Shown: piece after piece, positions 1 to 64,000 of the stretch
How positions within the stretch are numbered: position 1 is the stretch's first letter
Layout: each line of letters opens with the position of its first letter
Source: Candidatus Nitrotoga sp. SPKER
Lineage (GTDB): Bacteria > Pseudomonadota > Gammaproteobacteria > Burkholderiales > Gallionellaceae
Direction of reading: 5' to 3'
DNA length: 64,000 bases
NCBI GenBank assembly: GCA_003402285.1
Contig: QFXG01000031.1
Span: 1-64,000 of the forward strand
Position numbers and translations under genes: made by a program
The notes under the pieces: generated by a model
The model's input: only the letters and a program-made list of their open reading frames with translations
What the model was told of the DNA's origin: nothing
The model's database searches: none

Positions 1-598
1 TGTCTCCAGAATAGGTCCGGGCGATGTTCTCCAATACACCAGCAGCCAACGCGTAAGCTTCGGTCCAGGGCAGTTTGATGAAGGGTTCTTTGCCGCGTTG
101 CAGGTATTTTTGATCCGGGAAGCCGTTTGCACCCGTCCGCGGATAGCCCGCTTCTGCCCAGGCCTTGAAGCCGGTTCTAACCATCGCGCCTTTAGGCCGT
201 CTGTCAGAGTAGGCCTTTCTGTTCATGACCATGCCCTTGTTACAGATCCGCGGCTCCCAACGGTGGCTGGAGCGGTTTCCGTCCATGTCTTCCGCATCTC
301 CATAGCCGTAAGACGGCGAGATGCGGATAACAACGTCATTCTTTACGTGAGCCTTAAGCAGGCAGTTGTGCGTGTCATTCGGCGCACAGAGAAATATAAA
401 TTCGCTGTCAACATGGAACATGTCCCGGTATACCTTCTCCCAGTCCCTATTCGGGTAAGACTTCAGAGGGTTGTCAACGACATACGGCTTCAGAAATGGT
501 GATGCTGCAAAGGCATTATTGGCCATTACAGCGAGTCCGGCGGTGGCAGACAGCTTTAGAAAGCTGCGCCTGCCTATGTTGTTCTTGATTTCCATCAT
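1..598 (-). CDS. nxrA: Nitrite oxidoreductase alpha subunit-like, N-terminal part (cut by window edge)
   Basis: This is the first 199 residues of a molybdopterin oxidoreductase of the DMSO reductase superfamily (type II), cut by the window edge. Residues 10-31 form a Tat signal (GRRSFLKLS, then a hydrophobic stretch ending ANNAFA), so export across the membrane as a folded enzyme is expected. The Fe-S region shows C71-x3-D75-x3-C79 and C119, an Asp-for-Cys arrangement of the kind I associate with nitrite oxidoreductases. The blocks CAPNDTHNCLLKAHVKN and MVRTGFKAWAEAGYPR match NxrA as I remember it. The start at 598 follows a GGGGTG ribosome site; a second ATG follows immediately. In cells it would oxidise nitrite to nitrate with NxrB and NxrC, whose genes would lie beyond the edge. 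A related perchlorate, selenate or nitrate reductase is the alternative. Confidence 0.75.
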   Translation of the reverse strand, partial: MMEIKNNIGRRSFLKLSATAGLAVMANNAFAASPFLKPYVVDNPLKSYPNRDWEKVYRDMFHVDSEFIFLCAPNDTHNCLLKAHVKNDVVIRISPSYGYGDAEDMDGNRSSHRWEPRICNKGMVMNRKAYSDRRPKGAMVRTGFKAWAEAGYPRTGANGFPDQKYLQRGKEPFIKLPWTEAYALAAGVLENIARTYSGD

Positions 599-1520
599 TT
601 AGTCACCCCTATGTTAATTTAAATTAAATTATTTCTTAACTTTTTGTTGATCAATGGGTTGCATTCATCAACATCGATTAATGCCTATTCTCAATGCAGT
701 AAGTTGGCTGATTTAGTTCTGCCGATTTTGCTGAGCCGCATAGTCAAGATAGTTCTTTAGATTAAGATTCCAAATTGAAAAAAATATCGCGTAAATTATA
801 AAATTGCTATCTCTTCAAATTTCAATAAATACGTTATAGATAAATCCCAACGCCGAAACAGTATGAGCGTGCTATTTGGGTTTGTATGTATAGCTCCTGA
901 CATATAAAAAAATAAATATTGTGCTCATTTCATAACTCATACCTAGCTTATCTTCATTGCCTTTTTAGCAAATATTCACCTATAAATTTCTAACCAATAA
1001 ACCATCATCTTTAGAAGAAGAAAGACGTATCGTGAGCAAAAATATGAGTGTTTTCACGCTACAATTTGAAATTGCTTATCACTACACTTTCTCTTTAAAA
1101 TGTCGATCGAAATTTGCAATTGCTTTTACCCGACACGTAGCTGCATTTATGTTGACTCATTAACCTTGTATAAGCAGGCTACAAAAATAGCGCGCTGTTA
1201 TCTTTCAAATCAGGCACAATGTTTCTATAACTGAATAAATACTAAAGAAAGAAATACCGAAGAGAATACAAATATGAAAGTGTGAGAACTTCTAGAAATT
1301 TAGGATAGGTACTTTATGTACTTCAGTACACCAAAGAACGGAAGAAATGTTCGAGCAAGATGTTGGAGCAGCATTATTGGAGCCTAAGCTGGACGACTAT
1401 TCAATAATGAAACTAAAATTAAGACACGTCGTTTAATTAATGAATATTTTGTTTCACAATACTAGTCAGTTTTATTCCCCATAAGGAAATTCAACATGCA
1501 CAGGTTTTTAGGAGGTAATT
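599..1520. promoter_or_regulatory. AT-rich intergenic region upstream of nxrA and the AraC-type gene
   Basis: About 920 bases without a convincing gene. It must hold the nxrA promoter (reading left) and that of the AraC-type gene (reading right). An 8-bp palindrome TTGATCAA lies at 647-654, about 50 bases upstream of the nxrA start. It resembles an FNR-type half-site arrangement, and GTTGAT/ATCAAC repeats flank it, so it could be a target of the Crp/Fnr-type regulator encoded nearby; that is inference. A 29-codon ORF at 1347-1436 is too short to call. A 9-codon ORF with a good ribosome site (AAGGA before ATG at 1496) ends at 1525, beside the AraC-type gene. Confidence 0.4.
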
Positions 1521-1607
1521 ATTAGCTCCCCTCACCAGCTCGCACCAGGTGTTTGCGGAAATACGCCTGACCCTGACCAATCTGACCTTCCCGTAGTAAC
1601 AAAGAGA

Positions 1608-2381
1608 GTGAGTCCACCCAAAGGTTGGACCATTGAAAATCACACTCATGAACGGGGGCAATTGCTTTGTATCATCTCCGGCAACATGCGCGTTATAACC
1701 GACGAAGGATCTTGGATTACGCCACCGGGCCAAGCATGCTGGGTTCCCAGTGAAGCAAATCATTTGGTAACCTTCTCACAGTCCTCAGAGTTTCGAACAA
1801 TTTCTATTCGTGCTGACCTGCTTACTGACCTTCCCAAAAAATGTTGTGTCATAAAACTTTCTCCATTGCTTAGAGAGCTAATACTTACTGCAATCAAAAT
1901 TGGTTGGGACTATCGACTTGAAAGCTATGAGGCAAGACTAATGCAATTGCTCATTGAAAAAATCTCCTTGGAAGAGGAAACCCCATTTTTTATACCCGAA
2001 GGCCGCGATTCAAGACTTAAAAAAGTAACATCCGCCATGCATGAAAATGTACGAATAGACTACACTTTAAATCATTGGAGCAATGTCGCAGGTGCCAGTC
2101 CGAGAACTCTGGCGAGACTGTTTGAGCTCGAAATGGGAATGTCATTCTCAACTTGGCGACAGCAGCTATGCCTGCTACGCGGGATAGAAATGCTACTTAA
2201 AGGTCAAAGCATAACTAATACAGCTTTTATGCTGGGGTATAGTAGTGCTGGCAATTTTACATCTATGTTTACTCAAGCGATGAGCAAATCACCTACTGCT
2301 TACCTTAAAGATTGGAGTACTGAGCAAGTAAAAGAACCTTTCAATAAACCTTTTGAATTTCCTCATAAAAAATATAAATAA
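1608..2381 (+). CDS. AraC-family transcriptional regulator
   Basis: It has an N-terminal cupin-type sensor (HTHERGQLLCI, residues 13-23) and a C-terminal pair of helix-turn-helix motifs (residues about 140-235; VAGASPRTLARLF and NTAFMLGYSSAGNFTSMF). The nearest usable start in frame is GTG at 1608, which has no good ribosome site. The frame stays open back to 1512 and a perfect GGAGG lies at 1511-1515, five bases before an ATT codon at 1521. A non-canonical AUU start or an upstream frameshift is therefore possible and would add about 29 residues. It is divergent from nxrA, so control of nitrite oxidation genes is an attractive but unproven role. Confidence 0.85.
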   Translation: MSPPKGWTIENHTHERGQLLCIISGNMRVITDEGSWITPPGQACWVPSEANHLVTFSQSSEFRTISIRADLLTDLPKKCCVIKLSPLLRELILTAIKIGWDYRLESYEARLMQLLIEKISLEEETPFFIPEGRDSRLKKVTSAMHENVRIDYTLNHWSNVAGASPRTLARLFELEMGMSFSTWRQQLCLLRGIEMLLKGQSITNTAFMLGYSSAGNFTSMFTQAMSKSPTAYLKDWSTEQVKEPFNKPFEFPHKKYK

Positions 2382-2464
2382 CACTTGCGTGGCTCAAAAA
2401 ATGATTTAGATATGTTTTTTCATTAGTTTTACGCGCGTGCCGACGTCCGAAAGTTATTTTTCAT

Positions 2465-3235
2465 TTAGCTTACCAGATCCATCTTCTTATTTTGTACGCG
2501 ATCCAACGGCTGGGGATAATAGGCCGATTCACATCGCGAATGAATAAGACGGTTACTGCATTCGCAAGCGGTCTGTTCGAGCCGAGCTCGATCCAAAATT
2601 CTTAAATGACCACGACTATATTGAATCAATCCACGCTCTTGAAACTCATTCGCTACAACACTCACACTTGGCCTACATACACCAAGCATGCCGGCAAGAA
2701 ATTCCTGCGTTAGATAAAACGCATTTCCGTCCACTCGATCATGCGTAACCAGTAATCTACGGGCAAATCTCTGCTCAAGTGTATGTAGCCGATTACAAAC
2801 AATAGACTGTGCCATCTGATTCATATAAGCATGTGCATAACGTTCAGTAATAAGCCTCAGAGACGTATTACCTGTAATCGCCGCTTTAAAATCACTCACT
2901 CGCATGCGCAAGCTGCTACCTTCAACCTGGCAAATTACAGTTTCAACTGAATGCGTACTATTTATGAGAATTTCCATCCCGGTAAAACCTTCATTGCCCA
3001 CCGCACTTATTTCAATCGCAGAACCATCTGCCATGTAGGAAAGAACCGAAAGTACAGCAGTACATGGAAAGTAAATATATCCAATCCGTGTATTTTTTTG
3101 GGCAAGTACATCCCTCAAAGACAAATGTACAAGCTCCAGACGTGGCAATAAATTTCGGTAGTCGTCTTCCGACAACATCGAAAGTAAAAAATTATTACAC
3201 ATACGTACTGACTGGATATTGTTTAGTGTGGCCAT
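2465..3235 (-). CDS. Crp/Fnr-family transcriptional regulator
   Basis: This 256-residue protein has a cyclic-nucleotide-binding-like beta barrel (residues about 20-130, including VGNEGFTGMEIL) and a C-terminal Crp-type winged helix (LTQEFLAGMLGVCRPSVSVVANEFQERGLI). No Fnr-type four-cysteine N-terminus is present, so oxygen sensing through a 4Fe-4S cluster is unlikely. The ATG at 3235 is chosen because GGGGAAAC precedes it; an in-frame GTG at 3274 has no such site. It stands alone between a convergent AraC-type gene and the DUF2383 gene. Similar regulators answer to redox or nitrogen-oxide signals; the ligand cannot be read from sequence. Confidence 0.88.
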   Translation of the reverse strand: MATLNNIQSVRMCNNFLLSMLSEDDYRNLLPRLELVHLSLRDVLAQKNTRIGYIYFPCTAVLSVLSYMADGSAIEISAVGNEGFTGMEILINSTHSVETVICQVEGSSLRMRVSDFKAAITGNTSLRLITERYAHAYMNQMAQSIVCNRLHTLEQRFARRLLVTHDRVDGNAFYLTQEFLAGMLGVCRPSVSVVANEFQERGLIQYSRGHLRILDRARLEQTACECSNRLIHSRCESAYYPQPLDRVQNKKMDLVS

Positions 3236-3390
3236 ATTGTTTCCCCAAGAAGATAACCGTAGTTGCACAATCACAGAACTTCATATTTCTAATTAGCAAT
3301 TTTATTTAGCACCTAATGAAGTGTTCTGATACTTCATTCACTCCTACAATGCGTAGATAAATGCTCGGGTTGTAATTTCTCTATACATAT

Positions 3391-3792
3391 TCATTCGTTT
3401 GCCCACGAACTCAAAGATGATGTAGTGGGAGAAAAGGATTTCTGAGGAGAATCCTCTAGATCAAAAATACACATATTCATCTCTCCTACTAAAATTCTGC
3501 GGATACCCCGATTAATGAGCGGCCTGAGATCACTTGGTATATCTTCCTTAAGCGCTTTGTCATAAGCTTTTAAGGTGTAGCTACTACTATTAATATCTGA
3601 ATAGACACCATACCGACTCATAGCAGCTTCCAATTCACGAATGGTTGCTTCGCAGTCGTGCATACGTGTCTGAAAAAAAAATTTTAGCTCTTCACTCTCA
3701 ATGGTCTCTGCACAGATCTTAAAATCTTCAGCATCATTGCGTGAAATTTCAATTAGATCATTTAGTACTGTTACAATTTTTTTGATTTCCAT
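3391..3792 (-). CDS. DUF2383 (PA2169-type) four-helix-bundle protein, shortened
   Basis: The 133 residues begin like the PA2169/DUF2383 family (TVLNDLIEISRNDAEDFK, then LKFFFQTRMHDCEATIREL). Family members are usually about 150 residues, and the middle part that normally forms the first half of helix three is missing here: the sequence passes from SRYGVYSDINSSS straight to AYDKALKEDIPSDLRPLI. The C-terminal tail after IFDLED is low in complexity and unlike the family. These proteins are ferritin-like bundles often induced under stress, with no firm biochemical role. Whether the internal loss inactivates it cannot be judged. Confidence 0.7.
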   Translation of the reverse strand: MEIKKIVTVLNDLIEISRNDAEDFKICAETIESEELKFFFQTRMHDCEATIRELEAAMSRYGVYSDINSSSYTLKAYDKALKEDIPSDLRPLINRGIRRILVGEMNMCIFDLEDSPQKSFSPTTSSLSSWANE

Positions 3793-4175
3793 TTCTTATT
3801 CTTACTCCTGCTAGTTCAAGCTTTGCCAGATCGTATGTATTAATTAAGACTCTTTCTTAAGACGTAACAAATTTAAAAAATAATTAAAGAGAGTTCTTAA
3901 CTAATCCAACGATCTTTAACACGCCCTTCTTGTAGTTAGCTTGCCTTCGCCTACCTTATAAGAAAAATATGTACAAACAATATGTAACAAGCTCACTCCT
4001 TCACCTATCTTGTGAAGCAAAGAGTGAGAATATAGTTTGCTAGAAAATGTAAATTAAAACTTCGGCAAAACTGACGTTAATGTAGGTTTACATGCCACAT
4101 TGATGTGAATTTATGACATAGCGCATAAATCAAGGGAAATAAATATGACTTGCATCGCTGCAAGCCATTGTTTAT
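3793..4175. other. Intergenic, AT-rich, no gene seen
   Basis: About 380 bases between the DUF2383 gene and the displaced tRNA end. It contains a loose inverted repeat (AAGACTCTTTCTTAAGA with TTAAAGAGAGTTCTTAA, 3846-3900). Just outside the attachment site a hairpin CTTGC-ATCGCT-GCAAG (4149-4164) probably was the original terminator of the tRNA-Met operon. Nothing else is supported. Confidence 0.4.
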
Positions 4176-4221
4176 TGGTGGGTGGTCAGGGACTTGAACC
4201 ACGGACCAAAGGATTATGAGT
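4176..4221. repeat. attL: displaced 3' end of tRNA-Met
   Basis: This copy matches 14142-14187 at 44 of 46 positions; the mismatches are at 4184 and 4201. The longest uninterrupted block is 20 bp (4202-4221). Position 4184 breaks the acceptor-stem pairing, as expected for a copy no longer under selection. Similarity continues leftward through the neighbouring hairpin, so the element's own attachment site also copied the tRNA terminator. Confidence 0.9.
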
Positions 4222-4319
4222 ACCCGAAAATACCTATTTATCAGTGTTGATCAATATTCCGTTATTTGTCAATTTCATTAAAAATCATATAAATACTATT
4301 CACGACGTTGCTATTAATG

Positions 4320-4349
4320 TTGATGGATATGCGTCCGCATTGATATAAT
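4320..4349 (+). promoter_or_regulatory. Probable integrase promoter
   Basis: TTGATG (4320-4325) and TATAAT (4344-4349) are separated by 18 bases. The expected start of transcription falls at the edge of the CCTACA repeats (4353-4371), so integrase binding there could repress its own gene; that is inference. Confidence 0.55.
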
Positions 4350-4352
4350 TTT

Positions 4353-4371
4353 CCTACACAGCCCCTACATG
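4353..4371 (+). repeat. Left end repeat (candidate integrase arm site)
   Basis: The 19 bp contain CCTACA twice, 11 bp apart, about one helical turn. The same 19 bp with one change (A to T in the centre) recur at 14067-14085 near the other end in the same orientation. Paired repeats inside both ends of a tyrosine-recombinase element usually are arm-type integrase or excisionase sites. Confidence 0.5.
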
Positions 4372-4385
4372 AAAAGGTAGACGGT

Positions 4386-5687
4386 ATGAAATGGGAAAAC
4401 TTCACGGCTGAACGAGTGGCAAACTTCAAATGCCAGCCTGATAAGAAGCAATCCATTTATTGGGATGGAAAAGAACCGGGGCTAGGGCTTCGCGTAACCT
4501 ATACCGGCACCAAGGCTTTCATATTTGAAACTGCCCTCAATGGTAAAACCATCCGCATGACGATTGGTGACAGCCGCACCTGGGGTATTGGTAACGCGCA
4601 AAGGGAAGCCAAACGCCTCAAAGCAATGACCGACCAAGGTATAGACCCCCGACAAGTGATAGCGGACGGGATTGCTGCCAAGAAAAAAGAAGCCGCTGCC
4701 TTAAGTGCAAAAGAAGTTCGCGAAACCATCACTTTGGGCATGATGTGGCCAGAATATATTTCTGCTAAGCAGTCAAAATGGGGTGCGTTGCACCTTCATG
4801 ATCATATAAAGGCCATGCAAACAGGTGGAGAGAAAAGAACCCGAAGCCACAAGTTAACTGAGCCTGGCGCGCTTGCTTCACTGGCAACACTTCGCTTAGT
4901 AGACTTAACGCCCGAACTCATGGCGGAATGGGGAAAGGTTGAAGGGGCAAAACGACCGGCGCGCGCACGCAATGCCCGGACCTTGTTGAGCACGTTCCTG
5001 AACTGGTGTGCTGCGCATCCTACCTACAAAGATATCGTTACCAGCAATTCTGCTCAGAGTCCCAAAGCCAGAGAGCACCTCGGAAAACCCAAGCCAAAAA
5101 ATGACGCGCTGCAACGTGAACAATTGCCCGCATGGTTTGCCGCAGTAAAGCATATTGGAAACTTTGTTATTTCAAGCTACTTGCAAGCCCTGTTATTGAC
5201 CGGTGCAAGACCTAATGAATTGATAACCACGCGCTGGATCGATGTCGATTTCCAGTGGAACAGCTTGACTATTAAAGACAAGGTGGAAGGAATGCGAGTT
5301 ATTCCCTTAACGCCTTATGTGGCGCACATATTGTCCACCCTGCCCCGCCGTAATGAGTGGGTTTTCTCAAGCCTAACTGCGGCAAGCGGGCATTTAGTAG
5401 AGCCTCGTATTGCTCATGATAAGGCCTGTGCGATTGCTGGTTTAGATGTGACACTGCATGGGTTGCGTCGAAGCTTTGCCAGCTTGTGCGAATGGATAGA
5501 AATGCCTGTTGGTATTGCTGCGCAGATTCAGGGACACAAGCCGCAAGGGGTGCGAGAAAAACACTACATCCGCCGACCGCTCGACCTTTTGAGAATGTGG
5601 CACGTCAAAATTGAAGCGTGGATACTTGAGCAGGCGGGTATTGAATTTATGGCGGGGCAAACTGGGTTGCGGGTGGTGAAATCTTAA
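4386..5687 (+). CDS. int: Tyrosine recombinase integrase
   Basis: The 433 residues have the layout of P4-type phage integrases: an N-terminal arm-binding DUF4102-like part (WDGKEPGLGLRVTYTGTKAF), a core-binding middle, and a C-terminal catalytic domain. Catalytic residues are visible: Arg in TGARPNEL (about 276), His and Arg in HGLRR (about 360), His in QGHKP and the nucleophile Tyr in HYIRRP (about 397). The ATG at 4386 follows AAGG. It sits about 165 bp from attL, as expected for an enzyme that integrates its own element into tRNA-Met. The protein is full length with all key residues, so it may be active. Confidence 0.95.
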   Translation: MKWENFTAERVANFKCQPDKKQSIYWDGKEPGLGLRVTYTGTKAFIFETALNGKTIRMTIGDSRTWGIGNAQREAKRLKAMTDQGIDPRQVIADGIAAKKKEAAALSAKEVRETITLGMMWPEYISAKQSKWGALHLHDHIKAMQTGGEKRTRSHKLTEPGALASLATLRLVDLTPELMAEWGKVEGAKRPARARNARTLLSTFLNWCAAHPTYKDIVTSNSAQSPKAREHLGKPKPKNDALQREQLPAWFAAVKHIGNFVISSYLQALLLTGARPNELITTRWIDVDFQWNSLTIKDKVEGMRVIPLTPYVAHILSTLPRRNEWVFSSLTAASGHLVEPRIAHDKACAIAGLDVTLHGLRRSFASLCEWIEMPVGIAAQIQGHKPQGVREKHYIRRPLDLLRMWHVKIEAWILEQAGIEFMAGQTGLRVVKS

Positions 5688-5711
5688 AGAAAAAACCCGC
5701 CGAAGCGGGTT
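5688..5711 (-). terminator. Terminator between integrase and exported-protein gene
   Basis: The stem AACCCGC/GCGGGTT (5694-5700 with 5705-5711) and CGAA loop are preceded by a run of A, which becomes a T run on the minus strand. It mainly serves the convergent gene at 5734-6171 and may stop integrase transcription too. Confidence 0.8.
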
Positions 5712-5733
5712 AAAGTGTATACCAGCAGTTTAA

Positions 5734-6171
5734 TCAACTGCCAGATGGTGTACTGGATTTCCCAGCAGCGCCGGTAGGATCCATAGCATCATCGCGGTTT
5801 TCAATTTTCAGCCTTTCTTGATTCAAAACTTTTCCAGATGCTCCCTTATCTTTCCCTGGATTTCCTGTCTGACTATAATTACCTGGGTTATTCGAGGTTC
5901 CGCTTTTAGTGCTTTCACTATGTGTGCGACCACTTGCACCAGTGTTAACATTTTGGTGATCCTTATCATCCCTCATATCAGAGGAGCGTTCCATGCTCTT
6001 AGGGTCTTTTCCATCATCATTCATTTTATTTCTTACAGTTCCGCTACTGTCATATTGGTGAGTTTTATAATATGCGTTGGCATCTGTATTTAATTTTGAA
6101 TCAGCGTGGGCTAATGTTGTACCAAAAACAAAGCAAGAAACAATCACTACACTCTTTAATTTATTTTTCAT
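5734..6171 (-). CDS. Exported low-complexity hydrophilic protein, function unknown
   Basis: The 145 residues start with a signal peptide (MKNKLKSVVIVSCFVFGTTL, cut near AHA-DS). The rest is polar and poor in hydrophobic residues, rich in Asp, Asn, Lys, Ser and Gly, which suggests a disordered periplasmic or secreted product. GGAG precedes the ATG by eight bases. It is the only minus-strand gene within the element and sits between the integrase and the leader region, a usual place for a cargo gene. No family is recognised. Confidence 0.65.
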   Translation of the reverse strand: MKNKLKSVVIVSCFVFGTTLAHADSKLNTDANAYYKTHQYDSSGTVRNKMNDDGKDPKSMERSSDMRDDKDHQNVNTGASGRTHSESTKSGTSNNPGNYSQTGNPGKDKGASGKVLNQERLKIENRDDAMDPTGAAGKSSTPSGS

Positions 6172-6300
6172 TTTTGTAACTCCATTTAAAAGTTTTAAGG
6201 AAAATTTCTTAAATCGACATCACTGAGGTATGCAGCTATCAAGAGTTGTATCCGAATAGTTATTGGGAAACTCTGAATACAATTTAGCAAAGAATATTAA

Positions 6301-6367
6301 AGTTGGTCTGTGCGTTAGGGCACTTGTTATCTTGATTAATAAACGTTCTTCACCGCACAGACCAACT
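6301..6367. repeat. 14-bp perfect inverted repeat with 39-base loop
   Basis: AGTTGGTCTGTGCG (6301-6314) is the exact reverse complement of 6354-6367. The loop is AT-rich. It lies at the start of the long leader before the element's main operon, so it may be an operator for a dimeric repressor or a stem in an early transcript. Confidence 0.75.
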
Positions 6368-6440
6368 GCTACAAATTATTTATTGTGTAATTGTTCTCTG
6401 CTACTTGCTCTAGTGTGTAAATAGACCAAGTCCCTATAAG

Positions 6441-6533
6441 CGCTCTAGGCCTCCTCTTGGGCACGCATTTAGTGGAGAACCTTGGTGTTCTCCACTTATG
6501 CTCTCTTTCTACCCCGACTGAGAGCGTTTTTTT
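6441..6533 (+). ncRNA. Structured leader RNA ending in an intrinsic terminator
   Basis: A 10-bp hairpin (AGTGGAGAAC at 6471-6480 with GTTCTCCACT at 6487-6496) is followed by a terminator stem GCTCTC (6500-6505)/GAGAGC (6520-6525), then seven T (6527-6533). An upstream CGCTCT (6441-6446) can pair with the same AGAGCG (6521-6526), so two folds compete for the terminator arm. This looks like a short regulatory RNA or attenuator resembling the transcription-termination immunity of P4-like satellites. No Rfam family is recognised by eye. Confidence 0.5.
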
Positions 6534-6557
6534 ATCTCGTAATTTTCATAAAATCGC

Positions 6558-6585
6558 TTGACAACTCCAACCTTTAAAGTTTAGT
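6558..6585 (+). promoter_or_regulatory. Possible promoter for the second leader and main operon
   Basis: A consensus TTGACA is at 6558-6563. The best -10 candidates 16-17 bases later are weak (TTTAGT or TTAGTC). Structured RNA begins directly downstream. Confidence 0.35.
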
Positions 6586-6634
6586 CTCCTTCTGTCGCTG
6601 GAATCAGCGATACGGGTGTGAGATCCCGGAATCA

Positions 6635-6667
6635 ATGCGGAAATAGCCGCATCACGCGGCATTTTTT
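6635..6667 (+). terminator. Attenuator-like terminator with competing hairpin
   Basis: GCCGC (6646-6650)/GCGGC (6656-6660) followed by ATTTTTTT forms an intrinsic terminator. ATGCGG (6635-6640) can instead pair with CCGCAT (6647-6652), which would destroy it. The two alternatives are mutually exclusive, as in attenuators. Confidence 0.6.
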
Positions 6668-6695
6668 TCGTCTGTAGTATGGCCATACCCTTTTT

Positions 6696-6770
6696 GGGCG
6701 GGCCGTGCAGGGAGCCGAAAGGCTCACTGGCTCATTGATCCAGCATCTCACCCCTGTACGGTACCCGCCC
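6696..6770 (+). ncRNA. C4-like antisense RNA fold
   Basis: A long stem pairs GGGCGGG (6696-6702) with CCCGCCC (6764-6770) and CCGTGCAGGG (6703-6712) with CCCTGTACGG (6752-6761). Inside are GAGCC-GAAA-GGCTC (GNRA tetraloop, 6712-6725) and a CTGG/CCAG hairpin (6727-6743), giving a three-way junction. GGGTGTGAGAT upstream (6614-6624) is complementary, with a 2-base bulge, to ATCTCACCC here. The fold and sequence (CCGTGCAGGGAGCC, CCCTGTACGG) resemble phage C4 antisense RNAs, which shut down phage genes by pairing near their ribosome sites. The family call is from memory. Confidence 0.6.
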
Positions 6771-6823
6771 TCCCTGCAACATTGGGGGGAGCGGAAATTT
6801 AAACCCGCTACTAAGGAGTAATC

Positions 6824-7333
6824 ATGAGCACATCCACATCCCCAGAATCATCCGCACCAAAATGCCCCCGCCTCGTTCAACTTGAAGATTACAAAAAACT
6901 ACATTTTTCTGCCTCCGATCAAATTTATGATGTCCATTCTCAAGCAGTTGCGGCATTAGCGTTACTCAATCAATGTGAAATTCCTATAAACGTAAGTGAT
7001 GTAAGTTTACTCATACGTGTGTTAACTCAACTCGAAAAATGGCCAGAATTGTGGCCGAAGACGTTGATATCGAATTTTTCCGGATTGAGAGAGCAAATCA
7101 TGGATAAGGCCGCCGAAATTCCAGCCCACTTTGCATACCAACCGCAAAAAAACGAATTATGGTTAAGAATGGCGGGCCGTCTGAATATATCAACCTGTCA
7201 CACTCTGGAATTCCTGGGGCTTTCAGCGACCCGCGAGTATTTCTTTTGCGTAAGGATGACCCGCGCGCTTACTGCTTTGTGGACACGGGGGGTCACGCAT
7301 TCCAAGCATTCGATGGCCCTACTTTTGTCGTGA
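6824..7333 (+). CDS. First gene of the element's operon, zero-frame product, unknown function
   Basis: The start has a good ribosome site (AAGGAG). Residues 1-110 look like genuine protein (QLEDYKKLHFSASDQIYDVH and a helical middle). The last 60 residues, read beyond a run of seven A, look like out-of-frame translation (CHTLEFLGLSATREYFFCV). The coherent continuation lies in the -1 frame (7153-7434). The slippery heptamer A-AAA-AAC is at 7147-7153 with AAA and AAC as zero-frame codons. The gene is therefore either decoded by programmed -1 frameshifting (203-residue product) or carries a homopolymer frameshift. Position after the C4-like RNA suggests that RNA controls it. No family recognised. 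Confidence 0.6.
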   Translation: MSTSTSPESSAPKCPRLVQLEDYKKLHFSASDQIYDVHSQAVAALALLNQCEIPINVSDVSLLIRVLTQLEKWPELWPKTLISNFSGLREQIMDKAAEIPAHFAYQPQKNELWLRMAGRLNISTCHTLEFLGLSATREYFFCVRMTRALTALWTRGVTHSKHSMALLLS

Positions 7334-7434
7334 TTAGTGATAATGCAAGCGACGCGTCGCTGGCAATGACACAGGAACGTTTTGGAATTCCGCTGGCCGA
7401 TCTTCGAAAATTCAGGGACACGCAATTAATTTAA
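7153..7434 (+). CDS. Minus-one-frame continuation of the 6824 gene
   Basis: Entered at the CGA codon at 7153 after a -1 slip, this gives 93 residues with a natural composition (FLLRKDDPRAYCFVDTGGHA, then FGIPLADLRKFRD). An ATG exists at 7159 but the bases before it are AT-rich with no ribosome site, so independent initiation is unlikely. A terminator follows at 7451-7487. No family recognised. Confidence 0.55.
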   Translation, partial: RIMVKNGGPSEYINLSHSGIPGAFSDPRVFLLRKDDPRAYCFVDTGGHAFQAFDGPTFVVISDNASDASLAMTQERFGIPLADLRKFRDTQLI

Positions 7435-7450
7435 GCCAGCAATTTTCAGA

Positions 7451-7487
7451 CCGCCAGTTTGAAGCTGCCGAGATGCTGGCGGTTTTT
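7451..7487 (+). terminator. Terminator after the frameshifted gene
   Basis: CCGCCAG (7451-7457) pairs with CTGGCGG (7476-7482) and is followed by five T. The 18-base loop is long, so it may only attenuate transcription into the next gene. Confidence 0.6.
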
Positions 7488-7508
7488 AAAAAAATAAAGG
7501 GATGAAAT

Positions 7509-8225
7509 ATGGATTTCAGGACTTACAAACAATTTAGGGCTTATTGCTGGCAAGACCTGCAAGTTTATATCGACACTCCCAATGCAAACGCAGCAAGGAA
7601 TTTAAATGTAGTACTTGCGGGAGGTTCGCTTGGTGCCATTAAACACGAACTTGAGATGGCGCTATCACTACACCAAAGCTGCGACGACCTTTCTCCAAGA
7701 GAGAGGGCCGCCGCTGAACTGCTTGCCACGATATCAAATCATCGAGCTATCACGTGGCAAAGAGAGGAAACACCCCCGTCAGGCAATACCCCTGCCCCGC
7801 CTCTTGATGAAAGTCAGGCGGAAGAGCTAGTAAATATTACTAAAAAAGCAGTTGAGCGGTATGCGGCTTTTTTGCCGGATTCAGAGCGGAAAGTATTACT
7901 GGATGATTGTGAATTATTGTTAAGTTCGACGCTTGTCGGAAGTTCCGCCTCTCAGGAAGGGGGATCACCATCCATAGAATCAAGCTTGGATAGCTTAAAG
8001 CGGAAAGCACAAGAAATAGCCCAGAAATTGGGGGAGGAACAAATAGCCAATACCGGAGCTTGGCAGGTTAATTCAAGCAGTATCTGTGAGTCGGTAGCAG
8101 ATGAGCTTGCCAAAGATAGTAGCACCCATGGGAGGCAGGGTCCGCAAAGCGCAGGAAACGTGAGAACAAAATTATTAGCGGGGTGGATTTTCATTCCGCC
8201 AAAAGGAGAAAAAACGGAGGAATAA
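7509..8225 (+). CDS. Hypothetical phage-type protein, 238 residues
   Basis: AAGGGATG precedes the ATG. The N-terminal 75 residues look folded (MDFRTYKQFRAYCWQDL, then helical). A Pro/Ser/Gly-rich stretch follows (ETPPSGNTPAPP), then a helical segment (SLDSLKRKAQEIAQKLGEEQ) that could form a coiled coil. No domain is recognised. It sits in the early region of the element between the frameshifted gene and the AlpA-like gene, so a regulatory or replication-accessory role is possible. Confidence 0.6.
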   Translation: MDFRTYKQFRAYCWQDLQVYIDTPNANAARNLNVVLAGGSLGAIKHELEMALSLHQSCDDLSPRERAAAELLATISNHRAITWQREETPPSGNTPAPPLDESQAEELVNITKKAVERYAAFLPDSERKVLLDDCELLLSSTLVGSSASQEGGSPSIESSLDSLKRKAQEIAQKLGEEQIANTGAWQVNSSSICESVADELAKDSSTHGRQGPQSAGNVRTKLLAGWIFIPPKGEKTEE

Positions 8226-8488
8226 GGTGTTTTTTCAGAACATTCAAGATTACTCGTGAATATTCAAAATTTAGGCACAGAAAACTCAATGTTTACGGGA
8301 CTTGGCAAGGTTTAAGATTTTTATTTCGTGCATGGACTATTGGATTCTATCTGCGTAATCTGACAATTGAAATCTACGCCGATACAACCTCTTACAAAGG
8401 GCGGAATAGACGGGTGTTGATAGCTGATAATCGGCTGGCTACTGATACTCGCAAAGCCGTCTTAAGTAGAAAAAAATGGAATATTGAT
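8226..8488. other. Non-coding spacer before the AlpA-like gene
   Basis: The AlpA-like frame is open back through this stretch, but the translation is rich in Arg, Tyr and Trp and does not look like protein. It probably holds a promoter; TTGATA near 8418 followed 17 bases later by TACTGA is a weak candidate. Confidence 0.35.
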
Positions 8489-8704
8489 ATGACCTTTAAT
8501 AATTTACTTTTCCCCGTGCTTGATCAAGTTACCCGTACAACCGTTTCTACAGAAGAAGCGGCTTTTTATCTGAATCGTAAGCCCCAGACTTTGCGGGTTT
8601 GGGCAAGCGCCCAGCCTGAAGGTGCAATTAGGCCAGTGCGGGTAATGGGGCGTTTAGCCTGGCCAGTTTCAGAAATAAAACGTCTTTTGAATGGAGGTCA
8701 ATGA
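8489..8704 (+). CDS. Small helix-turn-helix DNA-binding protein (AlpA/excisionase-like)
   Basis: The 71-residue product from the ATG at 8489 has a MerR/AlpA-type winged-helix layout: VSTEEAAFYLNRKPQTLRVW (helix-turn-helix, residues about 17-36), then RVMGRLAWPVSEIKRLL (wing and last helix). Such proteins in phages and satellites act as excisionases or operon activators. The ribosome site is weak (GGA). Its stop overlaps the ribosome site of the next small ORF, suggesting translational coupling. Confidence 0.75.
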   Translation: MTFNNLLFPVLDQVTRTTVSTEEAAFYLNRKPQTLRVWASAQPEGAIRPVRVMGRLAWPVSEIKRLLNGGQ

Positions 8705-8705
8705 T

Positions 8706-8864
8706 ATGAAATTCACACCAAAGCGAAAAATTGACCCACAAGCTGTTCAAAAATCATTACGAGAACTTAAGATGCTCTTCGGAGACCGACCGGCAAAAGA
8801 AAACGCTCCGTTGGCGCGGAGCGTTGGTAGTGCAGTAAGGCTAAATCTCAAGGAGCGACAATGA
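8706..8864 (+). CDS. Short basic protein, 52 residues, unknown function
   Basis: The ATG at 8706 follows GGAGGTCA, a strong ribosome site placed over the end of the AlpA-like gene. The product starts MKFTPKRKIDPQAVQKSLRE and is basic and helical. Its stop TGA (8862-8864) overlaps the ATG of the next gene. A perfect 9-bp hairpin (AACGCTCCG at 8802-8810, CGGAGCGTT at 8817-8825) lies inside the coding sequence and could affect mRNA stability. Spacing on both sides supports a real gene. Confidence 0.6.
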   Translation: MKFTPKRKIDPQAVQKSLRELKMLFGDRPAKENAPLARSVGSAVRLNLKERQ

Positions 8865-9166
8865 GAGCGAACACTTTACCACACCATAAACCCAACTCCA
8901 ACTGTGAGCCGGATTTGAGCGGCCTCATGACTGATTGTCAGTTGCAAGATGTCGGTCGCGTTAAAGTTTCGTTATTCAAAATAAAGGACGCACTTGACGC
9001 CGTTAATACCCTGATTATCGGTAGCGGACTATCTATTCGTCTCATTCCTGGCTCTTTCGTCGATTTAATGTGTAACGATATTTCAGTGCTTGCTTTTGCG
9101 CACGAGCAAGCAGAAAAACGCATCCGCGCCGCAGCCCTTGCTACGGTAGAAAGTGAGGCAGCATGA
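8861..9166 (+). CDS. Hypothetical phage-type protein, 101 residues
   Basis: AAGGAG sits seven bases before the ATG, and the ORF is tightly packed between overlapping neighbours (ATGA junctions at both ends). The C-terminal half is helical (AFAHEQAEKRIRAAALATVE). No family recognised. Its place just before the primase suggests a role in replication of the element or its control. Confidence 0.65.
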   Translation: MRANTLPHHKPNSNCEPDLSGLMTDCQLQDVGRVKVSLFKIKDALDAVNTLIIGSGLSIRLIPGSFVDLMCNDISVLAFAHEQAEKRIRAAALATVESEAA

Positions 9167-10600
9167 GCATTGAAACAGCTAGAGAAACGCTAGATGATTT
9201 CATCAATGGCGAATCTCAGGAATCACCACAACCTCAGACAAAGAGTGCCCCCCCCTGGTCTAACTGACGAGGGAAAAATAAAGTGGTTGTCATCGCTTAA
9301 GCCAGTTGAATACGATCAAGCACGTGAAGAAGTCGCCAAAGAACTCGGTATTCGTACATCAACTCTTGACGCTTGCGTTAAGGGCATACGTGCATCCCTA
9401 ATCGAAAATAAGGATTCACCCTTTGAAATCGTTGAGGCGTGGCACGAGCCTGTAGACCTGGGATGGTTGCTTGATGAAATAAGTGAATCGATAAGGCGAC
9501 ACATTATTTGTGAACGGCAGACTGCACACGCGGTGGCACTGTGGGTTGCGATGACACATTTTGATGACGTATTCGATATTGCCCCCCTCGCGATTATTTC
9601 AGCACCAGAAATGCGTTGCGGCAAATCGGAATTGAAAAGACTCATTGGAAAAATGGTATTGAGACCATTAGATGCGGACGGAATGAGTGCGTCTGTTTTA
9701 TTCCGGGGGTTCGATCTCTGGAACCCAACATTGCTAGTTGATGAGTACGATGCTTTTGTAAAAGATGACGAAGACTTGAGGAGGATTATTAACGCAGGTC
9801 ATCAACGTGGAGGCTGTGTTTGGCGCTGTGTTGGCGATGATCACACCCCAAAACGGTTTAATGTGTTCGGTCCTAAAGTCTTGGCAGGTATCGGGGGACT
9901 CGCTCCAACAATTATGGATAGAGGAATCATCTTACAGTTACGCCGAAAATTATCGACTGAGACTGTAGTGCGTCAGCGCGATGTGCCTAAAGTTTTTTTC
10001 AAGAATATTCAATCGAAGCTAGCTCGTGTCGCACTCGATTACGCCAAACCTGTATCAGCTGCCCGGCCAGCTTTACCAGACAGCTTGAGCGATCGTGCTC
10101 AAGATAATTGGGAGCCACTATTTCAAATAGCTCATGTCGCAGGTGATGAATGGTTGAAACGAGCGCGCGAGGCTTCGTTGAAACTGTCTGGTCAGGATGA
10201 AGACATTAAAACTATAGACGTTGAACTACTGGCAGACATTCAAGAAGCTTTCGAGAATACGCGAGTTAACAAGATCAGCTTTACTGACCTTATAAAGGCA
10301 ATCTGTGATGATGAAGAGGCAGGGTGGGCGACATACAACCGCGGCAAGCCGATTACACCACGGCAAGTTTCCAAACGGCTAAAGGAGTATGGGATCAGTT
10401 CAAAGCCAATACGGTTTGGTTATGACGGTGTGCAAAAAGGTTTTGATATTGACCAATTCGGTGATGCTTTCGCACGCTACCTAAAAAACCTCGATTTTCC
10501 GGTTACACAGTTACAACCAAACAAGGACGGGGCTTGTAACCATGTAACCGGAAAAACGCCGATTTTAGGGATGGATGAAGTAACGGAAGGAGTGCTATGA
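9163..10600 (+). CDS. DUF3631-type phage primase/helicase ATPase, frame broken at a C8 run
   Basis: Translation from the ATG at 9163 (ATGA overlap, GAGG ribosome site) gives MSIETARETLDDFINGES and stops soon after a run of eight C (9248-9255). Shifting one base there joins it to a long frame ending at 10600, giving about 478 residues. The long part has a P-loop (SAPEMRCGKSEL, about residue 145) and Walker B (LLVDEYD, about 190), then the DUF3631 C-terminal domain, found in phage and satellite primase-helicases. The long frame alone could start at 9194, but that N-terminus (MISSMANLRNHHNL) looks out of frame and lacks a ribosome site. Sequencing error, phase variation or inactivation are all possible. 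Confidence 0.8.
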
Positions 10601-11025
10601 CACCCGCTGAAATTATCCAGTCCTGTGATTTTGATGGCGTCAAATTAGCGCTTACCCCTGAGGGTAAATTGCATTATTCAGGCAATGCAGAAATGATTGC
10701 TCAATGGCTCCCAACGCTTCGGGAAAACAGGCGCGCCATCTTGGCAGAACTTCATAGAGAGAGCCGCCGATGCAAGGTGCGGGCAATGCTGCAAGAAGCT
10801 CCTGACACTCGCTATGCCTTGCATGTTGATGACAATACTTCAGACCCAGTTGTTTGCGCGGTGGCTATTCGTGACGCTGCAACCTTCGAGCTTGCTATAC
10901 CTCATCATTCCTACAACCCATTTGTTTTAATTGAATTGTTGGAAAAGCAGTTATCGGGTGAGACCCAACCTACACCCGACACCAACAAACGCAACACAGT
11001 GCATCCTGGAGGACTTATTAAATGA
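10597..11025 (+). CDS. TubC N-terminal docking domain-like protein
   Basis: The start overlaps the primase stop by four bases (ATGA). Residues 1-50 (PAEIIQSCDFDGVKLALTPE, then LPTLRENRRAILAEL) match the short TubC_N-like docking fold common in small phage and satellite genes next to primases. The rest (residues 60-142) is not recognised. It probably mediates a protein-protein contact, perhaps with the primase; that is inference from position. Confidence 0.65.
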   Translation: MTPAEIIQSCDFDGVKLALTPEGKLHYSGNAEMIAQWLPTLRENRRAILAELHRESRRCKVRAMLQEAPDTRYALHVDDNTSDPVVCAVAIRDAATFELAIPHHSYNPFVLIELLEKQLSGETQPTPDTNKRNTVHPGGLIK

Positions 11026-11267
11026 CAACACCAAAATTTCACGCCTGTGAACAGCCTGATTGCAATACCCTGACCTCGGGACGGTTCTGCAAGGCGCACA
11101 CGGTACCGGAGCAACCAGAAGAGACCCAGACCTTAGGAAGTGCGATACGAGCAAATAAAACTGCCCAAATGCGCAAGCGATTAGCTGAACTTCGCGGCAT
11201 CGAGCGGTCGAATAAATATGAACAGCCAGTTTTTTCTAACCAATACGAGGAAAATTTACATGCGTGA
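11022..11267 (+). CDS. Small Cys-rich protein, unknown function
   Basis: The 81 residues start four bases before the previous stop. CEQPDC and FCKAH near the N-terminus could bind one zinc ion. The rest is charged and helical (KTAQMRKRLAELRGIER). No family recognised. Confidence 0.55.
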   Translation: MTTPKFHACEQPDCNTLTSGRFCKAHTVPEQPEETQTLGSAIRANKTAQMRKRLAELRGIERSNKYEQPVFSNQYEENLHA

Positions 11268-11562
11268 GTTTATAAAAGTTAATTTAGCAAACTCTGCACC
11301 AGATGATGGAATTTGCCCTGCGTGCGCTACACATGGAATATTTCACAAGCCTACTCAAACTCGCTTTGTATATTGCAAGCACAATCTAACGGGCGCTTCA
11401 CAATCATCTAACAGGCCGTGGAAAGTCTTTTCAAAGATTGAAGCTACCACTTTTCGTGCTGCTGTTCTGCGTGGGGTTTTGGCTGGTGAACTGCGCATCG
11501 AGATAGTACCCGATATTAAGAGCTTGATCATTGATGAGACGAATCATTCCGTTAAGCACTAG
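11260..11562 (+). CDS. Hypothetical protein with Cys pairs, 100 residues
   Basis: The ATG at 11260 is preferred because GAGGAAA precedes it and it overlaps the previous stop; an ATG at 11218 is upstream without a ribosome site. The product has CPACATHGIF and YCKHN, a possible zinc site, followed by an alpha/beta stretch (FSKIEATTFRAAVLRGVLAG). It is the last gene before the capsid promoter region. Function unknown. Confidence 0.6.
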   Translation: MREFIKVNLANSAPDDGICPACATHGIFHKPTQTRFVYCKHNLTGASQSSNRPWKVFSKIEATTFRAAVLRGVLAGELRIEIVPDIKSLIIDETNHSVKH

Positions 11563-11576
11563 CATATATTCACATA

Positions 11577-11637
11577 AGTTATAAAAATACACAGTTTATA
11601 ACTAAAAGTTATATCAATTTAAAAAGAGGTGTATACT
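11577..11637 (+). promoter_or_regulatory. Promoter and operator before the capsid gene
   Basis: AGTTATA at 11577 and 11607 (30 bp apart) and the inverted TATAACT at 11597 give a perfect TATAACT-AAA-AGTTATA palindrome (11597-11613). An extended -10 (TG followed by TATACT, 11632-11637) lies downstream. The palindrome overlaps the expected -35 zone, so it is probably a repressor or activator site for late expression. Confidence 0.6.
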
Positions 11638-11647
11638 CCGTTTATCG

Positions 11648-11713
11648 CTGGTTTGATGAACCAGCAAAAGACGAGCGCCAAAGCAGCCCGCATCTCTTAA
11701 CCCGAAGGTTAAG
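11648..11713 (+). promoter_or_regulatory. Two hairpins in the capsid mRNA leader
   Basis: CTGGTT-TGATG-AACCAG (11648-11664) and CTTAACC-CGAA-GGTTAAG (11696-11713) are perfect hairpins between the promoter and the capsid ribosome site. They may set stability or translation of the capsid message. Confidence 0.5.
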
Positions 11714-11818
11714 CATCAGCAAAACGAACCCATTTAACCGGGAACTGTTGCTGTGCGCCTTTGGGATTTTCTTTTCCTATCGCCAGTTCCAGTTCCTATA
11801 GAACAAAGGAACAGCGAT

Positions 11819-13153
11819 ATGCCAGTAACAACCGCATCAATCAAACAAGAACGACTCAAGATCATCAACCGCTGTGAAGCAATGCTCGATCGCCTGGACG
11901 CCGAAGATCGTCCAATGACGGCCTCCGAGGAAGACCTATACGAAGCAGATATGGCAGAAATAAAAGCTCTCAACGCCAAGCTTGATGAAGGTCAGCGCCC
12001 AACCGTACGAGTCCAGCCATCAGCTCACATTTCAAACAGGCCAGTATTCCCTGATGAAAATATGCCCCGGATCGTCCTTGCACATTCTGGCAAATTAAAG
12101 GCCTTCAGAAATTCCGCGCGCGGTGTTGCAGCAGCTCACGAAACTGGCCGGTTCTTCGCTGCAACGTTTTTGAGACATCAGCCGTCAATGAATTGGTGTG
12201 ATAACCATGGCGTTCGGTATGACGTTATGGCCGCACTGTCTGGCGGAGTTAATACAAGTGGCGGCGCGCTTGTTCCCGATGTGTTGTCCAAGACTATCAT
12301 TGAGCTGATGGACACATACGGATCATTCAGGGCGAACGCTGGAGGCTTGCTGATGAGCAGCGATTCTGAAACTGTGCCAAGGCGCACCGGTGGACTGGTT
12401 GCCTCTTATGTTGGTGAGGGGGTGGCCGGGGATGAATCAGACGCAAGCTGGGATAATGTAACATTTGTGGCCAAGAAGCTGATTGTTCTGACTCGCATGA
12501 GCAGCGAGGTGTCTGAAGATGCCATCATCAATTTGGGCGATAAAATGGCTCAAGAAATCGCCTATGCCTTCGCCCTCAAGGAAGATACTGTCGGATACAC
12601 GGGTGACGGAACGGCCGCAAGTGGTGGCCATACAGGCGTGCTGGTCAAGGCTTTACAACCCGCTTATTCAAAAGCCAAGGTAGCCGCTGCATCCGGTCAT
12701 GACAAGCTTGACGAGATTGACGCCGATGACCTGCTGCGGCTGATGGCTGCCATCCCTGATTATGCGAAAGCTGGGGCGGCATGGTATTGCAGCCCAACGG
12801 CTCTTGCTCTGGTGTTCAATGCAATCCTGATTGCTGGCGGTGGCAACAGTATACAGAACCTCGCGAACGCTGTAGAGCCAACCTTCTTGGGTTATCCAAT
12901 TGTGGTAACCCCAGTAATGGCTGACGATGCTTCAGCTACCTACAACGGTGCTGTGATGATCGGCTTCGGTAATCTTGCACAAGCAGCAACTATTGGAACA
13001 AGACGGGAAGTGCGCGTGCAGATGACTGATCAGAGGTACTGGTCAGAAGATCAAATAGGTATCAAGGGCACTATGCGGCACAGTATCGTCGTTCATGATC
13101 TCGGCTCAACGACTGTTAAAAGTCCGTTCGCCGTTTTAGTCGGGACTACTTAA
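11819..13153 (+). CDS. HK97-family major capsid protein
   Basis: The ATG at 11819 has AAAGGAAC ahead of it; an upstream in-frame start at 11753 gives an implausible hydrophobic leader. The 444 residues begin with a charged helical delta-type domain (residues 1-65, SIKQERLKIINRCEAMLDRL) that acts as scaffold in this family, then the HK97 core (ALSGGVNTSGGALVPDVLSK, then the E-loop and P and A domains; RRTGGLVASYVGEG, KKLIVLTRMSSEVSED). In phages the delta domain is cut by a prohead protease, yet no protease, portal or terminase gene is near. A satellite carrying its own capsid gene could redirect head size or protect its own assembly. Confidence 0.92.
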   Translation: MPVTTASIKQERLKIINRCEAMLDRLDAEDRPMTASEEDLYEADMAEIKALNAKLDEGQRPTVRVQPSAHISNRPVFPDENMPRIVLAHSGKLKAFRNSARGVAAAHETGRFFAATFLRHQPSMNWCDNHGVRYDVMAALSGGVNTSGGALVPDVLSKTIIELMDTYGSFRANAGGLLMSSDSETVPRRTGGLVASYVGEGVAGDESDASWDNVTFVAKKLIVLTRMSSEVSEDAIINLGDKMAQEIAYAFALKEDTVGYTGDGTAASGGHTGVLVKALQPAYSKAKVAAASGHDKLDEIDADDLLRLMAAIPDYAKAGAAWYCSPTALALVFNAILIAGGGNSIQNLANAVEPTFLGYPIVVTPVMADDASATYNGAVMIGFGNLAQAATIGTRREVRVQMTDQRYWSEDQIGIKGTMRHSIVVHDLGSTTVKSPFAVLVGTT

Positions 13154-13159
13154 AAATAC

Positions 13160-13180
13160 AGAACCTCAAATTGAGGTTCT
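13160..13180. terminator. Palindromic hairpin after the capsid gene
   Basis: AGAACCTC (13160-13167) pairs perfectly with GAGGTTCT (13173-13180). There is no T run, so it may be an RNA processing or stability element rather than a strong terminator. Confidence 0.5.
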
Positions 13181-13264
13181 CGAGTTAACTGATGCCCCAG
13201 TTAGAGGTGGGTCAAAACACTAACAGCTTGCGGATTTTCATAGTCTGATCGTGGCAAGCACTGA

Positions 13265-13288
13265 CCCAGTAGAGATACTGGGTTTTTT
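13265..13288 (+). terminator. Intrinsic terminator before the HNH gene
   Basis: CCCAGTA-GAGA-TACTGGG (13265-13282) is followed by six T. It separates capsid and HNH transcription. Confidence 0.85.
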
Positions 13289-13317
13289 ATTGTCCTTAAT
13301 AATAAAGAAAGGTTGTC

Positions 13318-13611
13318 ATGCCGAATCTCAAAACAGCTCGCATCCGAGGTCGACATCTTCAAAGGATTAGAGCCGAACACTTCCGATTGCATCCTCTATG
13401 CGTGCTGTGCCAATCAAAGGTGCCGCCACGTGTCACAGTAGCGGTAGAACTAGATCATATCGTTTCACTAGATCATGGTGGCACGAACGATCCGGCTAAC
13501 TATCAAGGGCTATGCACCGATTGTCACTCTGATAAATCAATCAAAGAGCGCGGGTACAAATGCAAGCGAAAGGTCACGATTGGTGCGGATGGATGGCCGG
13601 TGGCAAGATGA
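13318..13611 (+). CDS. HNH endonuclease
   Basis: The 97 residues contain a zinc-binding HNH fold: LCVLC (about residue 30), catalytic DHI in ELDHIVSLDHGG (about 47-57), Asn in PANYQGLCTDCH (about 60-71). AAAGG precedes the ATG. In cos phages a small HNH protein of this type lies next to the terminase and is needed for DNA cleavage and packaging. Here it is next to capsid and cos-like DNA but no terminase, as if the element supplies part of the packaging reaction and borrows the rest. Confidence 0.9.
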   Translation: MPNLKTARIRGRHLQRIRAEHFRLHPLCVLCQSKVPPRVTVAVELDHIVSLDHGGTNDPANYQGLCTDCHSDKSIKERGYKCKRKVTIGADGWPVAR

Positions 13612-13614
13612 GGC

Positions 13615-13797
13615 AGGGAGGGGGGTCTGATCTCTAGAGGGGTTTGGCTGGAAACCATTGTCCCCCTTTCTGTGCACACCCGCGAATTGAAAAACTTTTT
13701 TTGGAGAGCAAATCAGGGTGAAATAGGGAGGGGGCATTCAATCTCTGCAACTTCATCCGCTCTAGACCGCATGTCTACCCACGCGCAGATTTTTTTC
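13615..13797 (+). other. Two cos-like packaging motifs in tandem
   Basis: Two related stretches follow the HNH gene: 13615-13702 and 13725-13797. Each has AGGGAGGGGG, then ATCTCT, a CTCTAGA block, a C-rich part with CACCCGCG or CCCACGCG, and ends in seven T. As I recall them, such G-run plus ATCTCTAGAG sequences sit between HNH and terminase genes at cos ends of HK97-type phages. Binding by a helper's terminase is inferred. Confidence 0.45.
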
Positions 13798-13815
13798 TCC
13801 ATTTCAAAAAGGTTT

Positions 13816-14000
13816 TCAGCAAATGGCAGGCATTATAAAAAGCCAGAACCACGTCATACCAAGCCTTGCAGCCTAATATCAGGCATTTTTAAAAGCAAAA
13901 AGAAACAAAATAAATCAGCAAATGGAAATTATCTAAATCGGCCACGAGCAGATAATAGCGAGGCTTACAGCCTATTTGATGAAAAAAGAATCAGCAAATG
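13816..14000 (+). repeat. Three TCAGCAAATG repeats near the right end
   Basis: TCAGCAAATG occurs at 13816, 13915 and 13991, the first two followed by G. The region 13798-14066 otherwise holds no credible gene: a 128-residue frame at 13672-14058 is Lys- and Ser-rich and crosses the cos-like DNA. The repeats may serve integrase or excisionase at the right end, or be traces of duplicated sequence. Confidence 0.45.
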
Positions 14001-14066
14001 CTTTTCAAATGGAATTCAAATGCCGAGAACTTCAGTTTGGGCATTCATCAATAGCTAACGGAAAAT

Positions 14067-14085
14067 CCTACACTGCCCCTACATG
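14067..14085 (+). repeat. Right end repeat (candidate integrase arm site)
   Basis: Nineteen bases identical, except one, to 4353-4371, again with CCTACA twice at 11-bp spacing. It lies about 60 bp from the right attachment site. Confidence 0.5.
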
Positions 14086-14100
14086 CGGATATAACTCCAA

Positions 14101-14133
14101 GAAATAAAAAAGGCCTACATCGCTGTAAGCCTT
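14101..14133 (-). terminator. Terminator of the rpoD-tRNA operon, supplied by the element
   Basis: On the minus strand AAGGCTTAC pairs with GTAGGCCTT (one G-U pair; 14110-14118 with 14125-14133), followed by a T-rich stretch. It lies inside the element, and a related hairpin lies outside attL (4149-4164), so the element carries a substitute terminator for the gene it interrupts. Confidence 0.75.
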
Positions 14134-14141
14134 ATTCTATA

Positions 14142-14187
14142 TGGTGGGTCGTCAGGGACTTGAACCCCGGACCAAAGGATTATGAGT
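14142..14187. repeat. attR: attachment repeat inside the intact tRNA-Met
   Basis: Partner of the repeat at 4176-4221. The intact tRNA keeps its 5' half from the chromosome and its 3' half from the element. Confidence 0.9.
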
Positions 14188-14218
14188 CCTCTGCTCTAAC
14201 CAACTGAGCTAACGACCC
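14142..14218 (-). tRNA. tRNA-Met (CAU)
   Basis: Acceptor stem GGGTCGT (14218-14212) pairs with ACGACCC (14152-14146), discriminator A at 14145, encoded CCA at 14144-14142. The D loop (AGCTCAGTTGGTTAGAGC), anticodon CAT (14184-14182) and T arm (GGTTCAAGTCC) are normal. It begins 39 bases after rpoD and is probably co-transcribed. An elongator Met tRNA is most likely; a CAU tRNA modified to read AUA (Ile) cannot be fully excluded. Its 3' part is the attachment site of the element. Confidence 0.95.
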
Positions 14219-14257
14219 AATACTGTTCAGAATACTCTTTGAAAGTACTCATTATAA

Positions 14258-16189
14258 TTAACTCTCGCCGTCAAGAAAGCTTTTTAACTTATCTGAGCGA
14301 GACGGATGGCGAAGCTTGCGCAATGCCTTGGCTTCGATCTGACGGATACGTTCGCGTGTCACATCAAATTGTTTACCTACCTCTTCCAAGGTGTGATCAG
14401 TATTCATTTCTATGCCAAAACGCATGCGTAACACCTTGGCTTCACGTGGTGTAAGCGAATCAAGAATGTCTTTGGTGACATTGCGCAGGCTGTCGTATAC
14501 CGCTGCTTCAATCGGTGCCAACGTATTCGAATCTTCAATAAAATCGCCCAGATGCGAATCGTCATCATCGCCTACGGGCGTTTCCATGGAAATCGGCTCC
14601 TTGGCAATCTTCAATATCTTGCGAATCTTGTCTTCGGGCATTTCCATCTTTAGCGCCATCGTTGCCGCATCCGCTTCCAGGCCGGTTTCTTGCAAGATTT
14701 GTCGCGAAATGCGATTCATCTTATTGATGGTTTCAATCATGTGCACAGGGATACGTATGGTGCGGGCCTGATCTGCAATGGAACGGGTGATGGCTTGGCG
14801 TATCCACCACGTGGCGTATGTCGAAAATTTGTAACCACGGCGATATTCAAATTTATCTACCGCTTTCATCAGCCCGATGTTGCCTTCCTGAATCAGATCG
14901 AGAAACTGCAAACCCCGATTGGTGTATTTTTTAGCAATGGAAATCACTAGGCGCAAGTTAGCTTCAATCATGTCGCGCTTGGCACGACGTGCTTTAGCTT
15001 CGCCGTTAGTCATTTGTTTGTTGATTTCTTTCAGATCACGAATGGGAATGCCCACACGCTGCTGCAAATCAAGCAGCTTCTGCTGTTGCTCGACGATGGC
15101 GGCCTGAAAACGTGAGAGTGTTTCGCTATAAGGTTTTTTGGCAGCCACTTCGCGCGCAACCCAATCTAAACGCTCTTCGTTACCTGGAAAGGTCGAGATG
15201 AAATGTGGGCGCGGCATGCGCGATTTGGTAACGCATAACTCCTGAATAATACGTTCATGACTGCGTACTTCTTCCACCAAACGACGCATAGTCTCACACA
15301 GTGAATCTACCTGCTTGGCAGAAAAACGGAATTGCGTAAGCTCGTTAGAAATCTGCTCCTGCAGCTTGTTATACTGTGCACTGCGGTAACCATACTTCTC
15401 ATAAGCTTTGCCGATTTTGATAAAAAGGTCGCGGATAATCGCGAAACGCTCCAGCGCATCAATCTTGAGTTTAGCGAGATTTGCTGCGGCAATAGCTTCA
15501 CTATCTTCTTCGTCGCCTTCTACATCATCTTCGTCATCCTCCATTGCTTCATCGCTTAACTCCTCTTCAACGATTATGGTCTCATCCTCAGGCTCAATGA
15601 AACCATCGACAATTTCGTCAATACGCAATTCGTCGTGCGTGACTTTATCGACTAGCGCTAGAATTTCAGCAATGGTGGTTGGACAGGCAGAAATCGCCTG
15701 AATCATATGCTTCAGGCCTTCCTCAATGCGTTTGGCAATGACAATTTCATCTTCGCGCGTGAGCAACCCAACTGTGCCCATTTCACGCATATACATGCGT
15801 ACCGGGTCAGTGGTACGGCCAAATTCCGAATCTACTGTAGAAAGCGCCGCTTCAGCAGCTTCCACCGCATCTTCGTCCGCCACCACAGGGGGTGCATCCG
15901 ACATAATTTGATTTTCAGCATCAGGGGCATCATCACACACGGTGATGCCCATGTCGTTGATCATGCTGACAACGCCTTCAATCTGCTCGGCTTCCAACAT
16001 TTCTGGCAGATGATCGTTGATTTCGCCGAAAGTCAAATAGCCGCGCTCCTTGCCCAAGATGATCAAAGCCTTCAGGCGCGTGCGCCGTGCCTCGATATCC
16101 TGTAACAACTCTACAGAGTCAGTAACCTGCTTCCCAGTTAATGCCTGTTTGGCTGAAATGGGTATTTTCTTGTCTTGCTGAGTTGCCAT
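14258..16189 (-). CDS. rpoD: RNA polymerase sigma factor RpoD (sigma 70)
   Basis: The 643 residues contain region 1.1, region 1.2 ([13 protein letters not shown]), the non-conserved insert with an acidic stretch ([16 protein letters not shown]), regions 2.1-2.4 ([37 protein letters not shown]), region 3 and region 4.2 ([20 protein letters not shown]). Length and order are normal for a beta- or gammaproteobacterial housekeeping sigma factor. It directs RNA polymerase to -10/-35 promoters of most genes. It is the last protein gene of the rpsU-yqeY-dnaG-rpoD cluster. Confidence 0.98.
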
Positions 16190-16311
16190 ATTCCGTGGAT
16201 TCCCATTTAATTAAATGAGTTAAAGCATTGCGTGTTAACGCAATGCTTTTGAAAAGGGTGCAGATTATACCTGATTTTGCAAAAACTTTCCGCGCACCTA
16301 TTGCAATACCG

Positions 16312-18048
16312 TCATTTGAGTTCACTGCGTTGTAATAGTTGCAAATAGAGTGATCGTTCTTGTTCGTTTAAGCCTTTCATCCCTGTGTCATGCATTTTTA
16401 CATGCAAAGCTTGCAATTGCTGTTTGCGCTGCTCATTGCGCAATCTGGTTAATACGTCTTGAAATTCTGCTACTACATTAAAAGTTTCACCCCACTGCAT
16501 AATCTCAGCCAGCTCTGCCGCTAATAATGACTCATGCGTTGTGCCTTGAAAATTCTGGATCATAGCTGAACTGCTTATCGCTCCTTCTTGCATGCGCGAC
16601 CATTCGATCAGCGCAGTAATCGCTGCTGCCTCCGCTCCGACCGGTATCCAATTTTCTGATAACTCTCGCGCCAGATCAGGCTGAAATAATAAACAACGCA
16701 ACAATACGCGTAAATTTGATACTACAGGACGCGCCGCTTTTTGTAATACGCGACTTGGCAAAGCACCTATCGGTTTGATCGCATACAGCGCTTCCAATTC
16801 CGCTTGGGTAATCCCCACCAGCGCCGCCACTTCTTTACGCAGCAACAGCGCAGTAGCGGGCGCAGAAATAACCGTTAGTAACGGCTTGGCGCGCTGCAAC
16901 AAAGCAGTGCGTCCTTCCTGGGTATGTAAATCAACCTGTGCAGATAATTCACGCAGCAAATAACTGGACAGCGGCAAAGCCTCTTGCAGTAGTTGCTCAA
17001 ATGCCGCTGCTCCATGCTCCCGAACAAAGCTATCCGGATCATGCCGCGAAGGCAGAAACAGGAAACCAATGTGCTTGCCATCTACCAGTTGTGGCAGTGC
17101 ATTCTCCATTGCACGCCACGCTGCGCGTTGCCCAGCTGCATCGCCATCAAAACAAAACATCACTTTATCGGTCAAACGAAGCATCTTCTGCACATGGTAG
17201 GGCGTAGTCGCCGTTCCTAATGTGGCAACGGCATATTCAATACCATGCTGGGCAAGTGCTACCACATCCATATAGCCTTCCACCACCAAAATCTGTCGTT
17301 TGGTGCGTATCGCTTTTAGCGCCTGGAACAGGCCGTATAACTCGCGTCCTTTTTCAAATAACATGGTCTCCGGCGAATTCAGATACTTGGGATCGCCCGA
17401 GTCCAGTACTCGCCCACCGAAACCAATCACTTGGCCGCGCGCATTCACAATAGGAAACATGATGCGATCACGAAAACGGTCGTACCGTTTGCCATCCTCA
17501 TTTTCTATTACAAGACCAGTCTCCAGGAGACTGCTGTCCTGATAGTTTGCAAAGACGTTTCCCAAATTTTGCCAGGCCTCCGGCGCATAGCCGATACCAA
17601 AGCGTAACGCTATCTCGCCACTCAAGCCGCGCCGCTTGAGATAGTCGATAGCGTGTGTTGACTGCTTTAGTTGGTCACGATAATAACGTGTTGCTGACTG
17701 CATTACTTCGTACAGATCAGGTGTAACCTTATGCTGCGCTTGTTCCGGCATCGGCGCTTCACGCGGCACCGTCACGCCAGCGCTGCGCGCTAATTCTTCA
17801 ACGGCATCAACAAAACCTAATCCACCATGCTCCATAACAAACCCTATAGCCGTGCCATGCGCGCCACAGCCAAAGCAGTGATAAAACTGTTTACTCTGAC
17901 TGACAGTAAAAGAGGGGGATTTTTCGTTGTGGAAAGGACAGCAGGCAGTATAATTAGCGCCTGCTTTTTTAAGCGGAACGTAACGCTCGATTACATCCAC
18001 AATATCAAGACGATTGAGCAAATCATGAATGAAGCTTTTTGGAATCAT
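16312..18048 (-). CDS. dnaG: DNA primase DnaG
   Basis: The 578 residues start at MIPKSFIHDLLNRLDIVDVI, with GAGGGGG ahead of the ATG; an earlier in-frame start at 18072 is less likely. The N-terminal zinc ribbon shows CPFH and CFGCGAHG (residues about 37-66). The TOPRIM catalytic core includes EGYMDVVALAQHG (about 260) and the metal-binding DGDAAG (about 305). The C-terminal part would bind DnaB helicase. It makes RNA primers at replication forks and is cotranscribed with rpoD. Confidence 0.97.
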   Translation of the reverse strand: MIPKSFIHDLLNRLDIVDVIERYVPLKKAGANYTACCPFHNEKSPSFTVSQSKQFYHCFGCGAHGTAIGFVMEHGGLGFVDAVEELARSAGVTVPREAPMPEQAQHKVTPDLYEVMQSATRYYRDQLKQSTHAIDYLKRRGLSGEIALRFGIGYAPEAWQNLGNVFANYQDSSLLETGLVIENEDGKRYDRFRDRIMFPIVNARGQVIGFGGRVLDSGDPKYLNSPETMLFEKGRELYGLFQALKAIRTKRQILVVEGYMDVVALAQHGIEYAVATLGTATTPYHVQKMLRLTDKVMFCFDGDAAGQRAAWRAMENALPQLVDGKHIGFLFLPSRHDPDSFVREHGAAAFEQLLQEALPLSSYLLRELSAQVDLHTQEGRTALLQRAKPLLTVISAPATALLLRKEVAALVGITQAELEALYAIKPIGALPSRVLQKAARPVVSNLRVLLRCLLFQPDLARELSENWIPVGAEAAAITALIEWSRMQEGAISSSAMIQNFQGTTHESLLAAELAEIMQWGETFNVVAEFQDVLTRLRNEQRKQQLQALHVKMHDTGMKGLNEQERSLYLQLLQRSELK

Positions 18049-18269
18049 CCTAGCCCCCTCACGCTTTACCAATGCGTTATGCGCACTAAGAAATAATTAT
18101 TTATTGCTTGAACGTATTAGTGACAGATTTATGCTCACCGCAGCTATAATTTCTGTGAAGTCAAAATGGCTGTATGTTTAGGTGGTGAACTACGATTTAA
18201 TAGTACACTTCAACATGATATTCGTATTTCTTAATACATCAGAAATACTTAACATGCTTATTGATTATG

Positions 18270-18716
18270 TTACTGAGATAAACGTGCTTTCACCAGCGCT
18301 GAAACTTTGCTCATGTCTGCCCGCCCCCCCAGTTTTGGCTTGAGTAGCGCAATCACCTTGCCCATTTCCTGGGCACCCTGAACACCACTACTGGCAATCG
18401 CATCATTAACTGCAATTTCCACTTCGGCTTCAGTCATCGGCTGCGGCATGTATGTCTGCAATACGCTGATTTCAACTTTCTCAATGTCGGCCAATTCGTG
18501 CCGGGCTGCCGCTTCAAACTGAGTAATTGAATCACGCCGTTGCTTGATCATTTTATTAATGACTGCAATGACATCGGCATCTGATAACTCAATGCGTTCA
18601 TCTACCTCGCGTTGCTTGATTGCGGCCAACAACAAGCGGATAGCACCGAGACGCACTGAATCCTTAGCGCGCATAGCGATCTTCATGTCTTCTCTGATTT
18701 GCTGCGTCAGATTCAT
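18270..18716 (-). CDS. yqeY: GatB/YqeY domain protein
   Basis: The 148 residues match the stand-alone YqeY family, similar to the tail domain of GatB amidotransferase (MNLTQQIREDMKIAMRAKDS, then KQREVDERIELSD, and the ending GKVIALLKPKLGGRADMSKV). In many Proteobacteria it sits between rpsU and dnaG, as here. Suggested roles involve tRNA binding, but the biochemical function is not settled. Confidence 0.92.
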   Translation of the reverse strand: MNLTQQIREDMKIAMRAKDSVRLGAIRLLLAAIKQREVDERIELSDADVIAVINKMIKQRRDSITQFEAAARHELADIEKVEISVLQTYMPQPMTEAEVEIAVNDAIASSGVQGAQEMGKVIALLKPKLGGRADMSKVSALVKARLSQ

Positions 18717-18786
18717 GTTGAATTCAATCTCGCGGAAAACTTAACGGTAGGCTCCGCATCAATGCGTAGTCGCTAGCTGTTGAGGA

Positions 18787-18999
18787 TTAATATAGTTTCG
18801 GCGGCAGAACTTGGCTACGCAGGCGTTTGTAATGCCGTTTTACGGCAGCAGCCAATTTGCGTTTACGTTCTGCGGTAGGCTTTTCATAGAATTCGCGAGC
18901 GCGTAATTCAGTTAGCAAACCCGTTTTTTCCACTGATCGTTTAAAACGGCGCATTGCCACTTCAAACGGTTCATTTTCCTTAACACGTACAGTCGTCAT
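18787..18999 (-). CDS. rpsU: 30S ribosomal protein bS21
   Basis: The 70-residue product ([20 protein letters not shown], then a basic tail [10 protein letters not shown]) is a typical S21. The ATG at 18999 is chosen over an in-frame start at 19020 because the conserved protein begins here. It is the first gene of the macromolecular-synthesis cluster and helps the 30S subunit select mRNA starts. Confidence 0.95.
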
Positions 19000-19304
19000 A
19001 AACAAACTACCCTTCAACAAAAAATTAAGGGCGCGATTCTACCAAAATATCACCCTGCTTCACAACCGAAATTTAGATGCTCTTTAATCTAAGGTATTAC
19101 AAACAAGTATTGCGAACGCCTGACCACCCTCCCAGTTTTTATCTCCCAACGAATGAACTTCATGTAATCAGTTTTTTATTATGCAGAAGGCTGCTATGGT
19201 GTCGGTTGAATATGGCATTTTTATAAAAAACACCCGTAATATTTCTGCACGACGACAATAATTACATTACAACTGGAAACTTAATTTAAAGGGGTAACAG
19301 CAAT

Positions 19305-19727
19305 ATGGAAGCGCATATTAAATGGGTAGAGCAGGCTTCTTTCTTAGGCGAAACCGAAAGCGGTCATGCCATCCTGATGGATGGCCCACCTGATGGAGGC
19401 GGGCGTAATCTCGGGCCACGCCCAATGGAGTTAGTGCTACTCGGGACAGGTGGCTGCACCACGTATGACGTTATCCACATCCTCAAAAAAAGCCGCCAGA
19501 ATGTAACCAATTGCGTGGTAAACATCGAAGCCGAACGGGCTACAGAAGACCCCAAAGTATTTACCAAAATCCATTTTCATTTTATCGTGACAGGTAAAGA
19601 CCTTAAATCTGAACAGGTTGAGCGCGCAATCCAGCTCTCTGCAGAAAAATACTGCTCGGCCTCTATTATGCTAGGTAAAATGGCAGACATTACACACGAT
19701 TTTGAGATTATTCAAAAAACACCTTAA
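19305..19727 (+). CDS. OsmC family protein (YhfA-like)
   Basis: The 140 residues have the OsmC/Ohr fold with two conserved cysteines (GTGGCTTYDV, about residue 51, and EKYCSASIML, about 116) that usually reduce organic hydroperoxides. MDGPPDGGGRNLGPRPMELV is typical of the YhfA branch. AAAGGGG precedes the ATG. It stands alone, divergent from rpsU. Confidence 0.88.
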   Translation: MEAHIKWVEQASFLGETESGHAILMDGPPDGGGRNLGPRPMELVLLGTGGCTTYDVIHILKKSRQNVTNCVVNIEAERATEDPKVFTKIHFHFIVTGKDLKSEQVERAIQLSAEKYCSASIMLGKMADITHDFEIIQKTP

Positions 19728-20023
19728 GCGATTAAAACTTTAGTTCATCTTTATAAGTTTCACTATTTCTTAATTTATTCTTATAAATTAAGAACAAATA
19801 ACCTTAAACGTTATATACTGACCATCACTAAACTACGATTAATTTATTGGTAATTTTATAAATCAACAATAAATTTAAATGGTTACAAAATTATTACCAT
19901 TTTGGTAGTTTCAGTTAAAATGATGAGTGAAGTCGAGTTTAATGTACTGAAAACATGCGAAAGTAGCATTTCAAAGGGTTTTGTAACTAAAAACCATCAT
20001 AAAATTTTTAGGGAGGTAGCAGA
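19728..20023. promoter_or_regulatory. AT-rich upstream region of the porin gene
   Basis: About 300 bases, very AT-rich, with a strong ribosome site (GGGAGG) at the end. No gene is seen. Confidence 0.3.
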
Positions 20024-21385
20024 ATGAAGCTCAAAAATAGAACATTATTTCAGCAAATGTCATTAGTCGTCACTCCACTAGCATTACTTGCATTGGCTAC
20101 AGAAGCGTATTCAGCGGATTATGCTGATTATGCGGCAGGTGGTAGCAATGTCGGTGGGCTATATGCACTGGCTCCAAAGGCAGTAGGCAGCTTTACTGAA
20201 GCTGTTACGGGCGGCACAGTTACCGCCAATCTGCAGGCTCGTTATGAAAATGTTGATCAACCACATCCAGTAAGTGGTGCTCGGCTTAAAGAGGCTAATG
20301 CCGCAACTCTCCGATTACGCCTCGGCTATGAGACAGCAGAATATATGGGGTTCAGTGGCTTGGTTCAAATTGAGCATATTTCGGCCAACGATTCATACAA
20401 CAGCAAGGTAAATGGCAGGACTAACTATTCTGTTGTGGCAGATGCAAATGTCACTGAGCTCAATCAGGCCTATTTAAGTTATAGTGGCCTACCTCAGACC
20501 AGATTAAAATTTGGTCGTCAACTCATACGGTTAGACAACGATCGATGGATCGGTAACGTTGTTTGGCGCCAAAACCATCAAACGTATGATGGCTTTACCG
20601 CGGTCAACAAATCACTCCCAAATACCACAATTACGGCTGGTATTATTACCAATGTTAATCGTGTGTTCAGTGATGGCTCCATTGATAACTTGAACAATGG
20701 CGCATTCCTAGGCAACCATCACATGAGGTCTCCCATCTTTAATGTAAACTACAAAGGATTGGGCTTTGCTGAATTGGTTGGGTATGGTTACTTCCTGGAT
20801 TATGATTCGTCTGCTAAAGCGTTTGGTCTGGCCAATTCAACGAAAACAATCGGTGGCAAAATCAAAGGCGATGCTCCAATGGGTGGCTATAAACTTCTAT
20901 ATGCAGCAGAGTATGCGAGACAGACTGATTATAAAGATAATCCGATTAACTTCACTGCTCACTATACCATGCTGGAAGGTGGCGTAGATGTCGACGTCGC
21001 ACAATTTAAATTGGGTTATGAATTGCTTAGCGGCAATGGTAAGCAATCACTCTCAACACCTTTAGCTACATTATTTGCATTTAATGGATGGGCTGATGTG
21101 TTCCTGGTTACTCCAAAAAATGGCCTGAGGGATGTTTACGCAAATGCACGGACAACAGTTGCGGGTGTTGTTCTCGGAGTTGACTATCATGATTTCAAAG
21201 CAGATCATGGCGGTAACAAATATGGAACAGAGTGGGATTTGATTGCAACTAAACAGATCAACAAAACTTATTCTGTAGGTTCCAGATATGCACGCTTTAA
21301 GGCAGATAATGCTGTCGATCACGTTAACTGTCCCGCCTGTATTGACACTGATAAATTCTGGGTGTATGGAGCAATGAACTTCTAG
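20024..21385 (+). CDS. Outer-membrane beta-barrel channel (alginate-export/porin-like)
   Basis: The 453 residues start with a signal peptide ending EAYSA. The mature protein is an outer-membrane barrel: alternating strands, FGRQLIRLDNDRWIGNVVWR (about 170-190) as in the Alginate_exp/porin family, and a C-terminal Phe (WVYGAMNF) that is the assembly signal for the BAM machinery. Such channels pass small anions or sugars; the substrate is not evident. It is a single-gene unit with its own terminator. Confidence 0.85.
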   Translation: MKLKNRTLFQQMSLVVTPLALLALATEAYSADYADYAAGGSNVGGLYALAPKAVGSFTEAVTGGTVTANLQARYENVDQPHPVSGARLKEANAATLRLRLGYETAEYMGFSGLVQIEHISANDSYNSKVNGRTNYSVVADANVTELNQAYLSYSGLPQTRLKFGRQLIRLDNDRWIGNVVWRQNHQTYDGFTAVNKSLPNTTITAGIITNVNRVFSDGSIDNLNNGAFLGNHHMRSPIFNVNYKGLGFAELVGYGYFLDYDSSAKAFGLANSTKTIGGKIKGDAPMGGYKLLYAAEYARQTDYKDNPINFTAHYTMLEGGVDVDVAQFKLGYELLSGNGKQSLSTPLATLFAFNGWADVFLVTPKNGLRDVYANARTTVAGVVLGVDYHDFKADHGGNKYGTEWDLIATKQINKTYSVGSRYARFKADNAVDHVNCPACIDTDKFWVYGAMNF

Positions 21386-21446
21386 TTTGTTACAAGTTTT
21401 GAGTAACGTACGCTTTTCTGTTTGTCTTTTGCTAGTGAGCGTATAA

Positions 21447-21482
21447 AATAATAGGGGTACGATTTTCGTGCCCCTGTTATTT
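21447..21482 (+). terminator. Terminator after the porin gene
   Basis: A 15-16 bp near-perfect stem (AATAATAGGGG with CCCCTGTTATT, extended by ACGA/TCGT) with a TTT loop and T-rich end. Confidence 0.8.
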
Positions 21483-21688
21483 TGCCTAAAATCAATGTCA
21501 ATTTGGTGCAAGTTTTCTGACAAACACCTACTTGCAGCAGCATCTACATCCACTCCCTACTAATCTTTACTTCTGCAACCCCTCCCCTACTCTTTGACTA
21601 CAAAGCTCCAAAGTCATCTCTTAAACACAAGTATAGATACTCCGTGCAACGCACTAGCAGATAGTGATAACATGTTGTAGGGGTTGTT

Positions 21689-21736
21689 ATGAAATTTGTG
21701 AAGGAGCTTTTCAGTTTTAAACGATCTCTACGCTAA
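21689..21736 (+). CDS. Possible 15-residue leader peptide before maf
   Basis: MKFVKELFSFKRSLR is preceded by AGGGG and ends 9 bases before the TTG start of maf, with the maf ribosome site AAGGA directly after its stop. The layout suggests translational coupling, but an ORF this short can occur by chance. Confidence 0.25.
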   Translation: MKFVKELFSFKRSLR

Positions 21737-21745
21737 GGAATTTTT

Positions 21746-22330
21746 TTGAATTACCAGCCGCTTATTCTCGCTTCTACTTCGATTTACCGCAGTGAACTTT
21801 TGGGACGTTTAAAAATCCCATTCCAAATTGCTGCTCCTGACATAGACGAAACCTCGCTACCTGGCGAAAGCGCGAAACAAGTCTCATGGCGCCTTTCCCG
21901 TGAAAAAGCACGCGCAGTGGCAATTCATTATCCAAATGCTTTAATTATAGGCTCAGATCAGGTTGCATTATTGGGCGAGCAACATCTGGGTAAACCTTTA
22001 ACTCATGAAAATGCTGTACAGCAATTGCGTACGATGCGTGGACACAGCGTAACTTTCTATACTGCACTGACTTTGTTAAATGCGCTCAATGACGAAATTC
22101 AAACTGAAATGGCAATGAATTGCGTCAGCTTTCGCAATTTCAGCGATGACGAAATTGAATCCTATCTACACAAGGAACAACCTTATCATTGCGCAGGTAG
22201 CGCAAAATCAGAAGGTTTGGGCATCGCACTTATCAGTCGTATGGAGGGCGACGACCCAACCGCTCTAATCGGGTTGCCTCTCATTCATTTGGTGTCCATG
22301 CTCAAGGCTCAGGGGGTTTTAATTTTATAA
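21746..22330 (+). CDS. maf: Maf/YceF-type nucleotide pyrophosphatase
   Basis: The 194 residues begin [20 protein letters not shown], the Maf signature, and contain [10 protein letters not shown] and the C-terminal [12 protein letters not shown]. By similarity it hydrolyses modified nucleoside triphosphates such as m7GTP and keeps them out of nucleic acids. The start is TTG at 21746 with AAGGA seven bases upstream. Confidence 0.93.
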
Positions 22331-22614
22331 GCGCAAATGCCATATCAACACTGCGTCCTCAGGCTTAGCTAAAGCATTCCATAAATATTTGTAATTAACA
22401 TAGTTTTATAAATTAAATGAGGTAAGTCTACTAAGATATTGCATAGCAATAACTTGCAAAATTTGACTCACTTTACCAACTACTATTAATTATTTAACTT
22501 ACCTTTCAGACGTTTTTTATGCAGGGAAATGAACGAATTTAGTTGCGACGACGTTGCATTTCTGGTATTAAAGCGCGATTTTTAAATTTTGTTTGTATAT
22601 TTTGGAGATATTCG

Positions 22615-23037
22615 ATGTCGGTACAACCTACAAAGCCCGTTGCCCCTTACAAAATAAAAAAGGGAGAAACTTACATGAACCCTAAGCAACTGGATCATTT
22701 CCGCAGTATTCTAAACAACATCAAACTTGGTCTAGGTGAAGACATTGACCGTACGGTGCACTCCATGCAGGACGATGCTACGGTGTTTGCTGATCCAAAT
22801 GATCGCGCAAGTCAAGAGTCAGACATGACTTTAGAGCTGCGTAATCGTGATCGTGAGAGCAAGCTGATTAAGAAAATTAACGAAATGCTGGGTAAAATTA
22901 ACAGTGGTGATTATGGATATTGTGAAAATTGTGGCATAGAAATTGGACTGAACCGCTTGGAAGCGCGGCCAACTGCTACATTGTGCATAGATTGCAAAAC
23001 ACTGGATGAAATCCGCGAAAAACAAGTAGCCAAATAA
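22615..23037 (+). CDS. dksA: RNA polymerase-binding transcription factor DksA
   Basis: From the ATG at 22615 (GGAG ahead) the product has 140 residues: a coiled-coil tip with DPNDRASQESD and a four-cysteine zinc finger (CENCGIEIG, CIDCK). DksA binds the secondary channel of RNA polymerase and, with ppGpp, adjusts rRNA and amino acid promoters. An upstream in-frame start at 22543 gives a non-conserved leader. Confidence 0.96.
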   Translation: MSVQPTKPVAPYKIKKGETYMNPKQLDHFRSILNNIKLGLGEDIDRTVHSMQDDATVFADPNDRASQESDMTLELRNRDRESKLIKKINEMLGKINSGDYGYCENCGIEIGLNRLEARPTATLCIDCKTLDEIREKQVAK

Positions 23038-23155
23038 CCTGTACGTCGTAATCGGCGATGCTGATGTAATAAGCTAAAAAATGGACGCCAACGTTTAGTT
23101 AGACATGAAACGGGGGTGTTCAACGTAGCAAGAATATCGCAAGTGACATGGCAAC

Positions 23156-24163
23156 TCAGAGTTTGCCCAGGTTCCCTAAAGACTGCCATCTCCAAGCATC
23201 AGCACACATCTGCGCTATAGTTCGCTCCGCTCTCCAACCCAGATTACGTTCCGCCAGCGTAGTATCTGCATAACAAATAGCGATATCTCCTGGGCGACGC
23301 CCAACTACTTTGTAAGGAATGTTCCGCCCACTGGCTTGCTCGAATGCGCGCACCATCTCCAAAACGCTATTACTCCGCCCCGTGCCCAAATTATAAGTAA
23401 CCACGCCCGTCTGATGCACCAGCTTTTCCAGAGTCTTGACATGACCAATAGCAAGATCAACGACATGAATATAATCTCTCATACCCGTGCCATCAATGGT
23501 TGGATAATCATCACCATAAATCGACAGCACCTCACGCCAACCGTGCGCTACTTGGGCAATGTAAGGAAGCAAATTATTCGGAATATCAGTCGGATCCTCC
23601 CCAATCAATCCGCTTTCATGCGCGCCTACCGGATTAAAATAACGAAGCAACGCAATGCTCCATGAAGAATCAGCTATCGCAAGATCACGGAGCACGTCCT
23701 CGATCATCAGTTTGCTTCTACCATAGGGATTGGTCGCGCTAAGCGGAAAATTCTCCCGAATTGGAACAGTTTCAGAGTCTCCGTAAACAGTAGCAGAAGA
23801 AGAAAAAACCAGCGTTTTTACCTGCGCCTCGGCCATTATCTCAAACAATACCAAACTACCATAGACATTATTATCATAGTAGCGTAATGGTTGAACCACA
23901 GATTCACCTACCGCTTTCAAACCTGCAAAATGGATTACTGCATCAACATGATGCTCGACAAAAATGGCCTGCATGGCTTGCCGATCACGAATATCCGCCT
24001 CTACAAATCCTGGTCGGCGTCCAACAATACGCTCAATACGATCAAGAACCGTCGTCTTGCTGTTACAAAAATTATCAACAATCAAAATCTCGAATCCAGC
24101 CAGCATCAGCTCAACAACCGTATGCGAGCCGATATAACCGGTTCCACCTGTTACTAAAATCAT
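23156..24163 (-). CDS. galE: UDP-glucose 4-epimerase
   Basis: The 335 residues form a short-chain dehydrogenase/reductase-type epimerase: NAD-binding GGTGYIG (residues 8-14), catalytic Ser in FSSSATVYGDS (about 123) and YGRSK (about 147-151). The ATG at 24163 follows AGGAAGA; an in-frame start at 24208 adds a non-conserved tail. It interconverts UDP-glucose and UDP-galactose for cell-surface polysaccharide. Confidence 0.95.
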   Translation of the reverse strand: MILVTGGTGYIGSHTVVELMLAGFEILIVDNFCNSKTTVLDRIERIVGRRPGFVEADIRDRQAMQAIFVEHHVDAVIHFAGLKAVGESVVQPLRYYDNNVYGSLVLFEIMAEAQVKTLVFSSSATVYGDSETVPIRENFPLSATNPYGRSKLMIEDVLRDLAIADSSWSIALLRYFNPVGAHESGLIGEDPTDIPNNLLPYIAQVAHGWREVLSIYGDDYPTIDGTGMRDYIHVVDLAIGHVKTLEKLVHQTGVVTYNLGTGRSNSVLEMVRAFEQASGRNIPYKVVGRRPGDIAICYADTTLAERNLGWRAERTIAQMCADAWRWQSLGNLGKL

Positions 24164-24341
24164 TCTTCTTCCTTTTTTGTCAGAGGCGGCTTTCAGCTTG
24201 AAACGCAAATTTTTTAAGATTGTTAGTGCGGTAAGCGACGTGATTATCGTAACTTATTAGAATTACCAAGTGCACGAATAATCCATCAGGAGCGATAATT
24301 TTTTCTTGACGGCCAAAATTACAAAGTGGACAAAACTTAAA

Positions 24342-25223
24342 CTATCCTTTTAAAACATGTTTCATCACTTTGCCCATTTCAGCCGGATTTCGCGTAATGT
24401 GTATGCCACATTCTTCCATCACTGCCAATTTGTCCTCGGCACCGCCCTGACCTCCTGAAATAATTGCACCAGCATGTCCCATACGCTTACCCAGCGGCGC
24501 GGTAATTCCAGCAATAAAGCCGACCACGGGTTTTTGCATATTGCTCTTAATCCAGCGCGCGCATTCCTCTTCATCACTGCCACCAATTTCACCCACCATC
24601 ACCACAGCATCAGTCTCCGGGTCATCGTTGAACAATTTCATTACCGACACATGCTTCATGCCATTAATCGGATCGCCGCCTATTCCAACACAGGAAGATT
24701 GTCCAAAGCCCAGCTCAGTCAGCTGCCAGACGGCCTCATAAGTCAACGTTCCCGAACGTGACACTACGCCAATACGTCCTTTGCGGTGAATATGCCCAGG
24801 CATGATGCCAATTTTAATTTCGTCCGGTGTAATCAGCCCTGGACAATTCGGGCCAATCAGTAGCGTCTTCTTGCCCTGCATTTTGTAACGCGTCCGCAGC
24901 ATGTCATGTACGGGTATGCCTTCTGTAATGCATATCACCAGCTCCAGCCCGGCTTCCACCGCCTCATCAATCGCCGCAGCAGCAAAGGGAGGGGGCACAT
25001 AAATCACTGAGACCGTTGCCCCTGTTTGCGCGCTAGCTTCACTTACGCTGTTGAATATTGGAATACCCTCATAGCTTTGTCCGGCCTTGCCGGGAGTCAC
25101 TCCAGCAACAAAACAATTCGCTCCATTTGCATAATTCTTACAATGTAATGTATGAAATTGACCGACTTTACCAGTCATGCCTTGCGTCATTACTTTAGTA
25201 TTTTTATTGATAAGAATGGACAT
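24342..25223 (-). CDS. sucD: Succinyl-CoA synthetase alpha subunit
   Basis: The 293 residues contain the CoA-binding Rossmann part ([11 protein letters not shown]) and the phosphohistidine loop [17 protein letters not shown] (His about 251). With SucC it makes ATP or GTP from succinyl-CoA in the TCA cycle. Its start overlaps the sucC stop. Confidence 0.97.
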
Positions 25224-26389
25224 TATGCCCCCTTTGCCGCAGTAACAACCTTCGCTGCCGCATCTGCCATATCCCCGGCAGAAATAATTGGCAGGCCAGA
25301 TTCAGCCAGAATTTTTTTCCCAAGATCAACGTTAGTGCCTTCCAGACGTACCACTAAGGGTACTTTCAAATGCACTTCACGCGCCGCTGCCACCACTCCT
25401 TCAGCAATCACATCACACTTCATGATTCCGCCGAATATATTAACCAAAATTGCACGCAAATTCGGATTTCTCAGCATCAATTTAAATGCTTCAGTTACTT
25501 TTTCCTTGCTGGCCCCCCCACCTACATCAAGAAAATTCGCTGGCATACCACCATATAACTTGATGATATCCATGGTCGCCATGGCCAACCCGGCACCATT
25601 CACCAAACAGCCAATATTGCCATTCAAAGAGATATAGCTAAGGCCGAATTGTGAAGCTTCAACTTCAGCAGGGTCTTCTTCATCCAGATCACGCAACGCC
25701 ACAATTTCTGAATGACGAAATAACGCATTACTATCGAAATTAATTTTTGCATCCAGCGCCAACAAATTTTGATCCACCGTTAGCACGAGCGGATTGATCT
25801 CCGCCAGCATCGCATCTTTTTCCACAAAAGCCTGGTACAAGCCTTGAAAACAGGCACGCGCCTGAGCAAGTGCTGCATCCGGAATACCAATCTGGCGCGC
25901 CACAGCGTCTATCTCAGCATCAATCAGTCCTGACAAAGGGTTTATCCAGACCTTGTGAATTTTTTCCGGTGACTGCGCAGCGACTGCCTCAATTTCCATT
26001 CCGCCCTCGCTACTCGCCATCAGCACAACACGCTGCTTGCTTCGATCAATTACCATACCGACGTAATATTCTTTTGCAATCTGCACGCCCTCCTCAATTA
26101 GCAGGCGTCGCACCAATTGCCCATCAGCATGAGTCTGGTGTGTAACCAATTGCATACCAAGAATTTCTCCAGCACGTGTACCAACATCATGCACTGAATT
26201 TACCACTTTAACCCCGCCACCCTGGCCACGCCCACCGGCATGAATCTGCGCCTTCACCACCCACACCGGGCCACCCAACTGCTGTGCGACGGCAATAGCC
26301 TCATCCACACTGAAGCACACCATTCCGCGTGGCGTTGGCACGCCATACTGACGGAGGATTTCTTTGGCCTGATATTCGTGAATTTTCAT
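25223..26389 (-). CDS. sucC: Succinyl-CoA synthetase beta subunit
   Basis: The 388 residues start [16 protein letters not shown] and include the ATP-grasp domain ([14 protein letters not shown]) and the CoA-ligase part ([30 protein letters not shown]). It is the first gene of the sucCD operon. Confidence 0.97.
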
Positions 26390-26817
26390 GTTTATTACGT
26401 ACCTTATTTCGTGCGCAAATTACGCGATGCGCGACAGACACAATATCCATAATTGTGCATTCAAACTGCAATGAGAATTGATAAACCCAACATATTGATT
26501 ACAAAAACACCTTTAACCTCTGGAAAAATCAAAAATATACGTGAAAAATACACACCAGATAAGTATATACGAGTCATTTGCAGAACACTAAATCGGACAA
26601 GAACTTACGCCAGATTCTGAAGGATTGGATCAACACACTAATCATACGAGGCATACAATGCGAGCAGATCAAAAATATCAAGCATAACTGCGATCAATTC
26701 GGCAATGTCCGCTGCGACTTATCAGAAAAATTGGTCGCCTCAATACAATTGATCATTATTTCACACGTTTGTCATCCAACCTCTTTACAATAGTCGTAGT
26801 TCTTCAGATTGCGCATC
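26390..26817. other. Intergenic, probable divergent promoters for sucC and mgtE
   Basis: About 430 bases. A 71-codon frame at 26578-26793 has no ribosome site and an unusual composition, so it is not called. Nothing else recognised. Confidence 0.3.
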
Positions 26818-28272
26818 ATGACCAAAAATCACGAACCTCATTACACGGAAAACGTGCAAGAGCATCTGCATCAGGTGCAAAGCCTGCTGGATAAGCACGA
26901 GCTGGTCGAAATGCTGGCGCATAAGCAGGAAATGCCACGCCAAGAACGTCACGAATTGTTGGGAAACATTCTGCACAAGCAGCATCTAGCCGAGCTGCAA
27001 GATAAACTGAGCAAACTGCATTCCTCCGATATCGCCTTTATCTTGGAGGCGCTACCCATTGAGCAGCGCTTACTGGTATGGGATTTGGTCAAGGCCGATC
27101 GTGACGGCGAAATCTTGATCGAAGTGTCCGATTCGGTCCGTGAATCATTGATTGCCACCATGAGTCGCGAGGAACTGCGCGAGGCAGCGGAGCAGCTGGA
27201 TACCGACGAGATTGCCGATCTGGCGCCTGATTTGCCACAGGCAGTGATACGCGATGTATTTAAATCGCTCACCACTGAAGAACGTGAGCAATTACGCGCG
27301 GCGATGTCCTATCCGGAAGATGCGGTAGGCGCACTGATGGATTTCGACATGGTGACCATCCGTGAACATGTCACATTAGAAGTAGTCTCGCGTTATCTGC
27401 GTCGTTTCGACGAGATGCCCGATCATACTGACCAACTATTCGTAGTGGATAGAGATGATATGTTTAAAGGTGTCTTACCGCTTAATCGTTTATTGGTGAA
27501 CGAACCGGACGTACCCGTAAGCAAGCTGATGTTGACCGATACCATCAAATTGCATTCGGATGACAAAGCAGAGAAAGCAGCGCAGGCATTTGAGCGTTAC
27601 GATTTAGTTTCAGCCCCCGTGGTAGAAGAAGATGGCAAACTGGTTGGTCGCGTGACCGTAAACACAGTAATGGACTATATACGTTCGGAATCGGAAAGCG
27701 ACATTTTGAATACGGCCGGTTTACGCGGAGAAGAAGATATCTTTGCTTCGGTCTGGAAAAGCGTAAAAAATCGCTGGATGTGGCTGGCACTCAATCTATT
27801 TACTGCATTCTTTGCCTCACGCGTGATCGGCGAATTCGAAAACACCATCGAAAAACTAGTCGCACTCGCGGCATTAATGCCTATCGTGGCAGGTATCGCT
27901 GGCAACTCGGCAAACCAAACCGCCACTATCATCATCCGCTCGCTGGCACTAGGGCAGCTTAACCAAGCTAATGCAAGGCGGTTAATTGGTAAAGAACTCG
28001 CCATCGGCGGCCTGAACGGCTTGATTTGGGGCGGTGTAGCTGGATTATTCGCTTACTTCCTATATAAAAGTGTACTACTTGGCGTGATTTTGACTGGCGC
28101 CATGGTGCTCAATTTAGTCCTTGGCGCATTGGCTGGCATGCTGATACCGCTGTCCATGCAGCGTATGGGGCGCGACCCGGCTATCGGTTCTAGTGTCATG
28201 CTTACCGCCATTACAGACAGCGGTGGCTTCTTCATTTTCCTTGGGCTCGCTGCTCTATTTTTAATACATTAA
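26818..28272 (+). CDS. mgtE: Magnesium transporter MgtE
   Basis: The 484 residues have the MgtE layout: cytoplasmic N domain of helical repeats (LHSSDIAFILEALP), two CBS domains (about 200-320) that sense Mg2+, a linking helix, and five membrane segments (from about 340 on; GIAGNSANQTATIIIRSLA is the conserved pore motif). The ATG at 26818 is preferred to TTG at 26809, but neither has a clear ribosome site. Confidence 0.95.
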   Translation: MTKNHEPHYTENVQEHLHQVQSLLDKHELVEMLAHKQEMPRQERHELLGNILHKQHLAELQDKLSKLHSSDIAFILEALPIEQRLLVWDLVKADRDGEILIEVSDSVRESLIATMSREELREAAEQLDTDEIADLAPDLPQAVIRDVFKSLTTEEREQLRAAMSYPEDAVGALMDFDMVTIREHVTLEVVSRYLRRFDEMPDHTDQLFVVDRDDMFKGVLPLNRLLVNEPDVPVSKLMLTDTIKLHSDDKAEKAAQAFERYDLVSAPVVEEDGKLVGRVTVNTVMDYIRSESESDILNTAGLRGEEDIFASVWKSVKNRWMWLALNLFTAFFASRVIGEFENTIEKLVALAALMPIVAGIAGNSANQTATIIIRSLALGQLNQANARRLIGKELAIGGLNGLIWGGVAGLFAYFLYKSVLLGVILTGAMVLNLVLGALAGMLIPLSMQRMGRDPAIGSSVMLTAITDSGGFFIFLGLAALFLIH

Positions 28273-28456
28273 AGTCCATATTTATATAATCCAACGCAAT
28301 AAATAACGCTCACAAAGTGAGAACAATGCAGAAAATCAAAAACAAAATGATAGGATTCCTCTTTACGTCATTAGGCTTTTCTCTATAACTACCCGACGAA
28401 TTACACTCGTATCTCCCAACACGCTCCATACTCGTTCTTCATAGAAAATACTTGCT

Positions 28457-31276
28457 ATGTACCCTGACAATCTACCGACTCTACCGCTAGTATCCGTCAT
28501 CGTGCGCAGCATGGGGCGACCGGAACTTCGCTTGGCGCTGGAGTCGATCGCACGGCAGGATTATCCAATTATTGAAGTCATCGTGGTCGATGCAACAGGC
28601 GGAAGTCACCCGGTGCTACCTGCTATAGCCTGGCAATCCGGTCATTCGATACGAATCGTCGGGGGCCACCGCCGTTTGCCGCGACCACAAGCCGCCAATG
28701 AAGGATTGCAAGCCGTAAATGGTGAGTGGTTCTGCTTTCTGGACGACGACGATACCTACGATTTTAACTTCCTCTCGGCCATGCTGAGCACCTCCCATGC
28801 CCATCCCGAAGCGCTACTGATTTACGGTCGAACCCGAGTGTTTGATGAAAATGGGAAGGTCGACAAATTATTTGGTAGCCCATTCAACCGCGCTTTGATG
28901 TACTTCGGACCATTGTTTTACTGGCAAGCGGCGATTATCCGCCGCAAAGTCATTGAATTGGGCTGTCGATTTGATGAAACACTTGAAATTTGCGAGGATC
29001 GCGATTTTCTGAATCAAATTGCAGAGCACTCCGATTTTGTATTCGTTCCGGTTGTGGGATTCAACTATCACCCCTACTTAGGCACTTCAGGCACGGGTTC
29101 CACCGCAACTCGGGATATATCTCGCCTCGAACGTTCGGAAAATATTTTGCGCTTAAAATGGTCCGACGTCTCGTCCTATCACACCCGCCGCCTTGTTGAG
29201 ATGTGCATGGGGGCAGTTCGCGCCTTCCATGACGGTAATTTTGCACTTTCCCGCACCTTGTTCGATAAAACGCTCAAAGCGTACCCGGACGACCCCAGTG
29301 CCTTGCACGGGCTTGGCCGACTGGATTTTCACGACGGTCAGCTGGCAACCGCAAAAAAATTGGTTCGACGAGCAATCGAAATCAATCCGTCAGTCGACGA
29401 ATTTCGCATGACCATGGCGCTCATTCTAGAGGCATCTCATAAATACGAAGAAGCACTTGCATTTGCCCGACAAGCGGGAATCAATCCAACATTTCAGGCT
29501 ACTGCCGATGCACTCGCCCGACGCCTGCCGGTCACCGCCCGAACAACACTTTCTGTTCAGCCAACCGCTGCAGGTGTTCAACAACTCGGGCGGCTGGCAC
29601 CATGCCCATGCGGCAGCGGACGTCGCTTTAAAGAATGTTGCGGCACTATCCGGCCAAATCAAGAACCCGCCATGGTTAAGGCCGACCAAAACTCGCGCGT
29701 TACGATCGTTATGACGATACGAGAACGTTACAGCCTGACAATCCAATCCTTGAAATCTATCCTGTCCAATACGTCCCCCATTTTCCGCCTCATTTTCGTG
29801 GACTATCAGTCGCCAATCTGGATTCGTGAACAACTTGATGCGTTAGCCCACCAATACAGGATCGAATTGGTGCACACCGAAGATCCCCTCTGGCCCAATC
29901 AAGCCAGAATAAAAATTCTGGGTCGCATATCGTCTGAATATACCGTATTCATCGACAACGACATTCAAGTTGAACCAGGCTGGCTGGAGAAGTTGGTCGC
30001 CTGCGCAGATGAGACCGGTGCTGGCATTGTGGGACCTTTGTACCTTTGGGGCGACGGCAAATCCACGCCAAAAATTCACATGGCAGGCGGCAGGCTTATT
30101 ATTCACCCAGACATCAGCCGTGATGGACTGGTCATGGAAGAAGAGCATCTGCTCTTTAATCGTCGACCAGAGGACGTGCAGGAACAGCTTTTCAGAAAAC
30201 CATGCGATTATGTTGAATACCACTGCATGCTGGTTCGCACCCAACTCCTACAAGAGCATGGCCTGCTCGACGACGGAATCATCTGTGTCCACGAACATAT
30301 TGATGCTGCACTGACAGCGAAGCGGCTGGGTTACCCCACGTACATGGAGCCTGCCTCACGTGTGAACTACCTTGCTTTCGCCGATTTTCTGCTGGAGGAT
30401 CTTCCCATTTTTAGATTGCGCTGGTCACGCGAAGCGGGCGAACAAAGCATTCTGAATTTTGCAAAAAAATGGGGTGTTTGCAACGATCAGCGTTCCTTTG
30501 GCCAAGTACGTGTTTTCCTGAGCAAGCATGTCGGCCACATTGACCCGCTCAGGACAAATATTCCTCCGCGCCAAAAGTGGAACACTCCTATGCGCAAAGA
30601 GGAACTGCAGCAAACCCGTTCAGGCTTGCTGGATATGGCCATAGAGCACGGCTATCAAGCCGCAGAACTTGCCTTGCTCAGCAAGGCCTATTTCACTGCA
30701 CAAGCACTCATGAATAGCAGATACCGCTCATGTGGTCGGCCTTTCATTAACCATCTAGCAGGCACCGCTAGCGTGCTCCTGCGCTATGATTTTCGGATTG
30801 AAGTCGTGATGGCTGGATTGCTACACGCGGCATATACCCATTGCCCTGCACATCTGGAAGGCAAGCAGGCAGCGCGTGACGAGGTTTGCAGTAAACTCGG
30901 TGGCGAGGGCAACAAAGTGGAGCGACTGGTCAGAGGTTATACGCTCAGAGCAGCGAGATCACCGAACAATCAGGTCACAGGGGCGGACGTCGGGCGAATC
31001 ACTATTTTTGATGCCGAAGTGCAAATGATTGCCCTTGCCAACGAGATTGATATGTACCTGAGTGGCGAAACCCGCTACTCGGCACCTCGTAACGATGAAA
31101 TGAATCCGGCACAACTGGACGTAGCCGCCAAAATTTGCGAGATTATTGGGATAAGCGGCATGTCCCACAGCCTGCAGCAAGAACATAACGATAAGCGGCT
31201 ACCACCCCCGCTGAGCTTACTCACCGCGCAAAACATGAGCTATCAACTCAACCCTTTCCCACAGGGCAGTGCATGA
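28457..31276 (+). CDS. Multidomain protein: two GT2 glycosyltransferases, TPR, SEC-C and HD-like parts
   Basis: The 939 residues contain, in order: a GT-A glycosyltransferase (residues about 10-240; SVIVRSMGRPE, FLDDDDTYDF at about 94), TPR repeats (250-330), a SEC-C zinc motif (CPCGSGRRFKECCG at about 383), a second GT2 domain (410-640; FIDNDIQ at about 497) and an HD-like helical region (755-870; NHLAGTASVLL, AGLLHAAYTH). It probably adds sugars to a surface or secreted product; the HD-like part might be regulatory. It overlaps the next gene by 8 bases, so three genes (28457-35186) form an operon. The fusion is unusual; acceptor and sugar donors are unknown. Confidence 0.8.
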   Translation: MYPDNLPTLPLVSVIVRSMGRPELRLALESIARQDYPIIEVIVVDATGGSHPVLPAIAWQSGHSIRIVGGHRRLPRPQAANEGLQAVNGEWFCFLDDDDTYDFNFLSAMLSTSHAHPEALLIYGRTRVFDENGKVDKLFGSPFNRALMYFGPLFYWQAAIIRRKVIELGCRFDETLEICEDRDFLNQIAEHSDFVFVPVVGFNYHPYLGTSGTGSTATRDISRLERSENILRLKWSDVSSYHTRRLVEMCMGAVRAFHDGNFALSRTLFDKTLKAYPDDPSALHGLGRLDFHDGQLATAKKLVRRAIEINPSVDEFRMTMALILEASHKYEEALAFARQAGINPTFQATADALARRLPVTARTTLSVQPTAAGVQQLGRLAPCPCGSGRRFKECCGTIRPNQEPAMVKADQNSRVTIVMTIRERYSLTIQSLKSILSNTSPIFRLIFVDYQSPIWIREQLDALAHQYRIELVHTEDPLWPNQARIKILGRISSEYTVFIDNDIQVEPGWLEKLVACADETGAGIVGPLYLWGDGKSTPKIHMAGGRLIIHPDISRDGLVMEEEHLLFNRRPEDVQEQLFRKPCDYVEYHCMLVRTQLLQEHGLLDDGIICVHEHIDAALTAKRLGYPTYMEPASRVNYLAFADFLLEDLPIFRLRWSREAGEQSILNFAKKWGVCNDQRSFGQVRVFLSKHVGHIDPLRTNIPPRQKWNTPMRKEELQQTRSGLLDMAIEHGYQAAELALLSKAYFTAQALMNSRYRSCGRPFINHLAGTASVLLRYDFRIEVVMAGLLHAAYTHCPAHLEGKQAARDEVCSKLGGEGNKVERLVRGYTLRAARSPNNQVTGADVGRITIFDAEVQMIALANEIDMYLSGETRYSAPRNDEMNPAQLDVAAKICEIIGISGMSHSLQQEHNDKRLPPPLSLLTAQNMSYQLNPFPQGSA

Positions 31277-31883
31277 GAATTGCATGAATACACTGCAGGG
31301 ACTCTTACACAATTCATCGATACCATCCCAGAGGGACACCTTAACGCAGTTCATCTTCGTTCCTGATAACGTATTGCAAGCGGATGCCACTATTGTTTTG
31401 GGGATGAGTTTATGGGAGCGCCCATTAGCAAGGGCAATTGAGCTGTACCGTCAGGGACTTGCCGGGAAATTGGTCTTGTGCGGCGGTTACAATCTAAAAA
31501 TTGACGCAATCGAAGCACTCCAGATGTACCGAAAAGCCAAATCAATAGGAATACCCAATTCGGATATGCTGGTTGATCCAGATTCAAGTAATACTGCTGA
31601 AAACTTCTCCACTGCAGCTTTACTTCTTCAAGCCAACAACATTGAAATAACCCGGTCTGTAGTGAATATTGTCTCAATCCATTTTCATAGCCGTCGCGCA
31701 TTGTTAACGGCACAGCAAGTGTTTGGCAAAGATATCCAATTTGGAATAGCAACTTATCCAAGTGTTCACTACACGAGTAAAACCTGGTACGAAACTGAAA
31801 CAGGACATCGGAATGTGTGTGACGAGATTGAAAAGATTACTAGATACTTTCCAGAAAACAGGCTGCCGGAAGGCATTAATTGA
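31269..31883 (+). CDS. DUF218 (YdcF-like) family protein
   Basis: The 204 residues have the ElyC/SanA/YdcF fold: DATIVLGMSLWERPLARAIE near residue 39, KLVLCGGYN, then SSNTAENF and the His-containing VNIVSIHFHSRRA. The family is linked to envelope polysaccharide and lipid-carrier handling, but its enzymes are poorly characterised. The start may be GTG 31269, overlapping the previous stop, or ATG 31284; neither has a strong ribosome site. Confidence 0.75.
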   Translation: MHENCMNTLQGLLHNSSIPSQRDTLTQFIFVPDNVLQADATIVLGMSLWERPLARAIELYRQGLAGKLVLCGGYNLKIDAIEALQMYRKAKSIGIPNSDMLVDPDSSNTAENFSTAALLLQANNIEITRSVVNIVSIHFHSRRALLTAQQVFGKDIQFGIATYPSVHYTSKTWYETETGHRNVCDEIEKITRYFPENRLPEGIN

Positions 31884-31901
31884 AAGCGCCGAATACACTT
31901 T

Positions 31902-34900
31902 ATGGGGAATGAGACTAAAGTAGCCTTGGCGATTGGCGCCGCAATTGACTTTGCAATGCCCCAGAGCCTACAGGACGCTTTACAGCTAGCACTCGCCAAC
32001 CATTTCAATGGAGCATTTGTTTTTTCAAATGGGGCACTGGCGTCCGAGGAATTCAGCTATTCCCATATCTGGAACAGGGCACTATGCGTGCTCCAAGGAC
32101 TGCAAAAATCAGGTTGCAAGCTCGGCGATGTGCTGATTATTGATGCCGGAAATCCGACAACTTTTATCCCAGCGCTTTGGGCCACCTTGCTGGGAGGCAT
32201 GGTGGCTGTACCGCTCACCTTCAGTCGATGGAATGTCCGTGCGCACCGTGAGTTTAAGGACAGACTAGATAAAATCCATGCGACCCTCGCTCAGCCCTTG
32301 ATTCTTTCTGATGACGAAGACCTGTTCTGGCACAAGGGAAGAAGACAGATTTCATTTCGTCAGCTTGGTGAATACTCGCCTGCTGAGGGAATAACTTCAA
32401 CTGATTGGGCTGCTCCAGCGGTTCTTATCTCAACTTCCGGTACGACAGGCCTACCACAACTTGTTACCCTCAACGGCAAGGCATTGATGCACCGTTGGTG
32501 GCCAGCGGGTCCTTCTGCTCCCAATCAGACCAGATTTCTAAACTGGATGCCGCTGGATCATGTCATGGGACTGGGGATAGCGGGGCCTAATGGACAATTA
32601 AAAATTCATCTGGCGCCAGAATCGTTTGTGCAAAAGCCATTGGGTTGGCTTGACCTAATTCAGTCCCACGGTATCACTCATGCCGGAATGAGTAATTTTG
32701 GCATGAAGTTGATCGCAGATACGGCCTCATTATTCAACTGGGATCTCTCCAGTCTGCAACGTGTAGGCGTGGGCACAGAAATGATCTCGGCAAAGGTTTG
32801 TACCCGATTTATCGAAGTCCTTGCGAGTAATGGTGCCCCTGCCGAAACGGTTATTTTGGGTTATGGACTATCCGAATGCGGACCTGTTGCAGGCGGTAAA
32901 CGATCATTCCTACCAGCGTTGCACAACAACGGGCATGAACCACCCCTTATCGATTCTCCGACGCAAGGGCATAGCATTCGTATTGTCGATCAAGACGGAA
33001 GCCTATGCCAAGAAAACGAGATTGGGCAGATTGAAGTGTGCGGCCCGACGATGACCTCCGGATATTATGGGAACCCCGAGCTCGATAAGCTGATTTTTAC
33101 TGCCGACAGCTGGTTTCGAACCGGTGATACAGGCTATTTGCGAGGAGGCTGCTTGTGCGTGACAGGAAGAGAAAAGGAAGTCATCCTGGTAAACGCACTC
33201 AAGTTTTCCTGTAGCGAAATTGATTCTGTCGTACAGTCGATTCCGGGAATATCCTTGGCCTATGTTTTTCCGTGGGATGATGATGGCAAACAAATCGAGC
33301 GCCCAGCATTGGTTTATGCAACGGATAAGACAAATGTCGATTTTAGTACAACCGAATCGCTAATCAGAAAAACCTGCGTCGACCGATTCGGATTTGGCCT
33401 GGCTCGTTGCATCTGCATTGAACCCGAGGAATTACCAAGAACTCGCTCTGGAAAAGTGCAGCGCGGCCGACTGGCTGAGATATTCATACGGACTGACACA
33501 TCTCATTCCTCTCCTCTGGAAGTCAAGCCACCTGAAACACTCCAAAACAAGATTGCCGCACTGATGACCAGTTTACTTGATGGTGTGACCCCTAACCTGA
33601 CAGACGACTTTTTCGAACTTGGCGGCGACTCTCTGGGCGCATTGACGTTTACTGTTGCCCTGGAACAGAAATTAGGGATCAGCCTTCCCCCAGCCATCTT
33701 CGCCCGCGCGCCTACCCTTGGAAATGTTTTGGCTTTTGTTCAAACGCAAACGAACTCCGCCAGTTCAGGTAGATTGTCAATCGTTTCGGTACAGACAGGA
33801 ACATCTAGGAAAGGGTTATTCATTACGCCTGGATTGTGGGGAAACAGCGGCTACGCTCATAACTTGGCAATTGAAATGGGCCCCGAGTTCTCCGTTTGGA
33901 CATTTCACATAACCGCCCCGGCTAACTGGGCACTCCGGTTTCACAGCGTTCCAGAACTCGCACAAGAATGCTGCACGTTAATGCAAACAGTCCAGCCCCA
34001 AGGTCCCTATCATATTGCAGGGCATTCGTTTGGTGGAATGATCGCCTTTGAAATGGGACAGCAATTGTTCGCCTCAGGGCAGGCAGTGGGGACGCTGTCA
34101 ATAATCGACATGACGGCGCAACTCATGCATCGCGATTTCAATGTTGACACTACGAAACCCACCGATTACGTAATTGAACACTATCGCTTGCTAAATAAGC
34201 TATACCTGCCGCGTCTTATAGAAGGGCCCCTTCGGTATTTCAGAGCCAGGGACAGTGTCTATTTGCCCCTTTCGGATAAAACAGGCGGCTGGTCGTACCT
34301 TTCCAAAAATGGCGTTGAAATTATTGACATTCCCGGTGATCACCAATCGATAGTAAGAAACCCATCTCTCGGGATTTTGAGTAAACACATCGTAGCGGGT
34401 ATACGAGGTGAGATAGGATTTCTCCATCCTCATCTATCGATTTCAGAGATAGCGCGAATAGCGATTGATGAAGCTCGCAATGCGTGTGTTAAAGGCAACG
34501 TGCTACTGGAAATTGAGTCGCTGAAGCGTGCCATAGCCGCAGAGCCCAACGTGTCTTCCTGGGTCTTCACAAGACTTGCGCATGCCTTGCTTTCAGCTGA
34601 TCAAATTGGACCTGTCGCAGAGACATATCTCTCAGCCTTAAAAAGAGATCCTTGGCCACTTACAACACATTTCCACCTTCGCACAGCATTAATACATAAC
34701 AGGTCAAGCAATTTTGGTCTCCACGCTTTGCATTTTGCCAAACAGACAAAAATTGATTCCCCGGCAATAGCCCGAATCACAGGCGCTATTTTTTTGATGC
34801 TAGGAGAGGCTGCGGGGGCAGAAAGAAGTATCAGAACTGGGCTCGAACAAGTTCCAGAGAGTCTGGAACTTCGGTTGCAATTGCTTAATTTTCTGGTGGA

Positions 34901-35186
34901 GAACAAACGCTTTTCTGAAGCTGAGGAACAACTTGTTATGTCACTTGCCCACCCTATAGCGAATGATGAAGCTTATTTTGGTCTCGGTATTCTTGCCATT
35001 AAACTGAATAAGTTCGACCTCGCCACCGACTGTTTGCAAAAGTCCATTGACATTAACCCGGGCAACGCTCGCGCCCTGGATATACTGGAGAAAATTCAGG
35101 CCGCAAAAGGCAATATTGAATCAGCCCAGCATTTGAAATCCAGGCTGGAAATAGTTCTGCATGACCAACTATTTCGTTCTGAATAA
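31902..35186 (+). CDS. NRPS-like protein: adenylation, carrier, thioesterase, TPR
   Basis: The 1094 residues have an acyl-adenylating domain (A3 core TSGTTGLPQLV at about 177, with Gln at the usual Lys; GYGLSECG about 319; RTGDTGYL about 406; final Lys in RTRSGKVQ about 516), a carrier domain with the phosphopantetheine Ser in FFELGGDSLGAL (about 577), a type I thioesterase (GHSFGGM, Ser about 708; GDHQS, His about 813) and C-terminal TPR repeats (850-1085). No condensation domain is present. It would activate one amino or hydroxy acid, or an acyl group, load it on its carrier and release it, perhaps onto a glycan made by the preceding glycosyltransferase. The coupling is inferred from the operon. 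Confidence 0.85.
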   Translation: MGNETKVALAIGAAIDFAMPQSLQDALQLALANHFNGAFVFSNGALASEEFSYSHIWNRALCVLQGLQKSGCKLGDVLIIDAGNPTTFIPALWATLLGGMVAVPLTFSRWNVRAHREFKDRLDKIHATLAQPLILSDDEDLFWHKGRRQISFRQLGEYSPAEGITSTDWAAPAVLISTSGTTGLPQLVTLNGKALMHRWWPAGPSAPNQTRFLNWMPLDHVMGLGIAGPNGQLKIHLAPESFVQKPLGWLDLIQSHGITHAGMSNFGMKLIADTASLFNWDLSSLQRVGVGTEMISAKVCTRFIEVLASNGAPAETVILGYGLSECGPVAGGKRSFLPALHNNGHEPPLIDSPTQGHSIRIVDQDGSLCQENEIGQIEVCGPTMTSGYYGNPELDKLIFTADSWFRTGDTGYLRGGCLCVTGREKEVILVNALKFSCSEIDSVVQSIPGISLAYVFPWDDDGKQIERPALVYATDKTNVDFSTTESLIRKTCVDRFGFGLARCICIEPEELPRTRSGKVQRGRLAEIFIRTDTSHSSPLEVKPPETLQNKIAALMTSLLDGVTPNLTDDFFELGGDSLGALTFTVALEQKLGISLPPAIFARAPTLGNVLAFVQTQTNSASSGRLSIVSVQTGTSRKGLFITPGLWGNSGYAHNLAIEMGPEFSVWTFHITAPANWALRFHSVPELAQECCTLMQTVQPQGPYHIAGHSFGGMIAFEMGQQLFASGQAVGTLSIIDMTAQLMHRDFNVDTTKPTDYVIEHYRLLNKLYLPRLIEGPLRYFRARDSVYLPLSDKTGGWSYLSKNGVEIIDIPGDHQSIVRNPSLGILSKHIVAGIRGEIGFLHPHLSISEIARIAIDEARNACVKGNVLLEIESLKRAIAAEPNVSSWVFTRLAHALLSADQIGPVAETYLSALKRDPWPLTTHFHLRTALIHNRSSNFGLHALHFAKQTKIDSPAIARITGAIFLMLGEAAGAERSIRTGLEQVPESLELRLQLLNFLVENKRFSEAEEQLVMSLAHPIANDEAYFGLGILAIKLNKFDLATDCLQKSIDINPGNARALDILEKIQAAKGNIESAQHLKSRLEIVLHDQLFRSE

Positions 35187-35363
35187 TCCAACAAAGTCGT
35201 GGCAGGGAATAAAAAAGCAGGAGTTCGATCCGCGAATAAACAAAAACGTCAGCTACACTCTCTGACCGCAAGGCGCGGTATCTTGCACAGCCCAAGCCTC
35301 ACTACTTAATTTAAACCAAAATACAAAACCACCCCCTGAAACGTCTACACATGAAATTTATAT

Positions 35364-36530
35364 ATGCCAATTTTTAATTGTGTAAGACTCTCCAAGCCAC
35401 TAGTAATGTGCACGTTTGGACTGTCGCTATGGGCCATAGTAGAACTGGCGACAGCCCAGGTCATCATCGATGACTCCCTTCATTATGTGGTTCCGGTGGC
35501 GACTGATGCGGCAATGATAGGGCAATTGCTACTCGTACACATCCGCTACCACCAGGATGGCTCCAAGCAGTTGGAGCTTGACGATTCCACGCGCGCGATG
35601 CTTGCTGAAGTACAACCCGGAGGTGTGGTGCTCTATGGCGCCAATATTTCGTCCGCACAGCAGGTGCGCAAGCTAATTGCCGATATTCGCGCGGTGTTAC
35701 GGATTCCCCCCTTCATCGCCATCGACGAAGAAGGGGGGCGCGTTTCACGGATTCGAGGGCTTGAGGGGACGGCCATGATTCCGTCGGCACGTAATCTTGC
35801 GTTGCGTGGTGAGGATGCCATTGAAAAAGCATACTCCACCATCGGCAATGAGTTGATAGCACTCAATATAAACATGGATCTTGCCCCTGTTGCTGATCTC
35901 GGGTTTTACCCAGCACGACCGTATTTGGGCGATCGCGCTTTCTCCTCCAAGCCTGAAATCGTTTCGCGGGCCGTCGCAATCGCTGTAAACGCACTGCAAA
36001 CACGTGGTGTAATCGCGGTCGTCAAACATTTTCCGGGGCATGGGCGCACGCAAGACAACAGCCATGAAACGGGCGCCGTGATCAAAGCCACGCGCGCCGA
36101 ACTCGAGGCCGATTTACAACCGTTCCGCGCGGCGTTTGCAGTCGGTGCGGGCGGGCTGATGACTGCGCATGTCGCCTACCCCGTACTAGACGCTACCGGT
36201 TTGGTGGCCAGCATTTCTGAACCCATTCTGCAAGGGCTTGCACGGCAGGAGCTCGGTTTTAATGGACTCATCGTTACCGATGCCATCGAGATGCGTGGCC
36301 TCACACCGCAAATTTCGGAAAAAGACGCTGCGCTGGCAGCATTTATGGCCGGGGCTGATCTGCTCATGGGGCCGACAAACCCATTGGAAATCCGCAATCA
36401 TCTAAACCAAGCGCTCTCGCCCCCTCACGCTAAAGTAGAAACACGCGCTACACGCGCACGGATCCTCGATTCATATCGGCGCATTATGATGACCAAGTAC
36501 AAATACAAAATAGCGCCACCGCAGTATTGA
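35364..36530 (+). CDS. Glycoside hydrolase family 3 enzyme, NagZ-like, exported
   Basis: The 388 residues have an N-terminal signal segment ending VELATA, then a GH3 barrel: IDEEGGRVSR (about 120), the NagZ-type loop KHFPGHGRTQDNSHE (His is the general acid/base of this branch) and nucleophile Asp in VTDAIEM (about 310). NagZ proper is cytoplasmic and recycles peptidoglycan; a signal peptide here suggests a periplasmic or secreted beta-N-acetylhexosaminidase acting on cell wall or another glycan. It follows the glycan/NRPS-like cluster but has its own 177-base spacer. Confidence 0.85.
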   Translation: MPIFNCVRLSKPLVMCTFGLSLWAIVELATAQVIIDDSLHYVVPVATDAAMIGQLLLVHIRYHQDGSKQLELDDSTRAMLAEVQPGGVVLYGANISSAQQVRKLIADIRAVLRIPPFIAIDEEGGRVSRIRGLEGTAMIPSARNLALRGEDAIEKAYSTIGNELIALNINMDLAPVADLGFYPARPYLGDRAFSSKPEIVSRAVAIAVNALQTRGVIAVVKHFPGHGRTQDNSHETGAVIKATRAELEADLQPFRAAFAVGAGGLMTAHVAYPVLDATGLVASISEPILQGLARQELGFNGLIVTDAIEMRGLTPQISEKDAALAAFMAGADLLMGPTNPLEIRNHLNQALSPPHAKVETRATRARILDSYRRIMMTKYKYKIAPPQY

Positions 36531-36878
36531 ACCGGGCAATTAAGCTCATGAGCACTCACGCCATGCCTGACCACGTCAAATTCGAGTCCCTCTGAATCAG
36601 GTCGACTAATTATTTTATTGACAACAAGTTTGTTTAAAGCCGATCATTCAAGCAGAGACATCGATATGCCAAGCCATCATTAATTCTACTGAAATGGGCA
36701 TGTTGGTTTTTATCTCACTGGCTCGGCAAATTACAGAAATAGATAGACTAAACCAGCTGAGCTTTCCTCAACCGCAACATTAACTGAAGATGTAACCGAA
36801 TATTTAAACCCTCTTAGGATTTTCTAGAAACTTCCTTGGAGGCACTTAATAAATTCAACCACCACCAGGAGAACTACC
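36531..36878. other. Intergenic region before the GlcG-like gene
   Basis: About 350 bases with no gene. TTGACA near 36618 could be a -35 element; no good -10 follows. The strong ribosome site AGGAG of the next gene lies at the end. Confidence 0.3.
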
Positions 36879-37370
36879 ATGATTTCACGCGTCACAAGCA
36901 CTCTCATTTTCGCAACGCTCATTACTGCCAGCAATGCTCACGCACAGGTTCGCACCGTCAGGGACATCCCGACTGCACTGGCAGTTGAAGCCGTTGCCGC
37001 AGCCGTCGCTGACTGCGCGTCCAAAGGCTATAACGTCACCGGAATTGTGGTCGACCGCGCTGGACAGCTCAAGGCGCTGCAACGCGCAGACAACGCTGGC
37101 CCGCATTCAATCGATAGCAGCCGCAAGAAAGCGTACACGGCGCTTACGACCAAAAATTCGACCACGCGTCTAATGGAAAATACTCAAAAAAATCCCGCAG
37201 CTGCCAATCTTGTCTTCATAGATGATTTCATTGCCTTGGGTGGCGGAGTACCCATTCAAGTGGAAGGCGAAACAATTGGTGCCATTGGCATCGGCGGTGC
37301 ACCTGGTGGTCATCTCGATGAGCAATGCGCAGAGACAGGAATCGCTAAGATTAAGGATCGCTTGAAGTAA
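36879..37370 (+). CDS. Exported GlcG/HbpS-like heme-binding family protein
   Basis: The 163 residues start with a signal peptide (ending NAHA-QV). The mature part is a GlcG/HbpS fold: ALAVEAVAAAVADCASKGYN, VVDRAGQLKALQR, and the Gly-rich IALGGGVPIQ, GAIGIGGAPGG. Members bind heme or small organic ligands in the periplasm, and some protect against oxidative stress. CAGGAG precedes the ATG. It is monocistronic. Confidence 0.85.
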   Translation: MISRVTSTLIFATLITASNAHAQVRTVRDIPTALAVEAVAAAVADCASKGYNVTGIVVDRAGQLKALQRADNAGPHSIDSSRKKAYTALTTKNSTTRLMENTQKNPAAANLVFIDDFIALGGGVPIQVEGETIGAIGIGGAPGGHLDEQCAETGIAKIKDRLK

Positions 37371-37484
37371 TTTTGATCTATGGTTGGAGAATTTTATTTG
37401 GCAACGGCTTCTTGTGGCCAGCTAAATTAAATTCTTCAATACGAAAAAGTTAAGGTTAAATAATATAGAACGTGCCCAAAAACC

Positions 37485-37515
37485 AAGTGCAACATTTTTG
37501 AGAAATGTTGCACTT
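37485..37515. terminator. Perfect 13-bp hairpin
   Basis: AAGTGCAACATTT (37485-37497) pairs with AAATGTTGCACTT (37503-37515) around a five-base loop. It lies 115 bases after the GlcG-like gene and may end its transcript. Confidence 0.7.
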
Positions 37516-37611
37516 TAAACATTTACAGGCAATTAAATATTAAAGAGCGAACGATAATATAAACTCCCGCCGACCGCCTTCAGAAGATAGAACAACCTTT
37601 TAATAGCGGGT

Positions 37612-37635
37612 GGTCTGTAACACAGTTCACAGACC
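37612..37635. repeat. Inverted repeat upstream of the Avs-like gene
   Basis: GGTCTGT (37612-37618) and ACAGACC (37629-37635) are perfect inverted repeats with a 10-base spacer, about 80 bases before the start. Possible operator. Confidence 0.5.
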
Positions 37636-37715
37636 TATTTACGCTCTCCCAGTGTGTTTGGTTGGCATCAAGTTTATTCTTCAGGAAAACCCGCCATGGG
37701 ACAAGTAAACCCCCG

Positions 37716-40700
37716 ATGTCCAAAATCAACCTAGTCCGCCCAAGCCGCGACGGTGATCAATTCCACTATGTGTGGGCGGCGCGCCGTTGTCTACTTCTCC
37801 TTTCGCCCGATGCAAGTTTGAAAGCAGTGACAATCGAAGAGCCCTCGCCATCTGAGACTGCAACGGCCGACGGAGTTACAACCGGCGAAGAACTGATCGA
37901 TGTCGCTGAATACTACGGGAGCGAAAACCTCGAATGGGCAACACGGATCCGGTATATCCAACTCAAGCACTCAACATTGAGGGCTGATGCGGCTTGGACG
38001 CCAAGCGGACTTGAGGAGACATTGGCGGGATTTGCTGCCAGGTATAAGGCACTTCAACAGTGCCTCCGCTCAGAAGACCTGAATGGCAAGCTAGAGTTCT
38101 GGTTCGTTTCAAACCGCCCGGTCAACGTCGACTTTCTTGAAACCATTTATGACGCAGCCAAAGGCACTTCCACACGGCACATCGGTGATCTCAAGAAGCT
38201 TGAGCGGTTCACAAGCCTCAACGGTATAGAACTCACTGACTTCTGCAAACTGCTTCGACTCGAAGGCGATCAAGAAGGGCTATGGGATCTGCAGAATGTA
38301 TTGGCCCACGACGTTAGCTACTACCTAGCTGATTCAGACGTTGACGCCCCCGTCCAGTTGAAGGAGTTGGTGACCAAGAAGGCCCTCTCTGTAAGCGCGG
38401 ACAACCCGGTAATTACCAGAATAGATGTGCTCCGGGCGCTCAAGACCGACGAAAGTCGCCTGTTTCCCGCGCCATGCCTCATCAAAGAAATCGAGAACAT
38501 GGTTCCGCGTGAGCAGGAACAAGAGCTTCTCCGAGAGATCGTACAGGCGAGCGGAATTCCAGTCATCGTTCATGCTGCCGGCGGTGTGGGCAAGTCAGTT
38601 TTTGCAACGCGAATTAAGTTGGGTCTGCCCGCAGGTTCATCAAGTGTACTCTATGATTGTTTCGGCGATGGTCAGTATCGTAGTGCCAGTGGCTATCGAC
38701 ATCGGCACAGAGACTCTCTAGTTCAGATCGCGAATGAGCTGGCCTCCAATGGACTGTGCCACCCGCTTATTCCAAGCCCTCACGCTGAGCCGTCAGCCTA
38801 TGTGAGAGCCTTCCTCTATCGTCTAAAACAGAGCATCGCGTCGCTTCGAACAAAGAACAAACAAGCGCTTCTTTGCATTGTTATCGATGCTGCCGACAAT
38901 GCGCAGATGGCAGCAGAGGAAATTGGCGAGGCGCGCTCTTTCGTGCGTGACTTGATTCGTGAACCTCTGCCGGACGGTGTGCGTCTGGTCTTCTTGTGTC
39001 GAACACATAGGCAGGAATATCTCGCCCCGTCGCCCGATACGCTTCGACTTGAACTCCACTCTTTCAGCCGAAGCGAAACTGCGGCGTACTTACGGCAATT
39101 TTTTATCGACGCTACCGAACAAGATGTCGACGAATTCCACCGCCTGAGTTCCCAGAATCCCCGCGTTCAAGCGCTGGGACTCGCGCGTAAAACTCCCTTG
39201 AACGAAACTCTTCGTGCCCTCGGTCCCAACCCCACCACGGTAGAGGACACGATCGGACATCTACTCGACGCCGCTATTGCGAAACTACGCGACGCCGCGG
39301 GAGCCATTGAAAAGACGCATATAGACAAAATTTGTGCTGGACTTGCCGCACTCCGGCCTTTGATCCCTTTGTCTGTTCTGGCATCAATGTCAGGGGTCAA
39401 TAAGGCCGTGATCAAGAGTCTCGCGTTCGATCTCGGGCGTCCACTTCTAGTCACGGGCGAAACAATCCAATTCTTGGACGAACCCGCTGAGACGTGGTTC
39501 AGAGAGAGATTCAAGCCATCCTCAGGCGATCTGACGAGTTTCATAGCAAGCCTCAAGCCGCTCGCAGCAAGCAGCGCCTATGTTGCCTCCGCGTTGCCGC
39601 AGCTCATGCTGGAAGCAGGACATATTGCCGAGCTCGTAGCGCTCGCCCTTTCCTCTGAAGCGCTACCAGCAGCAAGCCCCGTTGAGAAGCGCGACGTTGA
39701 ATTGCAACGTCTTCAATTCGCACTGAAAGCAAGCTTGCGCGCGAAGCGCTATACCGATGCGACGAAACTGGCGCTGAAAGCTGGAGGCGAAAGTGCCGGG
39801 GATGAACGACAGCGCAAACTCCTTCAAGCAAATACTGACTTGGCTGCGGTTTTCATGGACAGTGATCGCATTCAGGAACTCGTCTCGCGGCGGACATTTG
39901 GCTCGGGTTGGGTCGGCTCCCACCATGCTTATGAAGCCGGACTGCTATCGGGACGACGTGACCTACTGGGCGACGCGCGCTCCAGGCTTCGGATGGCCTG
40001 CGAATGGTTGCGAAACTGGAGTCAGCTTCCAAAGGATGAGCGGCAAAAAGAAGAGGTTTCGGATAGTGACATCCTTGAAATGACGACCGCCTTTTTCAAC
40101 ATTTATGGTGCCGATAGCTGCGCAAGCGATCTGCGTAAATGGCGACCTCGCGAAATCTCATTCCGCGTTGGGCGCACGCTAGCAAGCCGGTTTGTTGAAC
40201 ACGGCCGTTATGACGATCTCAATAGTCTTGCACTGGCCGCGGGGAATGATTTGTGGCTAGTACTCGCCATCACGCTGGCATTGCGGGAGGTCCATAGAAC
40301 GCCGCCAAAAAGTGTTGTGGAGCGAGCCCTTCGTTTGGCTTTGAGCCCGCGCATCAAGCTGGGAAACAGTAAACACTGGGACAGTGAAGAAAAGACCATT
40401 CAAACAGTGACGGCACTGGTCGAAGCTGCACACAAGCTATCGGTTGGAACAACGGACGTGCTGATCGCACTGCTGACACGCTACCTGCCCGTATCGCCTC
40501 CGCATGGCCTCTCGTCTCGCTATGGTGGACAGCGGTTTCCTTTACTTCGTGCATACAGCCTCCGGGCGGCACTCAGCGGTCAATCACTAACTTTAATTGA
40601 TCTAGCGCATAATGAGCTACGCAAGGAGCTTGAGACCCCCAAACCTCATTCCGAGTCTCAGGGAGTTCGGGAGTTCAAGGAGGACATTGGCGCCCTCCTT

Positions 40701-43700
40701 CCATGGCACCTGTTATGGGCGCGCACCTTCATTGGCCTTACGCCCCCTGCCGACCTCGCAAACGCTATCGTCGAAACAGAGGCTGCCTCCGCGAAAGCAG
40801 AAAGGAACAGCTACCGTGAGGAGTCGAGCACATCTGATGAGATTGCTCAGACCTGGTTTGATACCTTGCTAACTGCGGAAAGCGCTGGCGCCAAGTCGGT
40901 AGATATATTCAATCAATGGATCGCAAACCTCACGCGACCATTGTTCACCACGACACTCACACATCTAGCTCGATTGGCGGCTCGCTCATCCGCACTTGAG
41001 GCGCACGCTCTCGACTACGCTAGCAAGGCCTTCAGCCTAAGCCGTGATGCGCGCGAAGACGCAGAGTCGAAATCAGACAGTTTTATAAAACTGGCAAGAG
41101 CGGTATTGATTGCAAGCCGTTCGGAAGCGGCCGCTTATTTCAACCAAGCCGTGGAAGTCGCCAGCAAAATCGGCGATGAGAACTTAGAGCGATGGGGAGC
41201 GCTTTTGGACTTAGCTGACCGCGCCGCCACTCAAGGCAGACCGAATCCGGCGATGGCATACCGGCTCGCGCGTTGCGCGGAACTAACCTATGACTATGTC
41301 GTCCGCGACAAGCATTTTGACTGGAAAGCCACTGTCGAGGCTATCGCCGGTCTATGCGGTAACTCTTCACTTTCCATCCTCAGCCGTTGGCGAGATCGGA
41401 ATTTTGGCTGGGCAGAACGGATACTACCGATTGCCATTACCTTTCTCGTCGCACGCAATGACCTAAACCCTAAGCTCGCTCTGGCGCTGATCGGTTTTCG
41501 TGCCCAGTGGGAAGAACCTCTGTTGCTGAAGAAGGTTCTGGAGGCCTGCGCAAACAAAGCCGAAAAGGAGGCCATGACGGAGTTCACCTACCGTTACATG
41601 AAGCTGGACGAACAGAGTGTTGGAACGTGGCACAAGTTCAAGAATGTCTTGACCGAGCACGGCATATCGCTCCCCGAGGTTGATGAACGGATCACATTAG
41701 GTGAGCGCGAAGAGCAATTTAGCAAATCAATGGCGAACAATCACAACGTAGATCGCCTCCTCCTACCAAAGCACGAGGGCGAGCGAGATTGGAGTGCGAT
41801 CTTCGAGGGCATTGATCTCAGTACACCCAACGACATTTCGCGCGCGTATCAAAGGTTCAAAGATTTTGAGCCCCCGTACTATCACGAACGCTTCTTTGAG
41901 GAAAGCTGCCATCATGTCAATGTAGGTAAGGAAGCCGAATTCGTCGCCGCTCTCGCGGACGTCATCGACTTCGATCTTTATCATCTACGCTACTTTCTTG
42001 AACGAATTCCGGAGAGCTGGAAAAACCGACTCGCCGTCAAGTCAGCTCTTGCGCAAACTCTGAAGGTGTTTTGCCGACGATTCTGCATGGCAATTACAAA
42101 GAACAGGTACTACGAGATACTCCCTTTCAAGACAGCATGCGAATTGTCTGGAATCTCAGAAGACGACATAACCGAAATAGTGTTGACAGCGATTGGCGAA
42201 GTAGCTGATATCGCCGGGGCAAGCCGCTTGTTTACTCTGGTGGGGCTTCTCACGCCAAAGCTAACGAAAGACGAGGCAATGGAAGCTCTCTCATTTGGCC
42301 TTGATCTGTTTGACACTGCCTTAACGGATGAAGATGGCGATGGGCCGTGGTCGCTGAAGTTCACGCCACCTGCTCATATGGATGGCTCATTGGCTGGTTA
42401 TATCTGGGGCTGCCTTGCAGCTCTAAGGGCAAGTTTGCGCTGGGAAGCCGCGCATGTGGTCCGTTCTCTGTGTGTGCTTGGACACCAAAGAACCCTTGAC
42501 CATCTCGTCGCGTTGGCGAGCGGAGCACCAGCCAGCGCCTTTCATGATTCCCGTTTGTACTTCTATGAGTTGCACGCACGCCAATGGCTGCTGATCGGGT
42601 TATCCCGCGCTGCAAAAAATCGCCCAGATATCGTTACTCCGTATGCTGACTTTTTGATCGATCTCGCATTCACCGGCGAACCCCATGTCCTTATTCGGGA
42701 GTTCGCAAAACGAACACTCCTAGCACTGCTGGATGCCGGATTGCTAACAACAAAGACAGATTTGCGGACGCGACTGGCGACCGTCAACATCTCCCCCTTC
42801 CCCGCCGTTGAATCAAAATCTTACCGCCGCTACGAGCATGAAGATGCTGGTGCTGAGAATGAGGAAGACAGATTCTATTTTGGGATCGATATGGGGCCCT
42901 ACTGGTTTACCCCTCTTGGAAGATGCTTTGCCAAGTCGCAGGCTGTCGTCGAACACGAGGCTTTGCGAGTAATAAGAAATGACTGGCAGATGTCCAGAGG
43001 CAACCGATGGAATGAAGATGAGCGCCATCGGCGAAAAATCTTCCAGGATCGGGAGACCTATCACTCGCATGGTTCATATCCCCGTTCGGATGACCTGAGT
43101 TTCTACCTTTCATACCACGCGATGATGGTAGTGGCTGGCAAGCTACTCGCTACAACGCCCACGCATCACGATCCCGACGATTCTGAAGACGATTTTAGAA
43201 ACTGGCTCAAGCGTCATGATCTTTCCCGCCAGGACAACAACTGGCTAGCAGACCGTCGCGATCACAAGCCACTTGAGAGGCCGGACTGGCAAGATGAAAA
43301 AGAGACGGACGAGTGGCGTTGGTCAATCGCGAGAAATGACTTTGATCGGATTCTCATATCCCCCGACGGTCGGATGAACTTTTGGGGCCATTGGACGAGG
43401 ATCTCAGGAAATCGGGAAGAATCGATCCGAGTTTGTAGTGCACTTGTTTCATCCGATCGTTCAGCGGCGTTGCTACGCGCCTTGCAGAGCACAAGCAATC
43501 CACATGATTTTCGAATTCCCGATGCAGATGACGATCTACAAATTGACTCTGATGGTTTTCAACTCAAAGGATGGATTGTTGATGGATCCCGCGTTAGCGG
43601 GCCCGATAAATACGACCCGTGGGCCGGAACTATCAAATATCCACCACCTGTCCCGGCCACTTACGTCACCGAGCTTATGAAGCTCAACTCCGACATAGAG

Positions 43701-44015
43701 CATCGACAATGGTTTGTTGAGGGCGATAGTATCAATGTCGCGTGGTCTCAAGCATGGGGGCATTTCCATGAGAAAGACGATGATGAATCTAACCATGAAC
43801 ACGGGGTTCGTTTTCAAGCATCATTCGTGTTCGTGGTGTCGCTCTTACGTGAACTAAAGATGGATTTAATCGTGGAAGTAGAAATTGAACGGCGTCACCG
43901 CCACTCTCGTTGGGAAAGCAATAATGATGAAGACATTAGATTCATGCCACCAAGCACACGATTATTCCTCCTCAGGTCCGACGGTAGTATCAGCACGCTG
44001 TGCGGCGATGCTTGA
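37716..44015 (+). CDS. Cap4/DUF4297-like nuclease fused to STAND NTPase (Avs3-like antiphage protein)
   Basis: From the ATG at 37716 the product has 2099 residues; a TTG at 37662 would add 18. The N-terminal 220 residues resemble the Cap4/DUF4297 nuclease: RPSRDGDQFHYVWAARR, IDVAEYYG (about 60-67) and IQLKHS (about 81), a PD-(D/E)xK-type D...QxK arrangement. A STAND-type NTPase follows with Walker A HAAGGVGKS (about 290) and Walker B LLCIVIDAADNA (about 388). The remaining 1500 residues are mostly helical repeats, the usual sensor part. In Avs3-like systems the C-terminus recognises phage terminase and activates the nuclease. The overlapping partner gene and decayed DNA downstream suit a defence island. 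Exact type is inferred. Confidence 0.85.
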   Translation: MSKINLVRPSRDGDQFHYVWAARRCLLLLSPDASLKAVTIEEPSPSETATADGVTTGEELIDVAEYYGSENLEWATRIRYIQLKHSTLRADAAWTPSGLEETLAGFAARYKALQQCLRSEDLNGKLEFWFVSNRPVNVDFLETIYDAAKGTSTRHIGDLKKLERFTSLNGIELTDFCKLLRLEGDQEGLWDLQNVLAHDVSYYLADSDVDAPVQLKELVTKKALSVSADNPVITRIDVLRALKTDESRLFPAPCLIKEIENMVPREQEQELLREIVQASGIPVIVHAAGGVGKSVFATRIKLGLPAGSSSVLYDCFGDGQYRSASGYRHRHRDSLVQIANELASNGLCHPLIPSPHAEPSAYVRAFLYRLKQSIASLRTKNKQALLCIVIDAADNAQMAAEEIGEARSFVRDLIREPLPDGVRLVFLCRTHRQEYLAPSPDTLRLELHSFSRSETAAYLRQFFIDATEQDVDEFHRLSSQNPRVQALGLARKTPLNETLRALGPNPTTVEDTIGHLLDAAIAKLRDAAGAIEKTHIDKICAGLAALRPLIPLSVLASMSGVNKAVIKSLAFDLGRPLLVTGETIQFLDEPAETWFRERFKPSSGDLTSFIASLKPLAASSAYVASALPQLMLEAGHIAELVALALSSEALPAASPVEKRDVELQRLQFALKASLRAKRYTDATKLALKAGGESAGDERQRKLLQANTDLAAVFMDSDRIQELVSRRTFGSGWVGSHHAYEAGLLSGRRDLLGDARSRLRMACEWLRNWSQLPKDERQKEEVSDSDILEMTTAFFNIYGADSCASDLRKWRPREISFRVGRTLASRFVEHGRYDDLNSLALAAGNDLWLVLAITLALREVHRTPPKSVVERALRLALSPRIKLGNSKHWDSEEKTIQTVTALVEAAHKLSVGTTDVLIALLTRYLPVSPPHGLSSRYGGQRFPLLRAYSLRAALSGQSLTLIDLAHNELRKELETPKPHSESQGVREFKEDIGALLPWHLLWARTFIGLTPPADLANAIVETEAASAKAERNSYREESSTSDEIAQTWFDTLLTAESAGAKSVDIFNQWIANLTRPLFTTTLTHLARLAARSSALEAHALDYASKAFSLSRDAREDAESKSDSFIKLARAVLIASRSEAAAYFNQAVEVASKIGDENLERWGALLDLADRAATQGRPNPAMAYRLARCAELTYDYVVRDKHFDWKATVEAIAGLCGNSSLSILSRWRDRNFGWAERILPIAITFLVARNDLNPKLALALIGFRAQWEEPLLLKKVLEACANKAEKEAMTEFTYRYMKLDEQSVGTWHKFKNVLTEHGISLPEVDERITLGEREEQFSKSMANNHNVDRLLLPKHEGERDWSAIFEGIDLSTPNDISRAYQRFKDFEPPYYHERFFEESCHHVNVGKEAEFVAALADVIDFDLYHLRYFLERIPESWKNRLAVKSALAQTLKVFCRRFCMAITKNRYYEILPFKTACELSGISEDDITEIVLTAIGEVADIAGASRLFTLVGLLTPKLTKDEAMEALSFGLDLFDTALTDEDGDGPWSLKFTPPAHMDGSLAGYIWGCLAALRASLRWEAAHVVRSLCVLGHQRTLDHLVALASGAPASAFHDSRLYFYELHARQWLLIGLSRAAKNRPDIVTPYADFLIDLAFTGEPHVLIREFAKRTLLALLDAGLLTTKTDLRTRLATVNISPFPAVESKSYRRYEHEDAGAENEEDRFYFGIDMGPYWFTPLGRCFAKSQAVVEHEALRVIRNDWQMSRGNRWNEDERHRRKIFQDRETYHSHGSYPRSDDLSFYLSYHAMMVVAGKLLATTPTHHDPDDSEDDFRNWLKRHDLSRQDNNWLADRRDHKPLERPDWQDEKETDEWRWSIARNDFDRILISPDGRMNFWGHWTRISGNREESIRVCSALVSSDRSAALLRALQSTSNPHDFRIPDADDDLQIDSDGFQLKGWIVDGSRVSGPDKYDPWAGTIKYPPPVPATYVTELMKLNSDIEHRQWFVEGDSINVAWSQAWGHFHEKDDDESNHEHGVRFQASFVFVVSLLRELKMDLIVEVEIERRHRHSRWESNNDEDIRFMPPSTRLFLLRSDGSISTLCGDA

Positions 44016-44658
44016 GCTGGGAAGGATGCTGACGAAGGAACTTGACCTCGATCAGTCAGTCGACACTCTTGGGCGTTGGATGGCCCACTACATTGCTGAA
44101 TTGATCAATGACACGGAGAATGCCAGCGCTGAAGAGCGACCAACGAAGATGCGTGCTTGTAGCGAGGCTATCCTTAGCCTCTGGAAGCATCGGCACGAAT
44201 TGCCAAGTGGCAAGCGCCCATTTGAAACACTCGAGCCGATTCTAAGGACGCTTGAAAGTCTAGATCCCAACGACGACACTCCAAGATACTTCCGTACAGT
44301 GAGAAGTGCTGCCGAAGAGGGAGATGACGATGGCGACACTAAGTCCTGGCTAAAGATCATTGACGGCTTGGATTACTCGGCAAAAATACTCATTCGCTAC
44401 TGCTTAAGTCAGGCGGCAAAAAACGCGCTGGACAAATCGGCTGAATGGGTTCTGCTCGCTGAAGCGGTTGGGGAAGAGGACGGTATTGAGTTCCCCGTAA
44501 TTCGCATAATTGTTGACGAAACCAACTTGCTGAAGGAGCCAGATCCGGACGGAGAAACGAGAAAACAATTAGAGGATCGGCTCAGCCGGCTGGAAGGATT
44601 TACCAATATGGCTACCGCGCTGACCTCTCAATTACGCCAGAAGATACAGAAAATCTAA
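44008..44658 (+). CDS. Helical partner of the Avs-like protein
   Basis: From the ATG at 44008, which overlaps the stop of the large gene by 8 bases, the product has 216 residues. It is acidic and helical, ending in a possible coiled coil (KQLEDRLSRLEGFTNMATAL). A reading from 43885 is longer but its first 41 residues lie inside the nuclease-STAND gene. Tight coupling indicates a shared function; some nuclease-STAND systems have a small companion gene. No domain is recognised. Confidence 0.65.
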   Translation: MLELGRMLTKELDLDQSVDTLGRWMAHYIAELINDTENASAEERPTKMRACSEAILSLWKHRHELPSGKRPFETLEPILRTLESLDPNDDTPRYFRTVRSAAEEGDDDGDTKSWLKIIDGLDYSAKILIRYCLSQAAKNALDKSAEWVLLAEAVGEEDGIEFPVIRIIVDETNLLKEPDPDGETRKQLEDRLSRLEGFTNMATALTSQLRQKIQKI

Positions 44659-44906
44659 GGCGTAAGCGATGCGTGACACAACTCCAGAAGATCAGCATTG
44701 GTCTGCGCGCCTTGATTGATCAGCACGCTAGTTAACTCCAGATAGCTTGCACCTGTCGATGCGTCATCACCATCCTTGTGACTCGTCAGTGTCATGACCG
44801 AGGCGAAGTGCAGGCTCCTCCTGGTTTTGATCTGACCGAAGCGTTTCACTAGAGAGCCGTGGTGTGAATTCGCAAATTGATGCGTAAGTCCTTTTGGCAC
44901 TCGCAA
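44655..44906 (-). pseudogene. hipA fragment
   Basis: In one frame the minus strand reads GSLVKRFGQIKTRRSLHFAS and ASYLELTSVLINQGAQTNAD, matching the middle of HipA-type kinases (LVKRFDR, RRIHFASAMTL, SYLEL, ADLEQLW). The N- and C-terminal parts, including the catalytic loop, are absent: the match ends at ELCHASLTP and stop where HipA continues LWRRIVF. It is a remnant of a toxin-antitoxin locus, convergent with the Avs-like operon and overlapping its end by four bases. Confidence 0.7.
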
Positions 44907-44954
44907 TCCACGCAGACTTCATGGCTGCATTGTCCGCTGCGCGGAATGTTTTGT

Positions 44955-44987
44955 TACTGGATTTCCGCCTGTGTGAGAATGACGAGG
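44955..44987 (+). repeat. REP-like intergenic repeat, partial
   Basis: Resembles the common proteobacterial palindrome family CTGGATTCCCGCC...GCGGGAATGACG, in a degraded form (CTGGATTTCCGCC, GTGTGAGAATGACG). See the related pair at 46148-46215. Confidence 0.4.
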
Positions 44988-45073
44988 TTAATGAATTATG
45001 TTGATTTTAAAACAGGGAATTCAACCCTATCCGAACTGTATTGCTTCATTTCCTTCCTGATATCCGCATAGGT

Positions 45074-45310
45074 CTATTCGCCTAACCAGATACGGCCAAA
45101 TAACCCAATACGGAGCCTCGCTTGCTTGGGGGCAGAGATCGATGGAGATTGTGTCTTGAAGATTGACGAACACGGATTATCCGTCCAGCGGGTGAGTAAG
45201 AGTCCTCCACGCGCGACTTTGCGCAACAAATACCATCCTCCCGCATGCTGAATGAGTAACGCGTTGCTATCGCCGAAAAGCTTGCTGCTCGAAACTCTCA
45301 TCTTGGTCAT
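45074..45310 (-). CDS. HemP-like hemin uptake protein
   Basis: Residues 5-38 (SSSKLFGDSNALLIQHAGG, then WYLLRKVARGGLLLTR) resemble HemP/HmuP (usually LLLGGREVVIEHNGERYRLRLTRQNKLILTK in pattern). The family is about 40-60 residues and ends at LILTK; here about 40 unusual residues follow, so the end may be altered by mutation. HemP activates hemin receptor genes in related bacteria. No receptor gene lies nearby, so this is probably a leftover of an iron or heme uptake locus. The start is uncertain (45310 or 45301). Confidence 0.5.
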   Translation of the reverse strand: MTKMRVSSSKLFGDSNALLIQHAGGWYLLRKVARGGLLLTRWTDNPCSSIFKTQSPSISAPKQARLRIGLFGRIWLGE

Positions 45311-45362
45311 GTTCACACAGGCCTTATCGCTTATAAGTCGCAAGCGGACCTGATTGTGCACA

Positions 45363-46017
45363 AATAGTACTGTGCGAAGTCACATCGAATCGTGACAACG
45401 CCAAAACACGTGCTTTGCGTTTACGCCACCAGATTACTACGCCGGTCACGCTAAGCATCGCCACTACTACGCCCATAATCGAAATAAGAATACATCCAGG
45501 TAGACCAAGAATTCGACCGGAGTGCAACGGAAACTGAGCCTGCACAAAAATATCAGCCGCAGTGCCTGTCCACGGCTGACGATCGCCGAGGTAACGGCCG
45601 TCCTGTCCGTCGTAGTAAAGACGTTTATGACCCACACTCCCCGCGCCATGTCCGTCTTCTGGCCGATAAAACTGGACGCCATAAACACCGAAATTCTGTG
45701 AATAGAACACACTGCCTACCGGCTCAGGCCAGCCGCGCGCCGTTGCATCGGTCTGCCCTTTGGTCCTAATGTCGACGAAATATTTTGGTCATGATCAGGC
45801 TGTATTTGTCGATTTGCTGACGCGTCTCAAACGGCCCTGGCGTGACTTTCGAAACGCGCGACATGATCGGGTAGGACACCTCGCGGTAGAGATTAAGCGA
45901 GAACGCCGTAAAAACCACAATGAATAACAACCCCCAAGTCCACAGGCTGAAAGCGCGATGCAGGTCAAAATTGAGTTTGTAGGCGCCGCTGCCAGTGCGC
46001 ACCTTCCATGCAGGTTT
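45363..46017 (-). pseudogene. PepSY-associated membrane protein, broken
   Basis: Two frames together match the middle and end of a PepSY-type iron-uptake membrane protein. The upstream frame (45766-46017) has YKLNFDLHRAFSLWTWGLLF, a membrane helix. The downstream frame (45363-45710) has FPLHSGRILGLPGCILISI, then a membrane helix ending VIWWRKRKAR. A stop codon precedes the first piece, a frameshift separates the two, and the N-terminal part is missing. It belonged to a TonB-receptor or siderophore locus with the HemP-like gene. Confidence 0.75.
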
Positions 46018-46147
46018 CTAGCGTTGCCACCATGACCGACTGATCGCCTCACCCGCGTCATCTTTCGATTCATCGTAAGACTCGACTCGTGGTGCGAGGC
46101 GTGCACCCTTTCGCTTGCGGGGCAGATTTAGGGAATGCCGATTAATT

Positions 46148-46215
46148 CGTCATCCTCGCGAAAGCGGGATCCAGATTATTGATTTAACTGGGTTCCCTCT
46201 TTCGCAGGAACGATT
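46148..46215. repeat. Pair of inverted REP-like repeats
   Basis: CGTCATCCTCGCGAAAGCGG (start at 46148) and its imperfect inverted partner at 46186-46215 (AACTGGGTTCCCTCTTTCGC start) can form a long stem. This is the usual shape of repetitive extragenic palindromes. It separates decayed DNA from the hemerythrin gene. Confidence 0.5.
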
Positions 46216-46270
46216 GTGGATTAATCAGTATTTCCTAAGGTATTAGGCTTGACCACTAGGTGGAGACACG

Positions 46271-46759
46271 CTATGCCCGCTCTATAAGAAGCGTTTTTTT
46301 ACGCGCAACGATTTTGCCGCCGAGTTCAATCATATCTAGATTCGTCGATTTAGCTTGCGGAAACATTTCATTATGTTCTTCTTTAACATGATGCTTGACG
46401 TACTCGGATAGCACTTTGATCTTGGCATCGAACATCTCGCCATCTGGCTCGATACCTTCCACTTGCCTGATGAGTTCTTTCAGTGTTGCGTGTTCCACAA
46501 GTCCTTCAGGTATCATCTCTTTGTCTTTTAATGCTTGTTTGACAGCGGGATAGAATATTTCTTCTTCCACTTGGGTATGTACGTTTAGCTCCATGCATAT
46601 TTGGGAAACGAGCGCTTTTTTCTTGGAATTGGAGCGTGTCTTTTCGTATTCGGCGAAGAGGGTACTAACTAGTTTATGGTCAGCGCGCAGCAAGGCTATT
46701 GCGTCCTGAACCTTGGATGGATTGTCTGGCTTCGTCTTTTTTTGCATTGCAGTTGTCAT
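46271..46759 (-). CDS. Hemerythrin HHE domain protein
   Basis: The 162 residues contain a hemerythrin-like bundle with metal ligands in LRADHKLV (about 30), ELNVHTQVEEEIFYP (about 58-72), LVEHATL (about 88) and KHHVKEEHNEMFP (about 118-130). These proteins bind a di-iron centre and O2 or NO, or protect Fe-S proteins. AAGGAAAAG lies upstream. Location next to membrane-protein genes and near bacterioferritin suits a stress and iron role. Confidence 0.9.
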   Translation of the reverse strand: MTTAMQKKTKPDNPSKVQDAIALLRADHKLVSTLFAEYEKTRSNSKKKALVSQICMELNVHTQVEEEIFYPAVKQALKDKEMIPEGLVEHATLKELIRQVEGIEPDGEMFDAKIKVLSEYVKHHVKEEHNEMFPQAKSTNLDMIELGGKIVARKKTLLIERA

Positions 46760-46801
46760 AATGTCTTTTCCTTTTTAGATTTGGATGAGGACGGATCTCG
46801 T

Positions 46802-46876
46802 TTAGTGTACGAATAACGCGATCAGAATGATGATAGGAATGGGAATGCCGAGTAAGTAAAGAAGTATTGAACGCAT
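46802..46876 (-). CDS. 24-residue membrane peptide
   Basis: MRSILLYLLGIPIPIIILIA and four more residues; GGAGG is 6 bases before the ATG. It is nearly all one membrane segment. I recall very similar short ORFs in other betaproteobacteria next to the same larger membrane-protein gene found here at 46909. Function unknown. Confidence 0.6.
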   Translation of the reverse strand: MRSILLYLLGIPIPIIILIALFVH

Positions 46877-46908
46877 TATTGCCTCCGAAGTGTAATGTTT
46901 GAATAGGG

Positions 46909-47904
46909 TCAGAGATCGCGCCGCCGCCCGCCGAACGTGGCCGCTAAACTGGCGACGAATGCGCCTCCAAGCAGTGAGACAAAGATCCACAGCGCCGCGT
47001 AAGCAGAGGCTTTACGTGCCTTATTGGCAGCGTCTTTCGTTGCAACTTCCGCATCATGTAACTTTGCTTGTATGCGCGCATAAGTTTCACTCACTCGCTT
47101 TTCTGCGTCCCGCTGTGTAAGGCCGGTGCGCTGCGAAATGATCTGGCCCACATACTTAACATCTTCCGGGGCTAGAGTTCCCGTTTGAATGGTGTTCATG
47201 AAAATCCTGGCAACTTCGGCTGTTGGCGCGATAGTGGTTTGCTCTATAACATCTTCTGATCTAGCGCTGTTCCCAGTAGCAGAAGAAACGGGAATAGCCG
47301 TGTCCTTGCGGAACAAGTAATCTACAAAGTATTTAATTGATTCACTATCATTGTTGTCAGATTTGACCTTTTCGGACCCGACCACCGCCGCGCTGCCAAC
47401 TGTGGCGGCAGTTGCCGCGGTGGTAACGCCTCCTGCAACTGAGGCACTAGCCTGAATCCCACCGCTAATGATCGATCCAATCACTGATGTCAACAACGCT
47501 GCGGTTACAAGGGATGCGACGGCCCAAGCCAAAAATCCATGCGCGGTGTCGCGAAAATAAACTTCATCCGTATGAACCGCAACCCACTTTGTTCGCAATC
47601 TACCCGCGAGATAGCCCCCCATGCCGGAAGCAACAAGTTGCGTAAAGGTGACCCAAAGGATGGTCGAGAGGCCAAATGTTGTTGCGCTAATACCGCTGTA
47701 TGCCCATGGTGATACTGAGGACAAACCCAAACCAGTCCCTAATATCAACAATATCAATGACAATGCGGCGGCGGCAGCAGCCCCCGCTACTATAGCTCCC
47801 CAGGACACTGCACTTGCATCTTCTCGTGTGTTATCGGATTTTGCATTTGGTAGGGTGCGTAGATGTCCTAATTCGTCGGCGATTGCTACATTGGGAAGGG
47901 CCAT
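46909..47904 (-). CDS. Membrane protein of unknown function
   Basis: The 331 residues have several hydrophobic segments (about 32-58, 75-100, 125-150, 300-322) with Ala/Gly-rich sequence, a Thr/Ala-rich linker (GGVTTAATAATVGSAAVVGS) and a helical region with TGLTQRDAEKRVSETYAR before the last membrane segment. Similar genes in Betaproteobacteria are annotated only as hypothetical membrane proteins. It is grouped with the 24-residue peptide and hemerythrin, all on the minus strand. Confidence 0.8.
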   Translation of the reverse strand: MALPNVAIADELGHLRTLPNAKSDNTREDASAVSWGAIVAGAAAAAALSLILLILGTGLGLSSVSPWAYSGISATTFGLSTILWVTFTQLVASGMGGYLAGRLRTKWVAVHTDEVYFRDTAHGFLAWAVASLVTAALLTSVIGSIISGGIQASASVAGGVTTAATAATVGSAAVVGSEKVKSDNNDSESIKYFVDYLFRKDTAIPVSSATGNSARSEDVIEQTTIAPTAEVARIFMNTIQTGTLAPEDVKYVGQIISQRTGLTQRDAEKRVSETYARIQAKLHDAEVATKDAANKARKASAYAALWIFVSLLGGAFVASLAATFGGRRRDL

Positions 47905-48359
47905 GATGACTCCTGAAAATTAAGTGGAGTAATTATGGGTGAAGTGCCGGTAGACATCTGTACGACTAACCACATAGCAGTGAATATATTGCCGGGTCGA
48001 GGCAAATCCTTTCTGCAGCAATCAGTTGAATTTATTCTCGGTGAATACCGATGTACAAGATCGCAGCTTTGATGATGAGGTCAGCCTCAAAAAGGCACTT
48101 TGTGATGGATGCTGTTAATTTCAATTTGAACCGCGATGGCGAAACTATGCGTCGGTTCATCCGTATCCGTAAACTTGGGGAATATATTTACGCTGGTAGC
48201 TGTGAATACCAGCAGACTTAAAAATTAAACGATACATTATGTAATGGATCGTGAACGGGATTGAATATTTGAGCAATCCCGGGTTTACAGGAGTAAGATT
48301 TCGATCTGTTGGCGCTACAGAAACTGCTAGCCGCAATTATTGAAAGCGGCAATAACGAA
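47905..48359. other. Intergenic region with one small ORF
   Basis: About 455 bases between the membrane protein gene and bfr. A 56-codon plus-strand ORF (48051-48221, reading MDAVNFNLNRDGETMRRFIR in its middle) is the only candidate; it has a weak ribosome site and no family, so it may be chance or a fragment. Confidence 0.25.
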
Positions 48360-48824
48360 TTACATTTGACTTTGTAGCCAATTTTGAATGCCGACTTTTT
48401 GCATTACATCTAACTGGGTTTCCAGCCAATCAATATGTCCTTCAGTGTCTTCTAGAATTTTTTTAAAAATTTCGCGAGAAACATAATCATTAGCACTTTC
48501 GCAGGCGGACATTGCAGCGACCAGATTCTCACGTGCAGCCAGTTCTAGCTTGAGATCGCAGGCCACACACTCTTCTGCTTTTTCGCCAATCATCAACTTG
48601 CCAAGTTCCTGTAAATTAGGTAGACCTTCCAGAAATAAAACACGCTCTAACAACATATCAGCGTGCTTCATTTCCTCAATAGACTCATCATACTCGTGTT
48701 TACCCAAGCTATTGAAACCCCAATTCTTGTACATGCGGGCATGAAGGAAATACTGGTTAATGGCAGTCAATTCGTGTTTCAGTTGACGATTGAGAAACTG
48801 AATAATTTCTGTATTGCCTTTCAT
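48360..48824 (-). CDS. bfr: Bacterioferritin
   Basis: The 154 residues form a ferritin four-helix bundle with di-iron ligands ([50 protein letters not shown]) and the heme-axial Met in [12 protein letters not shown] (about 52). It stores iron as a 24-mer. bfd lies just upstream, and the two are probably expressed together. Confidence 0.96.
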
Positions 48825-48834
48825 ATTTGCTTCC

Positions 48835-49059
48835 TTAATTTATAGCCTCAACCAGATGGTTGGGTTGATGTAACATTATTTTAACATGACTTAAATCTGC
48901 CAGGACCTCATTCAAAACCTGCTTTGCATGACAGGCACATTTACCGCATTGTGTACCTACACCTAGACACGTTTTTAAATCCCTCATACGACATGCGCCT
49001 TGACAGACGGCTTCACGAATGGCGGAATCGGTTATGCCCTTGCAAATACAAATATACAT
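48835..49059 (-). CDS. bfd: Bacterioferritin-associated ferredoxin
   Basis: The 74 residues carry the 2Fe-2S ligands CIC (residues 4-6) and CGKCACHA (about 38-45) and the family sequence [10 protein letters not shown]. Bfd reduces bacterioferritin to release iron. The Fur-like site upstream (49167-49196) fits induction when iron is low. Confidence 0.93.
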
Positions 49060-49166
49060 ATTCTGGCCTTTATCATACTGCGGATCGGCTTGATGTTGTC
49101 CATCAATAAACTATTTATTGATGCTGGGCAACAGGTTGTCAAACTTTTCCACGACTGATTTATCGA

Positions 49167-49196
49167 GTAATGATGAGAATGATACTTAATAATGAG
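49167..49196. promoter_or_regulatory. Fur-box-like sequence upstream of bfd
   Basis: TAATGATGAGAATGATACTT followed by AATAATGAG contains repeated NATA/TAATG units resembling the Fur hexamer array. It lies about 110-140 bases upstream of bfd. Match judged by eye. Confidence 0.45.
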
Positions 49197-49367
49197 CAAA
49201 ATGCAACTAAATTTATTCAGGAGGAATGTTTAGCGTGAGTAACAAGGCTGGCGAGCCTCTTGTAGGTGCAAGAAAACCGGGGAAAACAAGAACCGCAACG
49301 TGCCTTACGGCGTACAGTTGCTGCATTCAAGTTATAATCCGCATACCTACACAGCTTACATCTACAT

Positions 49368-49817
49368 ATGCAAATTACCCGAAGGCTAGAGTTTGATGCA
49401 GGCCATCGCATTCCCAGCCATACTAGCCAGTGCCGACATTTACACGGTCATCGCTACGCTATCGAGATTACCCTGTCTGGCGAAATCATCACTACTGATG
49501 GCTTATCCGAACAAGGCATGGTAATGGACTACACTGAAGTGAAACGCATAGCCAAGGAACAACTAGTGGATGCGTGGGATCATGCTTTCCTGGTGTATCG
49601 CCGTGATACAGCGGTATTAGATTTTTTGAATTCACTGCCCAATCACAAAACTGTAGTTCTGGAAGTACCGCCTACCGCAGAAAATCTCGCTATGCTCGCA
49701 TTCAAGCTGCTCGACAGTGCCTACCGTCATAGCTACGGAAATAACCTGCAGCTGGAACGCGTGCGTATTTATGAGACGCCTAATAATTGGGCAGATTGCC
49801 TACGCAATTCAAGCTGA
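49368..49817 (+). CDS. queD: 6-carboxytetrahydropterin synthase QueD
   Basis: The 149 residues have zinc ligands in FDAGHRI (His13), CRHLHGHRY (about 22-30), and catalytic elements WDHAFLV (about 71), PTAENLA and YETPNNWA (Glu). It makes 6-carboxy-5,6,7,8-tetrahydropterin for queuosine synthesis. It stands alone; no queuosine riboswitch is recognised upstream. Confidence 0.93.
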   Translation: MQITRRLEFDAGHRIPSHTSQCRHLHGHRYAIEITLSGEIITTDGLSEQGMVMDYTEVKRIAKEQLVDAWDHAFLVYRRDTAVLDFLNSLPNHKTVVLEVPPTAENLAMLAFKLLDSAYRHSYGNNLQLERVRIYETPNNWADCLRNSS

Positions 49818-49862
49818 CTTTGATGAATTGTTGATTGTGTATTTGTAAAATTTTAACATTAT

Positions 49863-50624
49863 TCAGCTTTTGAGTCGGGATCCCGTTTTGAAAATCCACC
49901 ACACAACTGTTAGGCATATGGCAAGAAATACCAATGTCATACCAACGCTGATGGCCACGTTGACGTCAGCAACGTCATAAAAGCTCCATCGGAAACCACT
50001 GATTAGGTAGACCACCGGATTGAACAGTGTAATTTTTTGCCACAGGGGTGGCAGCATACTGATCGAATAAAAACTTCCGCCCAAAAAAGCCAGTGGCGTA
50101 ATGATCATCAGGGGTACGATGTGTAACTTCTCAAATCCATCCGCCCAAATACCAATAATAAAACCAAAAAGGCTGAAAGTAACTGAAGTGAGTACCAAGA
50201 AAATAATCATCCACAGGGGATGGGCGATCTCGAAAGGAACGAAAAAGCGAGCCGTGACAAGAATAAGTAAACCCAGGATGATAGATTTGGTGGCTGCAGC
50301 CCCAACATAACCAATAACAATCTCCACATAAGAAATCGGAGCAGAAAGAATCTCGTAGATAGTACCCGAGAATTTCGGCATATAAATACCGAAAGAGGCA
50401 TTGGAAATACTTTCCGTCAGCAAGGCTAGCATGATCAGACCAGGGACAATAAATGCCCCATAACTGATACCGTTAATCTCGGTCATGCGCGAGCCGATCG
50501 CTGAGCCAAACACAACAAAGTAGAGCGAGGTCGAAATAACTGGCGATGCAATGCTTTGCATCAGCGTTCGCCAGGTACGCTCCAGTTCAAATAAATAAAT
50601 TGCGCGAATAGCATAAATATTCAT
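49863..50624 (-). CDS. ABC-2 type transporter permease
   Basis: The 253 residues have six membrane segments and the ABC2 membrane signature ([32 protein letters not shown]). It overlaps the ATPase gene by four bases; together they resemble the YadG/YadH-type exporter. Substrate unknown. Confidence 0.92.
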
Positions 50625-51547
50625 GATCGCCCGCTTACCAAATTAACAAAAATTTCTTCCAGTGAGCTTTGGCTAGACTGAAGATCCTTAAAATCGATCC
50701 CATGCTTTGCCAGCTGTCGTAGAAGATCGGCGATTCCTGTTTGTTTGCCCTGGGCATCAAAAATGTAGATCAATTCGTTGCCGTCAACCGACAGTTCCAG
50801 TGGGTACCCGGCAAGCTCCTCGGGAATGTGCGTCAGTGGAGATTGCAGATACAACTTGAGCTGTTTTTTACCGAGCTTGTCCATCAAACTGACCTTATCC
50901 TCCACGAGGATAATTGCACCTTTGCTAATGATTCCGATGCGGTCGGCCATTTCCTCGGCCTCCTCAATATAATGCGTAGTCAAAATAATGGTCACGCCAC
51001 TTTTTCGTAAGCCCCGCACCATTTCCCACATATCCCGACGCAGCTCGACGTCAACGCCAGCTGAAGGCTCATCGAGAAATAAAATCTGTGGTTCATGAGA
51101 CAAAGCCTTGGCAATCATTACCCGACGCTTCATGCCACCCGACAGTGTCCTGATTTTTGCATCTTTTTTATCCCACAGGGACAGATCGCGCAACACTTTT
51201 TCGATATAGGCAGGGTTTGGCGGTTTACCAAACAGGCCGCGACTGAATTTCACCGTAGCAAAAACAGTCTCAAAGGCATCGGTAGAAAGCTCTTGCGGCA
51301 CTAAGCCAATTTTTGATCTGGCCGCGCGATAATCCAAAACTATATCATGACCGTCGGCAAGAACCTTACCCTGGCTCGGATTAACAATTCCGCAAATAAT
51401 ATTAATGAGCGTTGTCTTACCTGCTCCATTCGGACCCAGTAGGGCAAAGATTTCTCCACGCTGAATTTCCAGATTGATGCTTTTGAGAGCCATCAAACCG
51501 GAGGCGTAGGTCTTTGTGAGATTTTCAATTGATATAATTGACTGCAC
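50621..51547 (-). CDS. ABC transporter ATP-binding protein
   Basis: The 308 residues contain Walker [10 protein letters not shown] (about 39-47), Q-loop, signature LSGGMKRR (about 137), Walker [13 protein letters not shown] (about 155) and H-loop [11 protein letters not shown]. The C-terminal part is the DrrA/YadG-type extension. It powers the permease encoded downstream. Confidence 0.94.
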
Positions 51548-51648
51548 ACAATCTCCTTTATAAATATAAATTTTTTATTGTATGTTGCGTGTGCAAATTG
51601 AAAACGGCACGCCACCTGACGTGCCGCTCATGCCCGAAACTAGCTACA

Positions 51649-53184
51649 TCACACTTGTGGATGTGCACGCTCTGCTTCGTTGTTCAACTTATTTAACGCA
51701 TGCAGGTAAGCCTTAGCTGAGGCTACCACGATGTCAGTATCTGCCCCTTGTCCATTGACTATGCGACCGCCCTTGGATAAGCGCACGGTCACTTCACCCT
51801 GCGCATCTGTCCCACTAGTTATATTATTTACCGAATAGAGTTGCAATTCAGTACCACTTTGCACGATCTGTTCGATGGCTTTAAACGTCGCATCTACCGG
51901 CCCACCACCTTGTTCCTCGGCGACTAATTCCTTTCCGCCCACATTCAATCGCACCTGCGCCAAAGGCAAAAGGCTCGTTTCCGAATGTGCACGCAAGGAT
52001 ATCAGGCGATAATGTTCGCTAACTTGCGCTACCACGCTTTCACTGATTAAGGCTTGTAAGTCCTCATCATAAATTTCACGCTTGCGGTCAGCTAACTCTT
52101 TGAAACGAGCAAAGGCATCATTTACCACCTCCTCGTTTTCCAGCACGATGCCAAGCTCCTGCAACCTAGTACGGAACGCGTTGCGACCGGAAAGTTTGCC
52201 CAAGGTTAATTTGTTCATGCTCCAGCCAACATCTTCAGCACGCATAATTTCATAAGTCTCGCGGTGCTTGAGTACACCATCCTGATGAATGCCAGATTCA
52301 TGGGCAAAAGCATTTGCGCCGACAATTGCCTTGTTAGGTTGCACGGGATAACCTGTGATGCTAGATACCAGTTTGGAAGTTGGCACGATCTGCATGGTAT
52401 CAATGCGTGTATCGCAACTGAAAACATCGCGGCGTGTCTTAACCGCCATTACGATTTCTTCCAGGCTGGCGTTTCCGGCACGTTCCCCCAAGCCATTGAT
52501 AGTGCATTCCACCTGACGCGCACCGTTCATGACGGCAGCAAGAGAATTGGCTACCGCCATTCCTAGATCATTGTGGCAATGAGTGGACCACACCACTTTC
52601 CCAGAATTCGGCACATGTTCGATCAGTTGTTTGATGCGCTCGCCCCACAGAACGGGGATGCTGTAACCAACCGTATCCGGCACGTTCAGGGTCTTCGCTC
52701 CCGCTTGAATCACTGCATCAAAAATGCGGACGAGAAAATCCATTTCCGAGCGCACCGCATCCTCGGCAGAAAATTCTATATCATCGGTATATTCCAATGC
52801 GAGCTTCACCGCCTTCACCGCCGCTTCCACTACTTGGTCGGGCTGCATACGCAGCTTCATTTTCATATGGATGGGTGAAGTCGCGATAAAGATATGAATG
52901 CGACCCGACTTGGCTGGCTTGATCGCTTCGCCAGCAGCACGGACATCATTTTCAGTGGCGCGTGCTAAGGAGCAAATGGTAGAACTCTCGATGATTTGCG
53001 CAACACTGCGGACTGCATTTGCATCCCCCGGACTGGCAGCAGCGAACCCTGCCTCAATAACATTGACGCCCAGTTTTTCCAATTGCCGTGCGATTCGTAT
53101 CTTTTCTTCCTTAGTCATGGACGCGCCTGGGCTTTGTTCGCCATCGCGCAAGGTAGTATCAAATATTATTAATTTTTCTTTCAT
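51649..53184 (-). CDS. leuA: 2-isopropylmalate synthase
   Basis: The 511 residues have the DRE-TIM metallolyase core ([16 protein letters not shown], metal-binding STHCHNDLG and [10 protein letters not shown]) and the C-terminal leucine-binding regulatory domain (about 390-500). The ATG at 53184 follows TGGAG; an in-frame start at 53196 is four codons upstream. It makes the first committed step of leucine synthesis. Confidence 0.96.
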
Positions 53185-53443
53185 GCTGAACTCCATCGCA
53201 ATTATTTAATTTACATAATCCATGTCGAATAAAATTCGGCTGGATGTCACTTGCTTCAAAACTAGGGGGAAGTATATTTAGCGCGCGACGCGCAGCAGCA
53301 GCGCTGCCAGGAGGCTGGATGTAGAATGTAATTGCGAGATGTGGCGAGAGAAATGCATAGCTGGAATATAAAGGCTTTTGTTTATTTACGCAATATCTGC
53401 GCTTTGCTCTGTAGCAAATGCATAAACAATCCGTATCCAGGTG

Positions 53444-53470
53444 AACGAGCTTTCCCGGGGAAAGCCCGTT
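53444..53470. terminator. Strong stem-loop between glnA and leuA
   Basis: AACG plus GCTTTCCC (53444-53456) pairs with GGGAAAGC plus CGTT (53458-53470), with one mismatch. No T run follows on either strand, so it may stabilise the glnA message end rather than terminate strongly. The rest of 53185-53486 holds no gene. Confidence 0.5.
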
Positions 53471-53486
53471 GCACATACATTAATGG

Positions 53487-54908
53487 TTACAGACTGTAAT
53501 ACATGTCGAATTCAACTGGATGCGTTGTCATACGATAGCGGGTCACTTCTTCCATTTTCAATTCAATATAGGCATCAATGAAGTCATTAGAAAATACACC
53601 ACCGCGGGTCAGGAACTCACGGTCCTTATCCAGCGCTTCCAAAGCCTGTTCGAGGCTGGAACATACGGTTGGAATTTTTGCATCCTCTTCTGGAGGCAAG
53701 TCATACAGATTTTTATCCGCAGGATCGCCGGGATGAATTTTATTTTGTACACCATCCAGACCAGCCATCATCAAAGCGGTGAAAGCCAGATAAGAATTGG
53801 CAGTCGGATCCGGGAAGCGCACTTCAATACGGCGCGCCTTATCACTCTGCACGAAAGGGATACGGATCGAGGCGGAACGGTTCCGCGCCGAATAAGCCAG
53901 TTTTACGGGAGCTTCGAAGCCAGGAACCAAACGCTTGTAGGAGTTAGTGCCGGGGTTGGTAATAGCGTTAAGTGCACGGGCGTGTTTGATAATTCCCCCA
54001 ATATAATACAGGGCAAATTCGGACAACCCGGCATAACCATTACCTGCAAACAGATTCTTGCCGTCCTTCCAGATGGATTGATGGACATGCATGCCTGAGC
54101 CGTTATCACCGACAATTGGCTTGGGCATGAAGGTTGCAGTCTTGCCATATTGATGTGCAACGTTGTGCACCACATATTTAAGCTTCTGGGTTTGATCGGC
54201 ACGACGCACCAAACTGTCAAAGCGGGTGCCAATTTCACATTGTCCGGCGGTTGCCACTTCGTGGTGATGTACTTCGACAGGAACGCCGATTTCTTCCAAT
54301 ATTAAGCACATTGCTGAACGCATGTCTTGTAGCGAATCGACTGGCGGTACGGGGAAATAACCGCCTTTAACCGTGGGTCGATGGCCAGTGTTACCGTGAT
54401 CAAATTTTTCTGCTGAGGCCCAGGCCGCTTCTTCGGAATTAACCTTGCAGAAGCAGCCAGACATATCCACCTGCCAATTCACTGAATCAAAAATAAAAAA
54501 CTCGGGTTCAGGACCAAAATAACAGATATCGCCTAAACCAGTAGATTTCAAATAGGCTTCAGCACGTTTGGCAATAGAGCGTGGATCACGATCATAACCT
54601 TTACCATCGGATGGCTCTACGACGTCGCAACTCATCACCAATGTGGGTTCATCCATAAAAGGATCAAGGAAAGCGGATCCAGGATCGGCTATTAGCAGCA
54701 TGTCGGATGCTTGTATGCCTTTCCAGCCAGCGATGGAAGAACCGTCAAAAGCGTGGCCGGATTCGAACCAATCATCACTATCTGACACCACATGTGCCGG
54801 AATCGAAACGTGCTGTTCTTTGCCGCGGGTATCGGTGAAGCGTAGATCAACGAATTTAACTTCATTGTCTTTAAGTAACTTAAGAACATCAGCAACCGAC
54901 TTCGACAT
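53487..54908 (-). CDS. glnA: Glutamine synthetase type I
   Basis: The 473 residues have the ammonium and glutamate sites ([31 protein letters not shown]) and the adenylylation Tyr in [11 protein letters not shown] (about 402), so activity should be controlled by GlnE and PII. The ATG at 54908 follows GGAGAG. It assimilates ammonium as the main nitrogen entry. Confidence 0.97.
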
Positions 54909-55298
54909 AATAATTCTCTCCATAAACGTTAAGGACTAAACTAAAAAACAAACTAGACATTAAAAAACTTAAACCTGGGAATTAAGCACGAAGCGTTCCA
55001 CTTCATATTCCGCCGCTAAAACGAGCATTTTGCCATATCCATAAGGATAAATGGATTTAAATGTGCGCTCTTTTTTGGGGCGCATTCCATGTACATGCAC
55101 TATTTCTGTGCTTGACTGATGATGTAAACGAGAGAATTTCAGGTAAGCATATCATCGTCATAATCTCGCCGAATTAGTATTTATAGAATCTTGATCGGGG
55201 TTTTATCCGCTTCAAGCTCATACTAAATGAACAAGGTTTGGACTGGTTGATCTCCCAGACTCACGCGTATAATGCGCGTTTTTTAGCTAGGAATAGAA
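54909..55298. promoter_or_regulatory. Regulatory region upstream of glnA with NtrC-like box
   Basis: TGCAC-TATTTCT-GTGC at 55096-55111 closely resembles the NtrC (nitrogen regulator) site. On the minus strand a weak sigma-54-like element, TGGCAAAATGCTCGT (about 55023-55037), lies downstream of the box. Together they suggest nitrogen-controlled transcription of glnA. The region also carries the ppa promoter on the plus strand. Confidence 0.5.
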
Positions 55299-55847
55299 AT
55301 GAATCTAGATCGAGTTACTTCTGGTCGCGACCTCCCTAATGATTTTAACGTCATCATAGAAATCCCCATGAATGCTGATCCCGTTAAATACGAAGTGGAT
55401 AAAGAAACTGGCGCCATGTTTGTGGATCGTTTTATGTCCACGGCAATGCATTATCCATGTAACTATGGTTATGTTCCGCACACATTGTCGGAAGACGGGG
55501 ATCCAGTAGATGTGCTTGTAATTTCACCTGTGCCGCTCATTAGTGGTGTGGTGGTTCGCTGTAGACCGTTGGGTATGTTGAAGATGACTGATGAAGCTGG
55601 CGAGGATGCCAAGATTCTGGCTGTGCCTGTTGATAAATTATGCAGTCTTTACCGCAAAATAAAATCACATACTGACCTGCCAGAACTTGTGCTATCACAA
55701 ATCTCGCATTTCTTCGCTCACTATAAAGATCTGGAAATAGGTAAATGGGTCAAAATAAATGGTTGGGTCGGGGTTAAGGAAGCCAAGGCAGAGATCTTAA
55801 GTGGGGTTAAGCGTTATAACTCAGCTAAAAAAAAACCGATGTTCTAA
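55299..55847 (+). CDS. ppa: Inorganic pyrophosphatase
   Basis: The 182 residues match family I soluble pyrophosphatases: [25 protein letters not shown] and the metal-binding DGDPVDVLV (about 65-73). It removes pyrophosphate from biosynthetic reactions in the cytoplasm. Confidence 0.96.
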
Positions 55848-56008
55848 TGGGATGTTATAAAAAATAATTAGATAAATCTTTAAGTGACTAACTGCCGACA
55901 TTGAGTTCAATTTAAAGCGGCCATCTAAGTTAGGAAAGTGAAATATGTCTTTTCCTAAGGTGTGACACATCTTAACTTTACAATAACTGCGCTTTCTTAA
56001 CTCCATAC

Positions 56009-57271
56009 ATGGAATCTTATCTCGGTCTGGACTTTGGTACATCCGGCGCGCGCGTTTGTGTTGTGGACAAAGTCGGGGTTATTATTCATGAAGATCATAT
56101 TTTCTATCCTGATGCTGCTTTACAAATCCATCTGAATTGGCGCGAAGCACTATATACACTACTTAAACGTCTACCCGCTCCTATTGCAGCTGAATTACAA
56201 AGTATCGCTATTGCTGCTACTTCTGCCACAGTATTACTCTGTGATAAAGAGTTGGAGCCGACTGCTCCCGCTTTGCTTTACTTCGATAGCCGCGCACAAG
56301 AAGAATCGGAACAACTACAGCAGCTTGCCCCAACGGGTCATATTGTTTGCAGCGCAAGCTCAGGATTAGCCAAATTTCTATGGCTAACAAAACACACCGA
56401 GCTTTCCAACGTAGCATACTCCCTGCATCAGGCGGATTGGCTCGCTGCGTTACTTACCGGGCTAGGCGGCGTCAGCGATTATCATAATGCGCTCAAGAGT
56501 GGGTATGACACAGAGCGCCTATGCTGGCCAAATTGGATTAAGAATTTGCCGCATGCTCATTTGCTGCCGCAAGTTGTCGCTCCCGGAGCAATCATTACCC
56601 ACATCAGTTCATTAGTGGCACAACATTTCAAGATTAATCCGGCGTGCAAAGTGCATGCGGGTACCACTGACAGTATCGCCGCTTTTATTGCCGCAGGCGT
56701 GCATGAGCCGGGCTCAGCTGTCACTTCGCTCGGCACGACTATAGTACTCAAGCTGCTTTCAAAACAACGTGTAGAATCAGTGCAATATGGCGTATACAGT
56801 CATCGTTTTGGTAATTTATGGTTGGCGGGTGGCGCATCCAACGCGGGTGGCGGCGTGCTCAGGCAATATTTTGGCGATTCGCAGATTGATGAACTCAGCC
56901 ATTACATTGATCCGGCAATTGATAGCCCTCTTTACTACTATCCGTTGCCACGACCTGGCGAACGCTTTCCGATTAACGATCCTACCTTGACTCCACGCCT
57001 TACTCCGCGTCCTACAGATGACATACTTTTTTTGCATGGCTTGTTGCAAGGCTTGAGCCGCATCGAAGCAGCGGGTTATGCCAAGCTGGCTGAACTCGGT
57101 GCAAGCCCGTTAAAATCCATTATCACCACTGGCGGCGGCGCAAAAAATAAGGTGTGGAAAAACATACGCGAACGTTTGTTAGGCGTGCCAGTAGCGGTAG
57201 CGGAACACACTGAATCTGCCTACGGCGCGGCCCTGTTGGGCAAGCGTGGTTTATTAATAGGGGAGCTCTAA
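56009..57271 (+). CDS. FGGY-family carbohydrate kinase
   Basis: The 420 residues have both actin-like FGGY domains: N-terminal LGLDFGTSGARVCVVD (phosphate loop), HAGTTDSIAAFIAAG (catalytic Asp) and the ATP-binding TTGGGAKNKVWKNIR. It is shorter than xylulokinase and most like the D-ribulose kinase branch. Its substrate is a pentulose by inference. Confidence 0.88.
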   Translation: MESYLGLDFGTSGARVCVVDKVGVIIHEDHIFYPDAALQIHLNWREALYTLLKRLPAPIAAELQSIAIAATSATVLLCDKELEPTAPALLYFDSRAQEESEQLQQLAPTGHIVCSASSGLAKFLWLTKHTELSNVAYSLHQADWLAALLTGLGGVSDYHNALKSGYDTERLCWPNWIKNLPHAHLLPQVVAPGAIITHISSLVAQHFKINPACKVHAGTTDSIAAFIAAGVHEPGSAVTSLGTTIVLKLLSKQRVESVQYGVYSHRFGNLWLAGGASNAGGGVLRQYFGDSQIDELSHYIDPAIDSPLYYYPLPRPGERFPINDPTLTPRLTPRPTDDILFLHGLLQGLSRIEAAGYAKLAELGASPLKSIITTGGGAKNKVWKNIRERLLGVPVAVAEHTESAYGAALLGKRGLLIGEL

Positions 57272-57284
57272 AAAGTCCGTTTTA

Positions 57285-57689
57285 TTAAAGTCGTTGGCAT
57301 ATGCTCTTTACGAGCCGAGCCTGCCAATCTAGCGGTGGCATAGGAATGCCTATACGTTGAGGTGTACCCCAGATTGGGTTGGGAAAATGTTTGTCGACGG
57401 CATAGCGCGGAATAATGTGCCAGTGCAAGTGCGGTGTCAGGTTGCCGAGGCTGGCAAGGTTAATTTTGTCGGGCTGCATCACTTCGCGTATCACCCTTTC
57501 CACGTTAAATACCACGTTCATAAGAGCATACTGTTCTTCCGCATCCAAGTCTGTCATTTCCTTGACGTGGCGATTCCATATTACGCGACAGAACCCGGGA
57601 TAATCGATGTCCTCAACCAGCACCACGCGACAAAGCTCGCTGCGCCATAAAAGTGTTTCGCTTGTTGCTTGACAGAGTTCGCAACTCAT
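57285..57689 (-). CDS. HIT-family hydrolase
   Basis: The 134 residues contain the histidine triad HLHWHIIPRY (about 88-97) and an N-terminal CELC pair that may bind metal. It would hydrolyse nucleotide conjugates such as diadenosine polyphosphates. It lies 13 bases past the convergent kinase gene. Confidence 0.9.
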   Translation of the reverse strand: MSCELCQATSETLLWRSELCRVVLVEDIDYPGFCRVIWNRHVKEMTDLDAEEQYALMNVVFNVERVIREVMQPDKINLASLGNLTPHLHWHIIPRYAVDKHFPNPIWGTPQRIGIPMPPLDWQARLVKSICQRL

Positions 57690-57709
57690 ATTTCTTCGTG
57701 CATATTTTG

Positions 57710-58960
57710 TTAGTGATATAGAGGCAGTGCGGCAATACGTCGCTCGATTTCGTTGCTCATTTTTATATAAGCCGGGCTGCCAATGCTGCCATAGCGGCGT
57801 TTAAATTCGATTTCCTGCATAAATTCCGGTAAATCCTTCACTTCCGGCATGATGTCGGATTCGCGCAAGCCCGCATTAAATTGCTGCTGCACTTTCTGCG
57901 CACCACTATCATTTGTTGTAGCAAGTTCGCCTAAACGGGTGCCGGCTCGATCAGCGGCGATGTCATTAAAGCTGAAGCCGCTGCCACCATGAGAATCCGT
58001 GATTTCTTTGTATAAACCGATAACATCCGACAGCGGGCTGCCAGCAGTAGCGGCAAGTGCAGCAGAAACCGTGAAATGCTGAGAGAAGTCCCCGCGCCCG
58101 GCCAAAGTCACCATACGCAAAGTCGGTTTGGACCATTCTTTGGCAGCCGGAATAATGGCACTCAGCCCTTTACCGTTTACATAAAACGTCATAACGATGA
58201 TCGCGGCGCGATTTTCCGCTACCGGATCACCGCCGTTGTGTGTGCGTTGCGCGGCGAGTTCGAACAGTGCTCGCATCAGCTCATTTAACCGCAGGCTGCG
58301 TTTTGAGCTGGTTTTTTTGGTCAGTTCGACCAGTTGCTCGTGATATACCTTCAGCCGTTCCTGCTCTTTGGGCGGCACCAGCAAGGCCTTTAGTTGATTG
58401 GGCAGCGCATCGTTCCATTCGAAGACGATACGCAGCATGTCATCGCTGGTGCTCACATTTTTGATGATATCGGCAGCTGCCCCGTAGTCCTTGCTGGCTT
58501 GTAACTGCTTAATGCCGGACTGTAGTAGCCAGTTCGCAGCAAACGCGGGCACGGGTAACTTACCAATGTGTAGATATTCAAATTGTGGGAGGGCTTTGGT
58601 TTCACGAAGTTTAGCGTCGATATTGAGATAGCGTCCGATGGGATTGGGCGGTAACTCAACAGTTGCGCGTACTCTGGCCCTGCCTTGCTGTAAATCTATG
58701 TTCGAGCTGCCCTTGCCGTAGCTGTTGGCAAGATAGTTGACTACAAGATCGAGCTCTTCCTGGCTAATAGTAATGGTGCGCAGTACGCCTGCTTTCATTC
58801 TACGCGGATCATTACGCGACAGTATCTGCTTGGCGCGATCGATATACGCTGGCGTAAATTGGGCAATACCCGTGATAAGCGGTTGTTTTTCGATACTTAA
58901 ATAAATTGCAGATAGCAGCCCTAACCCGATAACGATGAACAGTATTAATATAGTCCGCAT
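57710..58960 (-). CDS. Conserved membrane-anchored protein of unknown function
   Basis: The 416 residues have one N-terminal membrane segment (TILILFIVIGLGLLSAIYLS) that may also be an uncleaved signal, then a largely periplasmic part. GGSGFSFNDIAADRAGTRLG (about 335) is a conserved block known to me from uncharacterised exported proteins of Betaproteobacteria. It is in line with the HIT gene and may be cotranscribed. Function unknown. Confidence 0.7.
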   Translation of the reverse strand: MRTILILFIVIGLGLLSAIYLSIEKQPLITGIAQFTPAYIDRAKQILSRNDPRRMKAGVLRTITISQEELDLVVNYLANSYGKGSSNIDLQQGRARVRATVELPPNPIGRYLNIDAKLRETKALPQFEYLHIGKLPVPAFAANWLLQSGIKQLQASKDYGAAADIIKNVSTSDDMLRIVFEWNDALPNQLKALLVPPKEQERLKVYHEQLVELTKKTSSKRSLRLNELMRALFELAAQRTHNGGDPVAENRAAIIVMTFYVNGKGLSAIIPAAKEWSKPTLRMVTLAGRGDFSQHFTVSAALAATAGSPLSDVIGLYKEITDSHGGSGFSFNDIAADRAGTRLGELATTNDSGAQKVQQQFNAGLRESDIMPEVKDLPEFMQEIEFKRRYGSIGSPAYIKMSNEIERRIAALPLYH

Positions 58961-59190
58961 TTATTTATTTCTACGCAGTTACAAAAGTGCCATACAAAAG
59001 TGCAAAAATCCGTTCCAAATTAAATCGGCACCACAGCCGCATTATTTTAATATCAATGCAGCTGTGGTACCGATCTAACTGGTATAACATCAAGAGATCA
59101 ACAACAAGTTGCCCAGTTTTGCAAATGCTTAATGCTTGGCTGTGCGATTGGCAGGATAGTGTGAAGCCTACCCTGCCAACCGCAACAGAG

Positions 59191-61095
59191 TTAGCTGCTG
59201 CTCATTTCCAGCATCAGCTGATTGATACGTTTCACGAAGCTAGCCGGATCGTCAAGTTGACCACCTTCAGCCAACAAGGCTTGGTCAAATAATACCGAGG
59301 CCCAGTCATCAAACTTGCTCTCTTCGGCTTGCAGGCGTAATACAACCGGATGCTTGGGATTAATTTCGAGAATAGGCTGTGACACGGGCGCTTTCTGTCC
59401 TGATGCCTTCAATAGACGAGCCAGATTGGAGTTGATGTCATGAACGTCCGCTACCAGGCAAGCTGGCGAATCGGTCAGGCGGTGAGTCACACGCACTTCT
59501 TTAACACGCTCTTTAAGGCTGGTTTTAATCTTGTCGGTCAGCTCCTTGAATGCACCGGCATCTTTTTCCTGTTCTTGCTTTTCTGATTCATCTTCAAGCT
59601 TGCCGAGATCAAGTCCCCCTTTCGCAACAGATACCAATGGTTTACCTTCGAAAGCGGGTAAATTACTCACTACCCATTCATCGACGTGATCGGTCAATAA
59701 AAGCACTTCTATGTCTTTCTTGCGGAACACTTCCAAATGCGGGCTATTTTTCGCGGCATTAAAAGTATCAGCGGTAATGTAATAAATCTTGTCCTGACCT
59801 TCTTTCATGCGACTAATGTAATCAGCCAGAGATACGGTTTCTCCTGGTGAATTAGTATGGGTAGAGGCGAGGCGCATCAAGCCAGCGATCTTGTCTTTAT
59901 TAGCGAAATCTTCGCCCACTCCTTCCTTCAGCACGCGGCCAAATACATCCCAAAACTTGGTATATTTCTCTGGATCTTTAACTGCCATATCTTCCAGCAG
60001 GCCAAGCACTTTTTTGGTGCAACCAGAACGGATTGCTTCGATGTCTTTTGATTCTTGCAGAATCTCGCGTGATACGTTGAGGGGGAGGTCATTGGTATCA
60101 ACCACACCGCGTACAAAACGCAGGTAATGTGGCATTAGTTGGGTGGCATCGTCCATAATGAAGACGCGGCGCACATATAGCTTAATACCGTGACTCGCAT
60201 CGCGCTCCCACAAATCAAAGGGTGCCCTGGCCGGTAGGTACAGTAACAACGTGTATTCCTGGCGTCCCTCTACGCGTGCATGAGTCCATGCCAGCGGGTC
60301 CTCATAGTCATGACCTACATGTTTGTAAAAACCTTTGTACTCATCATCATTGATTTCGGTTTTGGGGCGTGCCCACAACGCAAAAGCTTGATTGATGGTC
60401 TCTTCTTCCTCAAGCACCTGCTGTGCGTTATCTTTCCATTCCTCTTTTTTCATTAAAATAGGCTGAACGATGTGGTCAGAATACTTATGAATAATAGTGC
60501 GCAACTTTGTTCCATTTAGCAGGTCTTCTTGCCCTTCACGCAGGTGCAGGGTAATAGACGTACCCCGTGTAGCACGCTCGACCATCTCAATGGCAAATTC
60601 TCCGCCACCGTCAGATTCCCAGCTGACCCCTTGATCAATGTTTTCACCAGCACGGCGCGTTAACACGCTGACTTTGTCGGCAACGATAAAAGCCGAATAA
60701 AACCCCACGCCAAACTGACCGATAAGATTTGCATCTTTCTGCTGGTCTCCAGAAAGCTGAGTAAAGAATTCGCGCGTACCGGATTTGGCAATCGTGCCGA
60801 GATTGTTGATGACTTCGTCGCGACTCATACCAATACCATTGTCGCTAATGGTCAGTGTTTTCGCTTCTTTATCGTAGCTCACATGGATAGTCAGCTCGGA
60901 ATCATTCTCAAACAAGGCCGAGTTATGCAATCCCTCGAAGCGCAGCTTGTCGCAGGCATCGGACGCATTGGAAATTAATTCACGCAGAAAAATTTCTCGA
61001 TTCGAATATAGCGAATGAATCATCAACTGCAGTAGTTGTTTGACCTCGGCCTGAAAACCCATGGTTTCACGATTGCTGGTTACATTATCGGTCAT
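59191..61095 (-). CDS. htpG: Chaperone protein HtpG (Hsp90)
   Basis: The 634 residues have the Hsp90 layout: N-terminal GHKL ATPase domain ([36 protein letters not shown]), middle domain ([12 protein letters not shown]) and C-terminal dimerisation domain. Length is normal. Upstream of the start ACTCTC on the plus strand (GAGAGAGT reading the gene) is the ribosome site. Confidence 0.98.
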
Positions 61096-61170
61096 TACTC
61101 TCTCCGTTATTTTTTAGACAGGACACAGGGATAGGTTGGGGTAGTCTTACAATTTTCAAGAGGGACTATT

Positions 61171-62031
61171 TCATCTGCCATCCGCTTTAGCTGCTTGTCG
61201 CAAAAGTCGCCGTGCAGTGTCCGCATCGCGAGCGGCATCAATTTCACGCATTACAGCGCCGACGTCAGCCTTTTTGTTGCTCTGTTTGAATTTGCCGGTT
61301 AGTTCAATTTCAGTGTGTAATTCACCGCTTTGATACAGTGACCATATTTCTTTGCCGTAATTAGTAGAACGTAGTTCGGGGGCGAATTGGCCGAAGTAAG
61401 TTGCCAGATTATCGACGTCTCGTTCCAGCATTTTGCAGGCATTGTTGTTTGCGGCAGCATCGATTGCTTGTGGCAAATCGATGATGACCGGCCCATTGCT
61501 GTCGACGAGGATGTTGTACTCGGAAAGGTCGCCGTGAACAATACCGGCACACAGCATGCGCACGACTTCCGTGATCAAAATTTGATGATATTGTCGCGCG
61601 AGCTCGGCAGTAAGAACTAAATCATTGAGTCGTGGGGCAGGCTCGCCATTTGCGTCGGACACTAATTCCATTAATAACACGCCCTCGTAAAACCCATAGG
61701 GATGCGGAACACGCACGCCTGCAGCGGCGAGTTTGTACAAAGCGTCTACTTCAGCATTTTGCCAAGCAGTTTCCCGCTCTTTACGCCCATAGCGCGTGCC
61801 TTTTTCCATGGCACGAGCCATACGGCTGTTTTTCACTTTGCGGCCTTCCGTGTAGTGAACGGCCTGGTGAAAACTGCGCTTGTTAGCTTCTTTATAAACT
61901 TTTGCGCAGCGGATATGTTCTCCACAGATCACAATGTAAACATTAGCTTCTTTGCCGCTCATCAGCTGACGGTCTACTTTGTCAACGATACCATCCTGGA
62001 TAAGCGGCTCAATTCTTTTTGGAGTTTTCAT
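61171..62031 (-). CDS. RIO-family serine kinase
   Basis: The 286 residues show RIO1-like kinase motifs: SGKEANVYIV (P-loop, about 25-34), CAKVYK (Lys), HGDLSEYNIL (catalytic Asp and Asn, about 165-174) and IIDLPQA (metal-binding Asp). In bacteria these kinases are uncommon and their substrates are unknown; archaeal and eukaryotic relatives act in ribosome assembly. Confidence 0.92.
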   Translation of the reverse strand: MKTPKRIEPLIQDGIVDKVDRQLMSGKEANVYIVICGEHIRCAKVYKEANKRSFHQAVHYTEGRKVKNSRMARAMEKGTRYGRKERETAWQNAEVDALYKLAAAGVRVPHPYGFYEGVLLMELVSDANGEPAPRLNDLVLTAELARQYHQILITEVVRMLCAGIVHGDLSEYNILVDSNGPVIIDLPQAIDAAANNNACKMLERDVDNLATYFGQFAPELRSTNYGKEIWSLYQSGELHTEIELTGKFKQSNKKADVGAVMREIDAARDADTARRLLRQAAKADGR

Positions 62032-62109
62032 GTGACAAGGTTTTACCCAGAGCGTATATACAATAATCCAAATAGTATTTTAAAAAAGCGGCTTTGCTAA
62101 CCTGATACT

Positions 62110-62493
62110 TTAATGAGATGGTTGATATTCAATAAATTCCAATGCATTATCATCCGGGTCGCGGCAGAATAAGGCGGAGCGTCCAGACATACTGATCGTA
62201 TAATTTATTGTGGCTGAATCCAATTTTTTCATTAATGCATTCAAATTACTTACCGACAGCGCTATATGGCGGTCGCGTCCGCCGTGCGCTGGACGTTGCA
62301 GGCTCGCTTCCGGATTTGGCAGTTGCATGAGATGAATTTGTTGATGTATGCCCACGTTATACCACACGCCGGGAAAACTCATCTCTGGACGCTTGCTGTC
62401 AGGTACCAGCTCCAGAATATTTTCATAAAAAATACGCGCCCTATTCAGATCTGCCACCAAAAAAGTGGCATGTAGCAGGTGAGTGATTTGCAT
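62110..62493 (-). CDS. VOC-superfamily (glyoxalase-like) protein
   Basis: The 127 residues have paired beta-alpha-beta-beta-beta units with ligands in LLHATFLVADLNRAR (His), RDRHIALSV (His) and NALEFIEYQ (Glu), as in metal-dependent VOC enzymes. The substrate cannot be named from sequence. A 14-bp palindrome lies just upstream (62513-62526). Confidence 0.85.
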   Translation of the reverse strand: MQITHLLHATFLVADLNRARIFYENILELVPDSKRPEMSFPGVWYNVGIHQQIHLMQLPNPEASLQRPAHGGRDRHIALSVSNLNALMKKLDSATINYTISMSGRSALFCRDPDDNALEFIEYQPSH

Positions 62494-62808
62494 AAGTTTT
62501 AGCGGTGTCCTGCATTATGCATAATGTCTAAGAAGGATACTGTCATTTCTATTCAGTATATTATGCACATTAGAGATCAAAATAAAAAAACGATCAGTTC
62601 CCTATACACAATGCCAGTTAGAGGATAGGAATGAAACGCTGTCGGTAAAAATTGGACATAAGCAAAATGTTTCTTAATAACTGTGTCTCTAAAGTATATA
62701 AAGCATTATATAAAATATTGCGGTTACATTGCCTGTTTTATGCACAAGCTCAACTCATTGATATAGGTATAACGAGCTAAATTTAATTAACTTAAGGAGA
62801 GCATTATC
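62494..62808. promoter_or_regulatory. Intergenic region with palindrome CATTATGCATAATG
   Basis: About 315 bases between divergent genes. The perfect 14-bp palindrome at 62513-62526 lies 20 bases before the VOC gene start, positioned as an operator. A related TTATGCAC occurs twice further right. The ribosome site AAGGAGAG precedes the DUF1566 gene. Confidence 0.4.
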
Positions 62809-63294
62809 ATGGAAACCGGCACTCCCCAGCCGTTGGCAGATATACCAGCCGTACCAGGCAACTCAGATGCACCCATTCAGACCAGATATTCCATATCAGT
62901 CGATGGCAACGAAGTCGCCGACAGTAAAACCGGGCTGATCTGGCGACGTTGTCCAGAAGGTATGACGGTCAGCAGTAGTGGTTGTAGCGGAGTTGCAGCT
63001 GCTTATACGTGGGATCAGTCGCTGGCCCTGGCTAACGACGTAGCGTTAACTAGTGGTAAGCCATGGCGTCTTCCCGATGTAAAAGAACTTTCGAGCATTG
63101 TAGATGCCAGTTTCGGAAATCCGGCGATTGATACACACGCTTTTCCCGGAACACCTGCAACGCCTTTCTGGTCGGCCACGCCTGTAGAAAATAATCCGTT
63201 AAAGGCTTGGTATGTTATGTTTTATGGTGGTTTTATGAATACTTACGTCTGTGGCGGTAAGCTTCAGGTACGCTTAGTGCGTTCTAGCCAGTGA
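62809..63294 (+). CDS. DUF1566 (Lcl C-terminal-like) protein, copy 1
   Basis: The 161 residues hold the DUF1566 pattern: DSKTGLIWRRCPEGMT, SGKPWRLPDVKELSSIVD, FPGTPATPFWSATP and QVRLVRSS. The family is found in secreted or surface lectin-like proteins, but no signal peptide is visible here. It has AAGGAGAG ahead. A paralogue follows 200 bases later. Confidence 0.85.
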   Translation: METGTPQPLADIPAVPGNSDAPIQTRYSISVDGNEVADSKTGLIWRRCPEGMTVSSSGCSGVAAAYTWDQSLALANDVALTSGKPWRLPDVKELSSIVDASFGNPAIDTHAFPGTPATPFWSATPVENNPLKAWYVMFYGGFMNTYVCGGKLQVRLVRSSQ

Positions 63295-63495
63295 TTCGCA
63301 GCGTTGGAAGAAGGTGCGGAACGAAGCAACTCTGGAGTAGAATCCCGCATTGACAAGATATTATAATTATTTTACAACTACGCGTTATTTATATAATCGC
63401 GGCATAGTTAAATTATTGTAATTATTATTAATATTTTTTAAGAACGCAGGCAATCCCTGTTAACTGATAACTAACTGATAGAAAGAAGCTCAATT

Positions 63496-63927
63496 ATGCA
63501 GAATGAAACTGACAACCAGCCGCCAGCGCGATTTATCATTTCTGAGGATGGTACTGAAGTTACAGACAATAAAACTGGCCTGATCTGGCGACGTTGCGCT
63601 GAAGGTATGACAGCCAGTATCGATGGCTACACTGGAATTCCTGGCGTATATAATTTGGAAGATGCATTAGCTTTGGCCAAAAGCCAAGCAAAGGCAACGG
63701 GCAAAGCTTGGCGCTTACCTAAAGTAGAAGAGCTATCAAGCATCGTGGATATGAGCCGCAGAGATCCATCGATTGATACAGATGTCTTCCCGGGAACGCC
63801 AGGCTCCCCTTTCTTTACAGCTTCGCCTGATGGTGCCTTATCCTGGTTTGTCAGTTTCTATGTTGGTAAAGTGTTCAGCGAATACAGTGAGGTTCCTAAT
63901 CACGTAAGATTAGTACGTTCTAGTTGA
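63496..63927 (+). CDS. DUF1566 (Lcl C-terminal-like) protein, copy 2
   Basis: The 143 residues repeat the same pattern (TDNKTGLIWRRCAEGMT, WRLPKVEELSSIVDMSRRDP, FPGTPGSPFFTASPDG, HVRLVRSS). It is shorter at the N-terminus than copy 1 and lacks a signal peptide. The pair most probably arose by tandem duplication, and the array may continue beyond the window. Function unknown. Confidence 0.85.
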   Translation: MQNETDNQPPARFIISEDGTEVTDNKTGLIWRRCAEGMTASIDGYTGIPGVYNLEDALALAKSQAKATGKAWRLPKVEELSSIVDMSRRDPSIDTDVFPGTPGSPFFTASPDGALSWFVSFYVGKVFSEYSEVPNHVRLVRSS

Positions 63928-64000
63928 TAGCAAGATCTGAATGTTGAGATCAGCAAATATCAAGTTATATCGGCTATGGAATACAACCATTGCATCTCGA

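Follow-up and report, generated by a model that had tools for sequence, protein, structure and literature searches.

The 10.0-kb element integrated at a tRNA-Met gene at positions 4176-14187 of the window (the whole stretch of 64,000 nucleotides from Candidatus Nitrotoga sp. SPKER that was analysed) is probably a cos-type phage satellite, which encodes its own shell subunit and would use the portal, motor, protease and tails of a helper phage. Judged from its sequence, this tRNA-bounded element combines an integrase, a replication-type protein, cos-like boxes with an HNH gene and an HK97 capsid gene under selection, and the same lone-capsid plan recurs in four other elements. The features are the following:

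4176-4221, plus strand: attL, a 46-nt copy of the 3' part of tRNA-Met (44/46)
4386-5687, plus strand: tyrosine integrase (Pfam and PHROG)
5734-6171, minus strand: g2, a small protein with a signal-peptide-like start (by eye), kept in the element of genome G095 (54%)
6581-6632, plus strand: a1/b1 target of the C4 antisense RNA (40.7 bits, gathering threshold 46.7)
6691-6775, plus strand: C4 antisense RNA (43.9 bits, gathering threshold 45)
7509-8225, plus strand: accessory ORF, no confident family (Pfam, PHROG)
8537-8704, plus strand: weak AlpA-like HTH or excisionase-like protein, the end part of ORF 8183-8704
9194-10600, plus strand: DUF3631 helicase/primase-type replication protein (Pfam, 1.1e-41)
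11022-11267, plus strand: g10, a short protein that may contain a zinc motif and has a copy in G095
11218-11562, plus strand: g11, a small putative zinc-ribbon protein (local HMM), directly upstream of the capsid gene
11644-11744, plus strand: structured capsid leader RNA with a predicted pseudoknot, common to related phages
11819-13153, plus strand: lone HK97-fold major capsid protein with an N-terminal delta-like helical region
13318-13611, plus strand: HNH protein of the kind adjoining cos in HK97-like phages (Pfam 4.6e-10, PHROG)
13616-13635, plus strand: cos-like box 1 (0 mismatches)
13726-13746, plus strand: cos-like box 2 (spacing 6, one base longer than box 1)
14142-14187, plus strand: attR, inside tRNA-Met 14142-14218

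The direct repeats, 9966 nt apart, match at 44 of 46 positions and are therefore not the perfect attachment features described in an earlier sequence-only reading of this DNA; the right copy is contained in tRNA-Met(cat), on the minus strand. The gene set listed in that reading for these 10 kb is largely recovered by Pfam, namely the integrase (Phage_integrase 1.4e-8, Arm-DNA-bind_3 1e-11), the DUF3631 primase-type protein, the HK97 capsid (Phage_capsid 2.7e-35 for ORF 11753-13153, with a likely start at ATG 11819) and the HNH protein, but the AlpA-like gene is only a weak match (HTH_17 scores 21.4 bits, below its cut-off of 27, and PHROG 66, excisionase, gives 0.0028). No Pfam family was found for g2, the C4 antisense RNA has a copy above gathering in G095 (52.8 bits), and PADLOC returned nine single-member matches, the members not being named. 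A second tRNA-Met 3' copy in the same genome (G000:C9) borders an element of a different type, and nothing resembling the window capsid gene was seen there. In G095, the left-flank genes are located about 80 kb away from tRNA-Met-rpoD, close to another att copy, and this tRNA-Met therefore seems to hold stacked islands.

The claim that the capsid gene stands without terminase, portal or tail genes is borne out by the Pfam scan: of the 83 ORFs covered, 15 belong to the window element, and none of these was recognised as a terminase, portal, protease or tail gene. Among all 83 ORFs of the five elements, Phage_capsid and integrase were each matched five times, and there was no match to a portal, a large terminase, a protease or a connector; besides the capsid, the only phage morphogenesis genes were the small terminase subunit (TerS) and the tape measure, both located in L022, L030 and L043. 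None of the five elements thus carries the full set of a complete temperate phage (portal, large terminase or TerL, protease, connectors, tail genes). Local HMMs, whose seeds for TerL, portal, protease and adaptor were confirmed by PHROGs, detected one of these four or the phages' usual gene after the capsid in 137 of 139 other capsid loci and in none of the five lone-capsid elements. This usual next gene belongs to phrog_5707, of unknown function according to PHROGs. A resident helper prophage, which the sequence-only reading proposed to look for, was not recovered, as Phage_portal PF04860, the one portal family searched, occurs in none of the four host genomes.

The sole close capsid relative in 158 family genomes is likewise a lone capsid, in agreement with the satellite reading. 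It is located in an element (L010) of G095, a genome of the same genus, where it occupies tRNA-Phe and has another integrase, another and apparently P4-type primase, and no HNH. Its g10, g11 and capsid are 53, 76 and 73% identical to those of the window, two non-coding blocks are 80-82% identical, one of them containing cos-like box 2, and the capsid gene is ahead of the cos boxes as in the window. Three more elements that have a capsid gene and lack portal, large terminase and protease were found in Thiohalobacter, a virome contig and a truncated MAG contig, at least one lone-capsid host being a gammaproteobacterium. L043 (tRNA-Glu, att 48/48) and L030 (tRNA-Val, att 45/45) are complete elements, the latter keeping the phage order HNH-cos-TerS-capsid, while the contig of L022 stops inside the tape measure. 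Three of the five elements belong to near-complete genomes (G000 and G095) or to a 3.06-Mb contig (L043), making capsid deletions feasible given a helper phage.

Beyond these elements, the nearest complete phages by capsid are virome contigs without a known host (48-63% identical). Searches of genome and viral contigs with a single capsid sequence retrieved no relative, nor did a two-row capsid alignment against viral contigs. Weak capsid matches were obtained in the order genomes G371 and G500 (1.2e-11 and 5.1e-11), in stretches where no protein of the window element matches at E 0.01. In G108 and G103, integrases 73-79% identical to that of the window adjoin att copies of tRNA-Met; one (L190, 79%) occupies the corresponding tRNA-Met of a different genome of the genus, and the other (L189, 73%) is beside an att copy in a third genome, on a stretch cut by the contig end so that the tRNA falls off it. 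Both carry AlpA-like homologues (67-72% identical), and none of their 20 scanned ORFs belongs to a structural PHROG family. The full structural modules that the sequence-only reading expected at this position if the element were a simple deletion remnant are therefore not seen in these relatives.

The cos-like site is more than a chance occurrence and is at least doubled. Box 1, GGGAGGGGGNNNNNATCTCT, starts at 13616, five bases past the HNH stop; with at most two mismatches allowed, chance would give 0.05 occurrences of the motif in the window. Box 2 is inside a block (13664-13781) that is 82% identical in G095. In IMG/VR, 33 of 53 motif matches are at an HNH or TerS/TerL junction on the same strand. 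The cos-like box at the HNH junction thus points to a putative cos packaging site in this lone-capsid element. Its order, capsid-HNH-cos, is the reverse of that in phage L027, where HNH and the cos box are followed by TerS, TerL, portal, protease and capsid.

Regarding the capsid gene, dN is low (0.24-0.26) with saturated dS (2.0 by LWL85), and the differences at codon positions 1, 2 and 3 (26, 17 and 60%) indicate that it is under purifying selection. The best match to a solved sequence is the 'Major head protein' 9gyi (2.2e-22), the capsid of the cf-PICI EcCI2. The delta region comprises 125, 127 and 125 residues in three satellites and 143 in L043, compared with 142-148 in 9 of 11 related phages, which are not known helpers, and 129 and 132 in the other two (L046, a twelfth phage for which no start was obtained, was left out). 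A delta domain shorter than that of the helper, a trait of Ccm-type satellites, is thus matched only in part. The grouping of the satellite capsids in one clade is neither supported nor rejected (AU p 0.25 for four, 0.08 for five).

The gene g11 was found by local HMM in 4 of 144 capsid loci, all four of them lone-capsid elements; it is absent from L022, and in L030 a small g10-like protein (by eye) precedes it. It was found in the window and G095 among the 158 family genomes, with three additional weak matches (E 0.007-0.008), and in the window alone among 369 class genomes. A two-row alignment search of viral contigs gave no relative, and the predicted fold (pLDDT 76) no convincing structure match (best E 0.17). 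Its product probably helps capsid synthesis or assembly. Between g11 and the capsid, a leader model built on seven phage leaders recovers the window leader with a score of 33.9 bits (E 7e-5 for the 960 kb searched), and the G095 leader gives a weak match at the right place, level with chance hits (13.7 bits, E 0.14). The pseudoknot could be drawn in all nine leaders with arms picked by eye; an automatic hairpin finder recovered it in just two of nine and chose a different P1 in most phage leaders. This leader, common with phages, probably subjects the expression of the satellite capsid to the control that also acts on the helper's capsid gene.

The capsid had been suggested as a possible way to remodel helper capsids, and a satellite with a lone capsid gene that may act in this manner is the best-supported reading, remodelling itself being proposed by analogy with the SaPIbov5 Ccm precedent. 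When an HK97-like helper infects the cell or is induced, the element would excise and replicate, and its capsid protein would join or replace that of the helper around the helper portal. Trimming by the helper protease would give a satellite-favouring, probably smaller shell, the helper terminase would cut and pack at the satellite cos with the assistance of the satellite HNH, and helper tails would complete the particle. A doubtful alternative is that the satellite capsid builds the whole shell, only nucleating on the helper portal and being cut by the helper protease. The full-length capsid with its delta-like region, its identity to true phage capsids and the match to the EcCI2 capsid fit such a replacement, but the element itself lacks the portal, protease and connector genes that cfPICIs carry.

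That the element is a decayed prophage whose capsid gene survived by chance has only a slight likelihood, even though the capsid leader and the HNH-cos block seem to come from phages and L030 retains the phage order. A deletion remnant is unlikely because the capsid is ahead of HNH-cos in the window, reversing the order of the related phage, because the gene is under purifying selection, and because g10-g11-capsid is present in a second genome with another integrase, primase and tRNA. Identical absences in five elements, clear att ends in three of them and the lack of structural genes in the same-integrase elements also argue against decay; relatives in other bacteria combine these unusual genes next to different tRNA genes, which looks more like a purposeful strategy than like a damaged virus. 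There is also a small chance that the protein is a decoy, poisoning helper assembly mainly for the protection of the host and without a role in satellite particles, since ccm expressed alone lowered phi12 titres 10^3- to 10^4-fold in the experiments cited from PMC5052747. However, the cos-like boxes and HNH beside the capsid are packaging functions, to which three relatives add TerS and the tape measure. Finally, an encapsulin-like or other cellular compartment protein, with no tie to phage particles, would have the HK97 fold in common, and encapsulin 9bje appears low in the fold search (1.4e-3), but the delta-like region, the 48-63% identity to phage capsids and the adjoining HNH and cos boxes make this explanation extremely improbable.

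A broader and tentative proposal, which may well prove wrong, is that the satellites encode only the parts that specify the particle (shell subunit, TerS, a ruler of tail length and, for L030, a putative tail fibre), while the helper supplies all of the machinery (portal, motor, protease, connectors, tail tube). Such satellites would reset, in a single step, the size of the head, the choice of what is packaged, the length of the tail and perhaps the host range of one phage's particles, with the satellite and helper capsid genes responding to the same signal through a common, previously undescribed pseudoknotted leader RNA. If true, the variants with TerS and a tape measure would be satellites redesigning head and tail together.

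Among known satellites, P4-like elements have a P4-type primase together with psu, delta and sid, and C4-type RNA resembles the P4 CI RNA. The tRNA site, the apparent P4-type primase of L010 and the C4-type RNA are shared with them; in contrast, the window protein is of the DUF3631 type, the element has its own capsid gene, and the Pfam matches of the five elements (83 ORFs) include no family for psu, delta or sid. The PICMIs of Vibrio have a similar small size and int, alpA and primase core, although AlpA is weak here; they are described, in the cited part of PMC10803314, as located next to fis and without a capsid-remodelling gene, whereas the present element has a capsid gene and is at tRNA-Met. 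The cfPICIs also have AlpA, primase and HNH genes, but in addition they carry their own portal, protease, connectors and large terminase, and none of these four is found in the present elements. Like EcCI2, the element has its own HK97 capsid, and helper tails would serve both; cfPICIs produce their own capsids (PMC11389934, in the part cited). In the PLEs of Vibrio cholerae, TcaP remodels the capsid of the helper ICP1. As in the PLEs, three of the five elements have a tape measure; according to the cited part of PMC12987554, PLEs encode one with which they build chimeric tails, and their virions contain ICP1-encoded capsid proteins, in contrast to the own capsid gene here.

To our knowledge, capsid remodelling by a capsid homologue is found in a single staphylococcal satellite group, that with Ccm. 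The element would work like SaPIbov5 Ccm, and the capsid idea therefore has prior art: read from its genes alone, it too would be a satellite packaged at cos, and its single HK97 capsid homologue has a delta domain and is accompanied by neither a portal nor a protease gene. The change in helper capsid size and the block on the helper that Ccm-type satellites bring about would be expected here too. In the parts cited, Ccm occupies the pentamers of small procapsids (PMC8569155, PMC5052747), and no protease is identified in the SaPIbov5 island (PMC8569155). In contrast, the genes of the two are unrelated, integrase and replication genes differ, at least one host here is a gammaproteobacterium rather than a Staphylococcus, and the present element has a C4-type RNA and the g11 partner. 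Among the Pfam and PHROG matches listed, none is named stl, ptiM or ppi, the backbone genes of SaPIs. Ccm is 24% identical to its helper capsid, whereas the phage capsids to which the element capsid is 48-63% identical include no known helper, and three lone-capsid members carry a tape measure, unlike the SaPIs with Ccm. What is new is the family, the combination of capsid, TerS and tape measure, the partner gene g11 and the capsid leader RNA shared with phages; if true, the same plan with unrelated genes outside staphylococci would represent a general route.

The element at tRNA-Met is a real satellite-like element. It had been described from sequence as bounded by perfect tRNA attachment features; the tRNA-Met ends were found, but the repeat is not perfect. 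The integrase, replication-type gene (a DUF3631 protein), HK97 capsid, HNH and cos-like boxes of the proposed set are present, the AlpA-like HTH being a weak match.

Features of the window element and of L010, its relative in G095, another genome of the genus
4176-14187: element, bounded by a 46-nt direct repeat (44/46 identical)
14142-14218: tRNA-Met, containing the right repeat copy
5734-6171 (-): g2, small, polar, putatively secreted; counterpart at L010 7227-7661 (-), 54% identical between both satellites
6581-6775: C4 antisense RNA (43.9 bits, gathering 45) and a1/b1 target (40.7, gathering 46.7), both 5' of the AlpA-like gene
11644-11744: capsid leader RNA (33.9 bits, E 7e-5)
L010 8138-8220: C4 RNA, above gathering
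L010 11017-11847: IS5-family insertion in the primase region

The gene order is integrase, g2 (reverse strand), small ORFs, AlpA-like gene, DUF3631 gene, the genes g9, g10 and g11, capsid and HNH, 3' of which about 500 bases carry the two cos-like boxes and no recognised gene. C4 is a phage immunity-type RNA; together with the a1/b1 target in the window it probably acts as the satellites' immunity switch.

By sequence the capsid matches Pfam Phage_capsid (2.7e-35) and PHROG 10 (1.4e-54). Its AlphaFold2 model, from a 21-row alignment, is modest (pLDDT 63) and resembles HK97-fold capsids in structure (GTA capsid, 2.3e-7; HK97 prohead, 8.7e-6). The closest solved relative by sequence is 9gyi, the capsid of the cf-PICI EcCI2 (2.2e-22), against 0.74 for 7rwz, which we take to be the SaPIbov5/phi12 procapsid. 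The genome holds one capsid of this kind. Among 158 family genomes, nine have a match at E 1e-3 or better, close only in the own genome and G095 (74%) and 23-28% identical in the remaining seven; 4 of 399 order genomes, the own one included, match at 1e-10 or better.

Capsid alignments led to three further lone-capsid elements. The island of the gammaproteobacterium Thiohalobacter thiocyanaticus Hrh1 (L043, 4008-19344) is complete at 15.3 kb, lies at tRNA-Glu with a 48/48 att repeat and encodes, besides an integrase and proteins of primase and helicase type, g11, capsid, TerS and a tape measure of 1322 aa; neither a portal, TerL or protease gene nor, around TerS or capsid, a cos-like box was found in it. 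The island of an IMG/VR virome contig (L030, 491-11062; complete, 10.5 kb) lies at tRNA-Val with a 45/45 att repeat and carries an integrase, replication initiator, HNH, cos-like box (one mismatch), TerS, g10-like gene, g11, capsid, 610-aa tape measure and putative tail fibre (PHROG 11439, 1.9e-46). In a MAG contig (L022), an integrase adjoining tRNA-Cys is accompanied by an AlpA-like protein (by eye), TerS, capsid and a tape measure that runs off the contig end; g11 is absent and no cos-like box was found.

The reading of a capsid gene without terminase or portal was borne out by a Pfam scan of 83 ORFs from the five elements (at least 70 aa, overlap-filtered, L010 to 15760 only; hand-edited, antisense ORFs being removed and likely genes put in), which yielded 22 families, with five capsids and five integrases; families for portal, large terminase, protease and connector were absent. 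We also scanned 144 capsid loci, some of them near copies of one another, with local HMMs whose seeds were confirmed by PHROGs (TerL, portal, head maturation protease, head-tail adaptor, HNH, TerS and tape measure). Portal, TerL, protease, adaptor and the usual next gene (phrog_5707, unknown function in PHROGs) are all missing from each of the five lone-capsid elements and from two of the 139 non-satellite loci (L036 and L093); the other 137 have one or more of them. The next gene lies directly 3' of the capsid in 124 of the 125 loci with at least 600 bases downstream (in the exception, L060, the capsid is split into two ORFs); portal, TerL or protease lies upstream in 65 of 77 loci with 3 kb there, and the adaptor in 60 of 65 with 4 kb downstream. 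g11 occurs in 4/144 loci, each a lone-capsid element. The related phage L027 has the order HNH, cos-like box, TerS, TerL, portal, protease, capsid, whereas in the window the capsid precedes HNH and cos.

These capsids form no proven clade in our sequence trees. An 82-row quick tree clusters those of the window, L010 and L030 (SH-aLRT 94); the deep forks of a careful 20-row tree lack resolution, a clade of four (AU p 0.25) or of all five (AU p 0.08) not being rejected at 0.05.

A simple deletion remnant would have been suggested by full structural modules in related elements. At the same tRNA-Met adjoining rpoD, G103 holds a 9.5-kb element (integrase 79% identical), and in G108 an element with a 73% identical integrase adjoins a tRNA-Met att copy and reaches the contig end; 20 of their ORFs gave 17 PHROG families, namely integrase, primase/helicase types and unknowns, none of them structural. 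L010 lies at tRNA-Phe, with a different integrase and an apparently P4-type primase. Its right att-like copy near 16393 is weak (18/24, against 16/24 for the best of a reversed control), and no HNH gene was found in it. Because the IS5-family insertion (member not named by Pfam or NCBIfam scans) splits the primase, this copy may be immobile unless helped. Nevertheless, g10 (53%), g11 (76%) and capsid (73%) are shared with the window, as are two non-coding stretches (80-82%), one containing cos-like box 2; both boxes recur with 1 and 2 mismatches. Capsid differences fall at 26, 17 and 60% of codon positions 1, 2 and 3, with dN 0.24-0.26 and saturated dS (2.0 by LWL85; no value from NG86 or YN00). 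Being kept under selection across differing integrases and primases, the shared module is unlike the picture of a decaying remnant.

A further tRNA-Met 3' copy in the own genome (G000:C9; L187 2322-13246) lies in a stretch that also contains tRNA-Lys and a different integrated element encoding a 735-aa protein. In G095, such a copy (C1:536228-536275) lies about 80 kb from tRNA-Met-rpoD and about 6 kb from genes matching the window element's left flank, so that islands seem to be stacked at this tRNA.

The helper prophage sought was not recovered, as four host genomes gave no Phage_portal match (control: 4/14 genomes positive); the helper would therefore be either a phage infecting from outside or a phage whose portal belongs to a different family. 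The 20-base cos-like motif was found in 53 IMG/VR stretches, some near copies. In 28, an HNH gene ends at most 150 bases upstream of the motif or overlaps its start by less than 100 bases, and in five more TerS or TerL lies just downstream (33/53, all on the motif strand); local HMMs found no HNH, TerS or TerL at the other 20. HNH proteins help terminase at cos, as is known from HK97 work.

Upstream of their capsid genes, HK97-type phages and the satellite share a structured leader RNA with a conserved GCCAAAGC-like core.

Leader RNA in phage loci
L044 7769-7871
L045 5993-6092
L046 2410-2509
L047 4936-5039
L048 3985-4080
L050 1400-1498
L051 3259-3358

With a model from seven phage capsid leaders, the window leader was the top match outside the training set among 76 sources (960 kb, part of the loci); the next matches (L023, L196, L205; E 0.2-0.34) are regarded as chance, and the G095 leader matched at the correct place at chance level (E 0.14). 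In most phages a terminator-like hairpin follows (by eye). A predicted loop-to-3' pseudoknot is drawable in 9/9 leaders with arms chosen by eye and letters changed on both sides; an automatic search recovered it in 2/9. At E up to 1, Rfam has no match for the window leader, and its sole match for that of L050, to a CRISPR repeat, is weak (24 bits, gathering 39) and not relevant.

In the full-text literature searched (mostly non-subscription, the original cfPICI description lying outside it), no satellite with capsid, TerS and tape measure and without portal, TerL and protease is described. Satellite-encoded tape measures are shown for PLEs, whose tails are chimeric and shorter, and putative ones are reported for cf-PICIs (PMC12987554). 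PICMIs are described as lacking capsid-remodelling genes (PMC10803314). The capsid homologue Ccm of SaPIbov5 is 24% identical to phi12 CP, has a delta domain modelled 44 residues shorter and occupies the pentamers of small procapsids. It blocks the helper and undergoes cleavage, although no protease of the island was identified (PMC8569155, PMC5052747). The window element has the parts required by the Ccm mechanism, and the suggested remodelling of helper capsids is its likely role.
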